Shown here in pieces: positions 1 through 64,000 of a DNA stretch of 64,000 bases. Each line of letters opens with the position of its first letter. The first letter of the stretch is position 1. Under the pieces are notes generated by a model that searched no databases, was not told where the DNA came from, and saw only the letters and a list, made by a program, of their open reading frames with translations. Source of the stretch: Patulibacter sp. (GTDB taxonomy: Bacteria > Actinomycetota > Thermoleophilia > Solirubrobacterales > Solirubrobacteraceae); NCBI RefSeq assembly GCF_030655195.1, contig NZ_JAURWA010000090.1, forward strand, positions 1-64,000, written 5' to 3'. The position numbers and the translations under genes were made by a program.

Positions 1-363
1 CGCACCGGGTGCGGCGGGCCGCGCCGGGCGGGACTCGCCGGGCGCCTGGGGGCGCACCGGACGGGCCGGGGCCGGGGCGGCCGCTGCAGCGGGCGTGGGC
101 TTCGCCGCAGGGGCGTCGCTCCCGCCGGCAGCGGCCGGGGAGGTCGTGGTCTCGGGCTTCGCCGGGGTTCCGGCGGCCTCGTCTGTCGCCGCGGAGCTCT
201 TCAGCTCGGCGCCCTTGGCCTGGATCAGACGCACAGCGACGCTCTCGTCGACCGAGGACGACGCCGTTGCGATGTCGTGCCCGTCCGCCTGGAGGGCATC
301 GAGCACCGTCTTGCTCGGGAGGCCATGGGCCTTGGCGATCTCGTGAACGCGCTTCTTCGCCAT
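1..363 (-). CDS. infB: Translation initiation factor IF-2, N-terminal part (cut by window edge)
   Basis: Only the first ~121 residues lie in the window; the gene continues past position 1. The protein begins MAKKRVHEIAKAHGL and continues with the short helical IF2_N domain (residues ~1-60, with SKTVLDALQADGHDI), followed by an Ala/Pro/Thr-rich linker that is typical of actinobacterial IF-2 and carries no enzymatic motif. The GTPase domains that place initiator tRNA on the 30S subunit lie outside. The ATG (361-363) shares one base with the TGA of rnpM (TGATG), so translation is probably coupled to the gene upstream. Family assignment is secure from the N-terminal motif and from the order nusA-rnpM-infB. 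Confidence 0.93.
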   Translation of the reverse strand, partial: MAKKRVHEIAKAHGLPSKTVLDALQADGHDIATASSSVDESVAVRLIQAKGAELKSSAATDEAAGTPAKPETTTSPAAAGGSDAPAAKPTPAAAAAPAPARPVRPQAPGESRPARPAAPGA

Positions 364-614
364 CAAATAAAAGAGTGTAGGAAGTTCGGGTCGTTGCTGA
401 TGGGCCGTCGGAACGCGCGCTGGAACGCGCGACGCCTGACGGCCTCCTCGGCGCACGCGTGGTCACACACGTACGCCCCTCGTCCTGGGAGCCGGCGCGC
501 GTCGTCGCGGACCACGTGGTCCGCTTCGACGGCGAGGCGGAGGAGCTCCGCCTGGGGCCTGCGTCGGTTGCATCCGACGCAGCGCCTCTCGGGCTGACGT
601 CCGTCTACGTCGAC
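363..614 (-). CDS. rnpM: YlxR/RnpM-family RNA-binding protein (RNase P modulator), start codon unclear
   Basis: The frame encodes about 80 residues with the DUF448 signature: ERRCVGC near the N-terminus, a central GRGAYVC and a C-terminal basic helix ending AFRRPI. Family members bind RNA and in Firmicutes modulate RNase P. It sits between nusA and infB, its usual place, and its TGA overlaps the infB ATG. No ATG, GTG or TTG occurs in this frame between the conserved domain and position 1049. The 5' end given is the GTC codon at 612-614, which lies 7 nt after a GGAGG at 622-626. The real start may be non-canonical, a frameshift from nusA, or hidden by a sequence error. Confidence 0.8.
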   Translation of the reverse strand, partial: VDVDGRQPERRCVGCNRRRPQAELLRLAVEADHVVRDDARRLPGRGAYVCDHACAEEAVRRRAFQRAFRRPISNDPNFLHSFI

Positions 615-2230
615 GGGACGTCCTCCGTGTCCTGGGTGCCGTCGGTGGCGACGGCACCCTCCGGGTCGCCGTCCAGGACGGCGGCCTCGGTGTCCTGGGC
701 GATCTCCTCGCCGACGTCGGTGGGATCGACGTCGTCGACCGCACCGTCCTCGACGGGGAGCGCCTGATCGACCTCGCCGACGACCTGGTCCTCGACGTCG
801 AGCAGCTCGCCCGCGTCGTCCACCTGCTCCACCGGACCCTCGGCGGCGACGCGCTCGGCGTACGCCTCCTCGGCCCGGGTGACGATGTCCTGGACGTCCT
901 CCTGCGACTTGTCCGGGTCGGAGAGCGCGTCGAGCTCGTCCTCCGGCAGGTTCTCCAGGAGGGCGACCTCGACGGCACCGAAGCGCACCAGCGCCTGGTG
1001 CATCGGGAGACCGCAGAAGGTGGAGCCCGGCAGCGAGGCGTTCGGGCACCGGCGGCCGCTCGTGAGGACGGCGGAGCAGCGGCCGTCACCGATGACCTCC
1101 TCCTCGCCCTCCTCCACGTCGCCGGTCGGCGCCGCGGCCTGGGCGAGCGCGTCGCTGGCCTTCTTGATGTCGATCCGCCAGCCGGTCAGGCGCGCGGCGA
1201 GCCGCACGTTCTGGCCCTCGCGACCGATGGCCTTCGTCAGGTCCTCGTCGGGAACGATGACCGTCGCCTGACGGAGCTCGTCGTCGATGAAGACCTCGCG
1301 CACCTGCGCGGGCGACAGGGCCTTGGCGATGAAGCGCCCGGGCTCGTCGTTGAAGGGGATGATGTCGATCTTCTCGCCCTTGAGCTCCGACACGACCATG
1401 CGGACGCGGGAGCCGCGGGGGCCGACGCAGGCGCCGACGGGGTCGACGCCGGAGGCGTGCGAGACGACGGCGATCTTGGAGCGGTAGCCCGGCTCGCGGG
1501 CGACGCCGGTGATCTCGACCAGGCCGTCGGCGATCTCGGGGACCTCGAGCTCGAAGAGCGCGCGGATGACCTCGGGGTCGCGGCGCGAGACGATGATCGA
1601 CGGGCCCTTCGCGGACTGCGAGACCTCCTTGATCACCGCCTTGAGGCGCTGGTTGTGGTCGTAGCGCTCGCCGAAGACCTGCTCCGAGCGGGGCAGCAGG
1701 GCCTCGACGCGGTCGCGAAGCTGCAGCAGCGTGTACCGGTTGTCCGACTGCTGGACGATGCCGGTGACCATCTCGCCGACGCGGTCCGCGAACTCGTCGT
1801 ACATCATGTCGCGCTCGGCCTCGCGGATCCGCTGCAGGATGACCTGCTTGGCGGTCTGCGCGGCGATGCGACCGAAGTCGTCCGGCGTGACGTCCTGCTC
1901 GGGGATCTCGTCCGTGTGCTCGGCGAGCTTCTCGGCCGGGATCTCGATCTCGGTCGGCTCGACCCACTCGCCGGTCTCGGGGTCCTCGTAGCTCTGCTCG
2001 TCGATGGTCTCGACGATCAGGCCGGCCTCGAGCATCTCGGGCACGAGCAGCTCGATGACCCGGTACTCGCCGTTCTCCGTGTCGAGCTCGACGCGGGCGT
2101 ACTTGGCCGCGTCGGGCTGCTTCTTGTACGCGGAGAGGAGCGCATCCTCGAGCGCGGCGATGAGCCGCTCCTCGGGGATGTTCTTCTCGCGCGCCAGGGC
2201 GCGCATGGCGTCTACGATCTCGCGGGACAT
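605..2230 (-). CDS. nusA: Transcription termination/antitermination factor NusA with C-terminal extension
   Basis: 541 residues. NusA binds RNA polymerase and nascent RNA and modulates pausing, termination and antitermination. The N-terminal polymerase-binding domain spans ~1-130, followed by S1 (~135-200) and the two KH domains (~205-350; motifs GACVGPRGSRVRMV and GREGQNVRLAA). After the KH domains comes a region seldom seen in the core family: a Cys/His motif at residues ~380-414 (C-x8-C-x10-C-x4-H) and an acidic, low-complexity tail to the end. Start ATG 2228-2230 has AGGAG 5 nt upstream, overlapping the rimP stop. It lies 7 nt after rimP and overlaps the presumed 5' end of rnpM. Confidence 0.95.
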   Translation of the reverse strand: MSREIVDAMRALAREKNIPEERLIAALEDALLSAYKKQPDAAKYARVELDTENGEYRVIELLVPEMLEAGLIVETIDEQSYEDPETGEWVEPTEIEIPAEKLAEHTDEIPEQDVTPDDFGRIAAQTAKQVILQRIREAERDMMYDEFADRVGEMVTGIVQQSDNRYTLLQLRDRVEALLPRSEQVFGERYDHNQRLKAVIKEVSQSAKGPSIIVSRRDPEVIRALFELEVPEIADGLVEITGVAREPGYRSKIAVVSHASGVDPVGACVGPRGSRVRMVVSELKGEKIDIIPFNDEPGRFIAKALSPAQVREVFIDDELRQATVIVPDEDLTKAIGREGQNVRLAARLTGWRIDIKKASDALAQAAAPTGDVEEGEEEVIGDGRCSAVLTSGRRCPNASLPGSTFCGLPMHQALVRFGAVEVALLENLPEDELDALSDPDKSQEDVQDIVTRAEEAYAERVAAEGPVEQVDDAGELLDVEDQVVGEVDQALPVEDGAVDDVDPTDVGEEIAQDTEAAVLDGDPEGAVATDGTQDTEDVPST

Positions 2231-2237
2231 CTCGCTC

Positions 2238-2681
2238 CTACTCCTCGACGAGGTTGCTGCGATGGATCTCGGCGTAGGGGATCGTCACGACGCCCCCGTC
2301 GGCCGCCAGGGTGACTGCGTGCTCGTCGTTGCCGACGAGCTCCCCGGTGAAGGACTTGCGGGGCTCGTCCGAGTCGCCGCCCGCCACCGCGATGGGCTGC
2401 CGCGTGCGGATCCGCACCTTGCGGCCCGTGAAGCGGCGGTAGTGCTCCGGCTTGACCAGCGGCCGGTCCGAACCCGGCGAGGAGACCTCGACGGCGTACC
2501 GCTCGCGCAGATCGTCCATGTGACGGGTGACCCGGACGCAGAGGTCCAGGTTGACGCCGTCGGGATGGTCGATCAAGACGCGCAGGGTGTTCCCGCCCAC
2601 GACCTCGGCCAGCAGCACCTCGACCTCGGGCTCGACGGCCCGGAGTCGCTCTTCGACGGTGTCCTGGATGGAGGGGTTCAT
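2238..2681 (-). CDS. rimP: Ribosome maturation factor RimP
   Basis: About 147 residues. RimP assists late 30S subunit assembly. The N-terminal domain contains VEVLLAEVVGGNTLRVLIDHPDGVNLDLC; the motif EVSSPGSDRPL is the family hallmark, and the C-terminal SH3-like domain ends at NLVEE. It is the first gene of the rimP-nusA-rnpM-infB operon. Two ATG codons are possible (2694-2696 and 2679-2681). The downstream one gives a normal N-terminus and is used here; neither has a clear Shine-Dalgarno sequence, and the upstream one directly follows a run of seven T residues of a terminator-like hairpin. Confidence 0.92.
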   Translation of the reverse strand: MNPSIQDTVEERLRAVEPEVEVLLAEVVGGNTLRVLIDHPDGVNLDLCVRVTRHMDDLRERYAVEVSSPGSDRPLVKPEHYRRFTGRKVRIRTRQPIAVAGGDSDEPRKSFTGELVGNDEHAVTLAADGGVVTIPYAEIHRSNLVEE

Positions 2682-2696
2682 GGTGCGTTCGGCCAT

Positions 2697-2720
2697 AAAA
2701 AAAGCGGGCTCCGTGCCCAC
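2697..2720 (-). terminator. Hairpin plus seven-T run directly before rimP: intrinsic terminator or attenuator
   Basis: On the minus strand GTGGGC and GCCCGC (2715-2720 and 2704-2709) form a 6-bp stem with one G-T pair and a five-base loop. Seven T residues (2697-2703) follow and end one base before a possible rimP ATG. This is the standard shape of a Rho-independent terminator. Because it lies between the promoter region and rimP, it would act as an attenuator for the nusA operon. A sequence CTCCGTG at 2756-2762 is complementary to CACGGAG (2709-2715) in the hairpin and could form an alternative structure if it is transcribed. Confidence 0.6.
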
Positions 2721-2764
2721 TTCCAAGGTTGCTGCGGAGCGGTGCCCGGGGACACCACGGAGTG

Positions 2765-2770
2765 ATCGTA
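2765..2770 (-). promoter_or_regulatory. Possible -10 element for the rimP-nusA-infB operon
   Basis: TACGAT reads on the minus strand about 70 bp before rimP, in the 84-bp gap between rimP and the divergent gene at 2781. It keeps the TA....T of the vegetative -10 hexamer. No convincing -35 hexamer is visible at 16-18 bp, so the assignment is weak. Confidence 0.3.
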
Positions 2771-2780
2771 CCATCGCCGC

Positions 2781-3269
2781 ATGCAGGAAGCCTTCGGACA
2801 CCGGGCCGCCCCGGCCGCCCCGCCCGCCACCGCCGACACGCCCGTGGACGCGGTCGACTCCCCCGCCCCCGCGGCCCCCGGCTCGCCGGAGGCCGCGGTC
2901 GCGCTGCTCGACGCGTTCCTCGCCGACCTCGACGCCGTCGTCCACCGGCCGGCCCCGCTGGAGCGCGGGTTCGCGCTGGGCACCGGGGCCTGGCCGCTGC
3001 ACGTCGGGGCCCGGGCGGTCGGCGGCCTGCTGGAGCTCCAGGCCGAGGTCGCCCCGCCCGGGGCGGTCGACGCCGCCTGGCTGCTGCACCGCAACCGCCG
3101 GGACGTGCGGGTCGTGCGCTACGCGAGCTCCGCCGAGGGCGCGACCTGGGTCCACGGGGACCTCGTGCTCTCGGCCGTCTCCCCCGCCACGCTGGATGAC
3201 GTCCTGGCCCGGATGCTCGGCGCGGCGGAGGAGGCCGCGGCGGTGGCGGTCTGGCCCGACTGGGGCTGA
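2781..3269 (+). CDS. YbjN-domain-like hypothetical protein
   Basis: 162 residues. Residues 1-35 are an Ala/Pro-rich tail without a signal peptide. The rest has the pattern of a YbjN/type III chaperone-like fold: alternating strands (VRVVRYAS, TWVHGDLVLSAVS) followed by a C-terminal helix (TLDDVLARMLGAAEEAAAVAVW). YbjN-type proteins are small alpha/beta proteins of uncertain role. It is divergent from rimP with 84 bp between the likely starts and convergent with the TPR gene. Codon use is fully GC-biased, as expected for a real gene. The fold assignment is an inference from pattern only. Confidence 0.6.
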   Translation: MQEAFGHRAAPAAPPATADTPVDAVDSPAPAAPGSPEAAVALLDAFLADLDAVVHRPAPLERGFALGTGAWPLHVGARAVGGLLELQAEVAPPGAVDAAWLLHRNRRDVRVVRYASSAEGATWVHGDLVLSAVSPATLDDVLARMLGAAEEAAAVAVWPDWG

Positions 3270-3496
3270 GCGCGCCGGTCGCGGGGCGACGCCGGGCCGC
3301 GCACCGGTGCGGTGCGACGGGTTCGTGCGGCACCGCCGTTCTCGGTGACCGTGGCGCACGTTCCCCGCGTGCCGGCGACGACGACGTGCGGAACGCGCCG
3401 GGTGGCACGACGTGCCGCACGAAGAGTGGGCGGCTGCTCGCGACGTCGCCGGAGGACGGAGCGGACCGACACGTCCCTCGCGCCGGCCGTTCGACG
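3270..3496. repeat. Intergenic region with GTGCGGCAC / GTGCGGAAC motifs
   Basis: This 227-bp gap between two converging genes carries GTGCGGCAC (3325-3333), GTGCGGAAC (3386-3394) and GTGCCGCAC (3412-3420), the last being the inverse of the first. A similar set occurs at 17823-17918 in another intergenic gap. No gene or RNA is evident here. The region may fold as a bidirectional terminator, but no T-run is present. Confidence 0.45.
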
Positions 3497-4198
3497 TCAG
3501 GCGCGAGGAGGCGGGCCGCCCAGCTCCTCCGGGACGTCGTCCCCGCGGGTCGAGCCGGCCTCACCCGTGGAATCGGGCGCGCGCGTCGAGCCGGATCCGC
3601 CCCCGGAACCGGGGTCGCGCGCCGGGCCGTCCGTGCCCGTCGATCCGGGCCCGTCGTCGTCCGCATCCGGTGCGTCGGCGCCGTCCCGCGCACCGACCGT
3701 CCCGCCCGTTCCGGCGTCGGCCGCCGGGGCGCCCCACGGTCCCGCGCCGCTGCGCCGGCTGCCCGGGGGCGGCTCCTCCGCACCGGCGTCGGCGGACGGG
3801 GCCGGTCGGTCGTCCGGCGCGCCGTCGGCACCGGCGAGGGCCGCGATCGTGCGGTCGCGGTAGACCGCGTAGTCCGCACGCTGGGGCTGCAGCAGCGCCG
3901 CCATCGTCAGCGGCGGCCGCGCCTCGGCGTGCAGACCCTGCAGCTGCAGCGCCCGACCCAGGCAGAACTGCGCGTAGTGGTTGACGGGCTCCAGCTCGAC
4001 CAGCACGCCGAACTCCTCGGCGGCCTCGCGGTAGCGCTGCGACCCGAACAGCGCGCGGCCCAGGGCCTCACGCACCATGCCGGTCGTCGGCTCGAGGTCG
4101 CGGGCGCGCTGGAGGGGCAGCGCGGCGGCGTGGTGGTCGCGGCGCTCGAGGAGGTCGATCCCGGAGCGGTAGAGCTCGTACGCGGTGGGCTCCGACAT
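3497..4198 (-). CDS. Tetratricopeptide-repeat protein with low-complexity tail
   Basis: 233 residues. Residues ~1-125 contain about three TPR helices-pairs, for example AYELYRSGIDLLERRDHHAAALPL, REALGRALFGSQRYREAAEEF and YAQFCLGRALQLQGLHAEA; such repeats form protein-binding scaffolds. The remainder (from ~140) is a Gly/Ala/Asp/Pro-rich disordered tail ending ELGGPPPRA. No signal peptide or membrane segment is present, so it should be cytoplasmic. It starts at an ATG (4196-4198) downstream of coaBC in the same direction, separated by a 214-bp repetitive gap. Partner unknown. Confidence 0.85.
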   Translation of the reverse strand: MSEPTAYELYRSGIDLLERRDHHAAALPLQRARDLEPTTGMVREALGRALFGSQRYREAAEEFGVLVELEPVNHYAQFCLGRALQLQGLHAEARPPLTMAALLQPQRADYAVYRDRTIAALAGADGAPDDRPAPSADAGAEEPPPGSRRSGAGPWGAPAADAGTGGTVGARDGADAPDADDDGPGSTGTDGPARDPGSGGGSGSTRAPDSTGEAGSTRGDDVPEELGGPPPRA

Positions 4199-4229
4199 GC
4201 CCCGAGTCTGCCAAACCCTGCGAGGCCAT

Positions 4230-4400
4230 CCGGCACGTCCCGACGCACCGCGCGTCCCGCTCTCCCGCCCGACCGGCCGCCCGCCCGACCGGCCGCCCGC
4301 CTGTCCACCGCCCGCTCGCCCGCCCGACCGTCCACCGCCCGCTCGCCCGGCCGCTCGTCCCCGCCCGCCCGCGCGCCCGTCGCCCGTCGCCCGTCGCCTG
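4230..4400. repeat. Low-complexity CCCG/CCGC repeat tract
   Basis: The gap between coaBC and the TPR gene is made of degenerate short repeats (CCCGACCGGCCGCC, CCGCCCGCTCGCCC and variants). No conserved protein frame or RNA fold was recognised. Such tracts in this genome fill several gaps between operons. Confidence 0.6.
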
Positions 4401-4412
4401 GCGGCGTGGGCC

Positions 4413-5735
4413 TCAGCGGCCTCGGGCGACGAGGACGTCGTCGAGGATCGCGTCGGCGATCCGCTCCTTCGCGGCCCGCGCCACGGCCCGGTCCCCGGCG
4501 GCGGTCACGATCGTCACGGCGTTGTCGGTGGCGTCGAAGGCGATGCCGGGCTGCGAGACGTCGTTGACGACCACGGCGTCGAGGCCCTTGCGCGTCAGCT
4601 TCTCGCGGGCGTGGACGATCGCCTGGTCCCCGTGCTCCGCGGCGAAGCCGACGAGCGTCTGGCCGGGACGCCTGCGGGCGGAGAGCTCGACGAGCACGTC
4701 GACGGTCGCCTCCAGCTCGATCGTCATGCCGGTGCGTCCCTGCTTCTTGATCTTGCCCGCCGCCGGGTCGACCGGCCGGAAGTCCGCGACGGCCGCGGCC
4801 ATGACGAGGACGTCGGCGGAGCCGAACGCGTCCGCGCAGGCCGCGCGCAGCTCCTCGGCCGTCGACACCGGCACGACGGTGGAGCCCGCGGGGTCGGGTA
4901 GGCCGACGTTGGCGGCGACGACGGTGACGCGGGCCCCGCGGGCGACGGCGCGGGCGGCCACCGCGTAGCCCATGCGACCGGAGGACCGGTTGCCGACGAA
5001 CCGCACGGCGTCGATCGGCTCGCGCGTGCCGCCGGCGGACACGAGCACGTGCAGCCCGGCGAGGTCCTGCGGGATCCCCGGGGCCAGCGACCCCTCCGCC
5101 GTCGGGACGCCGCCCGGTCCCAGCTCGAGCGGGCCCGTCGGCACGGCCGCCGCCGAGGGCGCTCCCGCGAGCACCGCCTCCACCGCGGCGAGCAGGTCCT
5201 CGGGCTCGGCCACGCGACCGTCGCCGTGCTCGCCCTTCGAGGCGAGCGCCCCCGATCCGGGGTCGACGAGGATCGCCCCGTCCTCGCGGAGGCGCGCGAC
5301 GTTGCGCAGGGTGGCGGGGTGGTGCCACATGCGGTGGTTCATCGCCGGGGCGACGAGCACCGGGCAGTCCGCCGCGAGGTAGGCCGACGCCACGAGCGAG
5401 TCGGCCCGTCCCGTGGCGAGGCCGGCGATCGCGTTGGCCGTCGCCGGCGCGATGACGTACGCGTCGGCGTTCTCCACCAGCGCGAGGTGGCTGATCGCGG
5501 CGTGGGTCGGCTGCGGATCGCCGGGGAACGCACCGCGCATCGGGTCGGGCTCGAACTCGTCCGTGAGGACCGGCGCGCCGGTGATCGCCCGGAAGGTCTC
5601 GGCGGCGACGAAGCGCTGCGACGTCTCCGTCTGCACGACGCGGACCTGGTGGCCGGCCTTCGTGGCCAGCCGGACGAAGAGGATCGACTTGTAGGCGGCG
5701 ATGCCGCCGGTGACGCCGAGGAGCAGGCGAGCCAT
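4413..5735 (-). CDS. coaBC: Bifunctional phosphopantothenoylcysteine decarboxylase / phosphopantothenate-cysteine ligase
   Basis: 440 residues. It catalyses two steps of CoA synthesis: CTP-dependent joining of 4'-phosphopantothenate and cysteine (CoaB, C-terminal) and FMN-dependent decarboxylation (CoaC, N-terminal). The N-terminus has the flavoprotein motif LLLGVTGGIAAYKS, and APAMNHRMWHHPATLRN matches the conserved CoaC active-site loop. The CoaB half starts near residue 225 (VLVSAGGTREPIDAVRFVGNRSSGRMG) and includes AAAVADFRP and KIKK. The C-terminus VNDVSQPGIAFDATDNAVTIV is typical. It is the last gene of the mihF-gmk-rpoZ-coaBC run, the usual actinobacterial order. Confidence 0.96.
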   Translation of the reverse strand: MARLLLGVTGGIAAYKSILFVRLATKAGHQVRVVQTETSQRFVAAETFRAITGAPVLTDEFEPDPMRGAFPGDPQPTHAAISHLALVENADAYVIAPATANAIAGLATGRADSLVASAYLAADCPVLVAPAMNHRMWHHPATLRNVARLREDGAILVDPGSGALASKGEHGDGRVAEPEDLLAAVEAVLAGAPSAAAVPTGPLELGPGGVPTAEGSLAPGIPQDLAGLHVLVSAGGTREPIDAVRFVGNRSSGRMGYAVAARAVARGARVTVVAANVGLPDPAGSTVVPVSTAEELRAACADAFGSADVLVMAAAVADFRPVDPAAGKIKKQGRTGMTIELEATVDVLVELSARRRPGQTLVGFAAEHGDQAIVHAREKLTRKGLDAVVVNDVSQPGIAFDATDNAVTIVTAAGDRAVARAAKERIADAILDDVLVARGR

Positions 5736-5913
5736 GCGGCGAGTGTGACGGACCGCCCCACCGGGCGGGCGCCCGGCGGCGCCCGTGCACCGCGCCGCGC
5801 CGGATGGCCTCCGGGCCGGGGCGGTGGCCGGCCGACGACGGCCCGGAACGACGAACGCCGCCCGGATCGGACGGCGTCTGCGACGTGCTCGGGTACCGCC
5901 CGTGGGCGGCGGG

Positions 5914-5933
5914 ACCTACCGGTAGCGGTAGGT
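5914..5933. repeat. Short inverted repeat overlapping the end of rpoZ
   Basis: ACCTACCG and CGGTAGGT form 8-bp arms around a GTAG loop and cover the rpoZ stop codon. It could be a weak processing or pausing hairpin. There is no T-run, and part of it is constrained by the coding sequence. Confidence 0.25.
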
Positions 5934-6143
5934 GATCTTGCCGGCGGCGACTTCCTCGAGGGCGATCGTCAGGTAGTTCTTCGACGCCGTCTCGACCATC
6001 GGGGGCGGGAACTCGTCGAACGCGCCCTCACCGAGGTTGTGGTAGTACGCGTTGATCTGCCGGGCCCGCTTCGCCGCCACGAGGACCGACGCGTAGTTCG
6101 AGTCCACGTTGTTGAGCAGCTGGTCCATGCGCGGAGAGATCAC
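5916..6143 (-). CDS. rpoZ: DNA-directed RNA polymerase omega subunit
   Basis: 75 residues, usual for short actinobacterial omega subunits. Omega assists assembly of beta-prime into RNA polymerase. The sequence contains the family core MDQLLNNVDSNYASVLVAAKRARQIN and the C-terminal KNYLTIALEEVAAGKI. The start shown is a GTG (6141-6143) that gives MISPRMDQ; the ATG five codons later would also serve. It lies 138 bp after gmk and 180 bp before coaBC, all on the minus strand. Confidence 0.93.
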   Translation of the reverse strand: MISPRMDQLLNNVDSNYASVLVAAKRARQINAYYHNLGEGAFDEFPPPMVETASKNYLTIALEEVAAGKITYRYR

Positions 6144-6281
6144 ACAGGGAGTGTAGCGGGGTCGTGCGGTCCGCCCGTGTACGCCCGCTCGCCGTGGCCC
6201 GGTGGACGGGCCTCGTACGCCGCGCCACCGCGGGCCGGACGGCCCGGCCGACGCGGGTCGCGCCGGGCACCGATCCGGGAC

Positions 6282-6851
6282 TCAGGCGCCGTTGGTCGCC
6301 GGCAGCTGGGCCTTGACGATCGACTCGAGCTCGGCGACCGAGGCCTCGAGGTCGTCGTTGACGATCCGGTGGTCGAACTCGTGCTGGCTCTCGAGCTCGG
6401 TCTTCGAGACCTCGAGGCGGCGGGCGATGGTGTCCGCGCCGTCGGTGCCCCGGCCCTCGAGCCGCTGCTGGAGGACCTCGAAGGACGGCGGGACGACGAA
6501 GACCTGGACGGCCTCGGGCATCGTCTCGCGGATCTGTGCGGCGCCCTGGACCTCGATCTCGAGCACGACGGGCGCGCCCTCGCCGAGATGGCGGTCGAGC
6601 TCCTCGCGCAGCGTGCCGTACCGACGACCCGCGTACTCGGCGTGCTCGACGAAGTCGCCGTCGGTGATCCGACGGGCGAACTCGTCGTCGTCGAGGAACC
6701 AGTAGTCGCGGCCGTGCTCCTCCCCCTCGCGCATCGGGCGCGTGGTGGCGGAGACGCTCAGGCGCAGCTCGGGGTGGTTCTGCCGGAGCCGGCGGATGAG
6801 CGTGCCCTTCCCGACCCCCGAGGGGCCGGTGATGACGAAGACGCGTGCCAC
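6282..6851 (-). CDS. gmk: Guanylate kinase
   Basis: 189 residues, normal length. It phosphorylates GMP to GDP with ATP. The P-loop GPSGVGKGTLI is at residues ~9-19; the GMP-binding segment contains SATTRPMREGEEHGRDYWF; the lid and base contacts follow (EYAGRRYGTL, VLEIEVQGAAQI, VFVVPPSFE). The start ATG lies 13 nt after mihF. The pairing with mihF and rpoZ is standard in Actinobacteria. Nothing unusual is visible. Confidence 0.97.
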   Translation of the reverse strand: MARVFVITGPSGVGKGTLIRRLRQNHPELRLSVSATTRPMREGEEHGRDYWFLDDDEFARRITDGDFVEHAEYAGRRYGTLREELDRHLGEGAPVVLEIEVQGAAQIRETMPEAVQVFVVPPSFEVLQQRLEGRGTDGADTIARRLEVSKTELESQHEFDHRIVNDDLEASVAELESIVKAQLPATNGA

Positions 6852-6864
6852 GCGGGACCCCCGC

Positions 6865-7215
6865 TCAGCCGCGCGGGCTGCGGAGCGTCTGCACGAGCTC
6901 GGCGCGCTGGCGGGGCGTCAGGCCGCCGATCGTCTTGGACGCGGAGATCCGGCACTGCTGCAGGATCTTGCCCGCGCGGACGCGGCCGTACTTCGGGACC
7001 GCCAGGAGCATGTCGACGACCTTCGCCGTCTCGAGCCACTCGGGTGGATCCATCAGCAGGCGGTCGATGGACTGCCGACCCGACTTGAGGTCCCGCTTGA
7101 GGGCTGCGCGCTGGGACCGCACCTCGTTCGCGCGCTGGAGCGCGTCCATCCGCTGGTTGAGCGACCGCTCGGGCGTGGCAGAGGACTTGGACGGGGCGTT
7201 TGCTGCGGTCGACAT
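6865..7215 (-). CDS. mihF: Actinobacterial integration host factor mIHF
   Basis: 116 residues. This DNA-binding nucleoid protein is unrelated to the E. coli IHF subunits and carries a helix-two-turn-helix core: MDPPEWLETAKVVDMLLAVPKYGRVRAGKILQQCRIS followed by KTIGGLTPRQRAELVQTL. A Ser/Ala-rich N-terminal tail of ~15 residues precedes the conserved part. It stands upstream of gmk as in other Actinobacteria; the pyrF gene often found just before it is absent here, and a 154-bp gap with an inverted repeat separates it from pyrD. Confidence 0.95.
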   Translation of the reverse strand: MSTAANAPSKSSATPERSLNQRMDALQRANEVRSQRAALKRDLKSGRQSIDRLLMDPPEWLETAKVVDMLLAVPKYGRVRAGKILQQCRISASKTIGGLTPRQRAELVQTLRSPRG

Positions 7216-7269
7216 CGCGGGGCGAGTCTACCCGGCCGCCGAGCGGCGCGAGGGCCGCGGACGACAAGT

Positions 7270-7292
7270 CACCTCGACCTCGAGTCGAGGTG
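7270..7292. repeat. Inverted repeat between pyrD and mihF
   Basis: CACCTCGAC and GTCGAGGTG form perfect 9-bp arms around CTCGA. It lies 55 bp before the mihF start and 78 bp after the pyrD stop, on the transcript of both. It may be an operator for mihF or a terminator hairpin of the pyrimidine operon; no T-run follows on the minus strand. Confidence 0.45.
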
Positions 7293-7369
7293 AAGGTGTG
7301 GCCCAGGACGTCGAGTGTTGCGCCGGATGCGGCTAGCAGACTCCTGTGGAGAACGGCAGTTCCAGGTGG

Positions 7370-8259
7370 TCAGCCGAGCCAGTCCGCGAGGACGTCGGCG
7401 AACACCCCGGGGTCCTCGCCGGCGTCCCAGAACGCGGTCGCGAGCCCGGTGGCCACGGCCCCCACGGCCAGCAGGTCGCGGACGTCCTGCCCGCTGCGCA
7501 CGCCCCCGCATCCGACCACGTCGACCCCCTCGGGGAGCAGCGCGCGGAGCTGCGAGACCTGGCCGAGGACCACCGGCTTCATCGCCGCGCCGGACACTCC
7601 GCCGTACCCGACGTCGACCGCTGCCCGTCCGTCCGCCCGCAGCGCGAGACCGTTGGGAAACGTGTTGCAGCTGACCACGAAGCGCGCACCCGCGTCGGCG
7701 GCGGCCGCCGCGACCTCTGCGAGCTGCACCGGGTCCGACAGCGGCGAGAGCTTCACGCCGACGGGCACGCCGACGCCCGAGGCCGCCGCCAGGGACCGCG
7801 AGACGAGCTCGGGGTCGAACGACATGATGCGTTTCTGCTCGCCGCCGTCCCAGACGTTCGGGCAGCCGAGGTTGAGCTCGACGAGGTCGCAGCCGCCGTC
7901 CGCGGCGAGGTGGGCGAGCTCGCCGTTCTCCTCGGGCGAGAAGCCGGCGACGGACACGATCAGCGGCTTCCCGGCCGCGCGGGTGGCCGCGGCCATCTCG
8001 GGCAGGACGTCGCGGTAGAAGTCCGCCCCGCGGTTGGGCATGCCCAGGGCGTTGACGGCGTAGCCCTGCCGCGAGGCGTAGACCTCCCCCGCGTTCCCGT
8101 CGCGGGCGGCCTTCGTGATCGAGCCGAGCGTCACCGCGGCGACGGGCGAGCGCGCCAGGCGCCGGACGTCGTCGAGCGACTTGGCGGTCCCCGCGGCGTT
8201 CAGCAGCGGATGCTCGAGGGCGACCCCGGCGACGCTGGTGGCCGTCGGGATCGCCCCGC

Positions 8260-8263
<4 letters not shown>
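7370..8263 (-). CDS. pyrD: Class 1 dihydroorotate dehydrogenase
   Basis: 297 residues. It oxidises dihydroorotate to orotate in UMP synthesis using FMN. The barrel contains [12 protein letters not shown], the NLGCPNVW motif whose Cys matches the catalytic base of class 1 enzymes, [16 protein letters not shown] and the phosphate-binding [10 protein letters not shown]. The Cys rather than Ser, the short length and the lack of an N-terminal membrane helix argue for class 1. The partner PyrK of class 1B enzymes is not encoded nearby, so the electron acceptor is open. The ATG overlaps the carB TGA by four bases (ATGA). Confidence 0.93.
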
Positions 8264-11468
<3,205 letters not shown>

Positions 11469-11469
<1 letters not shown>

Positions 11470-12869
11470 CAGGCGGCGCTCCCGTCGGTCGTGGTGTCGG
11501 TGGCGGTCGGGCCGTCGGTGCTCCCGGTGGCGGAGGTCCCGGCGGACTCCCCGGCGATCGCGGCCTCGGCGGGCGTCGTGCCGTCGGCGGCGACGCCGGC
11601 CTTCGCGGCCGCGGCGTCACCGGTCTGGCGGTTGACGTCGGCCAGCGAGCCACCTTCGCGGATCCGGTCGAGGAAGCGGTCGAAGAGGTAGCCCGCGTCG
11701 TTGGGCCCCGGCGCGGCCTCGGGGTGGTACTGGACCGTCGCGGCGTTGGCCTCGGCGAGCACCAGACCCTCGACGGTGCGGTCGTAGAGGTTCAGGTGCG
11801 AGAGCTCGGCCTGGCCGAAGTCGGTGTCCCAGCGGACGGGCTCGTCGCCCTCGATGCGGCCGGTGCCGTCGGGCGTCTGGACCGCGAAGCCGTGGTTCTG
11901 GCTCGTGATCTCGACGCGACCGGTGGTCAGGTCCTTGACGGGGTGGTTCGCGCCGCGGTGGCCGAACTCCATCTTGAACGTTTCCAGGCCGACGGCCCGG
12001 CAGAGCAGCTGGTGGCCCATGCAGATGCCGAAGACCGGCTTCTTCCCCAGGACGCCGCGGATGGTCTCGACGACGTGGTCGACCGCGCCGGGGTCGCCGG
12101 GGCCGTTGGCGAGGAAGACCGCGTCGACGTCGCCCTCGAGGACCGCGTCGGGGCCGTCGGACAGCGGGTGCAGGCGGACGCGGGCGCCGCGCGCGACGAG
12201 CTCCTCGACGATCGACCACTTGATGCCGGTGTCGATCGCCGCGATCAGCGGGCCGTTGGCGTTGCCGTCCGGCACGTCGCCGGTGGAGCCGGCGTCGCCG
12301 GTCCCCCGCAGCTGGCCCGGCCGCGAGACCGTGTGCGCCTGCGCGGGCGTCACCGTCGACGCCAGGTCCTGGCCGGCCATCGACGGCTCGGCTGCCACGG
12401 TGGCCGCGGCCTCGTCCTGCGGGACCTCTCCGGCAAAGACGCCGCCGCGCATCGCGCCCTTGTCGCGGATGTGCCGCACGAGCGCCCGGGTGTCGACGCC
12501 CGAGATCGCGGGGATCCCGTTCTCGGCCAGCCACGAGAGCCAGCCCTGCTCGGCGCGCGGGGCGTCGTCGCGGTCGACGGCCTCGCGCATGATCACCGCG
12601 CGGGAGTGGATCCGGTCGGACTCCATCGCCGCGGCGTTGACGCCGTAGTTGCCGATGTGCGGGTAGGTGAAGACGATCAGCTGCCCGGCGAACGACGGGT
12701 CGGTGACGGACTCCTGGTAACCGGACATGCCGGTCGTGAAGACGACCTCGCCGGTGGAGCGCAGGTCGGTCGAGGCGCCCGCGCCGGGCAGTGGCGCGCC
12801 GCAGGAGTCGCCGTCGAAGCGGGTCCCGTCCTCGAGCAGCAGGTAGGCGGAGGGGGCCGGTGCGGTCAT
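11469..12869 (-). CDS. carA: Carbamoyl-phosphate synthase small (glutaminase) subunit
   Basis: 466 residues. It hydrolyses glutamine and channels ammonia to CarB. The N-terminal domain includes [18 protein letters not shown] and YPHIGNYG. The class I amidotransferase domain has the nucleophile in [10 protein letters not shown] and the His-Glu pair in [11 protein letters not shown]. About 60 extra residues after the normal C-terminus (from ~405) are Ala/Thr/Gly-rich and probably disordered; a short insertion [14 protein letters not shown] lies near residue 205. The ATG (12867-12869) overlaps the preceding hydrolase gene by four bases. Confidence 0.96.
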
Positions 12870-13420
12870 CGGATCAGCTCCAGGATCGTCTTGAAGGAGT
12901 CGGCGCGGGCGTCGCCCAGCAGCTCGAGCAGGATGCTCTCGGTCGTCCCGACCATCGCGCCGGCGCGGGCCACGCGGGTCAGGCCGGCCTCGCGGTCCTC
13001 GGCGGTCCGCGACCCGGCGGCGTCGCCGGCCACGTGGACCGCCAGGCCCTGGCGGAGCAGGTCCAGGCAGGTGCCCTGGACGCAGACGTGCGCCTCGATG
13101 CCGACGACCACGACCTGGTCGCGCCCCTTGAGGTGGAACCCCTGGGCGCGGGTGGCCGAGAACGCGGACTTCGGGAGGCGCTCGGTGCCGTCGGGCAGCA
13201 CGTCCTGCAGCTCGGACACGGTGGCCCCGAGCTTGTCGGGCAGCTGCTCGGTCACCACGACCGGCATCCCCAGCGCGATCGCGCCGCGGACCATGCGGAC
13301 GCTGCGGGCGATGACGCGGTCGTACCCGTCGATCGACTTGCGGAACGCCTCCTGGACGTCGACGACGACCAGGGCGGTGCGGTCGGGGTTCAGCCCGGCG
13401 AGGGCGGCGGCGTCGGTCAT
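12866..13420 (-). CDS. Isochorismatase-family cysteine hydrolase embedded in the pyrimidine operon
   Basis: 184 residues. The fold is the cysteine hydrolase family that includes isochorismatases, nicotinamidases and carbamoylsarcosine/ureido hydrolases. Likely catalytic residues are Asp in ALVVVDVQEAF, Lys in RLPKSAFSA and Cys in GIEAHVCVQGT. The substrate cannot be read from the sequence. It lies between pyrC and carA, with ATGA overlap to carA, so it is co-translated with pyrimidine enzymes. A role in pyrimidine salvage or in removing a damaged intermediate (for example a ureido compound) is an inference from this position only. Confidence 0.88.
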   Translation of the reverse strand: MTDAAALAGLNPDRTALVVVDVQEAFRKSIDGYDRVIARSVRMVRGAIALGMPVVVTEQLPDKLGATVSELQDVLPDGTERLPKSAFSATRAQGFHLKGRDQVVVVGIEAHVCVQGTCLDLLRQGLAVHVAGDAAGSRTAEDREAGLTRVARAGAMVGTTESILLELLGDARADSFKTILELIR

Positions 13421-13462
13421 GCGGTGGGTCGGTGCTCCGGGGGAAGGGGTGCGTCGGTCGGG

Positions 13463-14815
13463 CTACGCGGCGTGGACCGCGAAGCTGCGCTCGCGGTAGG
13501 CGACGGCGCCGTCGGCGACGGTCATCAGCACGCGGCCGTGGAACGTCCGGCCGTCGAAGCAGCAGTTGCCCGACTTGCTCTCGTAGCCGTCGGCGCCGAC
13601 GGTCCACTCGCGCTCGAGGTCGACGAGACAGAGGTTGGCGCGCTCACCGACGGCGACGGTCGGGGTCGGGAGGTCCATCAGCGCGGCGCCGCCGATCAGC
13701 CGGTCGACGACGGTCGAGAGCGGGAGGATCCCGGGCCGGACGAGCTCGGAGTAGACCGCGGCGAACGCGCTCTCCAGGCCGGTGGTGCCCATCGGCGCCT
13801 GCTCGAAGGGCATCTCCTTCTCGTCGCGGGCGTGCGGGGCGTGGTCGGTGGCGATCGTCTCGATCGTGCCGTCGCGGACGCCCTCGATCAGCGCCTGGCG
13901 GTCCTCCTCGAAGCCCAGCGGCGGGTTCATCTTCATCGAGGTGTCCAGGTCGCGGACCGCCTCGTGCGTCAGGCAGAGGTGGTGCGGCGAGGCCTCGCCG
14001 GAGACCTTGAACCCCTGGGCCTTCGCGGCGCGCAGCGCGTCGACCGAGGCGACGCAGGAGAGGTGTTGGAAGTGCAGGCGCCCGTCCTCGTAGCCGGCGA
14101 GCGCGGCGTCGCGGGCGACCATCGTGGACTCCGAGAGCCACGGCACGCCGGCGATCCCCAGGCGCGCGGAGACGGAGCCCTCGCGCATCGCCCCGCCGGC
14201 GGAGAGCGACGGATCCTCCTCGTGCAGGGCGATGACGCCGCCGCAGAGGCGCTGGTACTGGATCGCCTTGCGCAGGACGCCCGCGTCGGTGACGGGGCGG
14301 CCGTCGTCGGTGAACCCGACCGCGCCGGCCTGACGCAGCTCGTTCATCTCGGTGAGGTGCGTGCCCTCGAGCCCCAGCGTGATCGCCGCCGTGAAGCCGA
14401 CGGGGATGCGGGCCAGGCGCGAGGCGAGGTCGCGGAGGGAGCCCAGCAGCGAGCTGGAGTCGACGACCGGCGAGGTGTTCGGCATCGCGACGACCGCGAC
14501 GTAGCCGCCGGCCGCGGCGGAGCGCGTGCCGGTCTCGAGGTCCTCCTTGTACTCCTGGCCCGGCGTGCGCAGGTGCACGTGCGGGTCGACGAAGCCCGGG
14601 AACAGGTGCAGGCCCTCGCCGGGGACCTCCTCGACGCCCGCGGGCGCGGTGACCCCACCGGGCTCGCCGATCTCGGCGATCACACCGGCGCGCACCAGGA
14701 CGTCGTGCGGGGCGTCGACGCCGGCGCGGGGATCGAGGACGTGGACGCGCCGCAGCAGGACGTCGGCGTCGTCGATGCCGGGGCCACCCGCACGGACGAG
14801 GGGGTTCAGGCTCAT
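13463..14815 (-). CDS. pyrC: Dihydroorotase
   Basis: 450 residues. This zinc amidohydrolase closes carbamoyl aspartate to dihydroorotate. Metal and substrate motifs are present: FPGFVDPHVHLRTPGQEYKED, AMPNTSPVVD, GFTDDGRPV, SPHHLCL and the catalytic TDHAPHARDEK. It is a class I type enzyme of normal size. The ATG (14813-14815) overlaps the pyrB TGA by four bases, and 42 bp separate its stop from the following hydrolase gene. Confidence 0.96.
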   Translation of the reverse strand: MSLNPLVRAGGPGIDDADVLLRRVHVLDPRAGVDAPHDVLVRAGVIAEIGEPGGVTAPAGVEEVPGEGLHLFPGFVDPHVHLRTPGQEYKEDLETGTRSAAAGGYVAVVAMPNTSPVVDSSSLLGSLRDLASRLARIPVGFTAAITLGLEGTHLTEMNELRQAGAVGFTDDGRPVTDAGVLRKAIQYQRLCGGVIALHEEDPSLSAGGAMREGSVSARLGIAGVPWLSESTMVARDAALAGYEDGRLHFQHLSCVASVDALRAAKAQGFKVSGEASPHHLCLTHEAVRDLDTSMKMNPPLGFEEDRQALIEGVRDGTIETIATDHAPHARDEKEMPFEQAPMGTTGLESAFAAVYSELVRPGILPLSTVVDRLIGGAALMDLPTPTVAVGERANLCLVDLEREWTVGADGYESKSGNCCFDGRTFHGRVLMTVADGAVAYRERSFAVHAA

Positions 14816-15819
14816 GCGGGGTGCAGCTCCGGGTTGTTGAAGGGATCGCGCCCACCGCCGTGCGGTCGGCGGCGGCGACGCTCGGGGCCGTCCGGCGGAC
14901 CGTCGGGCGGGGCGGTCGGACCGCCGCCGGAGGCGAGGACCTCGTAGAGGACGGCCATCCGCACGAGGACGCCGGCGCGGACCTGGTCGAGGATCAGCGA
15001 CTGCGGGCCGTCGACGACGTCCCCGGCCAGCTCGACGCCGCGGTTGACCGGGCCCGGGTGCATCAGGAGCTGGCGGGCCCCGAGGCGCCGGGAGCTGATC
15101 TGGTACTCGGCGGCGTACTCGCGGATCGACGGGACGTAGGCCTGCTTCATCCGCTCGTTCTGCATCCGCAGCGCGTAGACGACGTCGGCCTGCGGCAGGT
15201 CCTCGAGCGTGTAGCGGACCTCGCAGCCGAGCACCGCGATCTCCGCCGGCACGAGGGTCGGCGGGCCGGCGACGGTGACCTTCGCGCCCATCGTCTGCAG
15301 GCCCAGGACGAGCGACCGCGCCACCCGCGAGTGGCGCACGTCGCCGACGACCCAGACGTTCAGCCCGTCGAGCGAGCCCAGGCGGGAGCGCAGCGTGTAG
15401 ATGTCGAGCAGCGCCTGGGTGGGGTGCTCGTGCTGGCCGTCGCCGGCGTTGACGATCGCCGCGTCGGTCCACTGCGTGATGAGCTTCGACGCGCCCGCCC
15501 ACGGGGTGCGGACGACGATCGCGTGCGGCCGGTGGGCCGCCAGGGTCTGGACGGTGTCGCGCAGCGACTCGCCCTTCTCCACCGACGAGCCGGACGCGGC
15601 GAAGTTGACGACGTCGGCCGACAGGCGCTTGGCGGCGAGCTCGAAGCTCGAGCGCGTCCGCGTCGAGGACTCGTAGAAGAGGTTCAGGACCGTCCGGCCG
15701 CGCAGGGCGGGGACCTTCTTGATCGGCCGATCGGCGACTTCGGCGAAGCTCGCAGCGCGGTCGCAGAGCCGCTCGATGCCGGCGCGGTCGAGGTCCTCGA
15801 TCGACAGCAGGTGCTTCAT
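14812..15819 (-). CDS. pyrB: Aspartate carbamoyltransferase catalytic subunit
   Basis: 335 residues. It joins carbamoyl phosphate and aspartate. The carbamoyl-phosphate loop FYESSTRTRSSFE, the SSVEKGES loop, GDGQHEHPTQALLDIYT and the aspartate-binding RMQNER / HPGPVNRG motifs are intact. The last ~25 residues (ERRRRRPHGGGRDPFNNPELHPA) form a non-conserved basic tail. No pyrI gene is present. GGAGAGG lies about 10 nt before the ATG, inside a 20-codon micro-ORF whose TGA overlaps this ATG. Confidence 0.97.
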   Translation of the reverse strand: MKHLLSIEDLDRAGIERLCDRAASFAEVADRPIKKVPALRGRTVLNLFYESSTRTRSSFELAAKRLSADVVNFAASGSSVEKGESLRDTVQTLAAHRPHAIVVRTPWAGASKLITQWTDAAIVNAGDGQHEHPTQALLDIYTLRSRLGSLDGLNVWVVGDVRHSRVARSLVLGLQTMGAKVTVAGPPTLVPAEIAVLGCEVRYTLEDLPQADVVYALRMQNERMKQAYVPSIREYAAEYQISSRRLGARQLLMHPGPVNRGVELAGDVVDGPQSLILDQVRAGVLVRMAVLYEVLASGGGPTAPPDGPPDGPERRRRRPHGGGRDPFNNPELHPA

Positions 15820-15878
15820 GCGGCGCGGTCCTCTCCGGCGATGGGGGCACGGCGGGCGCGGGCGGCGGCGAGGCTCAT
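15816..15878 (-). CDS. 20-codon micro-ORF bridging pyrR and pyrB
   Basis: ATG at 15876-15878 overlaps the pyrR TGA (ATGA), and its own TGA (15816-15818) overlaps the pyrB ATG (ATGA). The peptide is MSLAAARARRAPIAGEDRAA. Its last residues EDRAA repeat the last residues of PyrR because 17 bases at the pyrR end (15876 onward) are directly repeated at the pyrB start (15817 onward). It has no recognisable fold. It may only pass ribosomes from pyrR to pyrB. Whether it is translated is inferred from the two stop-start overlaps. Confidence 0.45.
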   Translation of the reverse strand: MSLAAARARRAPIAGEDRAA

Positions 15879-16483
15879 GCGGCGCGGTCCTCCGGCGGGT
15901 CGGTCGGCGACGGCGGATCGACGTGGCGCCGCTCGATCGCGACCTCGTCCCGGCCGTCGATCTCGGCGACCCGCACGTTGACGCGCTCGGCGACCGACGT
16001 CGGCAGGTTCTTGCCGACGTAGTCCGCGCGGATCGGCAGCTCGCGGTGGCCGCGGTCGACGAGGACGGCGAGCTGGACCCGGCCCGGGCGGCCGTAGTCG
16101 AAGATCGCCTCGATCGCCGCGCGGATCGTGCGGCCCGTGAAGAGCACGTCGTCGACGAGCACCACGGACCGGCCCTCGAGCGGGATGCCGTCGAGGTGCG
16201 TGGCGTGGATGACGGGGCCCGTCTCGTCCCGGACCGGCGCGTCGGGCACCTCGCCGAGATCGTCGCGGTAGAAGGCGATGTCGAGGTCGCCGAGCGGTAC
16301 GTCCGTGCCGAGCAGGGCGCTCAGGCGCTCCTGCAGCCGGCCCGCGAGGAGGGCGCCGCGGGTGTGGATGCCGACCAGGACGATCGAGTCGGGGTCCGGG
16401 TGACCCTCCACGATCTCGTGGGCGATGCGCGCGAGGGTGCGCGCCATGTCGGCGCCGTCAAGGACGGTGGTCTCGAGAGTCAT
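15875..16483 (-). CDS. pyrR: Bifunctional pyr operon regulator / uracil phosphoribosyltransferase PyrR
   Basis: 202 residues. PyrR binds pyr mRNA when UMP is high and has weak uracil phosphoribosyltransferase activity. The PRPP-binding loop VVLVDDVLFTGRTIRAA is intact; IVLVGIHTRGALLA and AFYRDD are also family motifs. The C-terminus (from ~180, HVDPPSPTDPPEDRAA) is a short non-conserved tail. It is the first gene of the pyr operon, preceded at 16,500 by its own RNA-binding loop, and starts with the ATG at 16481-16483. Confidence 0.96.
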   Translation of the reverse strand: MTLETTVLDGADMARTLARIAHEIVEGHPDPDSIVLVGIHTRGALLAGRLQERLSALLGTDVPLGDLDIAFYRDDLGEVPDAPVRDETGPVIHATHLDGIPLEGRSVVLVDDVLFTGRTIRAAIEAIFDYGRPGRVQLAVLVDRGHRELPIRADYVGKNLPTSVAERVNVRVAEIDGRDEVAIERRHVDPPSPTDPPEDRAA

Positions 16484-16498
16484 GCGATGGGATCGTCC

Positions 16499-16515
16499 CG
16501 GCCTCTCTGGACCGG
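16499..16515 (-). promoter_or_regulatory. PyrR-binding RNA loop upstream of pyrR
   Basis: On the minus strand the sequence CCGGTCCAGAGAGGCCGG forms a short stem presenting TCCAGAGAGG, which matches the conserved PyrR-binding loop (TCCAGAGAGGCT in Bacillus). It ends about 15 nt before the pyrR ATG. The short distance, and the absence of a terminator between loop and gene, point to control of translation initiation as proposed in mycobacteria rather than transcription attenuation. It begins 2 bases after the stop of the upstream RNase Z-like gene. Confidence 0.8.
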
Positions 16516-16516
16516 C

Positions 16517-17506
16517 TTAACGAGCAGGCGGGAGGCTAGCAGCGTCCTCGGCGGCGTCCTCGGCGCGTCTCGGCCGCCCCGCCCCCGGCCGGAAGATCGG
16601 GTCGCCGCGCTCGGGGAACGGGACATCGATCACGTCGAAGTCCCGCGGCAGCTCGGTGTGCTCAAAGGTGCGGCGCGCCTCGGCCAGCGCCTCGGTCGGC
16701 CGGTGACGCGCCGAGAGGTGCACGAGCGCGAGCAGCCCGACCTCGGCCTCGGCGGCCAGAGCCGCGGCCTCGCTCGTCGTGCTGTGCCCGGTCTTGCGCG
16801 CGCGCTCGGCCTGCTCGTCCATGAAGGTCGCCTCGTGGACGAGCAGGTCGCACCGCCAGGCCGCCGCACGCAGCGCGTCGCACGGCCGCGTGTCGCCCGA
16901 CACCACGATCCGGCGACCGAAGCGCTTCTCCGAGGTCACCTGCTCGGGCCGGACGCCGCGGACGGTCTCACCCTTCTGCAGGAGGCCGAACTCGCGCGGG
17001 TCCTCCAGGCCGACGCCCAGGGCACGTGCGGCCTCGGGGTCGAACCGGCCGGGCCGGTCGTCCTCGGCGAGCACCCAGCCCAGCGCCGTGGTCCGGTGCT
17101 GGACCCCGATCGCCTCCGCCCGCCAGCCGTCGCGCTCGACGATGTCGCCCGGCTCGACGTCCTGCACGTCGAGGGGATAGCGGACCCGGCCGGTCAGGTC
17201 CTGCACCGCCGCGAGCGCCGCCGTCGTCCCGACCGGGCCGACGATGGTGAGCGGCACCGTGCGGTCCTGCAGGTCGAGCGTCTTCAGCAGCCCGGGCAGC
17301 CCGAGCCAGTGGTCCGTGTGCAGGTGGGTCAGCAGGACCAGGTCGATCTCGGCCAGGCCGAAGGACCGCATGAGCTGGCGCTGCGTCCCCTCCCCGCAGT
17401 CGACGAGCACGTGCTCTCCCCCGCGCCGGACCAGCAGCGCGGGCAGCCCGCGCCCGGGCGTCGGCGCGGACCCGCCGGTGCCGGCGAAGAGGACCTCGAG
17501 GTTCAC
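16517..17506 (-). CDS. rnz: Ribonuclease Z-like metallo-beta-lactamase (tRNA 3' processing)
   Basis: 329 residues from the GTG at 17504-17506. It is a metallo-beta-lactamase fold hydrolase that should cleave tRNA precursors 3' of the discriminator base. The zinc motif LLTHLHTDHWLGLPGLL, the phosphate-rich N-terminus FAGTGGSAPTPGRG, VSGDTRPCDALR, HEATFMDEQAERARKTGHST and LVHLSARH follow the RNase Z order. The frame stays open about 350 bp further upstream, but that part is low-complexity Pro/Arg sequence encoded by tandem repeats, so the GTG start is preferred. A ~30-residue basic tail ends the protein. Confidence 0.9.
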   Translation of the reverse strand: MNLEVLFAGTGGSAPTPGRGLPALLVRRGGEHVLVDCGEGTQRQLMRSFGLAEIDLVLLTHLHTDHWLGLPGLLKTLDLQDRTVPLTIVGPVGTTAALAAVQDLTGRVRYPLDVQDVEPGDIVERDGWRAEAIGVQHRTTALGWVLAEDDRPGRFDPEAARALGVGLEDPREFGLLQKGETVRGVRPEQVTSEKRFGRRIVVSGDTRPCDALRAAAWRCDLLVHEATFMDEQAERARKTGHSTTSEAAALAAEAEVGLLALVHLSARHRPTEALAEARRTFEHTELPRDFDVIDVPFPERGDPIFRPGAGRPRRAEDAAEDAASLPPAR

Positions 17507-17554
17507 GGGGGCGAGGGTAGTCGGTGGGGTGCCGGGTGGGCCGGGTGGGCCGGG

Positions 17555-17654
17555 GTCGGCCGCGTAGCGAGGTCGGCGGGGTTGGCCGCGTGGCGAGGTC
17601 GGCGGCGTCGGCCGCGTGGCGAGGTCGGCGGGGTCGGCCGCGCCACGCGGCCGG
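17555..17654. repeat. Tandem 26-bp repeat, about 3.8 copies
   Basis: Units starting GTCGGCCGCGTAGCGAGG at 17555, 17581, 17607 and 17633 repeat with a period of 26 bp; the last is incomplete and diverges into a CCACGCGGCCGG palindrome. It lies in the 575-bp gap (17507-18081) upstream of rnz. Variation between copies is small, which suggests recent amplification. Confidence 0.7.
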
Positions 17655-17812
17655 CGCGGGTCGGAGGGTCCGCACGTCGGGCCCGGGCGGACGTCGGGTC
17701 GGGCGGTGGGTCGGGGCCGGGCGGACGGCAGGCCGGCGGCACGTTCGGGGCCGAGCGGACGGCAGGCCGGGCCGACCGGCGGGCTCGGATCGGCCGGCGG
17801 CGCGGTGCGCAA

Positions 17813-17960
17813 CGTCGAGAAGGTGCGGCACGCCGTCGGCGACGGGACGTGCCGCACTCGGTCGTCGCCCTGCCGCGGGGAACGTGCGGACCGTCGCGGC
17901 GCGCGCGATGTTCCGCACGTTCCCGGGGTTCGAACCTCGGCCCGGACCCCGCGGGCCGAC
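17813..17960. repeat. Second intergenic cluster of GTGCGG(C/A)AC motifs
   Basis: The rest of the gap before tRNA-Arg contains GTGCGGCAC (17823-17831), GTGCCGCAC (17849-17857), GTGCGGACC (17884-17892) and GTTCCGCAC (17910-17918). The first two form an inverted pair. The same words occur at 3325-3420. No protein frame with conserved features covers this stretch. Confidence 0.45.
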
Positions 17961-18047
17961 CCGTGTCACGTTCCCGCGTTCCGTCAGGCCCGACATCCCC
18001 ACCGCGAGCCGGTCCGACCGGGTCCGGCGACCCTCCGGCAGTCCCGC

Positions 18048-18053
18048 TACACT
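18048..18053 (+). promoter_or_regulatory. Probable -10 element of tRNA-Arg
   Basis: TACACT lies 29 bp before the mature tRNA 5' end, giving a transcription start near 18060 and a ~22-nt 5' leader. A -35 hexamer is not clear. Confidence 0.35.
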
Positions 18054-18081
18054 CCGCAACGGATCGCCAGCGGTCCACCCG

Positions 18082-18154
18082 GCGCCCGTAGCTCAGTGGA
18101 TAGAGTGTCTGCCTCCGGAGCAGAAAGTCGCAAGTTCGAATCTTGCCGGGCGCG
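18082..18154 (+). tRNA. tRNA-Arg (anticodon CCG)
   Basis: A 73-nt cloverleaf is complete: acceptor GCGCCCG pairs with CGGGCGC, D arm GTAGCTCAGTGGATAGAGTG, anticodon stem TCTGC/GCAGA with loop CTCCGGA giving anticodon CCG, and T arm GCAAG-TTCGAAT-CTTGC. The discriminator is G and no CCA is encoded, so CCA must be added after processing, consistent with RNase Z action. It reads CGG arginine codons, common in this genome. A terminator follows directly. Confidence 0.97.
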
Positions 18155-18163
18155 CTCCTCGAG

Positions 18164-18190
18164 ACCCCAGTCGTTGACTGGGGTTTCGTC
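18164..18190 (+). terminator. Terminator of tRNA-Arg
   Basis: ACCCCAGTC and GACTGGGGT form a perfect 9-bp stem with loop GTT, followed by TTCGTCGTTT. It begins 10 nt after the tRNA 3' end. Confidence 0.75.
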
Positions 18191-18380
18191 GTTTCCGGGG
18201 CAGCTTCATCGGGGGGGCGTCTCGGCGCCGGCCCACTCGCGGGACCCGACCAGGGTGCCTCGGGCGGCCCGGCTGCGCGACCACGACGCCTCACGGGTCA
18301 GGAACTCGGTGCGGGCACCAGGCGCATCGACAGCGTGCGGCGTGGGTTCATGCGTCTGCGTTCCCGTCCCAGGAGTCCTC

Positions 18381-20858
18381 GTGTCACCCACCAGCCGGCC
18401 TCGGTTCATCGTTCGTCGACCAGGCGCTGCGGCCCTCCCGCTGTGGGTGGCGGGCGTGGTCTGCGCGAGTGCGTTCGTTCCTGCAGGTGCGTCGGCCGCA
18501 GGTCCAGGACCGCTCGGTCCTTCGGGGCCGACGCAGTGGGCGGGGTGGAGCACGGTCGGTCCCGCGACCGACCGGTCGAGCGTCGCGGCCGGTGCCGACG
18601 GCACGACGTTCTCGATCGGCTCGGGTTTCGAGGCCGTGCGGGGCTCGTCGCGTCGCACCGGTGTGCTGCCCGGCGTCGGCGGGCCGGTGCGGTCGACGGT
18701 CCTCCCGGACGGCCGGATCCTGCTGACCGGCGGCTCGCGCGTCGCGACGTCGGGAGATCTCGGGAACCACTGGCGTCTCGTCGATCTGCCCGGTGACGCA
18801 CCGGCCGGCACGATCGGCGCGGCGTTCCAGGACGCGCAGCACGGCATCGTCGTCGCCTCGTCGACGCCGTTCTTCCCCTCCACGACGTCGCTGCCGCCCG
18901 GGCCGCGATCCGGTCCAGCGGTCTGGAACACCAGCGATGGCGGTCGTTCGTGGCACGTCCTCGTCGCAGCCGAACCCGGCGCCCCGACGTCCCGCGATGC
19001 CGCGCGCCCCCGGACCTCCCCGGACCCTCCCCCGGAGCCGCGACCACGCCTGACCGTCACGGCGCTGGCCGCCGCTCCCGATGGCGCCTACCTCCGCGCG
19101 CTCAGCATCCAGCGAGCTGCGGTCGACGACGAGCCGCCCGCCACTGCCCTGGAGCGCTCGACCGACGGGGGCCGCACCTGGACCCGGCTGATGACCCGCC
19201 CGCAGAGCGAGGGGTTCCTCGCCGCCCAGCCGATCCACACGCTCGGCGTCCTGGCCGACGGTCGCATCGTCGTCCCTCTCGGTGGAACCCGTGAGCTCAC
19301 GATGAGCCGCACGGCGGTGGCGGTGGTCGATCCGACCACCGGTCAGGTCGTCGACCGCGAAGCCCCGGGCGACAATCCCACCGTGCTCTGCGATCCCGCC
19401 GGGGCGTGCCTGGTCAACGCCGGCGGCGACTACGACGGCGAGCAGGTCCCCGGCCAGGCGTACCCGTTCGACGGCACGACGTTCGGCCCCCCACGCCCGC
19501 CGCTGCCCCTCTCGGCCTCCAGCCCTCGTCCGGGAACGATCGTCGGTATCCGCGGCGCGTTCGGAGCCGCCTTCGAGGAGAGCAGCGACTCGGTCTCGGT
19601 CGTCCGTTCCGACGACGGCGGAGCGAGCTACACCCCGAGGCCGGCGCGAGCGACCGGCACCTTCGACGACCACCGCGTCACGATCCGTGCGCAGGACGAG
19701 GGCTGGTATGTGTCTCGCGACGGCGTCCGGTGGACCGCGTTCGCGCCGGCACCGACCACGGCCGTCCCGATCGCCGCCGCATCGGCGCCGGGCGGCGTCG
19801 TCGCGCTGTTCGACGACAAGACCGTCCGGCGGCTCCGTGCCGGTCGTTGGGGTCGGCCGGTCAGCGTGAGATCGGTCGACCCCGAGGACGTCGCCGTCAC
19901 CGGGAACACGATCGTCGTCGCCGGCAGGGACGGCGTCGCGCGCATCGTCGGAGGACGCGTGGTGCCGGAGGTCCGCGCATCCCGCGGACGCATCCGGGGA
20001 GTCGACGGGACCGTGAAGGACCTGGGCATCCAGGTCACCGACCTCGAGGTCTCGGGCAGGACGATCGTCGCGTGGTCCCAGTCCCAGCACATCGATGACG
20101 TGTCGCAGGCGAACATCGTGCGCTCCGACGACGGAGGACGTACGTGGCGGATGATGCGGTCCATCCCGGGCATCACCGACCTGCAGATGCTCTCGCCCCG
20201 CACGTTCTACGCCTCGCTCGGCAAGCGGTTCTACGTCTCCCACGACGCCGGTCGCACGTTCACGTTGCGCGGCGCCACCGACGACCTCTCGTTCCTCGAT
20301 CCATCGTGGGGCGTGAACGCGCGGTACTTCGTGCGCTTCAAGGACCGCGACCACGGCATCGTCAGCTCCGACTACACCGGCACGTTCCTCACCCAGGACG
20401 GCGGCCGCACGTTCCAGGCGGTGCCGTCGCCCACCGGTCCGTTCGCGGCGTTCGCGCGCCTCACCCCTCGCGGCGTCCTGGTCGACGGTCCCATGGGCAC
20501 CCTCATCACCGATCCCGACCCGTTCGAGGCGCTGCGCCGCACCCACGTCGACCTCCGCGTCGCCCGGACGCTTCGAGCCACGTCGCGCGAGGTCACCGTC
20601 CGCATCACGGGTCGCACCCGCGGCATCCCGGCAGGCGCGGCCCTCACCCTCTTCTCCGCCCCACGACCCGGCGCACCGCCCACGAGAGCGACCGGCAACA
20701 ACGATGGTCCGATCGTCCGTCGCGACGGCGGGTTCTCCGCCACCCTCGTCGTCCGTCGCGGCTTCAGCGTCCGCGCCCGCTACGGCGGAGCGTTCGGCAC
20801 CGGCACCCGCCGGGCATCGGCCCTCAGCAGCTGGGCCACGATGCCCGGAGGCCGATGA
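18381..20858 (+). CDS. Large secreted protein with Asp-box (BNR) repeats
   Basis: 825 residues from the GTG at 18381, which has AGGAG 5 nt upstream. A signal peptide is visible (RPRFIVRR, then AAALPLWVAGVVCASAFV, cleavage near ASA-AG). At least six Asp-box motifs occur through the chain: NTSDGGRSW, RSTDGGRTW, RSDDGGASY, RSDDGGRTW, VSHDAGRTF and LTQDGGRTF, indicating beta-propeller folds of the sialidase/Ycf48/VPS10 type. The sialidase FRIP arginine motif and catalytic residues are not evident, so enzyme activity is doubtful. The last ~100 residues look like an Ig-like basic domain. Exported function unknown. Confidence 0.85.
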   Translation: MSPTSRPRFIVRRPGAAALPLWVAGVVCASAFVPAGASAAGPGPLGPSGPTQWAGWSTVGPATDRSSVAAGADGTTFSIGSGFEAVRGSSRRTGVLPGVGGPVRSTVLPDGRILLTGGSRVATSGDLGNHWRLVDLPGDAPAGTIGAAFQDAQHGIVVASSTPFFPSTTSLPPGPRSGPAVWNTSDGGRSWHVLVAAEPGAPTSRDAARPRTSPDPPPEPRPRLTVTALAAAPDGAYLRALSIQRAAVDDEPPATALERSTDGGRTWTRLMTRPQSEGFLAAQPIHTLGVLADGRIVVPLGGTRELTMSRTAVAVVDPTTGQVVDREAPGDNPTVLCDPAGACLVNAGGDYDGEQVPGQAYPFDGTTFGPPRPPLPLSASSPRPGTIVGIRGAFGAAFEESSDSVSVVRSDDGGASYTPRPARATGTFDDHRVTIRAQDEGWYVSRDGVRWTAFAPAPTTAVPIAAASAPGGVVALFDDKTVRRLRAGRWGRPVSVRSVDPEDVAVTGNTIVVAGRDGVARIVGGRVVPEVRASRGRIRGVDGTVKDLGIQVTDLEVSGRTIVAWSQSQHIDDVSQANIVRSDDGGRTWRMMRSIPGITDLQMLSPRTFYASLGKRFYVSHDAGRTFTLRGATDDLSFLDPSWGVNARYFVRFKDRDHGIVSSDYTGTFLTQDGGRTFQAVPSPTGPFAAFARLTPRGVLVDGPMGTLITDPDPFEALRRTHVDLRVARTLRATSREVTVRITGRTRGIPAGAALTLFSAPRPGAPPTRATGNNDGPIVRRDGGFSATLVVRRGFSVRARYGGAFGTGTRRASALSSWATMPGGR

Positions 20859-20924
20859 CGCGAGATAGCCGCCTCGTCCGTCGGACGAACGTCGGCCGCG
20901 GAGGCGACGGGATACGCTCGAGAC

Positions 20925-21269
20925 GTGCGTGCGCTCCGCCGACCGTCGATGCAGACGATGGTCGCCTACGTCTCGCTGATCGCCGTACTCTGGTTCGGCT
21001 TCGACGCGGACACGCGCGGGAACTGCACCGACTGCAACCCGTGCAGCTCGCTGTTCGAGAACGACTTCTTCGTGGCCACCGCCCCGATAGCGCTCGCGCT
21101 CGTCGTGATCGCCGCCTGGGACGCCTTGCGCCCCGGACCACGGCCCAACCGTCTGAGCGCCGTCGTCTTCGCTCTGGGGATCGTCATGTTCGGCCTTCTG
21201 TCCTTCGGAATCGTCGGCGACACCCTGGACGACCTCCGAGGCGCTCAGGACGTCCTGATCATCAAGTAG
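20925..21269 (+). CDS. Small membrane protein with three hydrophobic segments
   Basis: 114 residues from GTG 20925. Hydrophobic segments lie at ~12-26 (MVAYVSLIAVLWFGF), ~48-66 (FFVATAPIALALVVIAAW) and ~78-97 (LSAVVFALGIVMFGLLSFGIV). A loop with CTDCNPCSSL between the first two holds three Cys that could form disulfides outside the cell. No family recognised. It follows the Asp-box gene by 66 bp in the same direction and may be co-transcribed. Confidence 0.7.
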   Translation: MRALRRPSMQTMVAYVSLIAVLWFGFDADTRGNCTDCNPCSSLFENDFFVATAPIALALVVIAAWDALRPGPRPNRLSAVVFALGIVMFGLLSFGIVGDTLDDLRGAQDVLIIK

Positions 21270-21333
21270 CCCGAGCGACGCCGTCCGCCGAATCGCGGGA
21301 CGCTTCCGACGCCGACGCCGGCAGCCGCGCCCC

Positions 21334-22779
21334 TCAGAGGTCTCTGCGGAGCACGGTCGTGATCGGTCCGGTGGGAAGCGGATGGACGTCTGCACGCCCG
21401 GGCTGGTCGGCGGTCGTCCAGGTCAGCGTGGTCGCGTCGAGCGTGAGGGTCGGGGCGATGCCGCGGAAGGCGTAGTCCGTGCCCTTGCCCGGAGGCCCGT
21501 GTCCCACCACGCGCCGGCCCGTCGCGTCGCGGAGCACGATGCCGCGCCCGGAGGTCCCGCTCGTCGACGTCGACGCGATCGCGCCGGGAACCAGCACCAC
21601 ACCCGCGGGCGTGGGCGTCTGCGGTACCGGGCCCTGCACGTCCGCCGGCACCGGCACGCCAGGGACGTCGACGAAGCCCGGGGCGCTGGCCTGGCTGCGG
21701 TCGCGGGTGTCGATGATGTCCGTGGTCCCGACGGTCCGCTCGGCGACGATCCACGGGCCGTCTCGGATGATGCGCCGCAACGTGGTGTCGGTGTAGCCGT
21801 ACTTGTCACCGAAGAAGCTCTCCGAGATCACGGACTCCGGATCTCCGGTGGACGGGTCGCAGACCAGGACCCATCCTCCCCTCGCGATGTCGCCGTCGGA
21901 GTCCGACTCCGTGCGACGGTCGGTGTCGACGACCGCCAGGATCTGCCGATCGCCGAAGGCCGCCCAGGTCCCGACGACCGGCTTCGGGCAGGACCCGCGC
22001 GTTGGCCGGCCGACGACGATGGGCGTGTCGCTCGCGTTGGTGAGGACGTGGCGGGCGTCGACGGGCCGGATGCTGATCAGATACGCCGCCTGCCCGAACT
22101 CGTCGCTCGCAAGCCGCGTGCTCCGGGGACGCCCCGCTCGCTCCCAGACGTAGACCCTCGAGAAGGTGCCCTTCGACGATGCATCGCCGGTCCCCCACGC
22201 CACCAGTCCGTCCGGCACCACGATGAGACGTCCGTCGACGGCCTCGTCCCTGGGACTCTTCGGCGTCACCGCTCGCTCGACGTCGTGCAGACGACCGCGC
22301 GAGACCTGGCCGCGGTAGACGCGGCCCCGTTCGCCGGGACGCCAGACCCTCCATGCGACGAACGAGCCGTTCACGGACACCGCGCCCACGATCGACCGTC
22401 GCCCGATCGGAGGGAGACGGACGATTCGCCTGCCCGCTCCGCAGAGCTGCGGCTGGCCGATCCCCCGGGCGGTGCGGACCGTCCGCACCCCGAGGTGAGC
22501 CTGTCGCGCCATGCTTCCCTGGCGGAGCCTGGGGTCGACGGCAAGATCGTTCTCCAGCGTCGTTCGCGTGTCGCTGTCGGGCTGCCGCGTGGCGATCAGC
22601 GAAGGGCTGACCGGGTCCCATGCACCCCAGGTCGCGATGATCCGCTCGGGCGCCGTCGTGCACCGGCTCCCTGTGGCAGCGGCTGAAGGGCTGCAGGGCA
22701 AAGCAACACCGAGAAGCGCTACCGCGGCGAAGAGGGAGATGCGGGTGCCGTCGCGAGGACGCCGTGGCTGGGGCTGCAC
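21334..22779 (-). CDS. Secreted protein, probable beta-propeller, unknown function
   Basis: 481 residues from GTG 22777-22779; a TTG 12 codons earlier is possible. The N-terminus has a signal peptide (RPRDGTRISLFAAVALLGVALPCSPSAAA). The body is rich in short strand patterns spaced ~45-55 residues (for example GSFVAWRVWRPGERGRVYRG, DGLVAWGTGDASSKG, KPVVGTWAAFGDRQILAVV), which is how WD40/PQQ-like propellers look, but no named motif was found. Several Cys are present. It is convergent with the small membrane protein gene and divergent from the VanZ-like gene. Confidence 0.75.
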   Translation of the reverse strand: MQPQPRRPRDGTRISLFAAVALLGVALPCSPSAAATGSRCTTAPERIIATWGAWDPVSPSLIATRQPDSDTRTTLENDLAVDPRLRQGSMARQAHLGVRTVRTARGIGQPQLCGAGRRIVRLPPIGRRSIVGAVSVNGSFVAWRVWRPGERGRVYRGQVSRGRLHDVERAVTPKSPRDEAVDGRLIVVPDGLVAWGTGDASSKGTFSRVYVWERAGRPRSTRLASDEFGQAAYLISIRPVDARHVLTNASDTPIVVGRPTRGSCPKPVVGTWAAFGDRQILAVVDTDRRTESDSDGDIARGGWVLVCDPSTGDPESVISESFFGDKYGYTDTTLRRIIRDGPWIVAERTVGTTDIIDTRDRSQASAPGFVDVPGVPVPADVQGPVPQTPTPAGVVLVPGAIASTSTSGTSGRGIVLRDATGRRVVGHGPPGKGTDYAFRGIAPTLTLDATTLTWTTADQPGRADVHPLPTGPITTVLRRDL

Positions 22780-22805
22780 GTGATCACCTGGGACGGTGGG
22801 ACGGG

Positions 22806-23558
22806 ATGCCTTCAAAACCCCACCGGAGGCGGAGCGATGCGCTCCCCGCCGTCGATTGGCGCCCCGGCACTCCTGGGTACCGCTCGGTGCTCTATGCCAA
22901 GGTCAGGAGCGCGGCCGGCAAGCCCTATCGTCTTCCGGCCGTGACCTTCCCGCCGCACGAGATCTCAAGCGCGCCTGCGGCGATCGCCCTCGGAACCGTC
23001 GGTCTCATCATCACGGCGACGGTCCTTCGACGCCGAGCCGCTCTGTCGCTGCCGCGGCTTCTCGTCGGTGCAGCCTTGTGCGTCTACGCGGCAGGCATCG
23101 TCGTCAACAGCGCCTTCCCCATCTACCTCGATGCGGCGAGCGGCGGGGCGTGGACGAGCTATCTGAACCTCGTCCCGCTGCGAGGGACCGAACCGGCCGA
23201 CATGGCGCGCAACGCACTGATCTTCGCCCCCTTGGGTGTCCTGCTCCCGCTCGTTCTGCCCATCCGGTCGGTCGGCGCACTGGCCGCAGCCGCGTTCGTG
23301 CTCAGCTTCACCATCGAGGTCCTGCAGCTCGTCAACGCCCTCACCGGCAACGGTGGCCACGTCGCCGATGTCAACGACCTGCTCGCCAACGTTCTCGGCG
23401 CACCCGTCGGGTACGTCGCAGTGCGCGCAGCCACGGCGTTCGCGCCCACCCGGCGACTTCTCTCGCCGTTCGCCTGGCCTACAGCCGGGCTTGTCCGCTC
23501 GCCGACACAGCGCGACCGACGTTCAGCCAGGGTCGACACCGGCGAACTAGGCACCTGA
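22806..23558 (+). CDS. VanZ-family membrane protein
   Basis: About 250 residues from ATG 22806; later GTG codons at 22887 and 22941 are also possible. Four or five membrane segments are evident. The core LNLVPLRGT, DMARNALIFAPLGVLLPL, FTIEVLQLVNALTGNGGHVADVNDLLANVLGAPVGY matches VanZ-like proteins, whose type member raises teicoplanin resistance by an unknown mechanism; most relatives have no known link to resistance. It is divergent from the secreted propeller-like gene. Confidence 0.85.
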   Translation: MPSKPHRRRSDALPAVDWRPGTPGYRSVLYAKVRSAAGKPYRLPAVTFPPHEISSAPAAIALGTVGLIITATVLRRRAALSLPRLLVGAALCVYAAGIVVNSAFPIYLDAASGGAWTSYLNLVPLRGTEPADMARNALIFAPLGVLLPLVLPIRSVGALAAAAFVLSFTIEVLQLVNALTGNGGHVADVNDLLANVLGAPVGYVAVRAATAFAPTRRLLSPFAWPTAGLVRSPTQRDRRSARVDTGELGT

Positions 23559-23778
23559 TCGTCAGCGACCGACGGCGCTCCGCGACCCGTCGACTGAGAC
23601 CGACGCCGGTCGTAGAGGACCCGGTGCCAGCACAAGGCGTTCAGGGCACGGTCGTCTCGGACACGGACCGTGTGGCGCCAGTGCCCGGGGCGACTCGCGT
23701 CGCTCTCTCCGCTGTCGCGCCTTCTCGTCTCGATGTCCCAGCGGTCGTGCCTCGGCGTCGTTTCACGCCAGCCTCGCG
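23559..23778. other. Gap without recognised gene
   Basis: 220 bp between the VanZ-like gene and a small convergent membrane-protein gene. Base use is less GC-skewed than in coding regions. No stem with T-run, no repeat and no conserved frame was seen. Confidence 0.5.
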
Positions 23779-23970
23779 TCAGTGGCGCGAACGACGGTGG
23801 TTGAGCGTGCGGATGGCCACGTTGATCAGCGCCGCGACCACGACGACGATGAGCGCCCCGATGAGCGCACCGATGAACGACGCTCCGGTGGCCAGTGCGA
23901 TGACCAGATAGATCAGGCCGGCGACGACGGACGAGATGACGAGACTGCGATCGGAAAGATTGAGCTGCAC
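23779..23970 (-). CDS. Small two-helix membrane protein
   Basis: 63 residues from GTG 23968-23970: a short polar start (QLNLSDRS), two adjoining hydrophobic helices (LVISSVVAGLIYLVIALATG and FIGALIGALIVVVVAALINVAI) and a basic end RTLNHRRSRH. It probably inserts as a hairpin in the membrane. The frame extends further upstream but that part is low-complexity. Function unknown. Confidence 0.65.
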   Translation of the reverse strand: MQLNLSDRSLVISSVVAGLIYLVIALATGASFIGALIGALIVVVVAALINVAIRTLNHRRSRH

Positions 23971-24154
23971 GTGAGGTCCTCGAGCTGGTGGGTCTGGCGC
24001 AGTGTCACCTACGGCTGAGCGCCCGAAACGCCGTACCCGCGAGGCGCTCGCCGGCGCGCCCGAGCCGTTCCAGGAGCCCGATAGGCGACCGTCGACCGCT
24101 CGGGTCGCTAGCGACACTTTCGGGCCCGGCACCCACACGCAGATGGGCGCTGAA

Positions 24155-24349
24155 TCACTCCTCGGTGTCTGGCACCAGCGGGATACCGAGTGCTGTGCTC
24201 ACTCGGTCATCGACCGTCCGGAAGCTCTGCAGGCGCCAGGGCCCGACGGTGGGCGTCCCTGGCGGCAGCTCGTTGCCATGCTCGTCGAAGGCCCTTCCGG
24301 TGCGATGGAGGAACGGATGGACGTCGAGCCGCTCGCCGTCGGTTCCCGC
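24155..24349 (-). pseudogene. 3' remnant of a lost gene
   Basis: The minus-strand frame reads ERLDVHPFLHRTGRAF, then DEHGNELPPGTPTVG and ends LGIPLVPDTEE, with coding-type composition. It is interrupted upstream by a TGA and has no start codon, and no continuation was found on the other side. It looks like the C-terminal part of a gene cut at about 24345. The DVHPF...DEHGN pattern recalls nucleotidyltransferase-like folds, but this is a guess. Confidence 0.5.
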
Positions 24350-24633
24350 TCAAGACGTGCGGCAAGGTGGTCGTCCGCGAGCCAGCCGGCGCACCGAGGT
24401 CGCACTACGGCGGCTACCTCTACACCCGCGGCCTGACGTGTCATGAGGCAACAGTCGTTGCGCGATACGTGTCCCGTCGGCTCGGAGAACCCGCTACCTA
24501 CAAGGTGCGACGCAACACCTACGGCTGCGAGCCGGGCCGGGGAGGGAACATGCGATTCGACTGTCTCGGCGTTCGGCCCGGCGACGAGGAGTCGACCCTC
24601 GGGGTTCTCCTGCAGAAGCGCCCGCGCAACTGA
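24343..24633 (+). pseudogene. 3' remnant of a small secreted-type gene
   Basis: From ~24343 the plus frame reads PLKTCGKVVVREP, then LTCHEATVVARYVSRRLG, CEPGRGGNMRFDCLGVRPG and ends LQKRPRN. Paired Cys and the TCxEA...Y pattern resemble small secreted actinobacterial proteins, but no signal peptide lies upstream: the frame runs into the antisense of the remnant at 24155-24349. Its 5' half appears to be deleted. An ATG at 24190 keeps the frame open but is probably fortuitous. Confidence 0.5.
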
Positions 24634-24678
24634 TCGCATCTGGGTCGTCGGCTTCGCGACGCGTGGCAGGATCGCGGT

Positions 24679-25098
24679 GTGCGTGTGTCCCGCCGAATCT
24701 GGCTCGCGGCCGGTCTGCTGGCTGCTCCGTTTCCGATCTTCACCGTGCTCTATGCGCTCGGCGGGACCTCCACCGAAAGCATCGAATACGTCGTCATCGT
24801 GCTGGCCCCGCTGGCGCCCATAGCCGCGCTGACGGTGCTGCTGGCAGTTGTCTTGATCGTGCGCCGAGCGACGCGACGGCCGATTCGAAAGCACTTCGTC
24901 CTGGCGGCCCTACTCATCGGTGCGGCCGTTTCGGTCGGGGTGAGCTCCCCCGTCGAGATGACATGGAAGGAGCAATGCAACTTCGCCGGCGGGGTCGTCC
25001 CGGCCTGGGCGGCAGCACCCGTCGCCGCCGGCATCACAGAGATCCCAGAGTGGTCCTCCGGAACGTCCACACTGGCTGGCTGCCTCGGCTACGACTAA
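24679..25098 (+). CDS. Small membrane protein, unknown
   Basis: 139 residues from GTG 24679. Three hydrophobic stretches are seen (IWLAAGLLAAPFPIFTVLY, YVVIVLAPLAPIAALTVLLAVVLIV, FVLAALLIGAAVSVGV), then an outside-type C-terminal portion with two Cys (EQCNFAGG and LAGCLGYD). No family recognised. It stands between the gene remnants and the glucosaminidase gene. Confidence 0.65.
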   Translation: MRVSRRIWLAAGLLAAPFPIFTVLYALGGTSTESIEYVVIVLAPLAPIAALTVLLAVVLIVRRATRRPIRKHFVLAALLIGAAVSVGVSSPVEMTWKEQCNFAGGVVPAWAAAPVAAGITEIPEWSSGTSTLAGCLGYD

Positions 25099-25182
25099 CC
25101 GACCACCGGGTGGTTTCCGAAGGCCAACCCTCGACGTCCAGGCCACGACCTGGACGGCCGCCGTTACCGTCCCGGTGTCCCC

Positions 25183-26196
25183 ATGCGTGCTCACCGTCCC
25201 GTCCTGCTCACCGTGGCGCTCTCCGGCCTTGCCTGCGTCGCCCTGTCCCCCACCGCCGGCGCCGCCCCAGGCCCGCCGCCTCTGCTCGGGTCAGCGCAGC
25301 CGGCGCCTGCCGTTCGCGCACCCGGTGACGTCGTCTCGCCCCGCGTCCTCACGGTTGCGCAGGCGCCGTCACCTGTCGGGATCGTCCACACGCAGGACCC
25401 GGGATCTCAGCTCCTCACCCGCAAGGACCCGCGCTCACCCGAGCCCGGCGGCGCGGTCACCGACGGCCAGAACCTGCTGATCCGCTGCCAGATCAACGCC
25501 GAGCGCAAGGACGGGCCCGAAGGGTCCTCACGGATCTGGGACCAGGTGCAGCTGCCCAGCGGGGAGATCGCCTACCTGCCCGACGCGTTCACCCGGACGT
25601 CGACGAAGGACGTCCTCGTCGCACCGCCGTGCGGTGCACCCATCCCCACCCGGGTGCGCGGCACGCAGGGGCAGTGCTTCCTGCGGCGGCCCGTGCGACT
25701 GCTGAAGGCACCCCGATCCCGTGCGGCGTTCCTGCGCGCTGCCGGCCCGAAGGCCCGAAGCTCGTACAAGGCCACGCGTGTCCCGGCGTCGGTGATCCTG
25801 GCCCAGGCGATCCTGGAGTCCGACGACGGCAAGGCCACCGCCGGAGCGAACAACTTCTTCGGGATCAAGGCCCAGGGGGTCGACACCGTCGCCGGCATCT
25901 ACCGCTGGGGCTCCTTCGCCGTGGCCTGCATCCATCAGCCGACGAACGAGTCCGAAGGCGGCAAGAACGTCCGGCAGATCGCCCAATTCCGCGCCTACCG
26001 CACGATGCGCGCCTCGTTCGTCGACCACGGCAAGTTCCTGCGCGAGAACCCGCGCTACGCGACGGCGTTCCGCTACAGCAAGAGCCCGAAGCGCTTCGCC
26101 CGGGCGATCGCACGCGCCGGTTACGCGACCGACCCGTCCTACGCGTCGACGCTCATCGCATTGATCAAGCAGCACCGACTCACGCGCTGGGACTGA
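25183..26196 (+). CDS. Secreted glucosaminidase-domain peptidoglycan hydrolase
   Basis: 337 residues. A signal peptide (RPVLLTVALSGLACVALSPTAGAA) is followed by a ~130-residue region that may be SH3-like (QNLLIRCQINAERK, IAYLPDAF). The C-terminal ~175 residues match the Glucosaminidase (LytG/FlgJ-like) domain: VPASVILAQAILESDDGKAT with the probable catalytic Glu in LES, NNFFGIKAQG, FRAYRTMRASFVDHGKFL and YATDPSYASTLIALI. It should cleave the glycan strands of the cell wall. It is transcribed alone. Assignment of the domain is firm; the biological role (division, remodelling) is open. Confidence 0.92.
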   Translation: MRAHRPVLLTVALSGLACVALSPTAGAAPGPPPLLGSAQPAPAVRAPGDVVSPRVLTVAQAPSPVGIVHTQDPGSQLLTRKDPRSPEPGGAVTDGQNLLIRCQINAERKDGPEGSSRIWDQVQLPSGEIAYLPDAFTRTSTKDVLVAPPCGAPIPTRVRGTQGQCFLRRPVRLLKAPRSRAAFLRAAGPKARSSYKATRVPASVILAQAILESDDGKATAGANNFFGIKAQGVDTVAGIYRWGSFAVACIHQPTNESEGGKNVRQIAQFRAYRTMRASFVDHGKFLRENPRYATAFRYSKSPKRFARAIARAGYATDPSYASTLIALIKQHRLTRWD

Positions 26197-26385
26197 ACGG
26201 CGCAGTCTCGCGCGCGCACCATGACGGTCGGTCTCGACGTGCTCTGGGGAGAGCCAGCTCGCTTCAGCGACGCTCAAGCCAGGCCGGCCCCGGTGACGGG
26301 CGCCGCACACGCCCGACTTCTCCCCCAGGATCTCTCAGGCCGAGGCGGAACAGCTGGTGGTCGGCGAAGGGCGGCGAACCGCTGA

Positions 26386-26724
26386 TCAGGCGCCGAACGG
26401 CCCGTGCAGCTCGACCTCCCAGTCCTCGAACGGTGGCTCGGCCAACACGCCGGTCATGTACTGGTGCAGCCACGCGCTCGCCCGGCGCTCTGCGTCCTTC
26501 GCGTTGACCACGCGGCCGGCCTCGTCCACCCGGAGGACGTTCCCGAAGATCGCGAACACCTGCTCCATCAGGCTCGGCTCGGCCCGCATCGTCGCCCAGT
26601 AGTCGACGCCCTCGAGCGCCGGGAGACCGACGGTGCCGTTCGCGATCCAGTAGGCGAACGTGCGTAGGGCTCCGACCGACGATCCGGAGAGCGCGCGAGA
26701 CGTCATCCGAACATGGTCGGTCAT
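26386..26724 (-). CDS. Small hypothetical protein
   Basis: 112 residues from ATG 26722-26724. Recognisable patches are RTFAYWIANGTVGLPALEG, MEQVFAIFGNVLRVDEAG and a C-terminal LAEPPFEDWEVELHGPF. It is soluble, acidic and has no known catalytic motif. The coherent charge pattern and codon bias indicate a true gene. It is divergent from the PIN-domain gene (225 bp apart). I do not recognise the family; related proteins seem to occur as single-domain unknowns. Confidence 0.7.
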   Translation of the reverse strand: MTDHVRMTSRALSGSSVGALRTFAYWIANGTVGLPALEGVDYWATMRAEPSLMEQVFAIFGNVLRVDEAGRVVNAKDAERRASAWLHQYMTGVLAEPPFEDWEVELHGPFGA

Positions 26725-26948
26725 GCGTCGGCGCCTCGAGCCCCGTGCCCCGCCGACGAACGCTGGACCGGACCCGCCAGGTCGTTTCTGACCTAGGCCG
26801 CCGCCCGCCGCAATTCGGCGCGCTGACTCGTGCCCGCCAAGCGTTCGCCGACTGCGACAAGTCCAGGCATTGTGGTTCTGGCGGCCCGCCGCGTTAGCCT
26901 CGCTATCGCGTGATGGCCCCGGAGAGAGCACCCACCAGGTAGGAGCTC

Positions 26949-28409
26949 GTGCGGTTCCTAATCGATACGAACGTCCTGATCAGCAGCGAGCCGGGGCGCA
27001 CCCAAGACGTCGAGGCGGGCACGGAGCTCGCTGTCATGTTGGCGCGCGTGGCGTCCGGGTCGCATCAGCTCCTGCTCCATCCGACTATCGAAGAGGAGAT
27101 AGCCAACGACTCCGACACGGACCGTCGACAGCTCCGGATGCTTCTCCGCGGCCGCTACCCGGAACTCGAGGACGCCCCCGCGGTCCCCAACGACGTCATC
27201 GCCACCCTTGGGAGTCCCGGTCTTCGCTCCCACGACTGGTACGACCATCAGCTGCTGGGCTGCGTGGTCGCTGACGCAGTCCATGGGCTGATCACCCAGG
27301 ACACCAAGATCCATCGGAAGGCGCAGCGTCTCAACGTAAGCGACCGGGTCCACACAGTGACCGATGCGATCGCGATGCTCGAGCGGCTCGTTGCACAGCC
27401 GGTCCTGTTTGTCCCCAGCGTTGACGATCGCCCTATGCACGCCGTGGATCTCAAGAGCCCATTCTTCGACTCCCTCCGCGTCGACTACGCCGGCTTTGAC
27501 GCGTGGTTTCGCGAGTGCGCTAGGAGCGGCCGACGCGCCTTGATAGTCAACGCCGAGAACGGGCAACTCGCCGGCATCTGCATCTTGAAGGGCCTCGATG
27601 AGGCCATCGGTGTGGGCAGCCGCCCGGGCAAGATCTCCACCTTCAAGGTTGCCGACGAGTTCAAGGGCAGCCGGTATGGAGAGCTCCTCCTGAAGACGGT
27701 GTTCCGTGCAGCACACCTTTCGCATGATGTGCTCTGGCTCACCGTATTCAGGCGCCACGAGCCACTCATCGCGCTCCTCGAGACCTTCGGCTTCGAACAC
27801 CACGCCGACGACCCGAGCGGAGAACGGAGATACGTCAAACGTCTTGAGCCCTCGGCGCAGGACCGCGCGACGCTCGACCCGTTGGACTTTCACGTCAAGT
27901 TCGGTCCGCCCAACGTCCTCGTTCAAGATGGACGCGTTTTCCTGGTTCCGATCCGGCCCGAATTCCACACCACCCTCTTTCCAGACGCCCCGGGTCAACA
28001 ACAGACCCTTTCGGGCCCGCGCGCCCATGGCAACGCCCTTCGAAAGGCCTACTTGTGCCGCGCGAACGTACGCACCGCACGCCCCGGCGACACTCTGCTC
28101 TTTTACCGCTCGCGTGATGAACAAGGCCTGACCGCTGTCGGTGTCCTGGAACAGACCATGGTCAGCACGGACGCCGAAGCGATCCAACAGTTCGTCGGAT
28201 CGCGAACCGTCTATTCCGAGGACGAAGTGCGAAGCATGACCGCTGACGGTCCCGTTCTGGCGATGCTCTTCCGTCAGGACCGATTCCTCGCGCCGTTCCG
28301 TTCGATCCGGGAGCTGCGCCAGAATGGCGTCGTCAAGGGTCAACCCCAGACTGTCGTTCACGTCCGACCCGAAGGGATGTCATGGGTGAAGCAGGTCCTC
28401 AGCGGATAG
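26949..28409 (+). CDS. PIN-GNAT-EVE/ASCH-type fusion protein (putative RNase with acetyltransferase and base-reader domains)
   Basis: 486 residues from GTG 26949 with AGGAG 3 nt upstream. Residues ~1-140 form a PIN nuclease domain (FLIDTNVLISSEP; acidic EEEIAND; HDWYDHQLLGCVVADAVHGLITQDTKIH with the TxD-type acidic end). Residues ~155-300 fit a GNAT acetyltransferase (ALIVNAENGQLAGI; acetyl-CoA loop EFKGSRYGELLL; LWLTVFRRHEPLIALLETFGF). Residues ~310-486 fit an EVE/ASCH PUA-like domain (KAYLCRANVRTARPGDTLLFYRS, LTAVGVLEQT). The gene has visibly lower GC bias than its neighbours. It overlaps the ASCH gene by 28 bp. Role in RNA cleavage or defence is inference. Confidence 0.85.
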   Translation: MRFLIDTNVLISSEPGRTQDVEAGTELAVMLARVASGSHQLLLHPTIEEEIANDSDTDRRQLRMLLRGRYPELEDAPAVPNDVIATLGSPGLRSHDWYDHQLLGCVVADAVHGLITQDTKIHRKAQRLNVSDRVHTVTDAIAMLERLVAQPVLFVPSVDDRPMHAVDLKSPFFDSLRVDYAGFDAWFRECARSGRRALIVNAENGQLAGICILKGLDEAIGVGSRPGKISTFKVADEFKGSRYGELLLKTVFRAAHLSHDVLWLTVFRRHEPLIALLETFGFEHHADDPSGERRYVKRLEPSAQDRATLDPLDFHVKFGPPNVLVQDGRVFLVPIRPEFHTTLFPDAPGQQQTLSGPRAHGNALRKAYLCRANVRTARPGDTLLFYRSRDEQGLTAVGVLEQTMVSTDAEAIQQFVGSRTVYSEDEVRSMTADGPVLAMLFRQDRFLAPFRSIRELRQNGVVKGQPQTVVHVRPEGMSWVKQVLSG

Positions 28410-28927
28410 CGCTGATCTCCATCCACCCCCGTCACGCGGACGCCATCCTTGACGGCACCAAGCACGTCGAGCTCCGCCGCGTCCCGTTCGCTTCGGACAC
28501 GACCCACGCCATTCTCTACGCGACCGCCCCAGTGAGCGCGGTAGTCGGATGGTTCCGCGTCAGAAGCATCGAAGCCGACACAATCACCGGCATCTGGGAC
28601 CGGTTCGGCCGGGTGTCCGGGATCTCGCGGCGAGAGCATCGGGCCTACTTCGCCGGCGCGCGCCAGGCCTCGGCCATACGCATCGCTGAAGCACACCGTC
28701 TCCTTCGTTCACAACCTCTCGTCTCGATCGACGGGGTGCAGCGCCCGCCGCAGAGCTATCAATACGTGGATCCGGAAGCCGCCCAGCGTGTGCTGGTCGC
28801 CGCCAGCGTCATGGCGGGCGCCTTCGGCCCTCAAGCCCAACACGAGCGCCCCGATCTCGGCGCAGCGGGAGTGTCGCCGCGAGTCGCCCGATCTCCGCGG
28901 GGCCATGCCGAGACCGTCACTGCTTAA
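28382..28927 (+). CDS. ASCH-domain protein partnered with the PIN-GNAT-EVE gene
   Basis: 181 residues. The N-terminal ~110 residues form an ASCH (PUA-like) domain: ISIHPRHADAILDGTKHVELRR contains the family motif GxKxxExR, and HAILYATAPVSAVVGWFRV gives the strands lining the presumed nucleotide pocket. ASCH domains are thought to bind RNA or modified bases; some hydrolyse acetylcytidine. The C-terminal ~50 residues look unstructured. The ATG lies 28 bp inside the upstream gene, so both are probably translated from one mRNA and act together. Confidence 0.85.
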   Translation: MGEAGPQRIALISIHPRHADAILDGTKHVELRRVPFASDTTHAILYATAPVSAVVGWFRVRSIEADTITGIWDRFGRVSGISRREHRAYFAGARQASAIRIAEAHRLLRSQPLVSIDGVQRPPQSYQYVDPEAAQRVLVAASVMAGAFGPQAQHERPDLGAAGVSPRVARSPRGHAETVTA

Positions 28928-28991
28928 CGTCCCGTTACGCGGGTCGTTTGAGAGCTGTCCGACGTCTCGATGCGCGTGACAGGATCGCGGG

Positions 28992-29633
28992 ATGCCCGAG
29001 GTGACCGCGATCGTCGACTTCGAGGACGGCTACGCGATCGATCCCCCCGAGATTCAGGCCGTCGTCGACCCGAGTGGGGAGACCGCCGAATTCGCCCGAG
29101 ACTTCGAGGCGGCGATCGCGTGGGCAACCGCCCGATCGGCGCGCGTGACGGTCCGCCTCTACGACCAAGAGTGGAGCGCCGGGACCGAACCATACGACGA
29201 CCTCCCCCACATGACCCCCGAAGACCGTGCCGCTGCGGCGGTGCTCGTCGGCCGCCAATTTGACCGGTACGCCGCAGAATCGGCTACCTACGACAACGAT
29301 CAGCGCTGGTACCACGCGATCCTCGACCCCAACACCGACCTGCCACTCGACGACGCCGAAAAGCTCGTCCGCGACCTCCCAGGCGTCGTAGACCTCGAAC
29401 GCCGAGAAACACGCGAGGACGAGGCCCTGTGGATCATCGGAACGCACGCGCCGTCGCGAGATGTCGCCGAGCGCATCAACGAGAGGATCACTCACGCCCT
29501 GTGGCCGGCCGAACGCATCGGTCGCGAGTTTCCGGACGGCACCTTCTACATCAGCACCGGTCAGAGCAGCACCGGCCTCATGCACTACCTCGAGGACTGC
29601 CACCTCGTCCGGTACGCCCACCGACGCCGATGA
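28992..29633 (+). CDS. Hypothetical protein downstream of the PIN/ASCH pair
   Basis: 213 residues, soluble and acidic, without signal peptide or membrane segments. It begins MPEVTAIVDFEDGYAID and has two halves: an alpha/beta start (ARSARVTVRLYDQEW), and a second part ALWIIGTHAPSRDVAERINERITHALWP followed by GTFYISTGQSSTGLMHYLEDC. I do not recognise a family. It lies 64 bp after the ASCH gene in the same direction and could belong to the same cassette. Confidence 0.7.
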   Translation: MPEVTAIVDFEDGYAIDPPEIQAVVDPSGETAEFARDFEAAIAWATARSARVTVRLYDQEWSAGTEPYDDLPHMTPEDRAAAAVLVGRQFDRYAAESATYDNDQRWYHAILDPNTDLPLDDAEKLVRDLPGVVDLERRETREDEALWIIGTHAPSRDVAERINERITHALWPAERIGREFPDGTFYISTGQSSTGLMHYLEDCHLVRYAHRRR

Positions 29634-29713
29634 GTTCGGTCGTTTGCGAGACCGCCACAAATCCGTCGGCATCTCGCCGTCACAAGTTCGGCGCTGCAGC
29701 AAAGTAGCTCCTG

Positions 29714-30274
29714 ATGGACCGCCCCAAAACAGACGCCGAGCTGTTGCGCCGAGCCGCCCGCGGCGACGACGACGCGTTCGCGGACTTCTACCGCCACTAC
29801 CTGCCACTGGTCGTCGGCTTCCACCTGCGGCGCACCGGGCGTCCTGAGCTCGCATTCGACCTCGCGGCGGAGACGTTCGCCGCGGTCGTCACCGGGCTCT
29901 CGAGGTTCGATCCCGACCGGGCGCCAGCAGCGGCCTGGCTCTTTGGCATCGCGAAGAACAAGCTGGCCATGAGCCTGCGAGCCCAACGCGTCGAGAACGA
30001 CGCGCGTCTGCGGCTGGGTCGGGAGCCGCTCGTCCTGGAAGACACCGCGCTGGAGCGCATCACCGAGCTCGGCGGCCGGACGTCGGAAGCCGACCTCCTC
30101 GTCGCCCTCAGCGACCTCCCTGAGAGTCAACGGACCGCTTTGACCGCTCGCGTCATCAACGAACGAACGTACGCCGAGATCGCGGCCGAGATGGCGTGCT
30201 CGCAATCCGTCGTCCGCCAGCACGTCCACCGAGGCCTACGTGGCCTTCGAGCCCGACTGGAGCATCAGCGATGA
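29714..30274 (+). CDS. RNA polymerase sigma factor, ECF family
   Basis: 186 residues. Sigma region 2 spans ~10-80 (DAFADFYRHYLPLVVGFHLRR, FDLAAETFAAVV, AWLFGIAKNKL) and region 4 spans ~125-180 (LPESQRTALTARVINERTYAEIAAEM, CSQSVVRQHVHRGLRGLRARL). The DNA-reading helix in region 4 is intact. The TGA overlaps the ATG of the next gene (ATGA). That gene encodes a membrane-anchored protein, as expected for a sigma/regulator pair. Confidence 0.93.
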   Translation: MDRPKTDAELLRRAARGDDDAFADFYRHYLPLVVGFHLRRTGRPELAFDLAAETFAAVVTGLSRFDPDRAPAAAWLFGIAKNKLAMSLRAQRVENDARLRLGREPLVLEDTALERITELGGRTSEADLLVALSDLPESQRTALTARVINERTYAEIAAEMACSQSVVRQHVHRGLRGLRARLEHQR

Positions 30275-31236
30275 GCGAATTCGACGACCTCGAGCGTCAG
30301 CTCCGCCAGAGCGTCCGCGAGCTCCGCCCGGACCGCACCCGCCCCCGGTGGCGCCGTCGTGGACTGCTGCTGATCCTGGTACCGACCGCCGTCCTCGCCG
30401 GCGCGGCCGGCGCCGCCGGCATCCTCGATGGGCCCAGCATCGCGTCCCGCGCCAACAGCCTGCAACGCGAGATTCGCGAGAACACGGCCACCGACGGCCC
30501 CTGCCGCCGGGCGATCACGACCCGCTCCGGACCGTCGACCTTCAGCGACGGCAAACCGCTCCCCGAACTCATCCGGGCGCTCCCGAACCTCTCGCGGGCC
30601 CCTGCGGCCCCGGTCAGTGACGCAGTCATGGCCGAGGCGCTCCGTGCCGGCGGCGGCGCGGCCGTTCTTCGGAGCACCGTACGACTGGCAAAGTTCCCCG
30701 ACGGCGCCCGCCTGTTGTTCCTCGTCACCACCTCCAACAAGAACTTCACCGTTGTTGACCCGGCCGAATGCGAGAAGGCTCGCGGAGCCGCACTCGACGA
30801 CCGTGCACCCGACGCCGATCCGGCGGTCGTCGACCGCGCCCGGGACCAACTCGCCCGCTCGATCGACACAGACCCCGCAACCCAGGCCTACGTGATCTCG
30901 ACTCGCCGAATCCGCCCCGACGGCCTCGGCGGCGGAGGCGGCGCCTCGCCCATCCAGCCCGGCCAGCACCCGATCCGCATCCGCAACACCTGGAGCTCCG
31001 GAGCTGGAGGCTTCTCCGCTTTCGCCCATCCACGAGCGACCACCGTCCGCGTCCAACGCGTCCGACCGGGCTCCCCCGCACGAATCTGGCGCGGCACCGG
31101 GGCCTACACCGCCCGCATCGACGTACGCGAGGGACTGTTCGGCTTCTTCGGCCGAGGCGGAACGTCCGGGCGCTACCGGGTCACCCAGTACGACCACGAC
31201 GGCAACGTCGTCTACCGCCGCGTCCTTCCGAACTGA
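30271..31236 (+). CDS. Single-pass membrane protein coupled to the ECF sigma factor (possible anti-sigma or regulator)
   Basis: 321 residues. The N-terminal ~35 residues are cytoplasmic and charged (FDDLERQLRQSVRELRPDRTRPRWRRR). One membrane helix follows (GLLLILVPTAVLAGAAGAAGIL), then a ~265-residue outside domain with a Gly-rich loop and no known enzyme motif. The zinc anti-sigma HxxxCxxC motif is absent. The four-base overlap with the sigma gene suggests a functional pair in which this protein holds or senses for the sigma factor. That function is inferred from context. Confidence 0.75.
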   Translation: MSEFDDLERQLRQSVRELRPDRTRPRWRRRGLLLILVPTAVLAGAAGAAGILDGPSIASRANSLQREIRENTATDGPCRRAITTRSGPSTFSDGKPLPELIRALPNLSRAPAAPVSDAVMAEALRAGGGAAVLRSTVRLAKFPDGARLLFLVTTSNKNFTVVDPAECEKARGAALDDRAPDADPAVVDRARDQLARSIDTDPATQAYVISTRRIRPDGLGGGGGASPIQPGQHPIRIRNTWSSGAGGFSAFAHPRATTVRVQRVRPGSPARIWRGTGAYTARIDVREGLFGFFGRGGTSGRYRVTQYDHDGNVVYRRVLPN

Positions 31237-32086
31237 ACAACGACCGCGGTCCCTTCTGACACGGCTCACGCCACGCCCCCAACCCGGCTCATTCCTCCAG
31301 AGCCAGCGGCGATCCCGCGAGGTGTTGCGCGTGTCACAACTGCGGCAGCCGACGAATGTGACGTCTTGTGGGCGAGACGTCTGAGAGGGCCACGGTGTTG
31401 CGAGCCTCGGGCAGCGCTCCGGCCCCGTGGGCCTGTCCGTCGTCAGCTCCCGGTCCCCGGCGATCGGCGTCCCGGAAGCCGCGTTGAGCGCCTCGACCGC
31501 CGTCGCATCGCTCGTCGAGAGCGAAGGGCTTCGCCGTCGAGGTGCGGGCCGACGCGGTTGCAGAGGCCTATTGACGGGTCCTCGCACAGGGCAACTTGCT
31601 CTCCCCCGTGCTGTCGTCGAGCTGCCTGACCTTGCCGTCGTCGTCGTAGAACGCGGTCACGTCCACGTTGTCGCCCTCCCACGTGTCCTGATTGCTGGCC
31701 GAGTCCTTGTCGGTCAGGACATCGTCGCTCGCACGCCGTTCCTCGACCGCCGTCCGGAGCAGGTCAGAACACGAGGCCTCGCACCTTCCGCGGGCGAACG
31801 AGGGGCCCGAGGCCATCCCGCGTCACGCCGCCGGAGCAGAACGCACCGGAGACGCAGCCGACGGGCTCCAGCCCGGGGTCCGGGAGCTCCGCAACGACCT
31901 CGGCGACTGCCTGATCGCCGCGGCCGGCGGTGCCGCGGGCCGGCTCACGGGCCTCGAGCCACGCGATTCCCACGTCGACGTCGCTGCGCGGCACCATGAC
32001 GGCACGAGCGCGGGCGCCGCCACGGCGGAGCCTCACCGCTCGGCCCGGCGCCTCGGCGCCCTGGAACGACACCTGGAGGAGCGCCC
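31237..32086. other. Gap with degraded coding sequence
   Basis: 850 bp between the sigma operon and the SRPBCC gene. It holds coding-like minus-strand frames that do not join in one frame (see 31568-32020). The stretch 31260-31560 shows no stable frame, terminator or repeat that I can support. Confidence 0.5.
31568..32020 (-). pseudogene. Probable frameshifted small secreted-protein gene
   Basis: The 3' part (31568-31815) reads coding-like sequence with RGRCEASCSDLLRTAVEERR, NVDVTAFYDDDGKVRQLDD and ends LPCARTRQ. A TGA closes this frame immediately upstream. The neighbouring frame (from ~32020 to 31815) has coding-type composition with SDVDVGIAWLEAREPARG and GCVSGAFCSGGVTR and ends shortly after. 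Joining them needs one frameshift near 31815. It could be a pseudogene or a sequence error. Confidence 0.35.
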
Positions 32087-32614
32087 ATGACCCCCGAGGA
32101 TTCCACCGCCCACGACACCATCGAGACGATCGACGGCCGCCCCGCCGTGCGCCTGCAGCGCACGCTCGCCCACCCGGTCCAGCGCGTCTGGCGGGCGGTG
32201 AGCGACCCGGCCGAGCTCGAGCGGTGGTTCCCCGCCGCAGCCGACTGGACCCCCACCGAGGGCGAGACGTTCGAGGCCTACGGCACGACCGGCGAGGTCA
32301 CCGAGGTCGACGCGCCCCACCGCCTGGCCTGGACGTTCGCCACCGACACCTACCGCTTCGACCTCCGGGCCGAAGGCGACGGTTGCCGACTCAAGTTCAC
32401 GCACGGCTTCGACGACCGGGACCGCGCCGCGCAGACCGCGGCCGGCTGGGACGCCTACCTCTCGCGCCTGCCGCCCCACCTCGACGGCGGACACCTCAGC
32501 GAGCAGGACGCCCACCGGCCGTGGGACGCGGTCCACGAGCTCTACGCCGCCCGGTTCGGTGTCGACCCGGCCCCCGGTCGGGCCTTCATCGCCGCTCAGC
32601 GCGACGCGACCTGA
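32087..32614 (+). CDS. SRPBCC (AHSA1-like) domain protein
   Basis: 175 residues. The fold is the START-like SRPBCC superfamily: RTLAHPVQRVWRAVSDPAELERWFP at the N-terminus is the AHSA1 signature, with GEVTEVDAPHRLAWTF and a C-terminal helix TAAGWDAYLSRLPPHLDGG. Such proteins bind small hydrophobic ligands; many accompany ArsR-type regulators, but none is next to this gene. No catalytic residues can be named. Confidence 0.88.
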   Translation: MTPEDSTAHDTIETIDGRPAVRLQRTLAHPVQRVWRAVSDPAELERWFPAAADWTPTEGETFEAYGTTGEVTEVDAPHRLAWTFATDTYRFDLRAEGDGCRLKFTHGFDDRDRAAQTAAGWDAYLSRLPPHLDGGHLSEQDAHRPWDAVHELYAARFGVDPAPGRAFIAAQRDAT

Positions 32615-32740
32615 GCCGCCCTCGTCCGTCCGGTGGGCCGTCGTCCCCGGTCGGCGACGCCCGCGCGGCCGGTCGCCCGGGGCGGGCCACCCGCCCCGAG
32701 GGCCCTCGACTCCCGCCGACCGGCGGGCGATGATGGCCGC

Positions 32741-34030
32741 GTGCCCGTCCTCGCGTCCGTGATGACCCACCCGCTCGTCGCCCAGGCCGGCTCCGGGTCG
32801 TCGGGGTTCTCGGGCGGCGGTGGAGGGGGTGGAGGCGGCGGGTTCTCCGGCGGCTCCGGGGGATCGTCGGGGTCGGGAGGAGAAGGCGGCGTCTGGCTGT
32901 TCGTCGTCTTCCTCATCGCCATGGCCGGGCTGGCCGTCTTCGGGCTGACCCGTGCGTCCGTCCTGCGGCGTCGCCGACGTCGGGGCCATGCGGAGCGCGA
33001 CCGCGAGGCCCGGTCCGGCGCCGTGGTGGCGGCCGAGGACGACCCGGACTTCGACGCCGAGGCGCTCGTCGCCACCGGCGCCGACCTGGTGGTGGCCGTG
33101 CAGACCGCGTGGGACGCCCGCGACCGGGAGGCCCTGGGTCGGCTCATCGGCGGCGATCTGCTCGACGAGTGGGTCCGGCGTCTCGACGACTTCGACGAGA
33201 AGGGGTGGCACAACCGCGTCGTGCTCACCGGGGACCCGGACATCCGGCTCATCACGCTGGTCAACCGCCTCGAGGACGCCGACGACCGCGTCGTCCTCCA
33301 CGTCGAGCTGCCGATGGACGCCTGGGTCGACAGCCCCGAGGGCAAGAAGTACGCCACCGGCAGGAGGGGCCCCTCGACGATCCTCTCCGAGTACTGGACG
33401 ATGGCCAAGCACGGCGACGACTGGCGCCTGGTCTCGATCGAGGGCGACGAGGAGGGCGGCCACCACCTGACGTCGGAGAACATCCTCGACCCGGCCGAGG
33501 ACCCCGAGCTGGCGGCGGAATCCCGCACGGAGATCGCCACGGACGGCGCGCCCTCGGGGTCCGTCGCCGGCCTCGCTTCGACGAGCTTCGCGGACGACGC
33601 GCACGCGGCCGCGCTGGACCTCTCCCTCGTCGACGACCGGTGGAGCCCGGACGTCCTGCAGATCGCCGTCGACCGCGCCGTCGCCGCGTGGGCGACCGCG
33701 GTGGACGGCCCCGACGACGACCTCGAGCGCCTGGCGGACCCGGAGGCCGCCCGCCGGCTGCTGCACGGGCCCGACGAGACCGGGAGGACCCGCACCGTCG
33801 TGCGCGGCCCGCAGGTCGACGAGGTCACCGTCGTGGCGGTGACCGACGCCGGGGAGCGGGGCCAGATGTCGGTGCGCCTCCGCTACCGGGCGCGCTGGTA
33901 CCGCGAGGACCGCGCCACCGCAGCGGTCGTCGAGGGGTCGAAGGACGACGAGCGCGAGCGCACCGACGCGTGGACCTTCGCGCTGACCGAGGACCGCGAG
34001 CACCCCTGGCGCCTCGTCGCGGTCGGCTGA
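32741..34030 (+). CDS. Membrane-anchored Tim44-like domain protein with Gly/Ser-rich N-terminus
   Basis: About 429 residues from GTG 32741 (GTG/ATG at 32759-32762 also possible). A Gly/Ser tract with a run of ten Gly (residues ~20-50) precedes one membrane helix (VWLFVVFLIAMAGLAVFGL) and a basic stop-transfer RRRRRRGH. The remaining ~340 residues contain two Tim44/NTF2-like units, around VVAVQTAWDARDREALGRLIGGDLLDEW and LQIAVDRAVAAWATAVDG, each ending in a strand with WRLVS or WRLVA. Tim44-like domains are thought to bind membranes or proteins. Function unknown. Confidence 0.8.
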   Translation: MPVLASVMTHPLVAQAGSGSSGFSGGGGGGGGGGFSGGSGGSSGSGGEGGVWLFVVFLIAMAGLAVFGLTRASVLRRRRRRGHAERDREARSGAVVAAEDDPDFDAEALVATGADLVVAVQTAWDARDREALGRLIGGDLLDEWVRRLDDFDEKGWHNRVVLTGDPDIRLITLVNRLEDADDRVVLHVELPMDAWVDSPEGKKYATGRRGPSTILSEYWTMAKHGDDWRLVSIEGDEEGGHHLTSENILDPAEDPELAAESRTEIATDGAPSGSVAGLASTSFADDAHAAALDLSLVDDRWSPDVLQIAVDRAVAAWATAVDGPDDDLERLADPEAARRLLHGPDETGRTRTVVRGPQVDEVTVVAVTDAGERGQMSVRLRYRARWYREDRATAAVVEGSKDDERERTDAWTFALTEDREHPWRLVAVG

Positions 34031-34133
34031 GACCGTCGCCCCCCCCCGCGGGCGGGTCAATCGTCGAACGGCGCGAGGCGCAGCAGGGTCGGGGCGACGC
34101 GCTCCATGTGCTCCTCCGCCGGCGCGGCCGCCC

Positions 34134-34331
34134 TCAGGAGTCCCGGTAGAGGTCCGCGGACGCGAAGACGTACCGGCCCTCGTCGAGGACGATGCCGCGC
34201 TGGCCCAGGAACGCGGCCACGGGGACGTGGAACGCCGGCGGCAGATCGGCGCGACGGAGGACGCGGACGCCGTCGCGGTCGACCGGCGTCGCGGCCCGGT
34301 CGATCGCGTTGACGATCCGGAGTCGGTCCAC
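34134..34331 (-). CDS. Small hypothetical protein
   Basis: 65 residues from GTG 34329-34331: starts DRLRIVNAIDRAAT and ends RYVFASADLYRDS; no Cys, signal or membrane segment. The frame is open further upstream but loses coding character. It is divergent from the SOS-box micro-gene (119 bp apart). Identity unknown, and the gene itself is only moderately supported. Confidence 0.4.
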   Translation of the reverse strand: MDRLRIVNAIDRAATPVDRDGVRVLRRADLPPAFHVPVAAFLGQRGIVLDEGRYVFASADLYRDS

Positions 34332-34434
34332 GCACGGAGGATCCCGCAGTCCGGCGACGGCCGTCGGGTCGCGGCCGGCCCGCGGTGGCCGTACCGACCA
34401 GATGCAGGCCTTTCCGTGCCGTCCTGCGCTACTA

Positions 34435-34448
34435 CGAACATACGTTCG
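34435..34448. promoter_or_regulatory. LexA-type SOS box
   Basis: CGAACATACGTTCG is palindromic in its outer positions and fits the Gram-positive LexA box CGAAC-N4-GTTCG. It ends one base before the ATG of a 59-codon gene. A second box of the same type stands before ruvC in this window, which supports the same repressor acting at both. Confidence 0.8.
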
Positions 34449-34449
34449 C

Positions 34450-34629
34450 ATGAAGCGCGTCAAGGCCCTCGTCCGCGACTACAAGAAGGGGCAGCCCTGG
34501 GTCGTCGAGGCGGAGCACGAAGAGGTCATCGAGGTGCCCGAGGGGGTGCCGTTCTGGGCGGCGGCGGACCTGCTCTGGCCGCGGGAGCGCCACAGCGTGG
34601 AGCCGGCGTCCGGCGAGCAGATCTACTGA
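34450..34629 (+). CDS. Small SOS-box-associated protein
   Basis: 59 residues. The sequence begins MKRVKALVRDYKKGQPW and contains EAEHEEVIEVPEGVPFW and AADLLWPRERHSVEP. It is a charged, soluble protein with no Cys or membrane segment. The LexA-type palindrome touches its start, so it is probably induced by DNA damage, with a leaderless or very short-leader mRNA. I do not recognise the family. It is transcribed alone, 170 bp before the acyl-CoA dehydrogenase gene. Confidence 0.7.
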   Translation: MKRVKALVRDYKKGQPWVVEAEHEEVIEVPEGVPFWAAADLLWPRERHSVEPASGEQIY

Positions 34630-34798
34630 CGACGATCAGCCCGACCACCCGTCGGCCACCGGTGAACGTCCGCCACGGACCTGGAACGAGCACTCCACGA
34701 CGGCCCCGCCGCCCGGGGCCGCCCCGTTCGGCCACGGGTGCCCCCGGGACCCGTCGCCGGGTGGTTTGATTGCGGGCGGTCAGACCCAGGGAGCACCG

Positions 34799-36001
34799 AT
34801 GAAGCGCGACATCTACACCGACGACCACGACATGTTCCGGGAGGCGGTCGCCGCGTTCGTCGCGCGCGAGATCATGCCCCGGGACGAGGAGATCCGCGAG
34901 ACCCGCCAGATCCCCAAGGAGGTCTGGCTGAAGGCCGGCGAGGCCGGGTTCCTCGGCATCGGGATCCCCGAGGAGTACGGCGGCGCGGGGCTCGACGACT
35001 TCCGCTTCAACGCGGTGCTGCAGGAGGAGCTGGCCAAGGCCGGCATGGCCTACGGCTCGAGCGTCGGCATCCACACCGACGTCGTCGCGCCGTACCTCGT
35101 CGAGCTCTCCACGCCGGCGCAGAAGGAGCGCTGGCTCCCGGGCTTCGTCACCGGCGAGCTGCGCACCGCGATCGGCATGACAGAGCCGGGTGCCGGCTCC
35201 GACCTGGCCGCGCTGCGCACCAACGCGGTGCAGCAGGACGACGGCTCCTGGATCCTCAACGGCTCCAAGACGTTCATCACCAACGGCTACTACGCCGAGC
35301 TCGTGGTCGTCGCGGCCCGCACCTCCGACGGTCCGTCCCGCAGCGCGATCTCGATGTTCGTCGTCGAGGACGGCATGCCCGGCTTCAACCGCGGCCGCAA
35401 GCTCGACAAGGTCGGCCAGCACGAGGCCGACACCGCCGAGCTGTTCTTCGAGAACGTCCGCCTGCCCGCCGAGAACCTGCTCGGCGAGGAGGGCCGTGGC
35501 TTCCCGTACATGATGGAGCGCCTCGCGCAGGAGCGGCTGAGCGCGGCCTGCGTGAACATCGGCCACGCCGCCATCGCGCTCGAGCGGACCCTGGAGTACG
35601 TCAAGGAGCGTCAGGCGTTCGGTCGACCCGTCGGCACGTTCCAGAACAGCCGCTTCAAGCTCGCGACGATGGTCACCGAGGTCGAGGTCACGCAGGCCTA
35701 CGTCGACCAGTGCCTGCGCGCGCACAACGACGGGGCGCTGACCGCCGTCGACGCGGCGAAGGCGAAGTACTGGACCGCCGAGGTGCAGAACCGGGTCATC
35801 GACGACTGCGTCCAGCTCTACGGCGGCTACGGCTACATGAACGAGTACGAGGTCGCCCGTGCCTGGGCCGACGCCCGCGTGACGCGGATCTGGGCCGGGT
35901 CCAACGAGATCATGCAGGAGCTCATCGGCCGCGACCTCGGTCTGGGCGACCCGCGCCCGTCGAAGGCCGAGGCCCGGCCGGTCGCGGCGAACCCGGCGTA
36001 G
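34799..36001 (+). CDS. Acyl-CoA dehydrogenase
   Basis: 400 residues from ATG 34799, preceded by AGGGAG. FAD-dependent alpha,beta-dehydrogenation of acyl-CoA is the family reaction, coupled to electron-transfer flavoprotein. The order is complete: N-terminal helical domain, FAD motif IGMTEPGAGSDLAALRT, SKTFITNG, central beta domain, ERLSAACVNIGHAAIALERTLEYVKERQAFG, and the C-terminal QLYGGYGYMNEYEVARAWADARVTRIWAGSNEIMQE. The E of GYMNEYE is at the catalytic base position used by several short/long-chain enzymes. Chain-length specificity cannot be read. Confidence 0.95.
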   Translation: MKRDIYTDDHDMFREAVAAFVAREIMPRDEEIRETRQIPKEVWLKAGEAGFLGIGIPEEYGGAGLDDFRFNAVLQEELAKAGMAYGSSVGIHTDVVAPYLVELSTPAQKERWLPGFVTGELRTAIGMTEPGAGSDLAALRTNAVQQDDGSWILNGSKTFITNGYYAELVVVAARTSDGPSRSAISMFVVEDGMPGFNRGRKLDKVGQHEADTAELFFENVRLPAENLLGEEGRGFPYMMERLAQERLSAACVNIGHAAIALERTLEYVKERQAFGRPVGTFQNSRFKLATMVTEVEVTQAYVDQCLRAHNDGALTAVDAAKAKYWTAEVQNRVIDDCVQLYGGYGYMNEYEVARAWADARVTRIWAGSNEIMQELIGRDLGLGDPRPSKAEARPVAANPA

Positions 36002-36053
36002 CGGCCCGGGGCACCGCGGGGCCGCCGCGACGGCCGGCGCCCCGACGGCCGCC

Positions 36054-36080
36054 CGACGGAGGACCCTGGGTCCTCCGTCG
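36054..36080. terminator. Bidirectional hairpin between two converging genes
   Basis: CGACGGAGGACC and GGTCCTCCGTCG form a perfect 12-bp stem with a three-base loop (CTG), between the acyl-CoA dehydrogenase gene and the convergent secreted-protein gene. There is no T-run, as is common for terminators in GC-rich Actinobacteria. Confidence 0.65.
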
Positions 36081-36098
36081 GCGTCGTGCGCCTCCTGC

Positions 36099-37061
36099 TC
36101 AGCGGCGCAGGGAGATGCGCACCGACGAGCCCGGCAGACCCTGCAGGCTGCCGTCCGCGACGGTGACGAAGACGCGGTAGGTGCCGCTCTTGCGGATCGT
36201 CACGCGGGTGGCGTAGTTCGCGTACTCCGCGGTGCCGGTCCGGGTGCGGGAGCCCTTGAGGGTCTTCCAGGCGGTGCCGGAGAGGCGCTGGACGCCGACC
36301 TGCTCGCCGACCTTCGCCGGGCGGACGCGGCCGGAGAAGCGCAGGGTGTTGCCCTTCTTCACGCGGCGCTTGACGTTCGTGGTGACCACGACGCCGACCT
36401 GCGTGCCGACGACGTCGCTGACCGTCGGGGTCTTGTCGGTGGTGCTGACCCGGTACTGCGTGTTGATGCCCAGGCCGAGGACCGGGAACGAGAAGCCGCC
36501 GGTGGCGGTGGTCAGCAGCACGTTGCCGACGGGCTGGAAGCCGGCGGTGTAGGGCCACGGGTTCTGCTCGAGGCGCACCTGGCGGCCGGCGCTGCCGGTG
36601 CCGCCGAGGGTGCCCGCGATGGTGGTGGTGCCGCCGAAGGCCACGGCGCTCGGGTTGGCGGCGACCGCGAAGCCGAGGGGCTGGCGCGGCGTCTTGAAGG
36701 TGCGGTCCTTCCCTCGGACGGTGCCCTTCCGGTTGCTCGCGACGATCCGGTAGTGGTAGAGCGTGGCGGATTTCAGCCCGCCGAGGCCGCCCGTCGCGGC
36801 GACCGGCGAGACGCCGAAGCCGGCGCTCGTCCGCGGGGTCTTCAGGCCGTACTTGGTCGTGGTGCCGAACTCGAAGCGGTAGTTCGTCGGCGCGCCGCCG
36901 GGGTCGACGGCTCCGGTCAGGGTGGCGCTCTCCGGGGTGATCGAGCCGGCGAGGCCCGTGCTGGCCCTGGGCTTGACGACCGGGGCGGCGGCCTGCGACG
37001 CGGCTGGCACGACGGCGACGATGGCGGCGGTCGCGAGGACCGTCGGGGCGATGCGGATCAT
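36099..37061 (-). CDS. Secreted Ig/fibronectin-type repeat protein
   Basis: 320 residues from ATG 37059-37061 with GGAGAG upstream. The signal peptide is clear (TVLATAAIVAVVPAASQAAA). Then a fibronectin type III-like domain (ESATLTGAVDPGGAPTNYRFEFGTTTKYG, LKSATLYHYRIVASN), a middle domain (AVAFGGTTTIAGTLGGTGSAGRQVRLEQN) and a C-terminal Ig-like unit of the type common in Solirubrobacterales exoproteins (LRFSGRVRPAKVGEQVGVQRL, SGTYRVFV). No enzyme motif. Probably an extracellular adhesive or structural protein. Confidence 0.88.
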   Translation of the reverse strand: MIRIAPTVLATAAIVAVVPAASQAAAPVVKPRASTGLAGSITPESATLTGAVDPGGAPTNYRFEFGTTTKYGLKTPRTSAGFGVSPVAATGGLGGLKSATLYHYRIVASNRKGTVRGKDRTFKTPRQPLGFAVAANPSAVAFGGTTTIAGTLGGTGSAGRQVRLEQNPWPYTAGFQPVGNVLLTTATGGFSFPVLGLGINTQYRVSTTDKTPTVSDVVGTQVGVVVTTNVKRRVKKGNTLRFSGRVRPAKVGEQVGVQRLSGTAWKTLKGSRTRTGTAEYANYATRVTIRKSGTYRVFVTVADGSLQGLPGSSVRISLRR

Positions 37062-37377
37062 GTGGACTCTCCTTCTGTCCGGCGCGGACTCGGGGCGCCT
37101 GTGGGAGGAGCGGTCCCGTCGTGGACGGGGCCGCCCGACCGGTGGGGACACCGGGCGTTGGGGGCTGCATCGAGCCTAGAGCAGCCCCCGCGCCGCGCCG
37201 TGAGAGTCCCGTGAGACCGCGGGGCTGCGGGGCCCCGGCGACGGCTCCCGGAATCCCGGGCGAGGCCACGGCGGGGCAGCGGGGCGAGGTCGCGGAGGGG
37301 CGCCGGGCGAGGCCACGGCGGGGCGCCGGGTGACGTCGCGGAGGGGCACCGAGCGACGCCGAGGCGGACGCCCGGGG
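37062..37377. other. Repeat-rich gap upstream of the secreted-protein gene
   Basis: 316 bp. The left part should hold the promoter of the secreted-protein gene, but no clear hexamers are visible. An inverted repeat GGGGGCTGC / GCAGCCCCC (37160-37168 and 37181-37189) and the tandem array at 37260-37375 fill the rest. Confidence 0.5.
37260..37375. repeat. Tandem 23-bp repeat, five units
   Basis: Units beginning GCGAGGCCACGGCGGGG start at 37260, 37284, 37307, 37330 and 37353 with a period of 23-24 bp. Alternate units match better (CCACGGCGGGG versus TCGCGGAGGGG), suggesting a 46-bp higher-order unit. The array ends 2 bp before the stop codon of the minus-strand gene at 37378. Confidence 0.65.
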
Positions 37378-37791
37378 TCAGCTCGTCGGGTGCGTCCGTC
37401 GGACGTCCGCGCGGCCCAGGAGGGCGATCACGTGGTCGTGGCGTTCGGCGACGCGCTCCAGGAGGGCCGGCAGGTCGGGCGTGGAGCCGTCCGGCGCCCC
37501 GCCGTCGTCGGTGCAGCGCAGGAGGACGATCGACGCGAGGTCGTCCGAGGCACCGGCGAGCCGGTCGAAGGCCTCCGCCAGCCGCGCGCGCTGACGCGAC
37601 GGGACCTGCGCGACGACGGGATCGATCTCGAGGCGGACGCACCGCGCGTGGAGCTCGCGGACGCCGGAGACGAGCGCGCCCTCGTCGGCGTCCCACGGCG
37701 CAGGGCCGGCCGCGAGAGCGGTGAGCGTCCGCGCGTGCTCGAGGAGGTCGCTGGCCGCCCAGCTCGGGTCCGCGGCGGCGTGCGTCGACAT
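37378..37791 (-). CDS. Hypothetical helical protein
   Basis: 137 residues, nearly all predicted helix, with long Ala/Leu/Arg stretches (WAASDLLEHARTLTALA, SRQRARLAEAFDRLAGASDDLASIVLLR, LPALLERVAERHDHVIALLG). No Cys, signal or membrane segment. No family recognised. It is followed at once by the 23-bp tandem repeat and lies 35 bp from the S4-domain gene on the same strand. Confidence 0.65.
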   Translation of the reverse strand: MSTHAAADPSWAASDLLEHARTLTALAAGPAPWDADEGALVSGVRELHARCVRLEIDPVVAQVPSRQRARLAEAFDRLAGASDDLASIVLLRCTDDGGAPDGSTPDLPALLERVAERHDHVIALLGRADVRRTHPTS

Positions 37792-37826
37792 GGCGGCAAC
37801 CTAGAGCGGTCGCCGGACAGAACCCC

Positions 37827-38042
37827 TCAATTTGCAGCGACGATGCGCAGGACGTCGTCGCCGAACGCGACCACGTCCCCGTCGTGCAGCTGGCGCCCTC
37901 GGCGGGCGTCGACCTCGCCGTTGACGGAGACCAGTCCCTCCTGCAGCGCGGCCTTGGCCTCGCCGCCGGAGTCGACGACGCCGGCGAGCTTCAGCAGCTG
38001 CCCCAGCCGGATCATGTCCCCACGGATCTCGATGTCCTGCAC
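37827..38042 (-). CDS. Small S4-domain RNA-binding protein
   Basis: 71 residues. The whole protein is one S4 domain of the YbcJ/RlbA/YaaA type: MIRLGQLLKLAGVVDSGGEAKAALQEGLVSVNGEVDARRGRQL, then DGDVVAFGDDVLRIV. The S4 fold binds structured RNA such as rRNA. The two genes downstream and upstream give no further hint of target. ATG 38040-38042 gives the usual start MQDIEIRGD. Confidence 0.9.
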   Translation of the reverse strand: MQDIEIRGDMIRLGQLLKLAGVVDSGGEAKAALQEGLVSVNGEVDARRGRQLHDGDVVAFGDDVLRIVAAN

Positions 38043-38243
38043 CCGGCGATCCTCGCAGACCCCACGACCCGCGGCGGGCAGGCGGCGAGCAACCCCATCG
38101 GACCCGTTTAGGTTGCATGAACCCGGGGTTGACAGCCTCAGGTCATCGCTTTCGGCAGCTCCTCCAGTCCTCCACGTCCCGATGCGCCCGCGACCGGGTC
38201 GGCGTCAGCGTCCGACCGTCCGCGCCTCGGCGCGCTCGACGGC

Positions 38244-39359
38244 ATGCGCGGCGCGGCCGCCCTGGGGATCATCCTGGTCCACGTCTGGATGTTCGCCCCC
38301 GACACGGGCCTGGCCGCGCCGGGGTCATTGTCCGACGGGCTGATGGGCCAGCTGCGCCTGGGCATGCCGATGTTCTTCGTGCTGTCGGGCTACCTGATCT
38401 TCCGGCCGTTCGCAGCCGCGGCGATCGAGGGTCGGCGCCTCCCCCGCATCGGCGTCTACGCCCTGCGGCGCGTCGCACGCGTGGGCCCGGCGTACTGGGT
38501 CGCGATCCTCCTGACCGCGGCGGTGCTCGCGAGCATCGACTCCGGGTACGCCCAGCCGGCGTCGGTCCTCCCGTCGTTCCTCCTGTTCCTGCAGGTCTAC
38601 GACCCGGCGGCGATGGGCACCCTGAACCCGCCGACGTGGACGGTGGCGGTCGAGGCGTCGTTCTACCTGCTCGTGCCGGTGTTCGCGATCCTCGTCGCCG
38701 CGCTGACCGCCCGGCTGCCCGATCCGCGCCACCGCCGAGCGGTCCTCGCGGTCGCCTGCGGTGGACTACTGGTGACCGGCGCCGTGGTGCTCGGTCAGGC
38801 CGCCCTCAACGGCTGGGGCGTGGACGTCCGCCACACGCTGCCCGCCCGCCTGGCGTCGTTCGGCGCGGGCATGCTCGTCGCGGTCCTCGCCCACGGACGC
38901 CGTGCATCGCCCCGCGGCACGATCGTCCTGGCCACGGTCGGCACCGCGCTCGTCGTGATGGAGGCCGGGTGGCTCGTCCTCGACGTCGGCCCCGCGACGA
39001 TGCACCAGGCGCTGGTCGACACCCCCGCCAGCGTCGGCTTCGCGCTCCTGATCGCCGCGGTGGCGACGGGCCGTCTGCCCGGCTCGGTGGTCTTCGAGCG
39101 CGGCCCGCTGCAGTGGTACGGGACGCTCTCCTACGGCGTCTACCTCGTGCACTTCCCGGTGATCTACGTCCTGCGGTCGATCGACCGCTTCCCGGCGCAG
39201 CCCGCCGTGGCGATCCTGCTGGTCCTCACGATCAGCACGGTCCTGGCGGTCGTCTCGTGGCACCTGATCGAGAAGCCCGCGATCGCCTGGGCCCGTCGCC
39301 GGACGCCGTCGCGCACCCCGGCCCGGCGGCCGACGCTGGCCGGCGCCTCGGGCGACTGA
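38244..39359 (+). CDS. Acyltransferase family 3 membrane protein
   Basis: 371 residues from the first ATG. About ten membrane helices fit the acyltransferase 3 (OafA/NodX-like) family, which acylates sugars of exported glycans. Family motifs are MRGAAALGIILVHVW with the catalytic His, FFVLSGYLIFRP, WTVAVEASFYLLVP, LSYGVYLVHFP and SWHLIEKP. The conserved lead-in RLGALDG lies before this ATG in the same open frame, and the frame is open to 38133 without an ATG, GTG or TTG, so the real 5' end is uncertain. Confidence 0.85.
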   Translation: MRGAAALGIILVHVWMFAPDTGLAAPGSLSDGLMGQLRLGMPMFFVLSGYLIFRPFAAAAIEGRRLPRIGVYALRRVARVGPAYWVAILLTAAVLASIDSGYAQPASVLPSFLLFLQVYDPAAMGTLNPPTWTVAVEASFYLLVPVFAILVAALTARLPDPRHRRAVLAVACGGLLVTGAVVLGQAALNGWGVDVRHTLPARLASFGAGMLVAVLAHGRRASPRGTIVLATVGTALVVMEAGWLVLDVGPATMHQALVDTPASVGFALLIAAVATGRLPGSVVFERGPLQWYGTLSYGVYLVHFPVIYVLRSIDRFPAQPAVAILLVLTISTVLAVVSWHLIEKPAIAWARRRTPSRTPARRPTLAGASGD

Positions 39360-39459
39360 GCGCGCCCCGGACGGAGCGGTCCGCCCGCCCGGCTCCCCGG
39401 GCGCGGCGGTGTCGGGCCTCCCCCGCGTCGGGCGCGGCTGCGTGGGGCGCGGTGCGAGA

Positions 39460-39496
39460 ACGACGAAGGCCGGGCGATGCGCCCGGCCTTCGTCGT
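39460..39496. terminator. Strong bidirectional hairpin terminator
   Basis: ACGACGAAGGCCGGGCG and its exact complement (39480-39496) form a perfect 17-bp stem around ATG. It separates the acyltransferase gene from the converging thrC-like/sulfur-carrier genes. No T-run. Confidence 0.75.
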
Positions 39497-39538
39497 CCCT
39501 CGGTGCGCCCGGGCCGCCCCACGGGCGGCCTCCGGTCG

Positions 39539-39820
39539 CTAGCGGCCGCCGGCGACGGCGGGGAGGATCTGCAGCTCCTGGCGGTCCTGGACCGCGGTCC
39601 CGAGGCCGTCGCCGAAGCGGATGTCCTCGCCGTCGAGGTAGACGTTGACGAACCGGCGGAGGTCGCCCTCGGAGTCCGTCAGGCTGCCCCGCAGCTCGGG
39701 GTGGGCGGTGAAGAGGCTCTCCAGCGCCGTGCCGACGGTGGTGCCCTCCGCCTTGACCGTGCCTTCGCCGCCGGTGGCGGCGCGCAGCTGGGTGGGGATC
39801 TTGAACGTGACTTCGGCCAT
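39539..39820 (-). CDS. ThiS/MoaD-like sulfur carrier protein
   Basis: 93 residues, a ubiquitin-like fold: AEVTFKIPTQLRAATGG at the start, GTTVGTALESLFTAHPELRGSL, FVNVYLDGEDIRFGDGLGTAV and LQILPAVAGGR at the end. ThiS/MoaD-type carriers end in Gly-Gly, which is adenylated and converted to a thiocarboxylate. Here one Arg follows Gly-Gly, so a protease would have to remove it, as described for CysO- and HcyS-type carriers. The ATG overlaps the TGA of the thrC-like gene by one base, so the two are coupled and under the SAM riboswitch. Confidence 0.9.
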   Translation of the reverse strand: MAEVTFKIPTQLRAATGGEGTVKAEGTTVGTALESLFTAHPELRGSLTDSEGDLRRFVNVYLDGEDIRFGDGLGTAVQDRQELQILPAVAGGR

Positions 39821-41106
39821 CAGACCGACACCTCCGTGCGGTGTTCCGCGGTCGCTTCGAACTGATCGAAGTTGGGATCGATCTCGCGGCACTCGAAGGT
39901 GCCCCGGACCGCATCCAACGTCTTGAGGCCCTCGCCCGTGATCACGATGACCACGCGCTCGTCGGCGCCGATCCGGCCGGCGTCGGCGAGCTTCTTGAGC
40001 ACCGCCGTCGTCACCCCGCCGGCGGTCTCGGTGAAGATGCCGGTCGTCCGGGCGAGCAGGGCGATTCCCGCGCGGATCTCGTCGTCGGTGACCTGGTCGA
40101 TCGTGCCCGACGTCTTGCGCGCCAGCTCGATCGCGTAGGGGCCGTCGGCGGGGTTGCCGATCGCCAGCGACTTGGCGATCGTGTTCGGCTTGACGGGCCG
40201 GCAGACGTCCTGGCCCTGCTCGAACGCGTGGGCGACGGGGTTGCAGCCGGCCGCCTGGGCGCCGCTCATGATCGGCAGCGCCTGCTCGGCGTCGAGCAGC
40301 CCCAGGTCCTGCCACTCCTGGAAGCCCTTGCCGATCTTCGTGAACAGCGACCCGGACGCGATCGGGGCGACGATGCGGTCGGGCATCTGCCAGCCGAGGT
40401 CCTCGGCGATCTCGTACGCCAGGGTCTTCGAGCCCTCGGCGTAGTACGGGCGCATGTTGACGTTCACGAACGCCCAGTCGGGCCGCTCGCCGGCGATCTC
40501 GGTGCAGAGCCGGTTGACGTCGTCGTAGTTGCCGCGGACGGTCACGACGGTCGCGCCGTAGATGCCCGTCGCGAGGATCTTCTGCTCCTCGAGGTCCGCC
40601 GGGATGAAGACGTAGACGGGCATCCCGAGCGCGGCGCCGGCGGCGGCGACGGCGTTGGCGAGGTTGCCGGTCGAGGCGCAGGCCAGCGTCGTGAAGCCGA
40701 GCTCCTTGGCGCGGGCGGCGGCGACGGCGACGACGCGATCCTTGAAGGAGTGCGTCGGGTTCGCGGCGTCGTTCTTGACCCAGACCTCGCGGAGGCCGAG
40801 CTCCCGGGCGAGGTTGTCCGCGCGGACCAGCGGGGTCACGCCGGCGGGCAGGCCCTCGAGGCCCGCGGTCCCGCCGGGGCCGCCGGCGGGGAGGACCGGG
40901 ACGCGGTCGACGGGCAGGAAGTCGGCGTAGCGCCAGATGTTCTGCGGGCCCGCCTGGATGCGCCGCTTGATCGCCTCGGGATCGCCCTTGGAGGGGTTGT
41001 CCTCGTACTTGACCTCGAGCGGGCCGAAACACCGCGAGCAGACGAAGTGCGCCTCGAGCGGGTACGTGCTGCCGCACTCGCGACAGGTCAGGGAACTGGC
41101 AGTCAT
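39820..41106 (-). CDS. thrC: Threonine-synthase-like PLP enzyme under a SAM riboswitch
   Basis: 428 residues from ATG 41104-41106, 10 nt after AGGAG. The N-terminus has a zinc-ribbon-like C-x2-C...C-x2-C (TCRECGSTYPLEAHFVCSRC). The PLP fold type II core follows, with the cofactor Lys in NPTHSFKDR, ASTGNLANA, IPADLEEQK and a C-terminal TETAGGVTTAVLKKL. Threonine synthase makes threonine from O-phosphohomoserine. Coupling to a sulfur carrier and SAM control suggest it could instead make homocysteine from O-phosphohomoserine. An ATG at 41173-41175 lies inside the riboswitch and is unlikely. Confidence 0.88.
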   Translation of the reverse strand: MTASSLTCRECGSTYPLEAHFVCSRCFGPLEVKYEDNPSKGDPEAIKRRIQAGPQNIWRYADFLPVDRVPVLPAGGPGGTAGLEGLPAGVTPLVRADNLARELGLREVWVKNDAANPTHSFKDRVVAVAAARAKELGFTTLACASTGNLANAVAAAGAALGMPVYVFIPADLEEQKILATGIYGATVVTVRGNYDDVNRLCTEIAGERPDWAFVNVNMRPYYAEGSKTLAYEIAEDLGWQMPDRIVAPIASGSLFTKIGKGFQEWQDLGLLDAEQALPIMSGAQAAGCNPVAHAFEQGQDVCRPVKPNTIAKSLAIGNPADGPYAIELARKTSGTIDQVTDDEIRAGIALLARTTGIFTETAGGVTTAVLKKLADAGRIGADERVVIVITGEGLKTLDAVRGTFECREIDPNFDQFEATAEHRTEVSV

Positions 41107-41125
41107 AGGGGCTGAACTCCTGGTC

Positions 41126-41157
41126 GGTCCTCCGCCGAAAGGGTGTGGCGGAGGTCC
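41126..41157 (-). promoter_or_regulatory. Hairpin between the SAM aptamer and the start codon (expression platform)
   Basis: GGACCTCCGCC and GGCGGAGGACC pair along 11 positions with one mismatch, ending 5 nt before the AGGAG (41117-41121) of the thrC-like gene. There is no T-run, so control is more likely at ribosome access than by transcription termination. Ligand-dependent switching is inferred. Confidence 0.5.
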
Positions 41158-41171
41158 GTACTGGTCCAGCC

Positions 41172-41267
41172 ACACATCTCTCTGGAATTGGCACCTCTCC
41201 GCGTCGGCGATTTCGCGGTGGTTGCCGGGGGTTCGACGGGCCAGTCCCTCCCCCCCTCTGGATGTGT
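41172..41267 (-). promoter_or_regulatory. SAM-I (S-box) riboswitch aptamer
   Basis: Minus-strand P1 is ACACATC (41261-41267) pairing with GATGTGT (41172-41178). Inside lie the SAM-I core GAGGGACTGGCCCG, CCCCCGGCAACC and GGTGCCAATTCCAG in the right order and spacing, separated by two variable stems. The motif normally senses S-adenosylmethionine and lowers expression of methionine synthesis or uptake genes. Here it precedes a thrC-like gene with a sulfur carrier. Confidence 0.92.
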
Positions 41268-41334
41268 CTATGCGTGCTGCCGGGGCAGCGTATCAAGGAG
41301 CCCGCGACGTCCGGGCTGAGCAGCCGCTTCGCCC

Positions 41335-41474
41335 GGGTGCCCCGAGCCGCGCGACGTCCGGCGCGGACCGAAGTACGACGCTCGGGGCGGGGCCCGGTCC
41401 TTCCGGGTGCCCCGAGGCGCGCGACGTCCGGCGCGGACCGGAGCACGACGCTCGGGGCGGGGCCCGGCCTTCTC
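41335..41474. repeat. 70-bp direct repeat, two copies
   Basis: Copies start at 41335 and 41405 (GGGTGCCCCGAGCCGCGCG versus GGGTGCCCCGAGGCGCGCG) and differ at only a few positions. Each contains CCCCGAG and CTCGGGG as an inverted pair, so each could fold into a long hairpin just after the methyltransferase gene (stop at 41476, minus strand). They may act as terminators between this gene and the riboswitch transcript. Confidence 0.75.
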
Positions 41475-41475
41475 C

Positions 41476-42336
41476 CTACCGGGCGACGGCGTCGACGGTG
41501 TGGTCGACGCGCGCCAGCAGGGAGACGTGCGGCAGGCCGTGGTGGCCGAAGAGCGCGCGGCGGCCGAGGGCGAAGGCGCGCTCCTTGAGGGTGTAGCCGG
41601 TCGGGTGCCCCTCGCCGAGGCGGATGACGTACGGGCGGCTCTGCTTCTCGGTCACGAAGCCGGCGGCCCAGACCATCCGGCGATGGGCGGCGAGGTTGGG
41701 GTGCCACCACTGCACCAGGCCCTCGTCGGCCTCGAGCAGCGCGACGGCGCGGCGCGGGTGCTGGAGCGTCGCGCGGACCCGCAGCATCTCGGCCGAGAGG
41801 AAGTGGCCGGTGGTGACCTTGCGGATCGCCTCCATGGCCTTGACGGGGTTCTGCAGGTGCAGCATGAGGCTGCCGCAGACGGCGAAGTCGAACTCGCCGA
41901 CGGCCTCACGGGTGAGGTCGTAGACCGAGATCGCGCGCCGCTCGACCTTCGACCCGAGCAGGCGATGGGCGGTCGTGAACCCGGCGGCCTTGTCCTCGCC
42001 GACCATGCCCTCGAGGACCGGGGCGGCGAGCGGGCGCCCGCGCACGGGGATGTCCCACTGCGTCTGGTCCTTCAGGTCGATCGCGACGACCTCGGACGCG
42101 CCGCGACGCTCCATCTCGAAGGCGAGCTGCCCGTCCCAGGTGCCGACGTCGAGGCACCGCTTGCCGCGCAGATCGGGCCAGGGCATCGTGTCGATGATCG
42201 GCCGCAGGTCGAACCAGCCCGGCGTGGTGATCCCGTGGGGCAGGTCGATCGAGTGGTACCAGAGCGGCACCGCGTCCACCGCGGCGCGCACCTCCGCGGC
42301 GGTGGGGGCGGCCGCGGGCGCGGTCGGGGGAGTCAT
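41476..42336 (-). CDS. CmoB/DUF1698-like SAM-dependent methyltransferase, paralog A
   Basis: 286 residues. Rossmann-fold methyltransferase: motif I CLDVGTWDGQLAFEMERRGA, motif II EVVAIDL, and motif post-I FDFAVCGSLMLHLQNPVKAMEAIRKV. The N-terminal YHSIDLPHGITTPGWFDLR resembles CmoB-type carboxymethyltransferases, which act on tRNA uridine 34 in other bacteria, though relatives act on other substrates. A close relative with the same N-terminal pattern is encoded at 47705. Substrate unknown. Confidence 0.85.
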   Translation of the reverse strand: MTPPTAPAAAPTAAEVRAAVDAVPLWYHSIDLPHGITTPGWFDLRPIIDTMPWPDLRGKRCLDVGTWDGQLAFEMERRGASEVVAIDLKDQTQWDIPVRGRPLAAPVLEGMVGEDKAAGFTTAHRLLGSKVERRAISVYDLTREAVGEFDFAVCGSLMLHLQNPVKAMEAIRKVTTGHFLSAEMLRVRATLQHPRRAVALLEADEGLVQWWHPNLAAHRRMVWAAGFVTEKQSRPYVIRLGEGHPTGYTLKERAFALGRRALFGHHGLPHVSLLARVDHTVDAVAR

Positions 42337-42470
42337 GGGCGTGCACGGTACAGAGGCGGCCCGGCCGATCGGTCGTCGCCACGGACCGCCGGGGGCGAGG
42401 GCCGCCGACGGCGTGCGGAGTAGAGTGCATCGGACCGTGCCCGCCGTCGACGACGATCCCCTCAGTCCCG

Positions 42471-43466
42471 ATGCCGACGTTCCCCCGTCCGCGCTTCGGG
42501 TTCGGCAGCCGAACCGCTGAGACCACCTCCTCGGGCCACGACGAGCCCGACACGCCGCAGGTCGACGTCGTCGAGGCGCACGGCCTGCGCTGGATCAACC
42601 TGGGGCGTTCCGGCCGCGCCGAGATGGCGTGGCTGCAGGAGCACTTCGACTTCCACTCGCTGGACTACGAGGACATCTCGTCGCGCAACCAGCGGCCGAA
42701 GGTCGACGTCTACGACGACTACATCTTCGTCGTCCTGCACTTCCCGCACTACGACAAGGCGATCGGCCGGCTCAACGCGCTGGAGCTCGACGTCTTCATC
42801 GGGCCGGACTTCGTCATCACGATCCCCAACCGCCCGCTGCGGACCATCGACTACCTGTTCTCGCGCGTCGAGGACCGCGACGAGGAGCGCGAGCGGCACT
42901 TCTCCCGCGGACCGGGCTACCTGCTCTACCGCATCGTCGACGAGTGCGTGGACGCGTCGTTCCCGATGCTGCGCAAGATCGGCAACAAGCTCGAGAATCT
43001 CGAGGAGGACATCTTCGAGGGCCGTTCGAAGGAGATCGTGCGCGAGATCTCCAACGCCAAGCAGGAGATCATCAACTTCCGCAAGATCGTCCGCCCGCAG
43101 CGCACGGCGCTGAAGGACCTCAACGCGGCGCGCCGGTACCTCGTCGAGGACCAGGAGCTCTACTTCGACGACATCAACGACGCCTCGGAGCGGGTCTGGG
43201 ACACCCTGGAGAACTTCAAGGAAGTCGCCGAGGCGCTCGAGGGCTCCAACGAGTCCGTGCTGGCCCACGCGCAGAGCGACTCCCTGAAGGTCCTGACGGC
43301 GATCACGGTCATCGTGCTGCCGCTGACGCTGATCGCGTCGGTCTTCGGCATGAACGTCAAGGTCCCGGGCGAGGCCGAGTCGCACGCGTTCTGGATCCTG
43401 ATGGGCGTGATGCTGGCGATCCTCGGCGGGATGATCTGGTGGTTCCGCCGCAACGACTACCTGTGA
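42471..43466 (+). CDS. corA: CorA-family magnesium/cobalt transporter
   Basis: 331 residues. Pentameric Mg2+ channel: long acidic N-terminal cytoplasmic domain, a helical stalk (RKIGNKLENLEEDIFEGRSKEIVREISN), and two C-terminal membrane helices with the selectivity motif GMN in VFGMNVKVPG. The end IWWFRRNDYL is typical of CorA. Its TGA shares bases with the GTG of the glycosyltransferase gene (GTGA). Nothing unusual except a slightly longer N-terminal leader (~25 residues). Confidence 0.96.
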   Translation: MPTFPRPRFGFGSRTAETTSSGHDEPDTPQVDVVEAHGLRWINLGRSGRAEMAWLQEHFDFHSLDYEDISSRNQRPKVDVYDDYIFVVLHFPHYDKAIGRLNALELDVFIGPDFVITIPNRPLRTIDYLFSRVEDRDEERERHFSRGPGYLLYRIVDECVDASFPMLRKIGNKLENLEEDIFEGRSKEIVREISNAKQEIINFRKIVRPQRTALKDLNAARRYLVEDQELYFDDINDASERVWDTLENFKEVAEALEGSNESVLAHAQSDSLKVLTAITVIVLPLTLIASVFGMNVKVPGEAESHAFWILMGVMLAILGGMIWWFRRNDYL

Positions 43467-44425
43467 CCGACCGCCGGGACCCGACGACGCAGGTCAGCGT
43501 CGTCGTCCCCGCACGCGACGCCGCCGACACGATCGAGCGGGCGGTCCGCGGGGTGCTGGCGCAGGCCGGCGCACCGGCGTTCGAGCTGATCGTCGTCGAC
43601 AACGCGTCGCAGGACGGCACCGGGGAGCTCGCGGCACGCGCCGGGGCGCGCGTCGTGCGGCTCGACGACCGGGCGGGCGGTCCCGGACGGGCGCGCAACG
43701 CCGGGGTGGCGGCCGCGACCGGCACGCACGTGGCCTTCACCGACGCCGACTGCTTCCCCACCCCCGGTTGGCTCGCGGCGCTGTGGCGGGGGACGGCGGC
43801 CGCGGAGCTCGTGGCCGGGCCGGTGGCCGCCGACCGCACCGCGATCCGGGGCACCTGGGACCGGACGCTGGAGTACCCCGCCCCCACGCCGCTCTGGGCG
43901 ACCGCCAACCTGCTCGTGCAGCGTCGCGTCCTCGACGCCGCCGGCGGCTTCGACGACTGGGTCGCCGACGCGCACGAGGCCCCGCGGCGCCCGTTCGGCG
44001 AGGACACCGTGACGGCCTGGCGCGCGATCCGGGCGGGTGCGCGGACCGCCTGGGCCCCCGACGCGCTCGTCGAGCACGCCGTCTTCCCGCGCGACGCGCG
44101 GGGCTGGATCCTCCACCACCGCGACCTGCAGCACATGCCCAGCCTGGTGGCCCGGGTGCCCGAGCTGCGCCGCGAGCTGCTGACCGCCGGGGTCGTCCTC
44201 AACGCGGCGACCGCCACCACGACGCTGGCCGCGGCGTCGATCGCGACCGCCGTCGTGACGCGCCGGGCATCGCCGCTGCTCGGGGCGCTGCCGTGGACGG
44301 CCCGCCAGGTGCGCGCCCTGCGACAGGTCGGCCCGCGGATCACCGCCGTCCGCGCCGCGGGCGAGGTGGTCGGTGCCGCGTCACTGCTGGTCGGCAGCGC
44401 GCAGCACCGCACCCCGGTGCTCTAG
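43463..44425 (+). CDS. Family 2 glycosyltransferase
   Basis: 320 residues from the GTG overlapping corA. GT-A fold: QVSVVVPARDAADTIERAVRGVLAQ, IVVDNASQDGTGELA, and the metal/nucleotide motif FTDADCFPT (DAD). Acceptor-side residues include the FGEDTVTAWRAIRAGA region with catalytic-type Glu-Asp. A hydrophobic C-terminal stretch (AATATTTLAAASIATAVV) may attach it to the membrane. The donor sugar cannot be read. The stop overlaps the convergent hydrolase gene by a few bases. Confidence 0.93.
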   Translation: MTDRRDPTTQVSVVVPARDAADTIERAVRGVLAQAGAPAFELIVVDNASQDGTGELAARAGARVVRLDDRAGGPGRARNAGVAAATGTHVAFTDADCFPTPGWLAALWRGTAAAELVAGPVAADRTAIRGTWDRTLEYPAPTPLWATANLLVQRRVLDAAGGFDDWVADAHEAPRRPFGEDTVTAWRAIRAGARTAWAPDALVEHAVFPRDARGWILHHRDLQHMPSLVARVPELRRELLTAGVVLNAATATTTLAAASIATAVVTRRASPLLGALPWTARQVRALRQVGPRITAVRAAGEVVGAASLLVGSAQHRTPVL

Positions 44426-45852
44426 CGGGAGGCCCGCTTCGCCGCGGCGGCCTTGGCCGCCGCGTTCTTGCGCGCGAGGGCGGCGGTCCGGCGGATGCGG
44501 ACGTTGGCCGTCGACCTGACGCTGGTGCGCTGCGGCGACGCGGCGGTCATCTGCACGCGCGCCACGACGCTGGTGCGCCGCGCGAGGACCGCGAGCTGCC
44601 GGGCGGTCAGCGTCACGCGCACCGTCGCGAAGGTCGAGCGCCGGGGGGTGATCGAGTAGGAGACCGACCGCGACGGCAGGCCCGAGATCGTGGCCTTGAC
44701 CTTGCCCTTGCAGGACGTCGTCGCCCCGGTGCAGCGGAGCCGGAGCTTGACGCGCCCGCGACTGTCGGGGCGCACGTTCGAGGCCCGGAGGGCGACGGCG
44801 ACCTTCTGGGCCTTGACGACGGTCGGCAGACCGGCGGCGCCGGGCGGCGGCGTCGCCGGGGCGGCCGGGGCCGGGTTCTGCGCCGCCGTCCACTTGGCGG
44901 CCTGCTTCAGCATCCAGTCGGCGGCCTCGCCGTAGATCTGGCGGGCCTCCGTGGCCTCGGCACCGCCGGGGGAGCCGTCGAGGAACGACGAGTAGAGGTT
45001 GTGCGCGGTCGGGAGCGACTCCTGTCCGTCCCGGGCGGCGTGCACGTAGCGCACGGTCGTCCGGGCGGGGATCCGCTGCCGGATCAGCTCTCCCTGGCGA
45101 TCGCCGACGGAGCGGTCCGCCGCGCTGTTGTCGGGGTTGCGCCCGGCCTCGATCGCGAACAGGTCGCCGATCCGGCCCGTCTGCGTCGACGGGGAGAGCC
45201 GCGAGACGTTGTCGGGGTGCTCCGGGGTGTTGAACCAGTCGCGCACCTGCGTCTGTGCGGTCTGCCCCTGGAAGAAGTCGCCGAGCGTGATGCCGCGCAG
45301 CTCGGAGGAGTCCTGGAAGAAGGCGTCCATGTCCAGCGGGCCGCCGTCGGACACCACGCACGTCGTGATGTCCGGCCGCAGGATCTGCAGCATCGCCGCC
45401 AGGTGGCCGCCGGAGGAGAGCCCGTAGACGCAGATCGGGACGTTCGGGTTCTGCTGACGGATGGTGCCCAGCGCGTCGCCCAGGTCGGCGATCTCGAGCG
45501 GCACCGCGCCGGAGAAGCCGCCCTGGCGGTGGGTGATGACGTGGATGGAGATGCCCTTGGACTGGGCCAGCTTGGTCCACCAGTCCATGTAGCCGTAGAG
45601 CTCGAGCAGCGTGTTGGTGCCGGCGCTCCAGCCACCCCCGGGGATGGCCACCATGATCATCTTCTGCTCGCCGGTGGCGGGGTGCACCTCGACGGGCTGC
45701 GGCAGTCCGGCGGGGTCGAACTCGGCCCAGGTCGGCGCGTCGGCGGACGCGGCCGCCGGCAGGGCGGCGGCCAGCCCGAGGCTCAGCACGCCCCCGAGCA
45801 GGATGCGGCGCGCGCGGCGCGGTGGACGTGGAGCTGCGGAGGAATGGGGCAT
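44422..45852 (-). CDS. Secreted alpha/beta hydrolase with C-terminal Ig-like domain
   Basis: 476 residues from ATG 45850-45852. A signal peptide (RRILLGGVLSLGLAAALPAAASA) leads into an alpha/beta hydrolase domain (~45-300): MVAIPGGGW (oxyanion region), YGLSSGGHLAAM with nucleophile Ser in G-x-S-x-G, VSDGGPLD, and a late HAARDGQES with possible His. Esterase or depolymerase activity is likely; substrate unknown. The last ~115 residues form a Thr/Arg-rich Ig-like domain (LRLRCTGATTSCKGKVKATISG) and an Ala/Lys-rich end, as in Solirubrobacterales exoproteins. Confidence 0.88.
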   Translation of the reverse strand: MPHSSAAPRPPRRARRILLGGVLSLGLAAALPAAASADAPTWAEFDPAGLPQPVEVHPATGEQKMIMVAIPGGGWSAGTNTLLELYGYMDWWTKLAQSKGISIHVITHRQGGFSGAVPLEIADLGDALGTIRQQNPNVPICVYGLSSGGHLAAMLQILRPDITTCVVSDGGPLDMDAFFQDSSELRGITLGDFFQGQTAQTQVRDWFNTPEHPDNVSRLSPSTQTGRIGDLFAIEAGRNPDNSAADRSVGDRQGELIRQRIPARTTVRYVHAARDGQESLPTAHNLYSSFLDGSPGGAEATEARQIYGEAADWMLKQAAKWTAAQNPAPAAPATPPPGAAGLPTVVKAQKVAVALRASNVRPDSRGRVKLRLRCTGATTSCKGKVKATISGLPSRSVSYSITPRRSTFATVRVTLTARQLAVLARRTSVVARVQMTAASPQRTSVRSTANVRIRRTAALARKNAAAKAAAAKRASR

Positions 45853-45947
45853 CAGGGGGGACGGCCGGTCCGGGACGGCGGCCGCCGCGAGGGTACCAGT
45901 GGTGCCGGTGGGTCCGACGCAGTACGCAGGGCCCCTCCCCGCGGCGA

Positions 45948-46646
45948 TCAGTGCTCCTCGCGGCGGACCAGGACCAGGCAGCGCGCGGTTCCCGAGCCCT
46001 CGATCCGCTCGACCACGAGCTCCGCCTGGTGCGCCAGGGCCGCCAGGGTCTCCAGGTCGACGATCGTCCCGCGCCACAGCGGGTGGCCCGCGACGTGGGC
46101 GGGCAGGTCGTCCTCGCCGGGGAGCACGAGCGCCGGGTCGGCGGAGCGCACGTCGAAGACCGCCGAGCCCCCCGGGGCCAGCAGACGACCCAGCTCGTGC
46201 AGGACGGCGGCCACGAGCTTGACGGTCGGCAGGTGCGGCAGCACGCCGAGGACGAGCGCCACGTCCACCCACGCCGCGGGCAGCCCGGTGACCTCCCCCG
46301 CGTCGGCATGCAGGTAGCTGACCGCGTCGGTCGAGCCCACCCGCTGACGGGCCGCGTCGAGCATCCCGGGCGCGACGTCGACCGCCACGACCTGGTCGGC
46401 GCGCGCGGCGAGGGCGGGCGTGAGGCGTCCGGCGCCGCACCCCAGGTCGAGGGCGACGGCGGCGCCCTCCGCCGACCAGCCCAGCGTGGCCTCGAGCGCG
46501 CTCAGGACCGCCTCGCCGGCGCCCTCGAACGTCGCCTCGCCCACGCGGGCGCCGCCGGGGACGGAGTACCGGCGGGCGTCCTCGCGGGCGCGGGCGTCCC
46601 AGAAGCGGGCGATGCGGCGGAGCTCGGGATCCTCGGGCAGGGGCAC
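45948..46646 (-). CDS. Class I SAM-dependent methyltransferase
   Basis: 232 residues. Rossmann methyltransferase with motif I ALDLGCGAGRLTPALAARA, motif II VVAVDVAPGMLDAARQR and post-I WVDVALVLGVLPHLP. The N-terminal RFWDARAREDARRYS is the pattern of small UbiE/biotin-type methyltransferases. Substrate unknown. It stands alone between two genes on opposite strands. Confidence 0.9.
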   Translation of the reverse strand: MPLPEDPELRRIARFWDARAREDARRYSVPGGARVGEATFEGAGEAVLSALEATLGWSAEGAAVALDLGCGAGRLTPALAARADQVVAVDVAPGMLDAARQRVGSTDAVSYLHADAGEVTGLPAAWVDVALVLGVLPHLPTVKLVAAVLHELGRLLAPGGSAVFDVRSADPALVLPGEDDLPAHVAGHPLWRGTIVDLETLAALAHQAELVVERIEGSGTARCLVLVRREEH

Positions 46647-46720
46647 CGGGCGATGGTACTTCCGGAGGGGTCGCGGGCGACGGGCGTAACGTGGCGGACC
46701 CGGCGGGGTTGTGAAACGAC

Positions 46721-47692
46721 GTGCACGCCTCCGCGCCCGCCCCCGACGCCTCGGCGCTCACCTCCTCCCGGCGCCGGCGGTTGACGGTCGTGGTCAACCC
46801 GAACGCGACGACCACGTCGCCGCGGCTGCGCAGCCTCGTCGTCCACGCCCTCTCGCACCGCTTCGACGTCGAGCCCGTCGACACGGAGGGCCCGCGCCAC
46901 GCCACCGAGCTGGCGCGCGCGGCCGTGGAGTCCGGCGCCGACGCCGTCGTGACGCTGGGCGGCGACGGCACCGTCAACGAGGCGGCCAACGGCCTGATCG
47001 ACAGCGGCGTGCCGCTCGTGCCGCTGCCCGGTGGCGCGACGAACGTCTTCCACCGCCTGATCGGGATGCCCGGCGACATCATCGACGCGACGGAGCACAT
47101 GCTGTCGCTGGCGGACCGCTGGGAGCCCCGGGCCGTCGACGTCGGCCGGATCGGCGACCGGTGGTTCACCTTCGCCGCCGGCGTCGGCCTGGACGCCAGC
47201 GTCGTCGACCGCGTCGACCAGCGCCCGAACCTGAAGGCCCGGTTCGGTCCGTGGTTCTACACCGCGGCCGCCGTCGCGACGTTCAACCGCCACTACGTGC
47301 GCAACCCGCCGCAGCTCGTGCTCGAGCTGCCCGACGGTCGGGAGCTGCCGGGTGTCACCGCGATCTTCCAGAACGCCCCGGAGTTCACGTACTTCGCCTC
47401 GCGGCCCGTGCGGCTCCTGCACGGCGAGGCCCTGGACACCGGGCACCTCTCGGGCGCCGTCCTCCGGCACTCGCGCCCGACCGTCATGCCCGGAGTCACG
47501 TTGCGCGCCCTGGTCCCGTCGCTGGACCTCGGGCGCCATCGCGCCGTCGAGGCGGTGCCCGGCCTGACGTCCGCGGTCATCCGCAGCACCGACGACCGGC
47601 CGCTCCCGTTCCAGGTCGACGGCGACTTCGTCGGCGGGACGACCCGCGCCGAGATCGGTGTGCGGCCGGGCGGCCTGCTGATCGTGGCCTGA
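46721..47692 (+). CDS. Diacylglycerol kinase-family lipid kinase
   Basis: 323 residues from GTG 46721. The NAD kinase/diacylglycerol kinase fold: VVVNPNATTTSP, the nucleotide-binding VTLGGDGTVNEAANGL, LPGGATNVFHR, and a beta-rich C-terminal lipid domain with QVDGDFVGG. Family members phosphorylate diacylglycerol, sphingosine or related lipids at the membrane. The substrate is not readable. Downstream is the convergent methyltransferase gene, 12 bp away. Confidence 0.93.
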   Translation: MHASAPAPDASALTSSRRRRLTVVVNPNATTTSPRLRSLVVHALSHRFDVEPVDTEGPRHATELARAAVESGADAVVTLGGDGTVNEAANGLIDSGVPLVPLPGGATNVFHRLIGMPGDIIDATEHMLSLADRWEPRAVDVGRIGDRWFTFAAGVGLDASVVDRVDQRPNLKARFGPWFYTAAAVATFNRHYVRNPPQLVLELPDGRELPGVTAIFQNAPEFTYFASRPVRLLHGEALDTGHLSGAVLRHSRPTVMPGVTLRALVPSLDLGRHRAVEAVPGLTSAVIRSTDDRPLPFQVDGDFVGGTTRAEIGVRPGGLLIVA

Positions 47693-47704
47693 CGCCCGCC
47701 CGGG

Positions 47705-48496
47705 TCAGCCGGCCTGGGGTGCCGACGGGTCGGGCGTGACCTCGAAGGCGACGTGCAGGCGCTTCATGGCGCCCTTCGCGTTCAGCGTGTAGAACGCGCG
47801 CTTCTCGATGCGGAAGCCGGCCTGGTGCAGCCACTGCCACAGACCCGCGACGTTGGCCTGCCACCAGCCGTAGTCCGTCCAGCCGGTCTGGAGCTTGGCC
47901 GCCGCCCGGCGCGGCGACGCGATCGACAGCCGGATGTTGACCTCCTCGGCGACGAGCAGGCGGCCCCCGGGGGCGATCACGGTGCGCACGGCCTCGAGGG
48001 CCCCGACGGGATCGCGGACGTGGAGCAGCAGGTCGGAGAGGACGACGTGGTCGAACGGCCCCCCGACCGTCTCGGGCGAGATCAGGTGGATCGGCGTGAG
48101 CGCCCGGCGGACGTCCGAGCCCCGCAGCCGGGCGGCGATCTTGAACCGCTCGCCGGGCTCGGCGTCCCCGCCGGAGGCCAGCAGGCGCGGGCGGTTGCGC
48201 GGCGGCCACTCGGCCTGGTCGAAGGTCTCGAGGTCGACGGCGGCGACCTCGGCGGCCCCGCGCTCCTCCATCGCGAACGCGAAGTACCCGTCGAAGGTGC
48301 CGACGTCCAGGCACCGCTTGCCGGCGAGGCTCGCGGGCAGCAGCTTCGGGGTCATCTCCCGGTGGTCGACCGTCCCGTCGGTGAACCGCCCGGGTGCGAC
48401 CTCGATCGTGTGGTACCAGGGACGACCGAGGGCCTCGGCCAGCAGGGCCTCGCGGTCCTCGGTCGCGGCGGGAGCGGACGTGTCGGGAGACGGCAC
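47705..48496 (-). CDS. CmoB/DUF1698-like SAM-dependent methyltransferase, paralog B
   Basis: 263 residues. Same order as the gene at 41476: WYHTIEVAPGRFTDGTVDHRE at the N-terminus, motif I CLDVGTFDGYFAFAMEERGA, motif II EVAAVDL and FDHVVLSDLLLHVRDPVGALEAVR. The shared N-terminal patch WYHxI and the D-G-F/W-x-F pattern suggest both act on related substrates. Function unknown. Confidence 0.85.
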   Translation of the reverse strand: MPSPDTSAPAATEDREALLAEALGRPWYHTIEVAPGRFTDGTVDHREMTPKLLPASLAGKRCLDVGTFDGYFAFAMEERGAAEVAAVDLETFDQAEWPPRNRPRLLASGGDAEPGERFKIAARLRGSDVRRALTPIHLISPETVGGPFDHVVLSDLLLHVRDPVGALEAVRTVIAPGGRLLVAEEVNIRLSIASPRRAAAKLQTGWTDYGWWQANVAGLWQWLHQAGFRIEKRAFYTLNAKGAMKRLHVAFEVTPDPSAPQAG

Positions 48497-48834
48497 GGAC
48501 GGGAGGGTACCCGGGGCGCCGGGCCCCCGTCCCTCCCGCCGCGGGACCCGGGCGGCTGGGCCGGCGCACGGCGGCGGAGGTGCGCCGCCGGGCCGGGTGC
48601 GACGCAGCGACGTGCCGCCCTACCGCGCGAACCTGCGTCGGTCGACCGCAGGCCCGATGCGACGCAGCGACGTGCCGCCCCACCGCACCAACCTGCGTCG
48701 GTCGACCGCAGGCCCGGTGCGACGCAGCGACGTGCCGCCCCACCGCACCAACCTGCCTCGGTCGACCGATCGACCACGGGCCGGGCCGCCCGGCCGGCCC
48801 TCGCGCCGCTCGCGTCCTCCGCCTCGTCGGGCGC
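48497..48834. other. Gap between rel and the methyltransferase gene
   Basis: 338 bp. An inverted repeat GGCGCAC / GTGCGCC (48563-48569 and 48580-48586) and the three-copy 60-bp array occupy most of it. No further gene is seen. Confidence 0.55.
48599..48778. repeat. 60-bp tandem repeat, three copies
   Basis: Units start at 48599, 48659 and 48719 with GCGACGCAGCGACGTGCCGC. The first two are almost identical and the third diverges in its last ~15 bases. Each unit contains GACGCAGCGACG and ACCTGCGTCGGTC, which pair as an inverted repeat, so each could fold as a hairpin. It follows the rel stop (48835) on the minus strand. Confidence 0.8.
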
Positions 48835-51357
48835 CTACACCGACGGCGTGATGCGGAAGGCGTCGAAGACCGACTCGGTGTTGCGCAGGCGGTTGACCGT
48901 CGTGCGCAGGGCCTTGGTGTCCCCCACCTCGACGACGAAGCGGTTGCGGACCATCGGCGGCGTCGTCGTGCAGACGGCCGAGACGATGTTGACGCCGGCC
49001 TCGGCGAAGACGCGCGTGAGGTCCTCCAGCAGGCGGTGGCGGTCGTAGCCGTCGACCTGGATCTCGACCTTGAACGACTGCTGGTGTTGGCCCGCCCAGT
49101 CGACCGGCACGAAGCGGTCGGGGTCCTTGCGCAGCTGCTGGGCGTTGGGGCAGTCGTCGCGGTGGATCGTGATGCCGCGGCCGAGCGACACGTAGCCGAC
49201 GATCGGGTCGCCCGGGACCGGACGGCAGCACTTGGCCATCCGCAGCATCACGTCGCCGACGCCGTCGACGGTGACGCCGTAGCTCTTGGCGGAGCCCGTC
49301 GGCTGACGGCGGACGACGTCGGGACGCAGCAGCGCCTCGACGGGGCCCGCGGGCTCGTCGTCGGCGGCCTCCCCCTCCTTGAGGTGCTTGAGGACCTTGT
49401 TGACGACGACGTGCGGCGAGACCTTGCCGCCACCCAGGGCGATGTAGAAGTCGTCGCCCTTCCGGTAGCCCATCTCCTTGATGACGTCGGCCAGGAGCGG
49501 CGAGCCGACGAGGCGCTGGGCCGGCAGGCCGGCCTTGCGCAGCTGCTCCTGCAGGAGCTCGCGGCCGAGGTGCTCGGAGTCCTCGCGGCCGGCGGCCTTG
49601 AACCACGCCTTGATCTTCGACCGCGCGCGGCTGGTCTGCGCGAGGGTCAGCCAGTCGCGGGACGGCCCGCGCTCGCGGTTGGCCGTGAGCACGTCGACGA
49701 TGTCGCCGGAGCGCAGCGTGTAGCTCAGCGGCACGATCTTGCCGTTGACCTTGGCGCCGACGCAGCGGTGCCCGACGTCCGTGTGGACCTCGTAGGCGAA
49801 GTCGACCGGGGTGGCGCCGCGGGAGAGCGACTTGACGTCGCCCTTCGGGGTGAAGACGTAGACCTCGTCCTCGAACAGGGCGACCTTCAGGTCGTCCATG
49901 AACTCCTGCGGGTCGTCGTTGTCCCGCGAGGTGTCGAGCATCGCCCGCAGCCACGTGAAGCGGTCGCCGTCGGAGCGGATCTCGTCGACCGTCGGGGTGC
50001 CCGAGGTCGTGGTCGACGCGCCCGTGCTCGTGTCCTGCGGCGCGCGCTGCTTGTAGATCCAGTGCGCCGCGACGCCGAACTCGGCGGTGCGCTGCATGTC
50101 CTGCGTGCGGATCTGGATCTCCAGCGGCTGGCCCTCGGGCCCCACGACCGTCGTGTGCAGCGACTGGTACATGTTGGCCTTCGGCATCGCGACGAAGTCC
50201 TTGAACCGCCGCGGCAGGGGCTTCCAGATCGAGTGGATGACCCCGATCGCGCCGTAGCAGTCGTTCACCGAGTCGACCACGACGCGCATCGCCGTCAGGT
50301 CGTAGATCTCGTTGAACTCCCGGCCCTTGCGGGTCATCTTCTGGTAGATCGAGTAGAAGTGCTTCGCGCGCCCGGAGATCTCGGCCTCGATGCCGACGCC
50401 CTCCAGCTCCTGCGCCAGGTACTCGCCGGCGGAGGCCACGTAGACCTCGCGCTCGCCGCGCTGCTGGTTGACCAGGCCCTTGATCTCCTGGTACTTGCGG
50501 GGGTGCAGGGTCGCGAACGCGAGGTCCTCCAGCTCCCACTTGATCGCGTGGATGCCGAGGCGGTGGGCGATCGGCGCGTAGACCTCGAGGGTCTCCTTGG
50601 CGATCTCGAGCTGCTTGGGCCGCTTGTGCGCCGCGAGCGTGCGGGCGTTGTGCAGGCGGTCGGCGAGCTTGATCAGGATGACGCGGACGTCCGCCGCCAT
50701 CGCGACGACCATCTTGCGGTAGTTCTCCGCCTGCGCCTCGTCGCGCGAGGTGAACGCGATGCCGTCGAGCTTGGTGACCCCGTCGACGAGCAGCCGGACG
50801 GTGCGGCCGTAGCGGGACTCGATCTCCTCGAGCTCCGCGGCGGTGTCCTCGACGGTGTCGTGCAGGAGCGCCGCGACGACCGCCTCGGTGTCGAGGTGCA
50901 TGCCCGCGCAGATCTTCGCGACCTCGACGGGGTGGGCGATGAACGGCTCGCCGGACTTGCGGCGCTGCTCGCGGTGGTGCAGGCAGGAGAAGCGGAACGC
51001 GTCGTCGACCCGCTCGACGTCGATCGGTGCGCGGTCCTCCTCGGCGTGCTCGGCGATGACGGCGTGCAGGTCGGCGCGGAGCGAGAGCTCCTCGGCCGTG
51101 AGGACCTCGCCCTCCTGCGCGGCCTCCCGCACCTCGTCCGGACCTGCCTCGGGCGGGGCCTGGTGGACGCCCGGCGCACCGGCGGCCAGGTCGGCCGCGG
51201 AGAGCCCGACGCGGTCGCGGGAGCGCTCGTCGGTGACGGGCACTCCCCCGCCCCGGACGGGCGCCTCGTCCGCGTGGGCGCGCGTCGGGACGGCGTCGAG
51301 GCCGTCGTGGGTGGTCACCGTGCCGGGACCGGGCGCGGGAGCGTGCCGGTCAGCCAT
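48835..51357 (-). CDS. rel: Bifunctional (p)ppGpp synthetase/hydrolase Rel
   Basis: 840 residues from ATG 51355-51357. The order is HD hydrolase (~130-280; HDTVEDT intact), synthetase (~330-450; YDLTAMRVVV, PKANMYQSLHTTV), TGS (~490-550; VYVFTPKGDVKSLSRGATPVDFAYEVHT), helical/zinc region (AKCCRPVPGD) and C-terminal ACT. RFKD in the synthetase is the RxKD motif of bifunctional Rel/SpoT enzymes. It controls growth in response to amino-acid starvation at the ribosome. The first ~100 residues are a low-complexity leader. It overlaps the recJ end by 43 bp. Confidence 0.96.
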   Translation of the reverse strand: MADRHAPAPGPGTVTTHDGLDAVPTRAHADEAPVRGGGVPVTDERSRDRVGLSAADLAAGAPGVHQAPPEAGPDEVREAAQEGEVLTAEELSLRADLHAVIAEHAEEDRAPIDVERVDDAFRFSCLHHREQRRKSGEPFIAHPVEVAKICAGMHLDTEAVVAALLHDTVEDTAAELEEIESRYGRTVRLLVDGVTKLDGIAFTSRDEAQAENYRKMVVAMAADVRVILIKLADRLHNARTLAAHKRPKQLEIAKETLEVYAPIAHRLGIHAIKWELEDLAFATLHPRKYQEIKGLVNQQRGEREVYVASAGEYLAQELEGVGIEAEISGRAKHFYSIYQKMTRKGREFNEIYDLTAMRVVVDSVNDCYGAIGVIHSIWKPLPRRFKDFVAMPKANMYQSLHTTVVGPEGQPLEIQIRTQDMQRTAEFGVAAHWIYKQRAPQDTSTGASTTTSGTPTVDEIRSDGDRFTWLRAMLDTSRDNDDPQEFMDDLKVALFEDEVYVFTPKGDVKSLSRGATPVDFAYEVHTDVGHRCVGAKVNGKIVPLSYTLRSGDIVDVLTANRERGPSRDWLTLAQTSRARSKIKAWFKAAGREDSEHLGRELLQEQLRKAGLPAQRLVGSPLLADVIKEMGYRKGDDFYIALGGGKVSPHVVVNKVLKHLKEGEAADDEPAGPVEALLRPDVVRRQPTGSAKSYGVTVDGVGDVMLRMAKCCRPVPGDPIVGYVSLGRGITIHRDDCPNAQQLRKDPDRFVPVDWAGQHQQSFKVEIQVDGYDRHRLLEDLTRVFAEAGVNIVSAVCTTTPPMVRNRFVVEVGDTKALRTTVNRLRNTESVFDAFRITPSV

Positions 51358-53744
51358 GCGTGGCGCTCCCGGCCGCGAGCGGTCCACGCGCGGGCCGTCG
51401 GGCCGTCGTCCAGCGGACGGACGGGGCCGTCACCGACGGCGACGATCCGCTCGGCGCGGTCGACGACGATCGCGCCCGACTCCTCGAGGACCCGGAGCAG
51501 GAGCCCGAGCCACCATCCGGGGAGGTCCGGCTCCGCGAGCGCGCCCACGGCGGTAGGTCCGTCGCGGCGCAGACGGCGGTAGAGGGCCGTCGCCCCGCTC
51601 CGCAGGTCGTGTTCGCGTCCGAGCGCATCTACCGTGAATCGTAGCTCAGGGTCCCCCCAGGCCCTCCAGGGCTGCACGCCCGCGAGCACGTCGAGCACCG
51701 CGACGTGCGCCGGGTCGCTCGGGGGATCGAGCGCGACGAGGTGGACGGTGCCGTCCAGGGACCGCGGTGCGCGGGCCACGCTCCACCAGTCGGTGAGCGC
51801 GAAGCCGCCGACCACCTGCGACAGCGGGCCGACGCGCCGGACGGCGTCGGCGACGACCACGGTGACGGTCTCGCCGGTGCCCACCAGCGCGGCGATGGCG
51901 GCCGCTGCGCCCGAGGCGGACCGGTCGACGAAGCGGGTGCGCCAGTCGGGCGTGCCTGGCTCGTCCGCCACCGTCGCGGGCAGGCCGTCGGGGGCCTCGA
52001 GGACGGCGAGGGCGGCGTCGGCGGCCGCCCCGTCGAGCCGGTCGACCGGGGCCGGCGCCGGGTGCGCGAGCTCGCGGACGCGCAGGCGGGGCGTGACGTT
52101 GCCCCGGAACGCGTGACGCTCGAGCACGTAGGTGCCCGCGATCGGTCCGCCCGCGTAGGCCGCGGCCTCGTCGGCACCGGGGATCCGGTCGCGCCCGAAC
52201 GCGACCGCGGCGACGCGGGACGAGCCGGACGCCAGCGTGAAGGCGATGTGCGCCCCCGCGGCCCCGAGCGGCCGGACGCCCTCCGCCCGGCCGGACGGCA
52301 CGAGCAGCACGGGCTCCGGGTTGCCCTCCCCGAAGGGACCGAGGGCCGAGAGCTCGTCCGCGAGCGCCATCCCGAGCTGTGCCCCGCCGACCACGGCGTC
52401 GACGACCTCGGCGGGCTGCAGGGCGTCCTCGTCGAGGTGCTCGGCGGCGTAGGCCCGCAGCGCGGCGGCGAACGCGGGCAGGTCGTCGGGCCGCAACGCC
52501 AGGCCGGCGGCGGCGCGATGGCCGCCGTGGCGCAGCAGGTGCGCGGCGCAGGCGTCGAGGCCCGCGAGCAGGTCGAACCCCGGGACGGAACGCGCGGACC
52601 CCGTCAGCTCGTCGCCGTTGCGCCCCAGCAGGATCGCCGGGCGGCCGAACCGCTCGACGATGCGCGAGGCGACGATGCCGACCACGCCCGGGTGCCAGTC
52701 CTCGCCCGCCAGGACGTAGGCGGGCTGCTCCCCCTGCGCGGTGGCCTGCGCCTCGGCGTCGTCGAGGATCCGTCGCTCGACCTCGCGGCGGTCGAGGTTG
52801 GCGCGGTCGAGGCGGTCGGCCAGGCGACGGGCCTCCGTCTCGTCCCCGGCGAGGAAGAGCTCGACGCCCGGGTCGGCACGACCGATGCGGCCGGCGGCGT
52901 TGACGCGCGGGGCCAGCCGGAACGCCACGGCGGTGGCGTCGATGTCCGACGGCGAGGTCTGCGACACGTCCAGCAGCGCCCGCAGGCCGGGCCGACGCGA
53001 GTCGGCGATCGCCCGGAGGCCCTGGCGGACGATCCAGCGGTTCTCGCCGGTCAGCGGGACGACGTCCGCGACCGTCGCCAGCGCGACGATGTCGAGGTCG
53101 ACGTCCGCGTCGCGCGGGTCGAGCCCCGCGGCCTCCAGCAGCGCCCCGGAGAGCCGCCAGGCGACCGCGGCGCCGCAGAGCTGCGGGAACGGGTACCGAC
53201 CGTCGCCGGGGTGGACGATCGGGACGTCCGGCAGCACGCCGTCGGCGCGCGGACGGTGGTGGTCGGTGACGACGAGGTCGAGACCGAGCTCGGTCGCCAG
53301 CGCGGCCTCGTCGACCGACGTGATGCCGCAGTCGACGGTGATCACCAGCCCGGCGCCCTCGGCCGCCAACCGCCGCACCGTGCGCTCGTGCAGGCCGTAG
53401 CCGTCCTCGACGCGGTGGGGCAGGAACCAGTCCGCCTGCGCCCCGACCTGGCGGAGCGCGCGGACGAGGGTGGCCGTGGCGCAGACGCCGTCGCAGTCGT
53501 AGTCGCCGTGGACGACGATCCGCGACCCCGCGCGGGCGTGGCGGAGGACCACCTCGGCGGCGTCGGCGAGGCCCGCGAAGGCGCTCAGCGGCGGGTGCTC
53601 GTCCGCGGCGAGGAAGTGGGCGGCGGCCGTCGGATCGGCGAAGCCGCGCCGGACGAGCACCTCGGCGCAGACGGGGCCCACGCCGAGCGCGGCCTGCAGG
53701 GCCGCGACCCGGGCGGCCGGCGCGGGCGGGATCTCGAAACGCAC
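51315..53744 (-). CDS. recJ: Single-stranded DNA-specific exonuclease RecJ
   Basis: 809 residues from GTG 53742-53744, longer than the usual 560-600. RecJ degrades single-stranded DNA 5' to 3' in recombination repair. DHH-family motifs are present: HGDYDCDGVCATATL, GADWFLPHRVEDGYG-like QADWFLPHRVEDGYGL, VVTDHHRPR and DHHA1-type GHRAAAGLAL. The extra ~200 residues at the C-terminus (from ~590, after LRVRELAHPAP) carry no known domain. The 3' end overlaps rel, so the two are probably co-transcribed. Confidence 0.93.
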   Translation of the reverse strand: MRFEIPPAPAARVAALQAALGVGPVCAEVLVRRGFADPTAAAHFLAADEHPPLSAFAGLADAAEVVLRHARAGSRIVVHGDYDCDGVCATATLVRALRQVGAQADWFLPHRVEDGYGLHERTVRRLAAEGAGLVITVDCGITSVDEAALATELGLDLVVTDHHRPRADGVLPDVPIVHPGDGRYPFPQLCGAAVAWRLSGALLEAAGLDPRDADVDLDIVALATVADVVPLTGENRWIVRQGLRAIADSRRPGLRALLDVSQTSPSDIDATAVAFRLAPRVNAAGRIGRADPGVELFLAGDETEARRLADRLDRANLDRREVERRILDDAEAQATAQGEQPAYVLAGEDWHPGVVGIVASRIVERFGRPAILLGRNGDELTGSARSVPGFDLLAGLDACAAHLLRHGGHRAAAGLALRPDDLPAFAAALRAYAAEHLDEDALQPAEVVDAVVGGAQLGMALADELSALGPFGEGNPEPVLLVPSGRAEGVRPLGAAGAHIAFTLASGSSRVAAVAFGRDRIPGADEAAAYAGGPIAGTYVLERHAFRGNVTPRLRVRELAHPAPAPVDRLDGAAADAALAVLEAPDGLPATVADEPGTPDWRTRFVDRSASGAAAAIAALVGTGETVTVVVADAVRRVGPLSQVVGGFALTDWWSVARAPRSLDGTVHLVALDPPSDPAHVAVLDVLAGVQPWRAWGDPELRFTVDALGREHDLRSGATALYRRLRRDGPTAVGALAEPDLPGWWLGLLLRVLEESGAIVVDRAERIVAVGDGPVRPLDDGPTARAWTARGRERHAWLTGTLPRPVPAR

Positions 53745-53820
53745 CCGTCGAGGGTAGGCGCCGCGACGGACGGCAGCGTCACCGACCACGGGGCGGCCCG
53801 GAGGACCGCCGTGTCGCCGA

Positions 53821-53852
53821 CGCCGTCCGCCCGCGGTGGCGGGCGGACGGCG
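53821..53852. terminator. Hairpin between the small membrane-protein gene and recJ
   Basis: CGCCGTCCGCCC and GGGCGGACGGCG form a perfect 12-bp stem with an 8-base loop, 25 bp after the stop at 53877 (minus strand). It may end the ruv/secDF-side transcript before recJ. No T-run. Confidence 0.6.
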
Positions 53853-53876
53853 GGGCCGCCGGGCGACCCCGGGCGC

Positions 53877-54167
53877 TCAGGCCTCGGTGGAGCCGGCGGC
53901 GCGGGCCTCGGCGGCCTCGCGACGGGCGCCGTAGAGCCAGAGCAGGCCCAGGGAGATCAGCGTGCCCGGGATCCCGAGGATCACGGTGACGACGTCGGTC
54001 GCGTCCCGCGAGGGCATCGACAGCCCCGACAGGAGCAGGCCGCCGACGATGCCGCCGACGATCGCCACGCCGAACGCGCCGACGATGCCGCCCGCGAAGC
54101 GGTCGGGGACGAAGACGGTGAAGTGCCAGATGGCGAGCGCGATGAGCACCCAGACCAGGATCGCCAT
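53877..54167 (-). CDS. Small membrane protein after secDF
   Basis: 96 residues, three hydrophobic segments (ILVWVLIALAIWHFTVFV, FAGGIVGAFGVAIVGGIVGGLLLSGL, VTVILGIPGTLISLGLLWL) and a polar C-terminus. Gly-zipper pattern in the second segment. The start has GGAGG 5-6 nt upstream, inside the 16-codon ORF. It is not YajC (no conserved YajC motif). Function unknown; position suggests a link with export or membrane homeostasis. Confidence 0.75.
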   Translation of the reverse strand: MAILVWVLIALAIWHFTVFVPDRFAGGIVGAFGVAIVGGIVGGLLLSGLSMPSRDATDVVTVILGIPGTLISLGLLWLYGARREAAEARAAGSTEA

Positions 54168-54168
54168 G

Positions 54169-54219
54169 TCAGTCCTCCGTGGTGCCGCGCGGGGCGGGCG
54201 TCGTCTTCTGCGTGCTCAT
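54169..54219 (-). CDS. 16-codon micro-ORF between secDF and the small membrane protein
   Basis: MSTQKTTPAPRGTTED. Its ATG overlaps the secDF TGA (ATGA) and its TGA is 1 base from the next ATG (TGACATG). The GGAGG for the next gene lies within its last codons. Like the 20-codon ORF between pyrR and pyrB, it bridges two genes and may hand ribosomes on. No other evidence for translation. Confidence 0.4.
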   Translation of the reverse strand: MSTQKTTPAPRGTTED

Positions 54220-57200
54220 CGGCGCTTCTTCCGCTTGGAGCCACGGCCCGGGTCGTCCCGGAACGTCACCTCCTCGGGCGAGAGGTCCGCGGCGCGCTCG
54301 ACGGGCTTGGGGGCCTGGGGCCCGTCGTCCTGGACCGGCTCGTCCGGGACGGCCGGGGAGGTCGCGGGACGGCGGGCGGCCGCGCGCCGCTCGGCGCGGT
54401 TGGTCGGCTCGCTCGTCGTCAGCTCGGGCGGCTCGACGGTGCGCCCGCGGGTCTGGGCCTCGGCGCCCTCGACGCCGAGGTCGCGGACCATCTCGGCGAA
54501 CTCGGCGGCGGAGACCTGCTCCCCCGCGGCGTCCGGGGTGGTGACTCGGCTGGACGCCCGGCGCTTCTTCGCGGCGTCCACGTCGACCTCGCGGCCGCCC
54601 TTCTCCGGGTACGGCGGCAGCGTGCCGCCGTTGGCCGCGATCAGGCGGGCGCGACGGGCCTTGAAGGCCGGCACGCGCTCCATCCACTCGGTGAGCACCG
54701 GGGCGGCGATGAAGACCGACGAGTAGGCGCCGGAGATCGTGCCGATGAGCATCGCCAGGGCGAAGTCCTTCAGCGTGTCCCCGCCGAAGAGGAACAGCGC
54801 CAGCGTCGGCAGGCCGACCGAGAACGAGGTGATCAGCGACCGGCCGAGGACCTCGCTCATCGAGCGGTTGACGATCTGCGAGAACGCCGCCGACGGGAGC
54901 CGGTTGAGGTTCTCGCGGACGCGGTCGAACACGATGATCGTGTCGTACAGCGAGTAGCCGATGATCGTCAGCAGCGCCGCCACGGTGGAGGCGGTGACCT
55001 CGGCACCCGACAACGCGTAGATGCCGGCCGTGATCAGCAGGTCGTGGACGACGGCGATGAGGATCGGGACGGTGTAGCGCAGGCCGAACCGGAACCAGAT
55101 GACGAACGCGATCAGGATGAACGACGCGAGGATGGCGATCACCGCCGTCTTCGCGACCGTCTCGCCGAACGTCGGCCCGACCGTGTTGGAGTTCAGATCG
55201 TCGGGCTGGACGCCGACGCCCGTCTGCAGGGCGCGGTTGACGCGCGTCTGCTCGGCCGTGGAGAGGTCCTCGGTCTGGATCTGGAACCGGGCGCCGTCGT
55301 TGACCTCCTGGATCTTCGCCTCGCCCTGACCGACGGGGCGTAGCGCGTCGCGGACCTGGTCGACGGTCGTGCCGGGGCGCGCGGTCGCCGTGATCTGCGT
55401 GCCCGACTCGAAGTCGATGCCGAAGTTCAGGCCGCGCTGGCCGACGGCGATGGCGCCGATGGCGAGGATGATGCCCGACGCGGCGAAGAACCAGCGGCCG
55501 AAGCCGTTGAAGTCGAAGCGGTGCCAGATCGGGTCGCGCTTTCGGGCGCCGAGGGCGGCCGGGTGCGACATCAGCTTGGACCGGGCCGCGAAGCCCAGGA
55601 TCGCCTGGGTCAGCAGGACGGCCGTGAACATCGACAGGAGCACGCCGACGCCCAGCGTGAACGCGAAGCCCTTGACGCCGGCGGTGGCGACGAGGAACAG
55701 CACGAACGCGACGAGGAACGTGATGACGTTGCCGTCGATGATGGCCGAGAGGCCCTTGCGGTAGCCGTCCTTGATGGCGCGCTGGACCGATCTGCCGTCC
55801 TGCAGCTCGTCCTTGAAGCGTTCGAAGATGACGACGTTGGCGTCGGCCGCCACGGCGATCGTGAGGATCAGCCCGGCGATGCCCGGCAGGGTCAGGACGA
55901 CCGGGACGAGCTTGATGATCGCCAGGAAGAAGAGCGTGTACGCGGCGAGGCCGGCGACGGCGATGAGTCCGAGGACGCGGTAGTAGCCGATCAGGAACAG
56001 CGCGACGACGCCGAAGCCGACGATGCCCGCCAGGAGGCCCTGGGAGAGCGCCTCCTCACCCAGGGTCGCGGAGACCTGCTGGGAGGAGATGACGTTGAGC
56101 TTCAGCGGCAGGGAGCCGGACTTCAGGAGGTTGGCCAGGCTCTTGGCCTGCTCGAACGAGAACGAGCCGGAGATCTGCGAGCCGCCGGAGCCCGAGATGC
56201 CCTCCGGGTACTCCTGGAAGTCGATGGTCGGCGACGAGATCGCCTGCTGGTCCAGGACGATCGTGAAGTGCTGGTTGCAGGCGTCGCCCTGCTGCGACCG
56301 CGTCAGACCGCGGGTCTGGATGCAGTTCTCCGCACCGCGCTCGGCGATCTCGCGCGTGGTCTGGCGCCAGCGGTTCTTGCCGGTGTCCGTGAACTCGAAC
56401 GAGACCAGCGGGCCGTTCTGGCCGACGCCCTGCCCGACGCCCTGCGCCGGGTTCTTGATGTCGTCGCCCAGGAGGCCCGGCCGGTCGCGGATGATGAACC
56501 AGCGGTTGCCGGCCGGGATGACCTTGCCGTCGGTGTTGACGTTGTTGGCGGCCTGGATGATCCGCCAGCCCTCGTTGACCTTCACGAAGCGCTTGTCGGC
56601 GGTCGGCTGGCCGTTGGCGTCCAGCGCGCGGCGCAGCGTCGGGTTGCGGCTCGTGCGCAGGTCGGCGGTCAGCTCGGCGACCGACGCGCTCGGCGACGAG
56701 TTGAGGACCGTCTTGGCCTTGTCGTCGACGAGGTACCACTGGTCCCCGGTCTGCGTCGGGATCGTGCCCGCCGGGTTGGTCCGCTTGGGGAACTTCGAGG
56801 CCCGGAGGACGGCGCCGTACTGCGACAGCGCGACCGGGTTGTTGATCTCGGCGCCACCGACGCCGATGCCGCCGGCGTTGGCGCCCGTGACGCGCTGGTC
56901 GGAGGCGTCGAGCCGGCCGCCGGGGCCGGCGACGTTGGCCTCCCAGTCGTAGAAGGCCAGCTGGGCCGTCGTGCCGACGCGGCGCTGGGCCTCGGCGGTG
57001 TTCGTGATCGACGGGAGCGAGACAACGATCTGGTTGGTGCCGGACCGCTGGATCTCGGACTCGCCGACGCCGTACTGGTTGATGCGGTCCTGCATCACGT
57101 CGATCGTGCGCTGGATCGCGTCGTCCGTGACGCCCTCGCCCTTGGTCCCGCTGACCTGGTAGACGAGCTGCACGCCGCCCTGCAGGTCCAGGCCGCGCTT

Positions 57201-57290
57201 GGTCGGCTTCGCCACGAGGACGACCACCGACGCGACGACCAGGAGCGCGACGAACAGCAGGATGATGGACTGGCGGCGACGTTCGGTCAT
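54216..57290 (-). CDS. secDF: Protein-export membrane protein SecDF (SecD-SecF fusion)
   Basis: 1024 residues joining SecD and SecF. It uses the proton gradient to pull proteins through SecYEG. The N-terminus holds the first membrane helix and RGLDLQGGVQLVYQV. A large outside P1-like region (~60-380) contains QGDACNQHFTIVLDQQAISSP. Two sets of six helices follow, with LPGIAGLILTIAVAADANVVIFERFKDEL (SecD) and TIIGYSLYDTIIVFDRVREN (SecF). The linker IGQRGLNFGIDFESGTQI starts SecF. A ~130-residue Arg/Lys-rich tail ends the protein. No separate secF or yajC is nearby. Confidence 0.97.
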   Translation of the reverse strand: MTERRRQSIILLFVALLVVASVVVLVAKPTKRGLDLQGGVQLVYQVSGTKGEGVTDDAIQRTIDVMQDRINQYGVGESEIQRSGTNQIVVSLPSITNTAEAQRRVGTTAQLAFYDWEANVAGPGGRLDASDQRVTGANAGGIGVGGAEINNPVALSQYGAVLRASKFPKRTNPAGTIPTQTGDQWYLVDDKAKTVLNSSPSASVAELTADLRTSRNPTLRRALDANGQPTADKRFVKVNEGWRIIQAANNVNTDGKVIPAGNRWFIIRDRPGLLGDDIKNPAQGVGQGVGQNGPLVSFEFTDTGKNRWRQTTREIAERGAENCIQTRGLTRSQQGDACNQHFTIVLDQQAISSPTIDFQEYPEGISGSGGSQISGSFSFEQAKSLANLLKSGSLPLKLNVISSQQVSATLGEEALSQGLLAGIVGFGVVALFLIGYYRVLGLIAVAGLAAYTLFFLAIIKLVPVVLTLPGIAGLILTIAVAADANVVIFERFKDELQDGRSVQRAIKDGYRKGLSAIIDGNVITFLVAFVLFLVATAGVKGFAFTLGVGVLLSMFTAVLLTQAILGFAARSKLMSHPAALGARKRDPIWHRFDFNGFGRWFFAASGIILAIGAIAVGQRGLNFGIDFESGTQITATARPGTTVDQVRDALRPVGQGEAKIQEVNDGARFQIQTEDLSTAEQTRVNRALQTGVGVQPDDLNSNTVGPTFGETVAKTAVIAILASFILIAFVIWFRFGLRYTVPILIAVVHDLLITAGIYALSGAEVTASTVAALLTIIGYSLYDTIIVFDRVRENLNRLPSAAFSQIVNRSMSEVLGRSLITSFSVGLPTLALFLFGGDTLKDFALAMLIGTISGAYSSVFIAAPVLTEWMERVPAFKARRARLIAANGGTLPPYPEKGGREVDVDAAKKRRASSRVTTPDAAGEQVSAAEFAEMVRDLGVEGAEAQTRGRTVEPPELTTSEPTNRAERRAAARRPATSPAVPDEPVQDDGPQAPKPVERAADLSPEEVTFRDDPGRGSKRKKRR

Positions 57291-57470
57291 AGCGCAGCGG
57301 CCAGCGTACCGACCGGATGAGAACGCCGAGCCGTGCCCTCGGGACGGCGCGGGTCGACCGCCCCGGGGCCCCGTCCGGCGGTCAGGTGCGGTGCACCGGA
57401 CGCCGCCCGCGCGGGCCGGTCGACCGCGCGGGGTTCGCGGGAGCGCCGTGCCGGGTAAGGACCAGGGTCG

Positions 57471-58559
57471 TCAGGCGCCGGGGACGGCGAGTCCCAGGTG
57501 CTCGAAGGCCAGCGGGGTGGTGATCCTGCCCCGCGGGGTCCGTTGCAGCAGGCCCTGCTGGAGCAGGTAGGGCTCGTAGACGTCCTCGATGGTGTCCGCC
57601 TCTTCGCCGACCGCCGCCGACAGGGTCGAGAGCCCCACCGGGCCGCCGGCGAACATCGCGCAGATGCACCGGAGGATCTCGCGGTCCAGGCGGTCGAGAC
57701 CGAGCGCGTCGACGCCGAGCAGGTCGAGCGCCTCGGCCGCGGCGCCGGCCGTGACCGTGCCGCCGTGACGCACCTCGACGTAGTCGCGCACGCGCCGCAG
57801 CAGCCGGTTGGCCACGCGCGGCGTCCCGCGGGCGCGCAGCGCGACCATCCGGGCCCCGTCGTCCTCGACGCTCATGCCCAACAGTCCCGCGGAGCGCCGG
57901 ACGATCGAGATCAGGTCGGGGAGCTCGTAGGGCTCCAGGCGCTGCTGCAGCCCGAAGCGGTCGCGCAGCGGGCGGGTCAGCAGCCCGGCGCGGGTCGTGG
58001 CGCCCACGAGCGTGAACGGCGGCAGGTCGAGCGTGACCACGCGGGCCCCGATGCCCTGGCCGATGGTCACCGGCAGCTGCCGGTCCTCCATCGCCGGGTA
58101 GAGCGTCTCCTCCAGCGCCTTGGGCAGCCGGTGGAGCTCGTCGACGAAGAACACGCTGCCGGGCTGCAGCGCGGTCAGCAGCGCCGCGATGTCCGCCTTG
58201 CGCTCCAGCGAGGGCCCGGCGGTCGGGACGAACGGTGCGTCCATCTCCTCGGCCAGGATCCGGGCCAGCGACGTCTTGCCCAGGCCCGGCGGGCCGGCCA
58301 GCAGGACGTGGTCGAGGGTCTCGCCCCGGCCGCGGGCGGCGTCGATGGCGATCTTCAGCTGGTCGCGGACGTGGGTCTGACCGACGAACTCGTCCAGGCT
58401 GCGCGGGCGCAGCGAGAGATCCTCGGCCTCCTCGCCCGGGAGCGGCTCGGGGTCGGGCAGGCGGAACGCGTCGTCCTCGACGCCGTCGGGCGAGCGGATG
58501 CCCTGGCCGATCGGCGGCAGCCCCGGGCCGTCGCCGGCGTTCGTGCCGCGGCCGCTCAC
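57471..58559 (-). CDS. ruvB: Holliday junction branch-migration ATPase RuvB
   Basis: 362 residues. AAA+ motor of RuvAB. Walker [15 protein letters not shown], Walker B-type [10 protein letters not shown], sensor [18 protein letters not shown], and the C-terminal winged helix ([17 protein letters not shown]). It ends the ruvCAB run. The ATG overlaps the ruvA TGA by four bases (ATGA). An SOS box lies before the first gene, ruvC. Confidence 0.98.
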
Positions 58560-59152
58560 GCGCGGGACCTGCGCAGGGCGTCGGCGATCAGCTCGGCGGC
58601 GGTGTCGCCGTGGGAGACGGCCAGGAGCGCGTCGACCTCCTCCGGCGAGAGGCCGAGGCCCAGGAGGCCCTCGCGCGCCTCGTCGGCGGGGCCGGCCGTG
58701 ACCACCCCGCGCGCCGCGCCGCCGACACCCGTACCGACGCTCGCGCGCCCGGCGAGCTTGTCCTGCAGCTCGGAGACGATCCGCTCGGCCGTGCGCTTGC
58801 CGACGCCGGGGACCTGCTGCAGCCGCTTGGCGTCGCCGCCCGCGATGCTCGTGGCGACCTCGTCGGGCCCGCCCGAGGACAGCACGGCCAGGGCGAGCTT
58901 GGGCCCGACGGCCTGGACGGTGAGCAGCAGGTGGAAGAGGTCGCGCTCGGGCTCGGAGCCGAAGCCGAAGAGCGTCAGGGCGTCCTCGCGCACCGCCAGG
59001 TGGCAGAGCAGCGTGACGTCGTCGCCGGCCGGGGGCAGGGCGGCCAGGGTGGTGTTGGAGCAGTTCAGGACGTAGCCGACGCCGCCCGGGGTGAGCAGGA
59101 CGACCGAGTCGGCGCGGCGCTCGTGCACGGCGCCCCGCAGGAGCGCGATCAC
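58556..59152 (-). CDS. ruvA: Holliday junction DNA-binding protein RuvA
   Basis: 198 residues from the GTG at 59150-59152. It binds four-way junctions and loads RuvB. The OB-fold N-terminus ([28 protein letters not shown]) and the two helix-hairpin-helix motifs ([17 protein letters not shown] and [19 protein letters not shown]) are intact, and the C-terminal domain that touches RuvB ends at RSRA. The start overlaps the ruvC TGA (GTGA). Confidence 0.96.
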
Positions 59153-59643
59153 CGGGCGACCGCCGCGCGCAGCGGGGCGTGGTTGGCGTGGCAGATCGCC
59201 GCGGCGAGCGCGTCGGCAGCGTGGTCCGGCGACGGCGGGGCCGCCAGGCGCAGCAGCATCTGGACCATCCGCTGGACCTGCGCCTTGTCGGCCGCGCCGC
59301 TGCCGCAGACCGCGCCCTTGATCTGCTGCGGCGTGTAGTCGATGCACTCGATGCCGCGCTGGGCGGCGGCGAGCAGGACGACGCCGCGCGCCTGCCCCAC
59401 CGCCAGGGCGCTCGAGGTGTTCTTGCCGAAGTACAGGGACTCCATCGACAGCGCGACGGGGTCGTGGTGGTCCATCAGCGCGCAGACCGTGCGGTGGATG
59501 TGGTCCAGGCGCTCGCCGAGGTCCACGCCTGAGCGCGTGGCGATGACGCCGCCGTCCAGCGCGGCCATCGCGCTGCCGCGTCGCTGGACCACGCCGTACC
59601 CCGTGTTGGCGAGGCCGGGATCGATGCCGAGGACGATCACCAC
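59149..59643 (-). CDS. ruvC: Holliday junction resolvase RuvC
   Basis: 164 residues. The nuclease cleaves junctions symmetrically using two metal ions. The acidic motifs [12 protein letters not shown] (first Asp), [10 protein letters not shown] (Glu) and [14 protein letters not shown] (Asp pair) are all present. The start is GTG 59641-59643. It is the first gene of ruvC-ruvA-ruvB, with a LexA-type box about 37 bp upstream. Confidence 0.96.
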
Positions 59644-59679
59644 ACCGCCATTCTGCGCGAAGGCCCGGACGCCTTCCCA

Positions 59680-59693
59680 CGAACAGCTGTTCG
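59680..59693. promoter_or_regulatory. LexA-type SOS box before ruvCAB
   Basis: CGAACAGCTGTTCG is a perfect palindrome of the CGAAC-N4-GTTCG type, 37 bp upstream of the ruvC GTG, between ruvC and the glycosyltransferase gene at 59725. It implies DNA-damage control of ruvCAB. Confidence 0.85.
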
Positions 59694-59724
59694 TACGTCC
59701 AGGGTCCCGGTCGCGAGCGGACGG

Positions 59725-60927
59725 TCACCGGCCGGCGGCGCGGCGGATCGCGGCCTCGACGCCGGCCTGGAAGCGCGTCTCGTCCATGCCCGTCGCGGTC
59801 CGCAGACCACCGGCGCGCAGGCGGGAGCGCAGGTCGTCGTCCTCGGCCAGGCGACGGACGGCGCCCGCGACCGCGTCGGCGTCGTCGACGGGGACGACGA
59901 GCGCGTTGTCGCCGTCCTCGAGGTACTCGGCCTGCCCGCCCACGGCGGTCGAGACGACGGGGCGACCGAACGACATCGCCTCGAGCGGGACCAGCCCGAA
60001 CGGCTCGGACCACCGGACGGGGAAGACCAGCGCGTCGTGGTCGGCGAACAACGCGGGCAGGGCGTCCCGCTCGACGGCCGGGCGCAGCTCGAGCCGGTGC
60101 CCGACCCCGGCCCGGTCCGCGCGGGCCCGCAGGTCGTCGCCGACGGACGGGTCTCCCCCGCCGACCACCGTCAGCGTCGTGGCGCCGGGCAGCAGGGAGA
60201 GGGCGTCGACCACGACGTCGACGCCCTTGCGCTCGTCGAGCCGGCCGAGGCAGAGCAGGCGGCCGGCCCACGGGCGCTCGGGCGCCGGTGCGTCGGGGAG
60301 CGGGATCCCCGGGGCCAGCACGTGCCAGCCCGGCGGGATCGACCGGGTGCGGACCAGCTCGTCCGCCAGCCGCAGCGAGTTCAGGAGGACCGTGCCCTCG
60401 GGACCGCGCGGCCGGTCGCTGCCCAGGCGCCGGGCGACGGGGCCGCGGGCGCGCAGCAGCGGACGCAGCATCCGCGCGAAGCGGTCGAACACCGGCCCGT
60501 AGATCGGCCACCGGTCGTGCACGACGAAGACGGCGGGGACCCCGGCGCGGCGGACCGCGCCGACCAGCGACAGGCTCATGCCGCCCATCGCCCAGAAGAC
60601 GACGACGTCGGGGCGGTGCCCGGTGAGGTGCCGGCGCAGGACGCGGTGGTTGTGGCGCTCGAGCGCGAGGACCTGGCGGGGACGCAGGCGCGGGAACGCG
60701 TGGTCGCGCCAGTACCACCGCAGCTCGCGGTGGACGTCCGGGTCGTCCCGCAGGCCGCGCTCGGCCGCGCCGGGCTCGACGTGGTCGGTGGCGAGGACCC
60801 GGACGTCGGCCCCGGAGGCCCGAAGGCGCTCGTCGACACCGCGGTGGACGAGTTCGTAGCCGCCGAGGTGGTGGGGCGGATAGAGGCTCGAGATCGCGAG
60901 GACGCGCAGCGGCGCCCCGGTGCTCAC
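59725..60927 (-). CDS. Family 4 glycosyltransferase
   Basis: 400 residues. GT-B fold: N-terminal ISSLYPPHHLGGYELVHRGVDERL, acceptor domain, then the donor domain with LLCLGRLDERKGVDVVVDAL and the GT4 nucleotide-sugar motif RWSEPFGLVPLEAMSFGRPVV, GGQAEYLEDGDNALVVP. The substrate is unknown. It sits between yebC and ruvC, where these two usually follow one another, so it looks inserted. Confidence 0.93.
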   Translation of the reverse strand: MSTGAPLRVLAISSLYPPHHLGGYELVHRGVDERLRASGADVRVLATDHVEPGAAERGLRDDPDVHRELRWYWRDHAFPRLRPRQVLALERHNHRVLRRHLTGHRPDVVVFWAMGGMSLSLVGAVRRAGVPAVFVVHDRWPIYGPVFDRFARMLRPLLRARGPVARRLGSDRPRGPEGTVLLNSLRLADELVRTRSIPPGWHVLAPGIPLPDAPAPERPWAGRLLCLGRLDERKGVDVVVDALSLLPGATTLTVVGGGDPSVGDDLRARADRAGVGHRLELRPAVERDALPALFADHDALVFPVRWSEPFGLVPLEAMSFGRPVVSTAVGGQAEYLEDGDNALVVPVDDADAVAGAVRRLAEDDDLRSRLRAGGLRTATGMDETRFQAGVEAAIRRAAGR

Positions 60928-60939
60928 GGGGCTGGGCGG

Positions 60940-61689
60940 CTAGCCGAAGACCCGCTCGAGGACGTCGTCGTCGACGTCGAAGTTCGCGTGGACCTCGGAG
61001 ACGTCGTCGTTGTCGTCGAGCGCATCGATCAGCTTCGCGAGCTTCTCCGCGCCCTCCTCGTCCAGCGGCGTGCGGACCTGGGGGCGGTAGACGAGGTCGG
61101 CGGACTCGTAGGCGATGCCCTCGGCGTCGAGCGCCTTCTGGACGTCGGGCAGCGCGCCCGGCTCGGTGACGACGACGAACGTGCCGTCCTCGTCCTCGAT
61201 GTCGTCCGCGCCGGCCTCGATGGCGACCATCAGCGCGTCCTCGTCGTGCTTCTCGCCGTCGACGACGATGACGCCCTTGCGGTCGAAGAGGTACGCGACG
61301 GACCCCGGCTCGCCGAGGTTGCCGCCGGCCTTCGTGAACATGTGGCGGATGTCCGCACCGGTGCGGTTGCGGTTGTCCGTCAGTGCCTCGACGAGCACCG
61401 CCACGCCACCCGGGCCATAGCCCTCGTACATCACGTTCTCGTACGACGCGGCGTCCGCGCCGGCGCCGGTGCCCTTGTCGATCGCCCGCTGGATGTTGTC
61501 CTTGGGCATCGACGCGTCCTTGGCCTTCTGGACGGCCAGGGCCAGCGACGCGTTGCCGGCGACGTCACCGCCACCGTCCTTCGCGGCGATGGTGATGTGA
61601 CGGCTGAGCTTGGTGAACGCCTTGCCGCGGCGAGAGTCGACGATCGCCTTCTTGTGCTTGATGCTCGCCCATTTGCTGTGCCCCGACAT
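60940..61689 (-). CDS. yebC: YebC/PmpR-family translation factor/regulator
   Basis: 249 residues, standard length. The N-terminus MSGHSKWASIKHKKAIVDSRRGKAFTKLSRHI is diagnostic, with the middle YEGYGPGGVAVLVEALTDNRNRT and the acidic C-terminus DNDDVSEVHANFD. Family members act in transcription control or relieve ribosome stalling at proline stretches. It precedes the ruv genes as in most bacteria. Confidence 0.97.
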   Translation of the reverse strand: MSGHSKWASIKHKKAIVDSRRGKAFTKLSRHITIAAKDGGGDVAGNASLALAVQKAKDASMPKDNIQRAIDKGTGAGADAASYENVMYEGYGPGGVAVLVEALTDNRNRTGADIRHMFTKAGGNLGEPGSVAYLFDRKGVIVVDGEKHDEDALMVAIEAGADDIEDEDGTFVVVTEPGALPDVQKALDAEGIAYESADLVYRPQVRTPLDEEGAEKLAKLIDALDDNDDVSEVHANFDVDDDVLERVFG

Positions 61690-61739
61690 GGGTCGAGCCT
61701 AGCGCGGCGGACGGGTCCGGCGGGGGTCGCGGAGGCGCG

Positions 61740-62927
61740 CTACGCGGAGCGCGCCAGCGCCGCGTGGTACAGCCGCAGCGTGCGGGCGGTGTGCTCCGGC
61801 ACCCCGAGGTGCCCGACCGCGGCGCGGCAGCGGCCGGGGGTGGCGGGGTCCTCCGCCAGCTCCAGCGCGCCCGTCAGGGCGGCGGCCAGGGACGCCGCCG
61901 TGGCGTCGGGGGCGATCCGGCCGACGTCGTCGCCGGTGAGCACCTCCGCGGGTCCCTCCCCCGCGAACGCGACGCCCGGCGTGCCGCAGGCCAGGCTCTC
62001 GGCGACGACGAGCCCGAACGCCTCGTTCTCCGACGGCAGGGCCGTCACCCAGGCGCGGCGGTAGGCGTCGGTGAGGGCGCCGCGGTCGTCGAGGTCGACC
62101 AGCCCGACCCCTGCGACCGCGGTCAGGTCCGCGGCCAGGCCGGCGTCGGTCGGGCGGTTGACGAGGAGCCGCACGCCCGGCCGGTCGCGGCGGACGATCC
62201 GCACGGCGTCGAGCAGCAGCCCGATGCGCTTGGCGCCGCTCGCGGGGTCCGACGCGAAGAGGATCGTCGGGGCCTCGTGGCGCTCCGTCGCAGCGTCGGG
62301 GGCGAACGCCTCCAGGTCCACGGGCGGGGGGACGATCTCTGAGCGCACGGCGAAGGTCCGCCACAGGCGGTCCTGGGCGAAGCGACTCAGGGTCGTCACC
62401 GCGTCGGCGGCGCGCGCGGCGTCGACGAGGCCCTCGAGGCGACCGCGCACCGCGACTCCCCAGACCCGGTCGGGCGGGCCCATCACGCTGACCACGACGG
62501 GGACCCGCGGGCGACGTCCCCGGCCCGGCGGGCGGACGACGCCGAGGGCCCGGTGGCCGACCGCCGCGCGGACGGCGAGGGTCGCGTCGGTCGGGTAGAA
62601 GGCGTGCAGGACGTCGCCGGGGTCGGCGGACAGCAGCGGCAGCGCGAGCGGGTGGTGCGCGGCGTGGTCGTCGGCGACCGTGCGCCACAGGTGCCGCGAC
62701 GCCACGCGCGGCAGGCGCGTCACGCCCAGGCCGTCCTCGACGTCGTAGCGCGGCGTGCGGCCGTCGTACGAGGTCACCAGGCGCGGTGCGTGGCCGGCCG
62801 CGACGAGGCCGTCGGCCAGCGAGCGGACCGCCCGCTCGCTGCCACGGCGGACCTCGGGCCAGAAGACCGGGTTCAGCAGCGTCGGCCGGAGGACCTCGCG
62901 GCCGGTCGTGGGCGCGCGGTCGCTCAC
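61740..62927 (-). CDS. Glycosyltransferase, GT-B fold (GT4-like)
   Basis: 395 residues from the GTG at 62925-62927. N-terminal domain (RRGSERAVRSLADGLVAAGHAPRLVTSY), donor domain with TILFASDPASGAKRIGLLLDAVRI, and motif SENEAFGLVVAESLACGTPGV that matches the E-x7-E of GT4 enzymes. The start overlaps the stop of the GT2 gene (GTGA), so both belong to one transcript, possibly making a surface polysaccharide. Substrate unknown. Confidence 0.9.
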   Translation of the reverse strand: MSDRAPTTGREVLRPTLLNPVFWPEVRRGSERAVRSLADGLVAAGHAPRLVTSYDGRTPRYDVEDGLGVTRLPRVASRHLWRTVADDHAAHHPLALPLLSADPGDVLHAFYPTDATLAVRAAVGHRALGVVRPPGRGRRPRVPVVVSVMGPPDRVWGVAVRGRLEGLVDAARAADAVTTLSRFAQDRLWRTFAVRSEIVPPPVDLEAFAPDAATERHEAPTILFASDPASGAKRIGLLLDAVRIVRRDRPGVRLLVNRPTDAGLAADLTAVAGVGLVDLDDRGALTDAYRRAWVTALPSENEAFGLVVAESLACGTPGVAFAGEGPAEVLTGDDVGRIAPDATAASLAAALTGALELAEDPATPGRCRAAVGHLGVPEHTARTLRLYHAALARSA

Positions 62928-63931
62928 AGCAGCGGCGTCCTCTCGCGCACCGACGCGGCCACGAACGCCGCGACCTGCGCCCCGTCGATCAGCGCGTCCC
63001 CCGGGAGCTCGGCGGCTGCGCGGGCCGCGCCCCGGGGCGTGCGGCCGTAGCGGGTCAGGTGCCAGGCCAGCCACGGGGCGGTCAGCCCGAGCGGGAGCAG
63101 CTCGCAGCGAAGGACCGCGCGGCCCACGCCCGCCACGCCGAGCAGCCACCACGCGTGGGCGGGCGAGAAGAAGAGCCCGGCGGCGAAGTGGGCGCGCAGC
63201 CCGGGGTGCCGGCGGACCAGCCGGGGCGCGTCGACGAAGCGCGCGGCGACCCGCAGCGCACCGCGCAGGCCCGGGGTCTCGACGGCGTGGTCGACCACCG
63301 CTCCGGGCACGGCCGTCCAGGGCGCGCCGGCGTCGCGCAGCCGCCAGGCCAGGTCGGTGTCCTCTCCCGCCCGCTCGAACGTCTCGTCCAGACCGCCGAC
63401 GTGCTGCAGCGCGGCGCGCGGCACCGCGGCGGAGCAGAGCTCGGCCCACGGCGTCGGCGGGACGAAGGTCTGCAGGCGCGGCCGGGGGGCGCGCAGCGCC
63501 ACGCGCTCCTGGTCGGGGTCGATCGCCGCGCCGCCCTGCAGGTAGGCGGTCGGGTCGGCGCGGTGGGCGCGCAGGAACGCGGCCGCCCAGTCCGGGCGCG
63601 GGCGGCAGTCGTCGTCGGTGAACGCGACGAGCGGGGCGCGGGCGGCGCGCCAGCCGGCGTTGCGCTTGCCCGCGGCGAACGGCGCGGGGTCGGCGACGAT
63701 CCGCGCGACGCCGGAGACCACGAGCGGGTGCTCCGCGGCGGCCTGCAGCGGCTCGGCGACCGGCCCGGCGGTGTGGACCACGAGCACCTCGAGCGTCGCG
63801 TCCCCGGGCAGGACCTGCAGCGCGAGCGCGTCGAGGGCCCAGAGCAGGCCGACCCGGCGCCCGGCGGTGGCCAGCACGACCGAGACGTCGGGCCGCCCGG
63901 GGGCCGCGTCGGCGTCGGCCGGGCGGCTCAC
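62924..63931 (-). CDS. Family 2 glycosyltransferase
   Basis: 335 residues from the GTG at 63929-63931. GT-A fold with VSVVLATAGRRVGLLWALDAL, FTDDDCRPRPDW (DDD metal motif), PRAALQHVGGLDE and FERAGEDTDLAWRLRDAGA. A hydrophobic C-terminal segment (AHAWWLLGVAGVGRAVL) may place it at the membrane. Stop and start overlap with its neighbours on both sides (GTGA). Confidence 0.9.
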   Translation of the reverse strand: MSRPADADAAPGRPDVSVVLATAGRRVGLLWALDALALQVLPGDATLEVLVVHTAGPVAEPLQAAAEHPLVVSGVARIVADPAPFAAGKRNAGWRAARAPLVAFTDDDCRPRPDWAAAFLRAHRADPTAYLQGGAAIDPDQERVALRAPRPRLQTFVPPTPWAELCSAAVPRAALQHVGGLDETFERAGEDTDLAWRLRDAGAPWTAVPGAVVDHAVETPGLRGALRVAARFVDAPRLVRRHPGLRAHFAAGLFFSPAHAWWLLGVAGVGRAVLRCELLPLGLTAPWLAWHLTRYGRTPRGAARAAAELPGDALIDGAQVAAFVAASVRERTPLL

Positions 63932-64000
63932 CGGCGGCCGTCGCGCCAGCGGGAGGTGCGGTGCCCCAGCGCCTCGCGGGCCCGTCGGGCCCGCTCGTGC
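63928..64000 (-). CDS. C-terminal end of a gene running off the right edge
   Basis: Only about 23 residues are in the window, ending GHRTSRWRDGRR with TGA at 63928-63930 overlapping the GTG of the GT2 gene. By position it is probably another enzyme of the same glycosylation cluster, but the protein cannot be identified from this piece. Confidence 0.5.
   Translation of the reverse strand, partial: HERARRAREALGHRTSRWRDGRR

Follow-up and report, generated by a model that had tools for sequence, protein, structure and literature searches.

The locus described here lies on the minus strand of a 64,000-nucleotide stretch of Patulibacter DNA (the window) and comprises, from upstream to downstream, a SAM-I (S box) riboswitch aptamer at 41171–41268, a gene for a PLP enzyme resembling threonine synthase (ThrC, 428 residues) at 39820–41106, and a gene for a sulfur carrier (93 residues) at 39539–39820. 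The stop codon of the ThrC-like gene and the start codon of the carrier gene overlap by one base, forming the sequence TGATG. The original prediction, a SAM riboswitch placed before a ThrC-like gene and a carrier ending in GGR, was right in both coordinates and anatomy, with the three elements now assigned to RF00162, TIGR00260, and PF02597, respectively.

The ThrC-like protein, assigned by profiles and alignment to the MetM type, begins with a segment that carries a CxxC/CxxC pair. It scores 284.7 bits with the TIGR00260 thrC model (cut-off 167.1) and is also above the cut-off of PF00291, whereas the cysKM model gives 45.5 bits against a cut-off of 344. With its thrC score above the cut-off and far above those of the cysK/M models, this enzyme is not a PLP partner of the CysK/CysM type. 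The carrier is MetO/CysO-like, as judged from profiles and solved relatives, and its C terminus reads ILPAVAGGR, with a single Arg after the Gly-Gly pair. Its translation, taken from one codon upstream of the ATG, reaches 54.3 bits with the PF02597 ThiS profile, above the cut-off, and 67.9 bits with NCBIfam SAMP1 (cut-off 60). The best solved relatives are 3dwg, listed as a 9.5 kDa culture filtrate antigen, which we take to be CysO, and 4n6e, a ThiS/MoaD family protein.

Riboswitch and leader

The aptamer matches Rfam RF00162 over its full length with 73.3 bits, compared to a gathering score of 44.4. No other match turned up in the assembly (4.55 Mb) when 150 of its 184 first-look candidates were put to the model, and seven stretches taken from elsewhere in the genome contain no riboswitch at the gathering score. 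The gap of 64 nt between the aptamer and the start of the ThrC-like gene contains a candidate expression platform, the hairpin CCTCCGCC/GGCGGAGG (41129–41154, minus strand), which is present in the minimum-energy fold. This fold has a z value of −2.19, and equally good folds were obtained in 8 of 200 shuffles. Its eight pairs are retained in all seven aligned Patulibacter-type leaders, and in three of the seven a C-G pair is replaced by T-A, although this one covarying pair is modest evidence, since the seven leaders belong to close relatives. The 5' arm of the hairpin together with its loop (GCCACAC) can pair instead with the 3' strand of the aptamer helix P1 (GTGTGGC) over 7 bp, an alternative possible in 7/7 leaders. 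Judged from these sequences, the P1 pairing and the platform hairpin are mutually exclusive, like those of known SAM-I switches.

A Shine–Dalgarno-like AGGAG (41117–41121, minus strand), recognized by sequence and fold, is located 10 nt before the ATG. Two of its five bases are paired in the window's minimum-energy fold, by a stem that relatives conserve poorly, hence control at the level of translation is proposed for this leader tentatively. An intrinsic terminator was also considered and rejected, as the T run after the hairpin is absent. Farther upstream, between a methyltransferase-like gene and the riboswitch, two near-identical head-to-tail copies of ~70 bases each were seen by eye at 41330–41470, each containing a GC-rich inverted pair (CCCCGAG...CTCGGGG).

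MetM-type proteins and their carriers

Comparison of 107 MetM-type sequences, including that of the window, with 30 ThrC sequences (L093, L101, and L103 having been dropped for a stop or for length) reveals 42 group-specific columns, of which 12 fall within an N-terminal segment absent from ThrC and 30 are substitutions between fixed residues. The CxxC/CxxC pair of the N-terminal segment is present in 104/107 MetM-type proteins and in none of the 30 ThrC sequences. The two groups belong to one fold family, with many residues in common, and Lys122 of the SFKDR motif, the PLP lysine, is shared by both groups. Several motifs that bind the substrate and the PLP phosphate in the structures of ThrC are, however, replaced in the MetM group, although TIGR00260 scores above its cut-off: STGNT becomes STGNL, NSxNxxRxxGQK becomes NxNxRxxYxEGSK, GNAGN becomes ASGS, AIRIG becomes SLAIG, and EPxSA becomes ETAGG.

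The protein of the window shares 94% and 90% identity in the best segment with those of P. minatonensis and P. americanus, respectively. A scan of named genomes, with peptide patterns that favour close relatives, yielded 80 loci kept out of 104. Of these, 60 bear the title Patulibacter, Thermoleophilaceae, Solirubrobacteraceae, or Solirubrobacterales; the remainder comprise records titled Actinobacteria or Actinomycetota, records from other genera, three of Bifidobacterium breve, and one of Chlamydiae. Both core motifs of the riboswitch are found within 400 nt upstream of the MetM gene in 79 of the 80; the remaining locus has 26 nt of upstream DNA. The covariance model confirmed the riboswitch in 14 of 15 loci (14 from the 80 plus that of Nonomuraea), the one miss being the locus with 26 nt of upstream DNA. 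By pattern, a carrier reading frame follows the MetM gene in 70 of the 80 relatives.

With 29 further loci added, giving 109 MetM-type loci, a tblastn search placed a carrier directly downstream in 98 (97/107 after removal of the duplicates within the pairs L045/L107 and L056/L106). Seven of the carriers had first been flagged as non-adjacent on account of the chosen frame ends, whereas their match coordinates place all 98 directly downstream. The arrangement of riboswitch, MetM gene, and carrier is not due to chance, and the expectation that the same set would recur in other Actinobacteria is borne out both here and by the 34 riboswitches found at 54 MetM genes in the phylum sample described below. 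A carrier was not detected near the MetM gene in 11 of the 109 loci (L056, L059, L061, L065, L068, L106, L124, L127, L131, L132, and L133, with L056 and L106 representing one locus); these may use a carrier encoded elsewhere. Some of these 11 loci still have the riboswitch.

The C termini of the 98 carriers vary: 75 end with a bare GG, eight with GGR, four with GGC, two with GGS, and four with other short tails, while five are cut or unreadable. The GGR tail, pointed out in the original prediction, was therefore rejected as a hallmark of the system. Because most tails stop at GG, the Arg of the window's carrier is a local trait; among the six Patulibacter-titled loci with a readable carrier, four end with GGR, one with GGC, and one with GG.

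In three Streptomyces-like genomes of 7.9–9.7 Mb (G023, G104, and G123) the MetM protein is 57–58% identical to that of the window, and metM and metO are followed by a cold-shock gene, with groEL also present after the latter in one fetched stretch. The MetM protein of Nonomuraea gerenzanensis is 52% identical and its gene is found in the same arrangement, the carrier and the start of the cold-shock gene having been read by eye. These four copies served as stand-ins for the characterised MetM of S. albulus. The Nonomuraea record with the SAM riboswitch, metM, metO, and the cold-shock gene (L164, NZ_LT559118.1) is 11.85 Mb long and filed as plasmid I, yet looks like a chromosome. Four records titled Chlamydiae or Bifidobacterium breve (L057, L062, L093, and L096) carry MetM loci 67–71% identical to the Solirubrobacterales-type protein, and their organism labels look wrong.

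Sulfur and threonine genes in the genome and in the phylum

The assembly that contains the window is 94.9% complete, and candidates for the three partners expected elsewhere in it by the original prediction, namely a second true thrC, an activating E1-like enzyme, and a JAMM protease, were all found. The second ThrC, on contig C18, is 39% identical to the MetM-type protein and adjoins a homoserine kinase gene that scores above the thrB cut-off, with hom-like and lysA-like genes, named by eye from their translations, upstream. The genome is therefore equipped with a dedicated synthase for threonine and with the means to form O-phosphohomoserine. Contig C191 (L017:1338–8563) encodes a rhodanese-E1 protein that exceeds the cut-off of PRK08762. 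The next gene specifies a CysO-like carrier that ends with GGAA; a cysteine synthase above the cysKM cut-off and a JAMM gene, the one PF14464 match in the genome, lie within a few kb. RecQ-like and kinase-like genes are interleaved with the sulfur genes of this contig.

Absence of a canonical homocysteine route is typical of hosts of MetM and MetO, although not defining, and it does not hold for this genome, in which a MetY gene (above the TIGR01326 cut-off) adjoins MetX (PRK00175, 424.5 against 331). Since the two lie side by side, MetM is not the sole predicted route to homocysteine here. Downstream of them are cysH-like and cysD-like genes, named by eye. Also present is a CBS-like gene, likewise named by eye, beside a gene of the cystathionine gamma-synthase/lyase type that is below the cut-offs.

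The distribution of these genes was followed in a sample of 149 actinobacterial genomes that was kept unchanged from search to search. The best MetM-type matches fall into two separate classes: 54 genomes score at least 372 bits, and none of the others exceeds 233 bits. An own-type ThrC (E 1e-60) is found in 52 of the 54 MetM genomes, and was not found in G056 and G094 at that limit. RF00162 is located directly upstream of MetM in 34 of the 54, including 12/12 in the class to which the window belongs and one in G130 that scores weakly and lies at the end of its contig. The riboswitch was not detected at the other 20 MetM genes, two of which are at contig ends. A PF02574 homocysteine methyltransferase domain, which was the domain searched for rather than MetE, is present in 44 of the 54 MetM genomes and was not found in ten.

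Other homocysteine enzymes were counted in the same genomes, namely MetX in 59 (called at E 1e-30, with best matches all of at least 371 bits, the TIGR01392 cut-off of 500 being reached in 0/149), MetA in 19, and HcyBio in 37. At least one of MetM, MetX, MetA, and HcyBio occurs in 139 of the 149. MetX accompanies MetM in 14 of the 54 genomes and MetA in three, while MetX, MetA, and HcyBio are all absent from 37. HcyBio is found in 0/54 genomes with MetM compared to 37/95 without it (Fisher p 4e-9), or, counted by family, in 0/18 compared to 13/29 (p 6e-4). One or more of MetX, MetA, and HcyBio occur in 17/54 genomes with MetM compared to 85/95 without it (p 3e-13). All of these p values are too small, because the sampled genomes are related and shared ancestry inflates significance. 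This distribution is the pattern expected of a homocysteine-forming enzyme.

Predicted reaction and its alternatives

Comparison with known systems places the locus close to one of them. In Mycobacterium, CysO, CysM, and Mec also comprise a carrier of this type, and the Patulibacter genome encodes an E1-rhodanese and a JAMM protein as well, but the PLP partner at the locus is ThrC-like rather than CysM, and a separate CysO-like set is present on C191. The HcyS/HcyD/HcyF system of Wolinella shares the use of a carrier thiocarboxylate as the sulfur donor for homocysteine, with MetY as its PLP enzyme and O-acetylhomoserine as substrate; unlike it, the Patulibacter operon includes no JAMM or E1 gene. 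From canonical ThrC the MetM proteins are set apart by the 30 substituted columns and the N-terminal CxxC/CxxC segment. In Streptomyces, according to what is reported of the 2024 work of Hasebe et al., thiocarboxylated MetO and MetM turn O-phosphohomoserine into homocysteine. A paper that cites this work (PMC12172450) names MetM as the homocysteine synthase identified in Streptomyces by Hasebe et al. and places a SAM riboswitch upstream of metM in S. albulus, so that the ThrC-like enzyme, the downstream carrier, and the upstream riboswitch are features in common with the Patulibacter locus, for which the formation of homocysteine from O-phosphohomoserine is predicted. The differences are the placement of the Patulibacter locus in Thermoleophilia, its 57–58% identity to the Streptomyces-like copies, the GGR end of its carrier, and the additional MetX and MetY in its genome.

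The locus is thus very probably a metM–metO operon under the control of a SAM-I riboswitch, which would make homocysteine from O-phosphohomoserine and carrier-bound sulfur. The anatomy, the riboswitch, the paralogy to ThrC, the candidate partners in the genome, and the distribution in the phylum are observed here, whereas we infer the reaction from the Streptomyces work, and likewise the clipping of Arg, the E1 that serves the carrier, and the action of the switch. In the proposed sequence of events, Arg would be clipped from the end of MetO, the JAMM protein of contig C191 being the presumed protease, after which the E1-rhodanese enzyme would adenylate and thiocarboxylate MetO at its Gly-Gly end. 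On the PLP of MetM, phosphate would leave O-phosphohomoserine and the carrier-bound sulfur would be added in place of water, yielding homocysteine. High SAM would lower expression. The original prediction had offered this as a candidate pathway, but MetM and MetO of Streptomyces are already published with the predicted reaction, and the Patulibacter locus extends that system to another lineage. What this analysis adds is the branch in Thermoleophilia, the presence of two predicted routes with the riboswitch found at MetM, and the distribution.

The score above the TIGR00260 cut-off would also suit another threonine synthase, perhaps one with deaminase activity as well, whose position next to a carrier gene is incidental. 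Such an enzyme has a cyanobacterial precedent: PMC12172450 describes MetM homologues in cyanobacteria, among them one of Microcystis that lies next to a metO-like gene with a sulfur-carrier annotation. As described there, this homologue forms threonine from O-phosphohomoserine and also deaminates threonine, while in the MetM-type assay it gave only an unidentified peak near methionine, and methionine in the cells did not rise. Of the published results, this one speaks most strongly against a single function shared by all MetM-type proteins. In Patulibacter, however, a second threonine synthase is not favoured, because the canonical thrC lies beside thrB and an own-type ThrC accompanies MetM in 52/54 genomes; the SAM riboswitch, the replaced ThrC motif residues, and the lack of overlap with HcyBio also argue against it, making this explanation very unlikely.

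The carrier's best solved relative, the mycobacterial CysO-type 3dwg, would fit the synthesis of cysteine or of another sulfur amino acid, as carried out by CysM with CysO, yet this is not favoured given the separate set of CysO-like carrier, cysteine synthase, and JAMM match on C191; with a riboswitch that senses SAM and a protein that scores as ThrC far above the cysK/M models, it appears extremely improbable. If instead homocysteine were formed from O-phosphohomoserine and free sulfide, with the carrier serving another enzyme, the 11 of 109 MetM loci without a detected carrier would be accommodated, but a carrier directly downstream in 98/109, the one-base overlap at the Patulibacter locus, and the reported role of MetO as donor make this highly improbable as well.

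About one-third of the sampled Actinomycetota (54/149) thus carry a gene that passes for threonine synthase by score but probably encodes a homocysteine synthase, and many annotations would be corrected. The lack of overlap with HcyBio and the riboswitch on MetM support the Streptomyces pathway well beyond Streptomyces.

A further, more doubtful proposal concerns the coexistence of two routes in Patulibacter. It is possible that MetX/MetY, at which no riboswitch was detected in this genome, and MetM/MetO, alone switched by SAM, operate side by side, that the carrier cannot mature until its Arg is removed by a JAMM protease that also serves the CysO system, and that one protease and one E1 might thereby determine how much protein-bound sulfur goes to cysteine and how much to methionine. 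In the 14 sampled genomes with both MetM and MetX, the riboswitch accompanies MetM every time (14/14) and MetX has none within 700 nt (0/14). Among all 59 MetX genomes it lies within that distance in 14, all of them without MetM, although the 700-nt limit can miss a riboswitch placed before a metY–metX operon. In G108 a riboswitch is found 1.47 kb upstream of MetX, perhaps before such an operon. This genome, a class-level relative, contains four SAM riboswitches: besides the one at MetM, a pair lies around the MetX region and the fourth precedes a PF02574 homocysteine methyltransferase gene.
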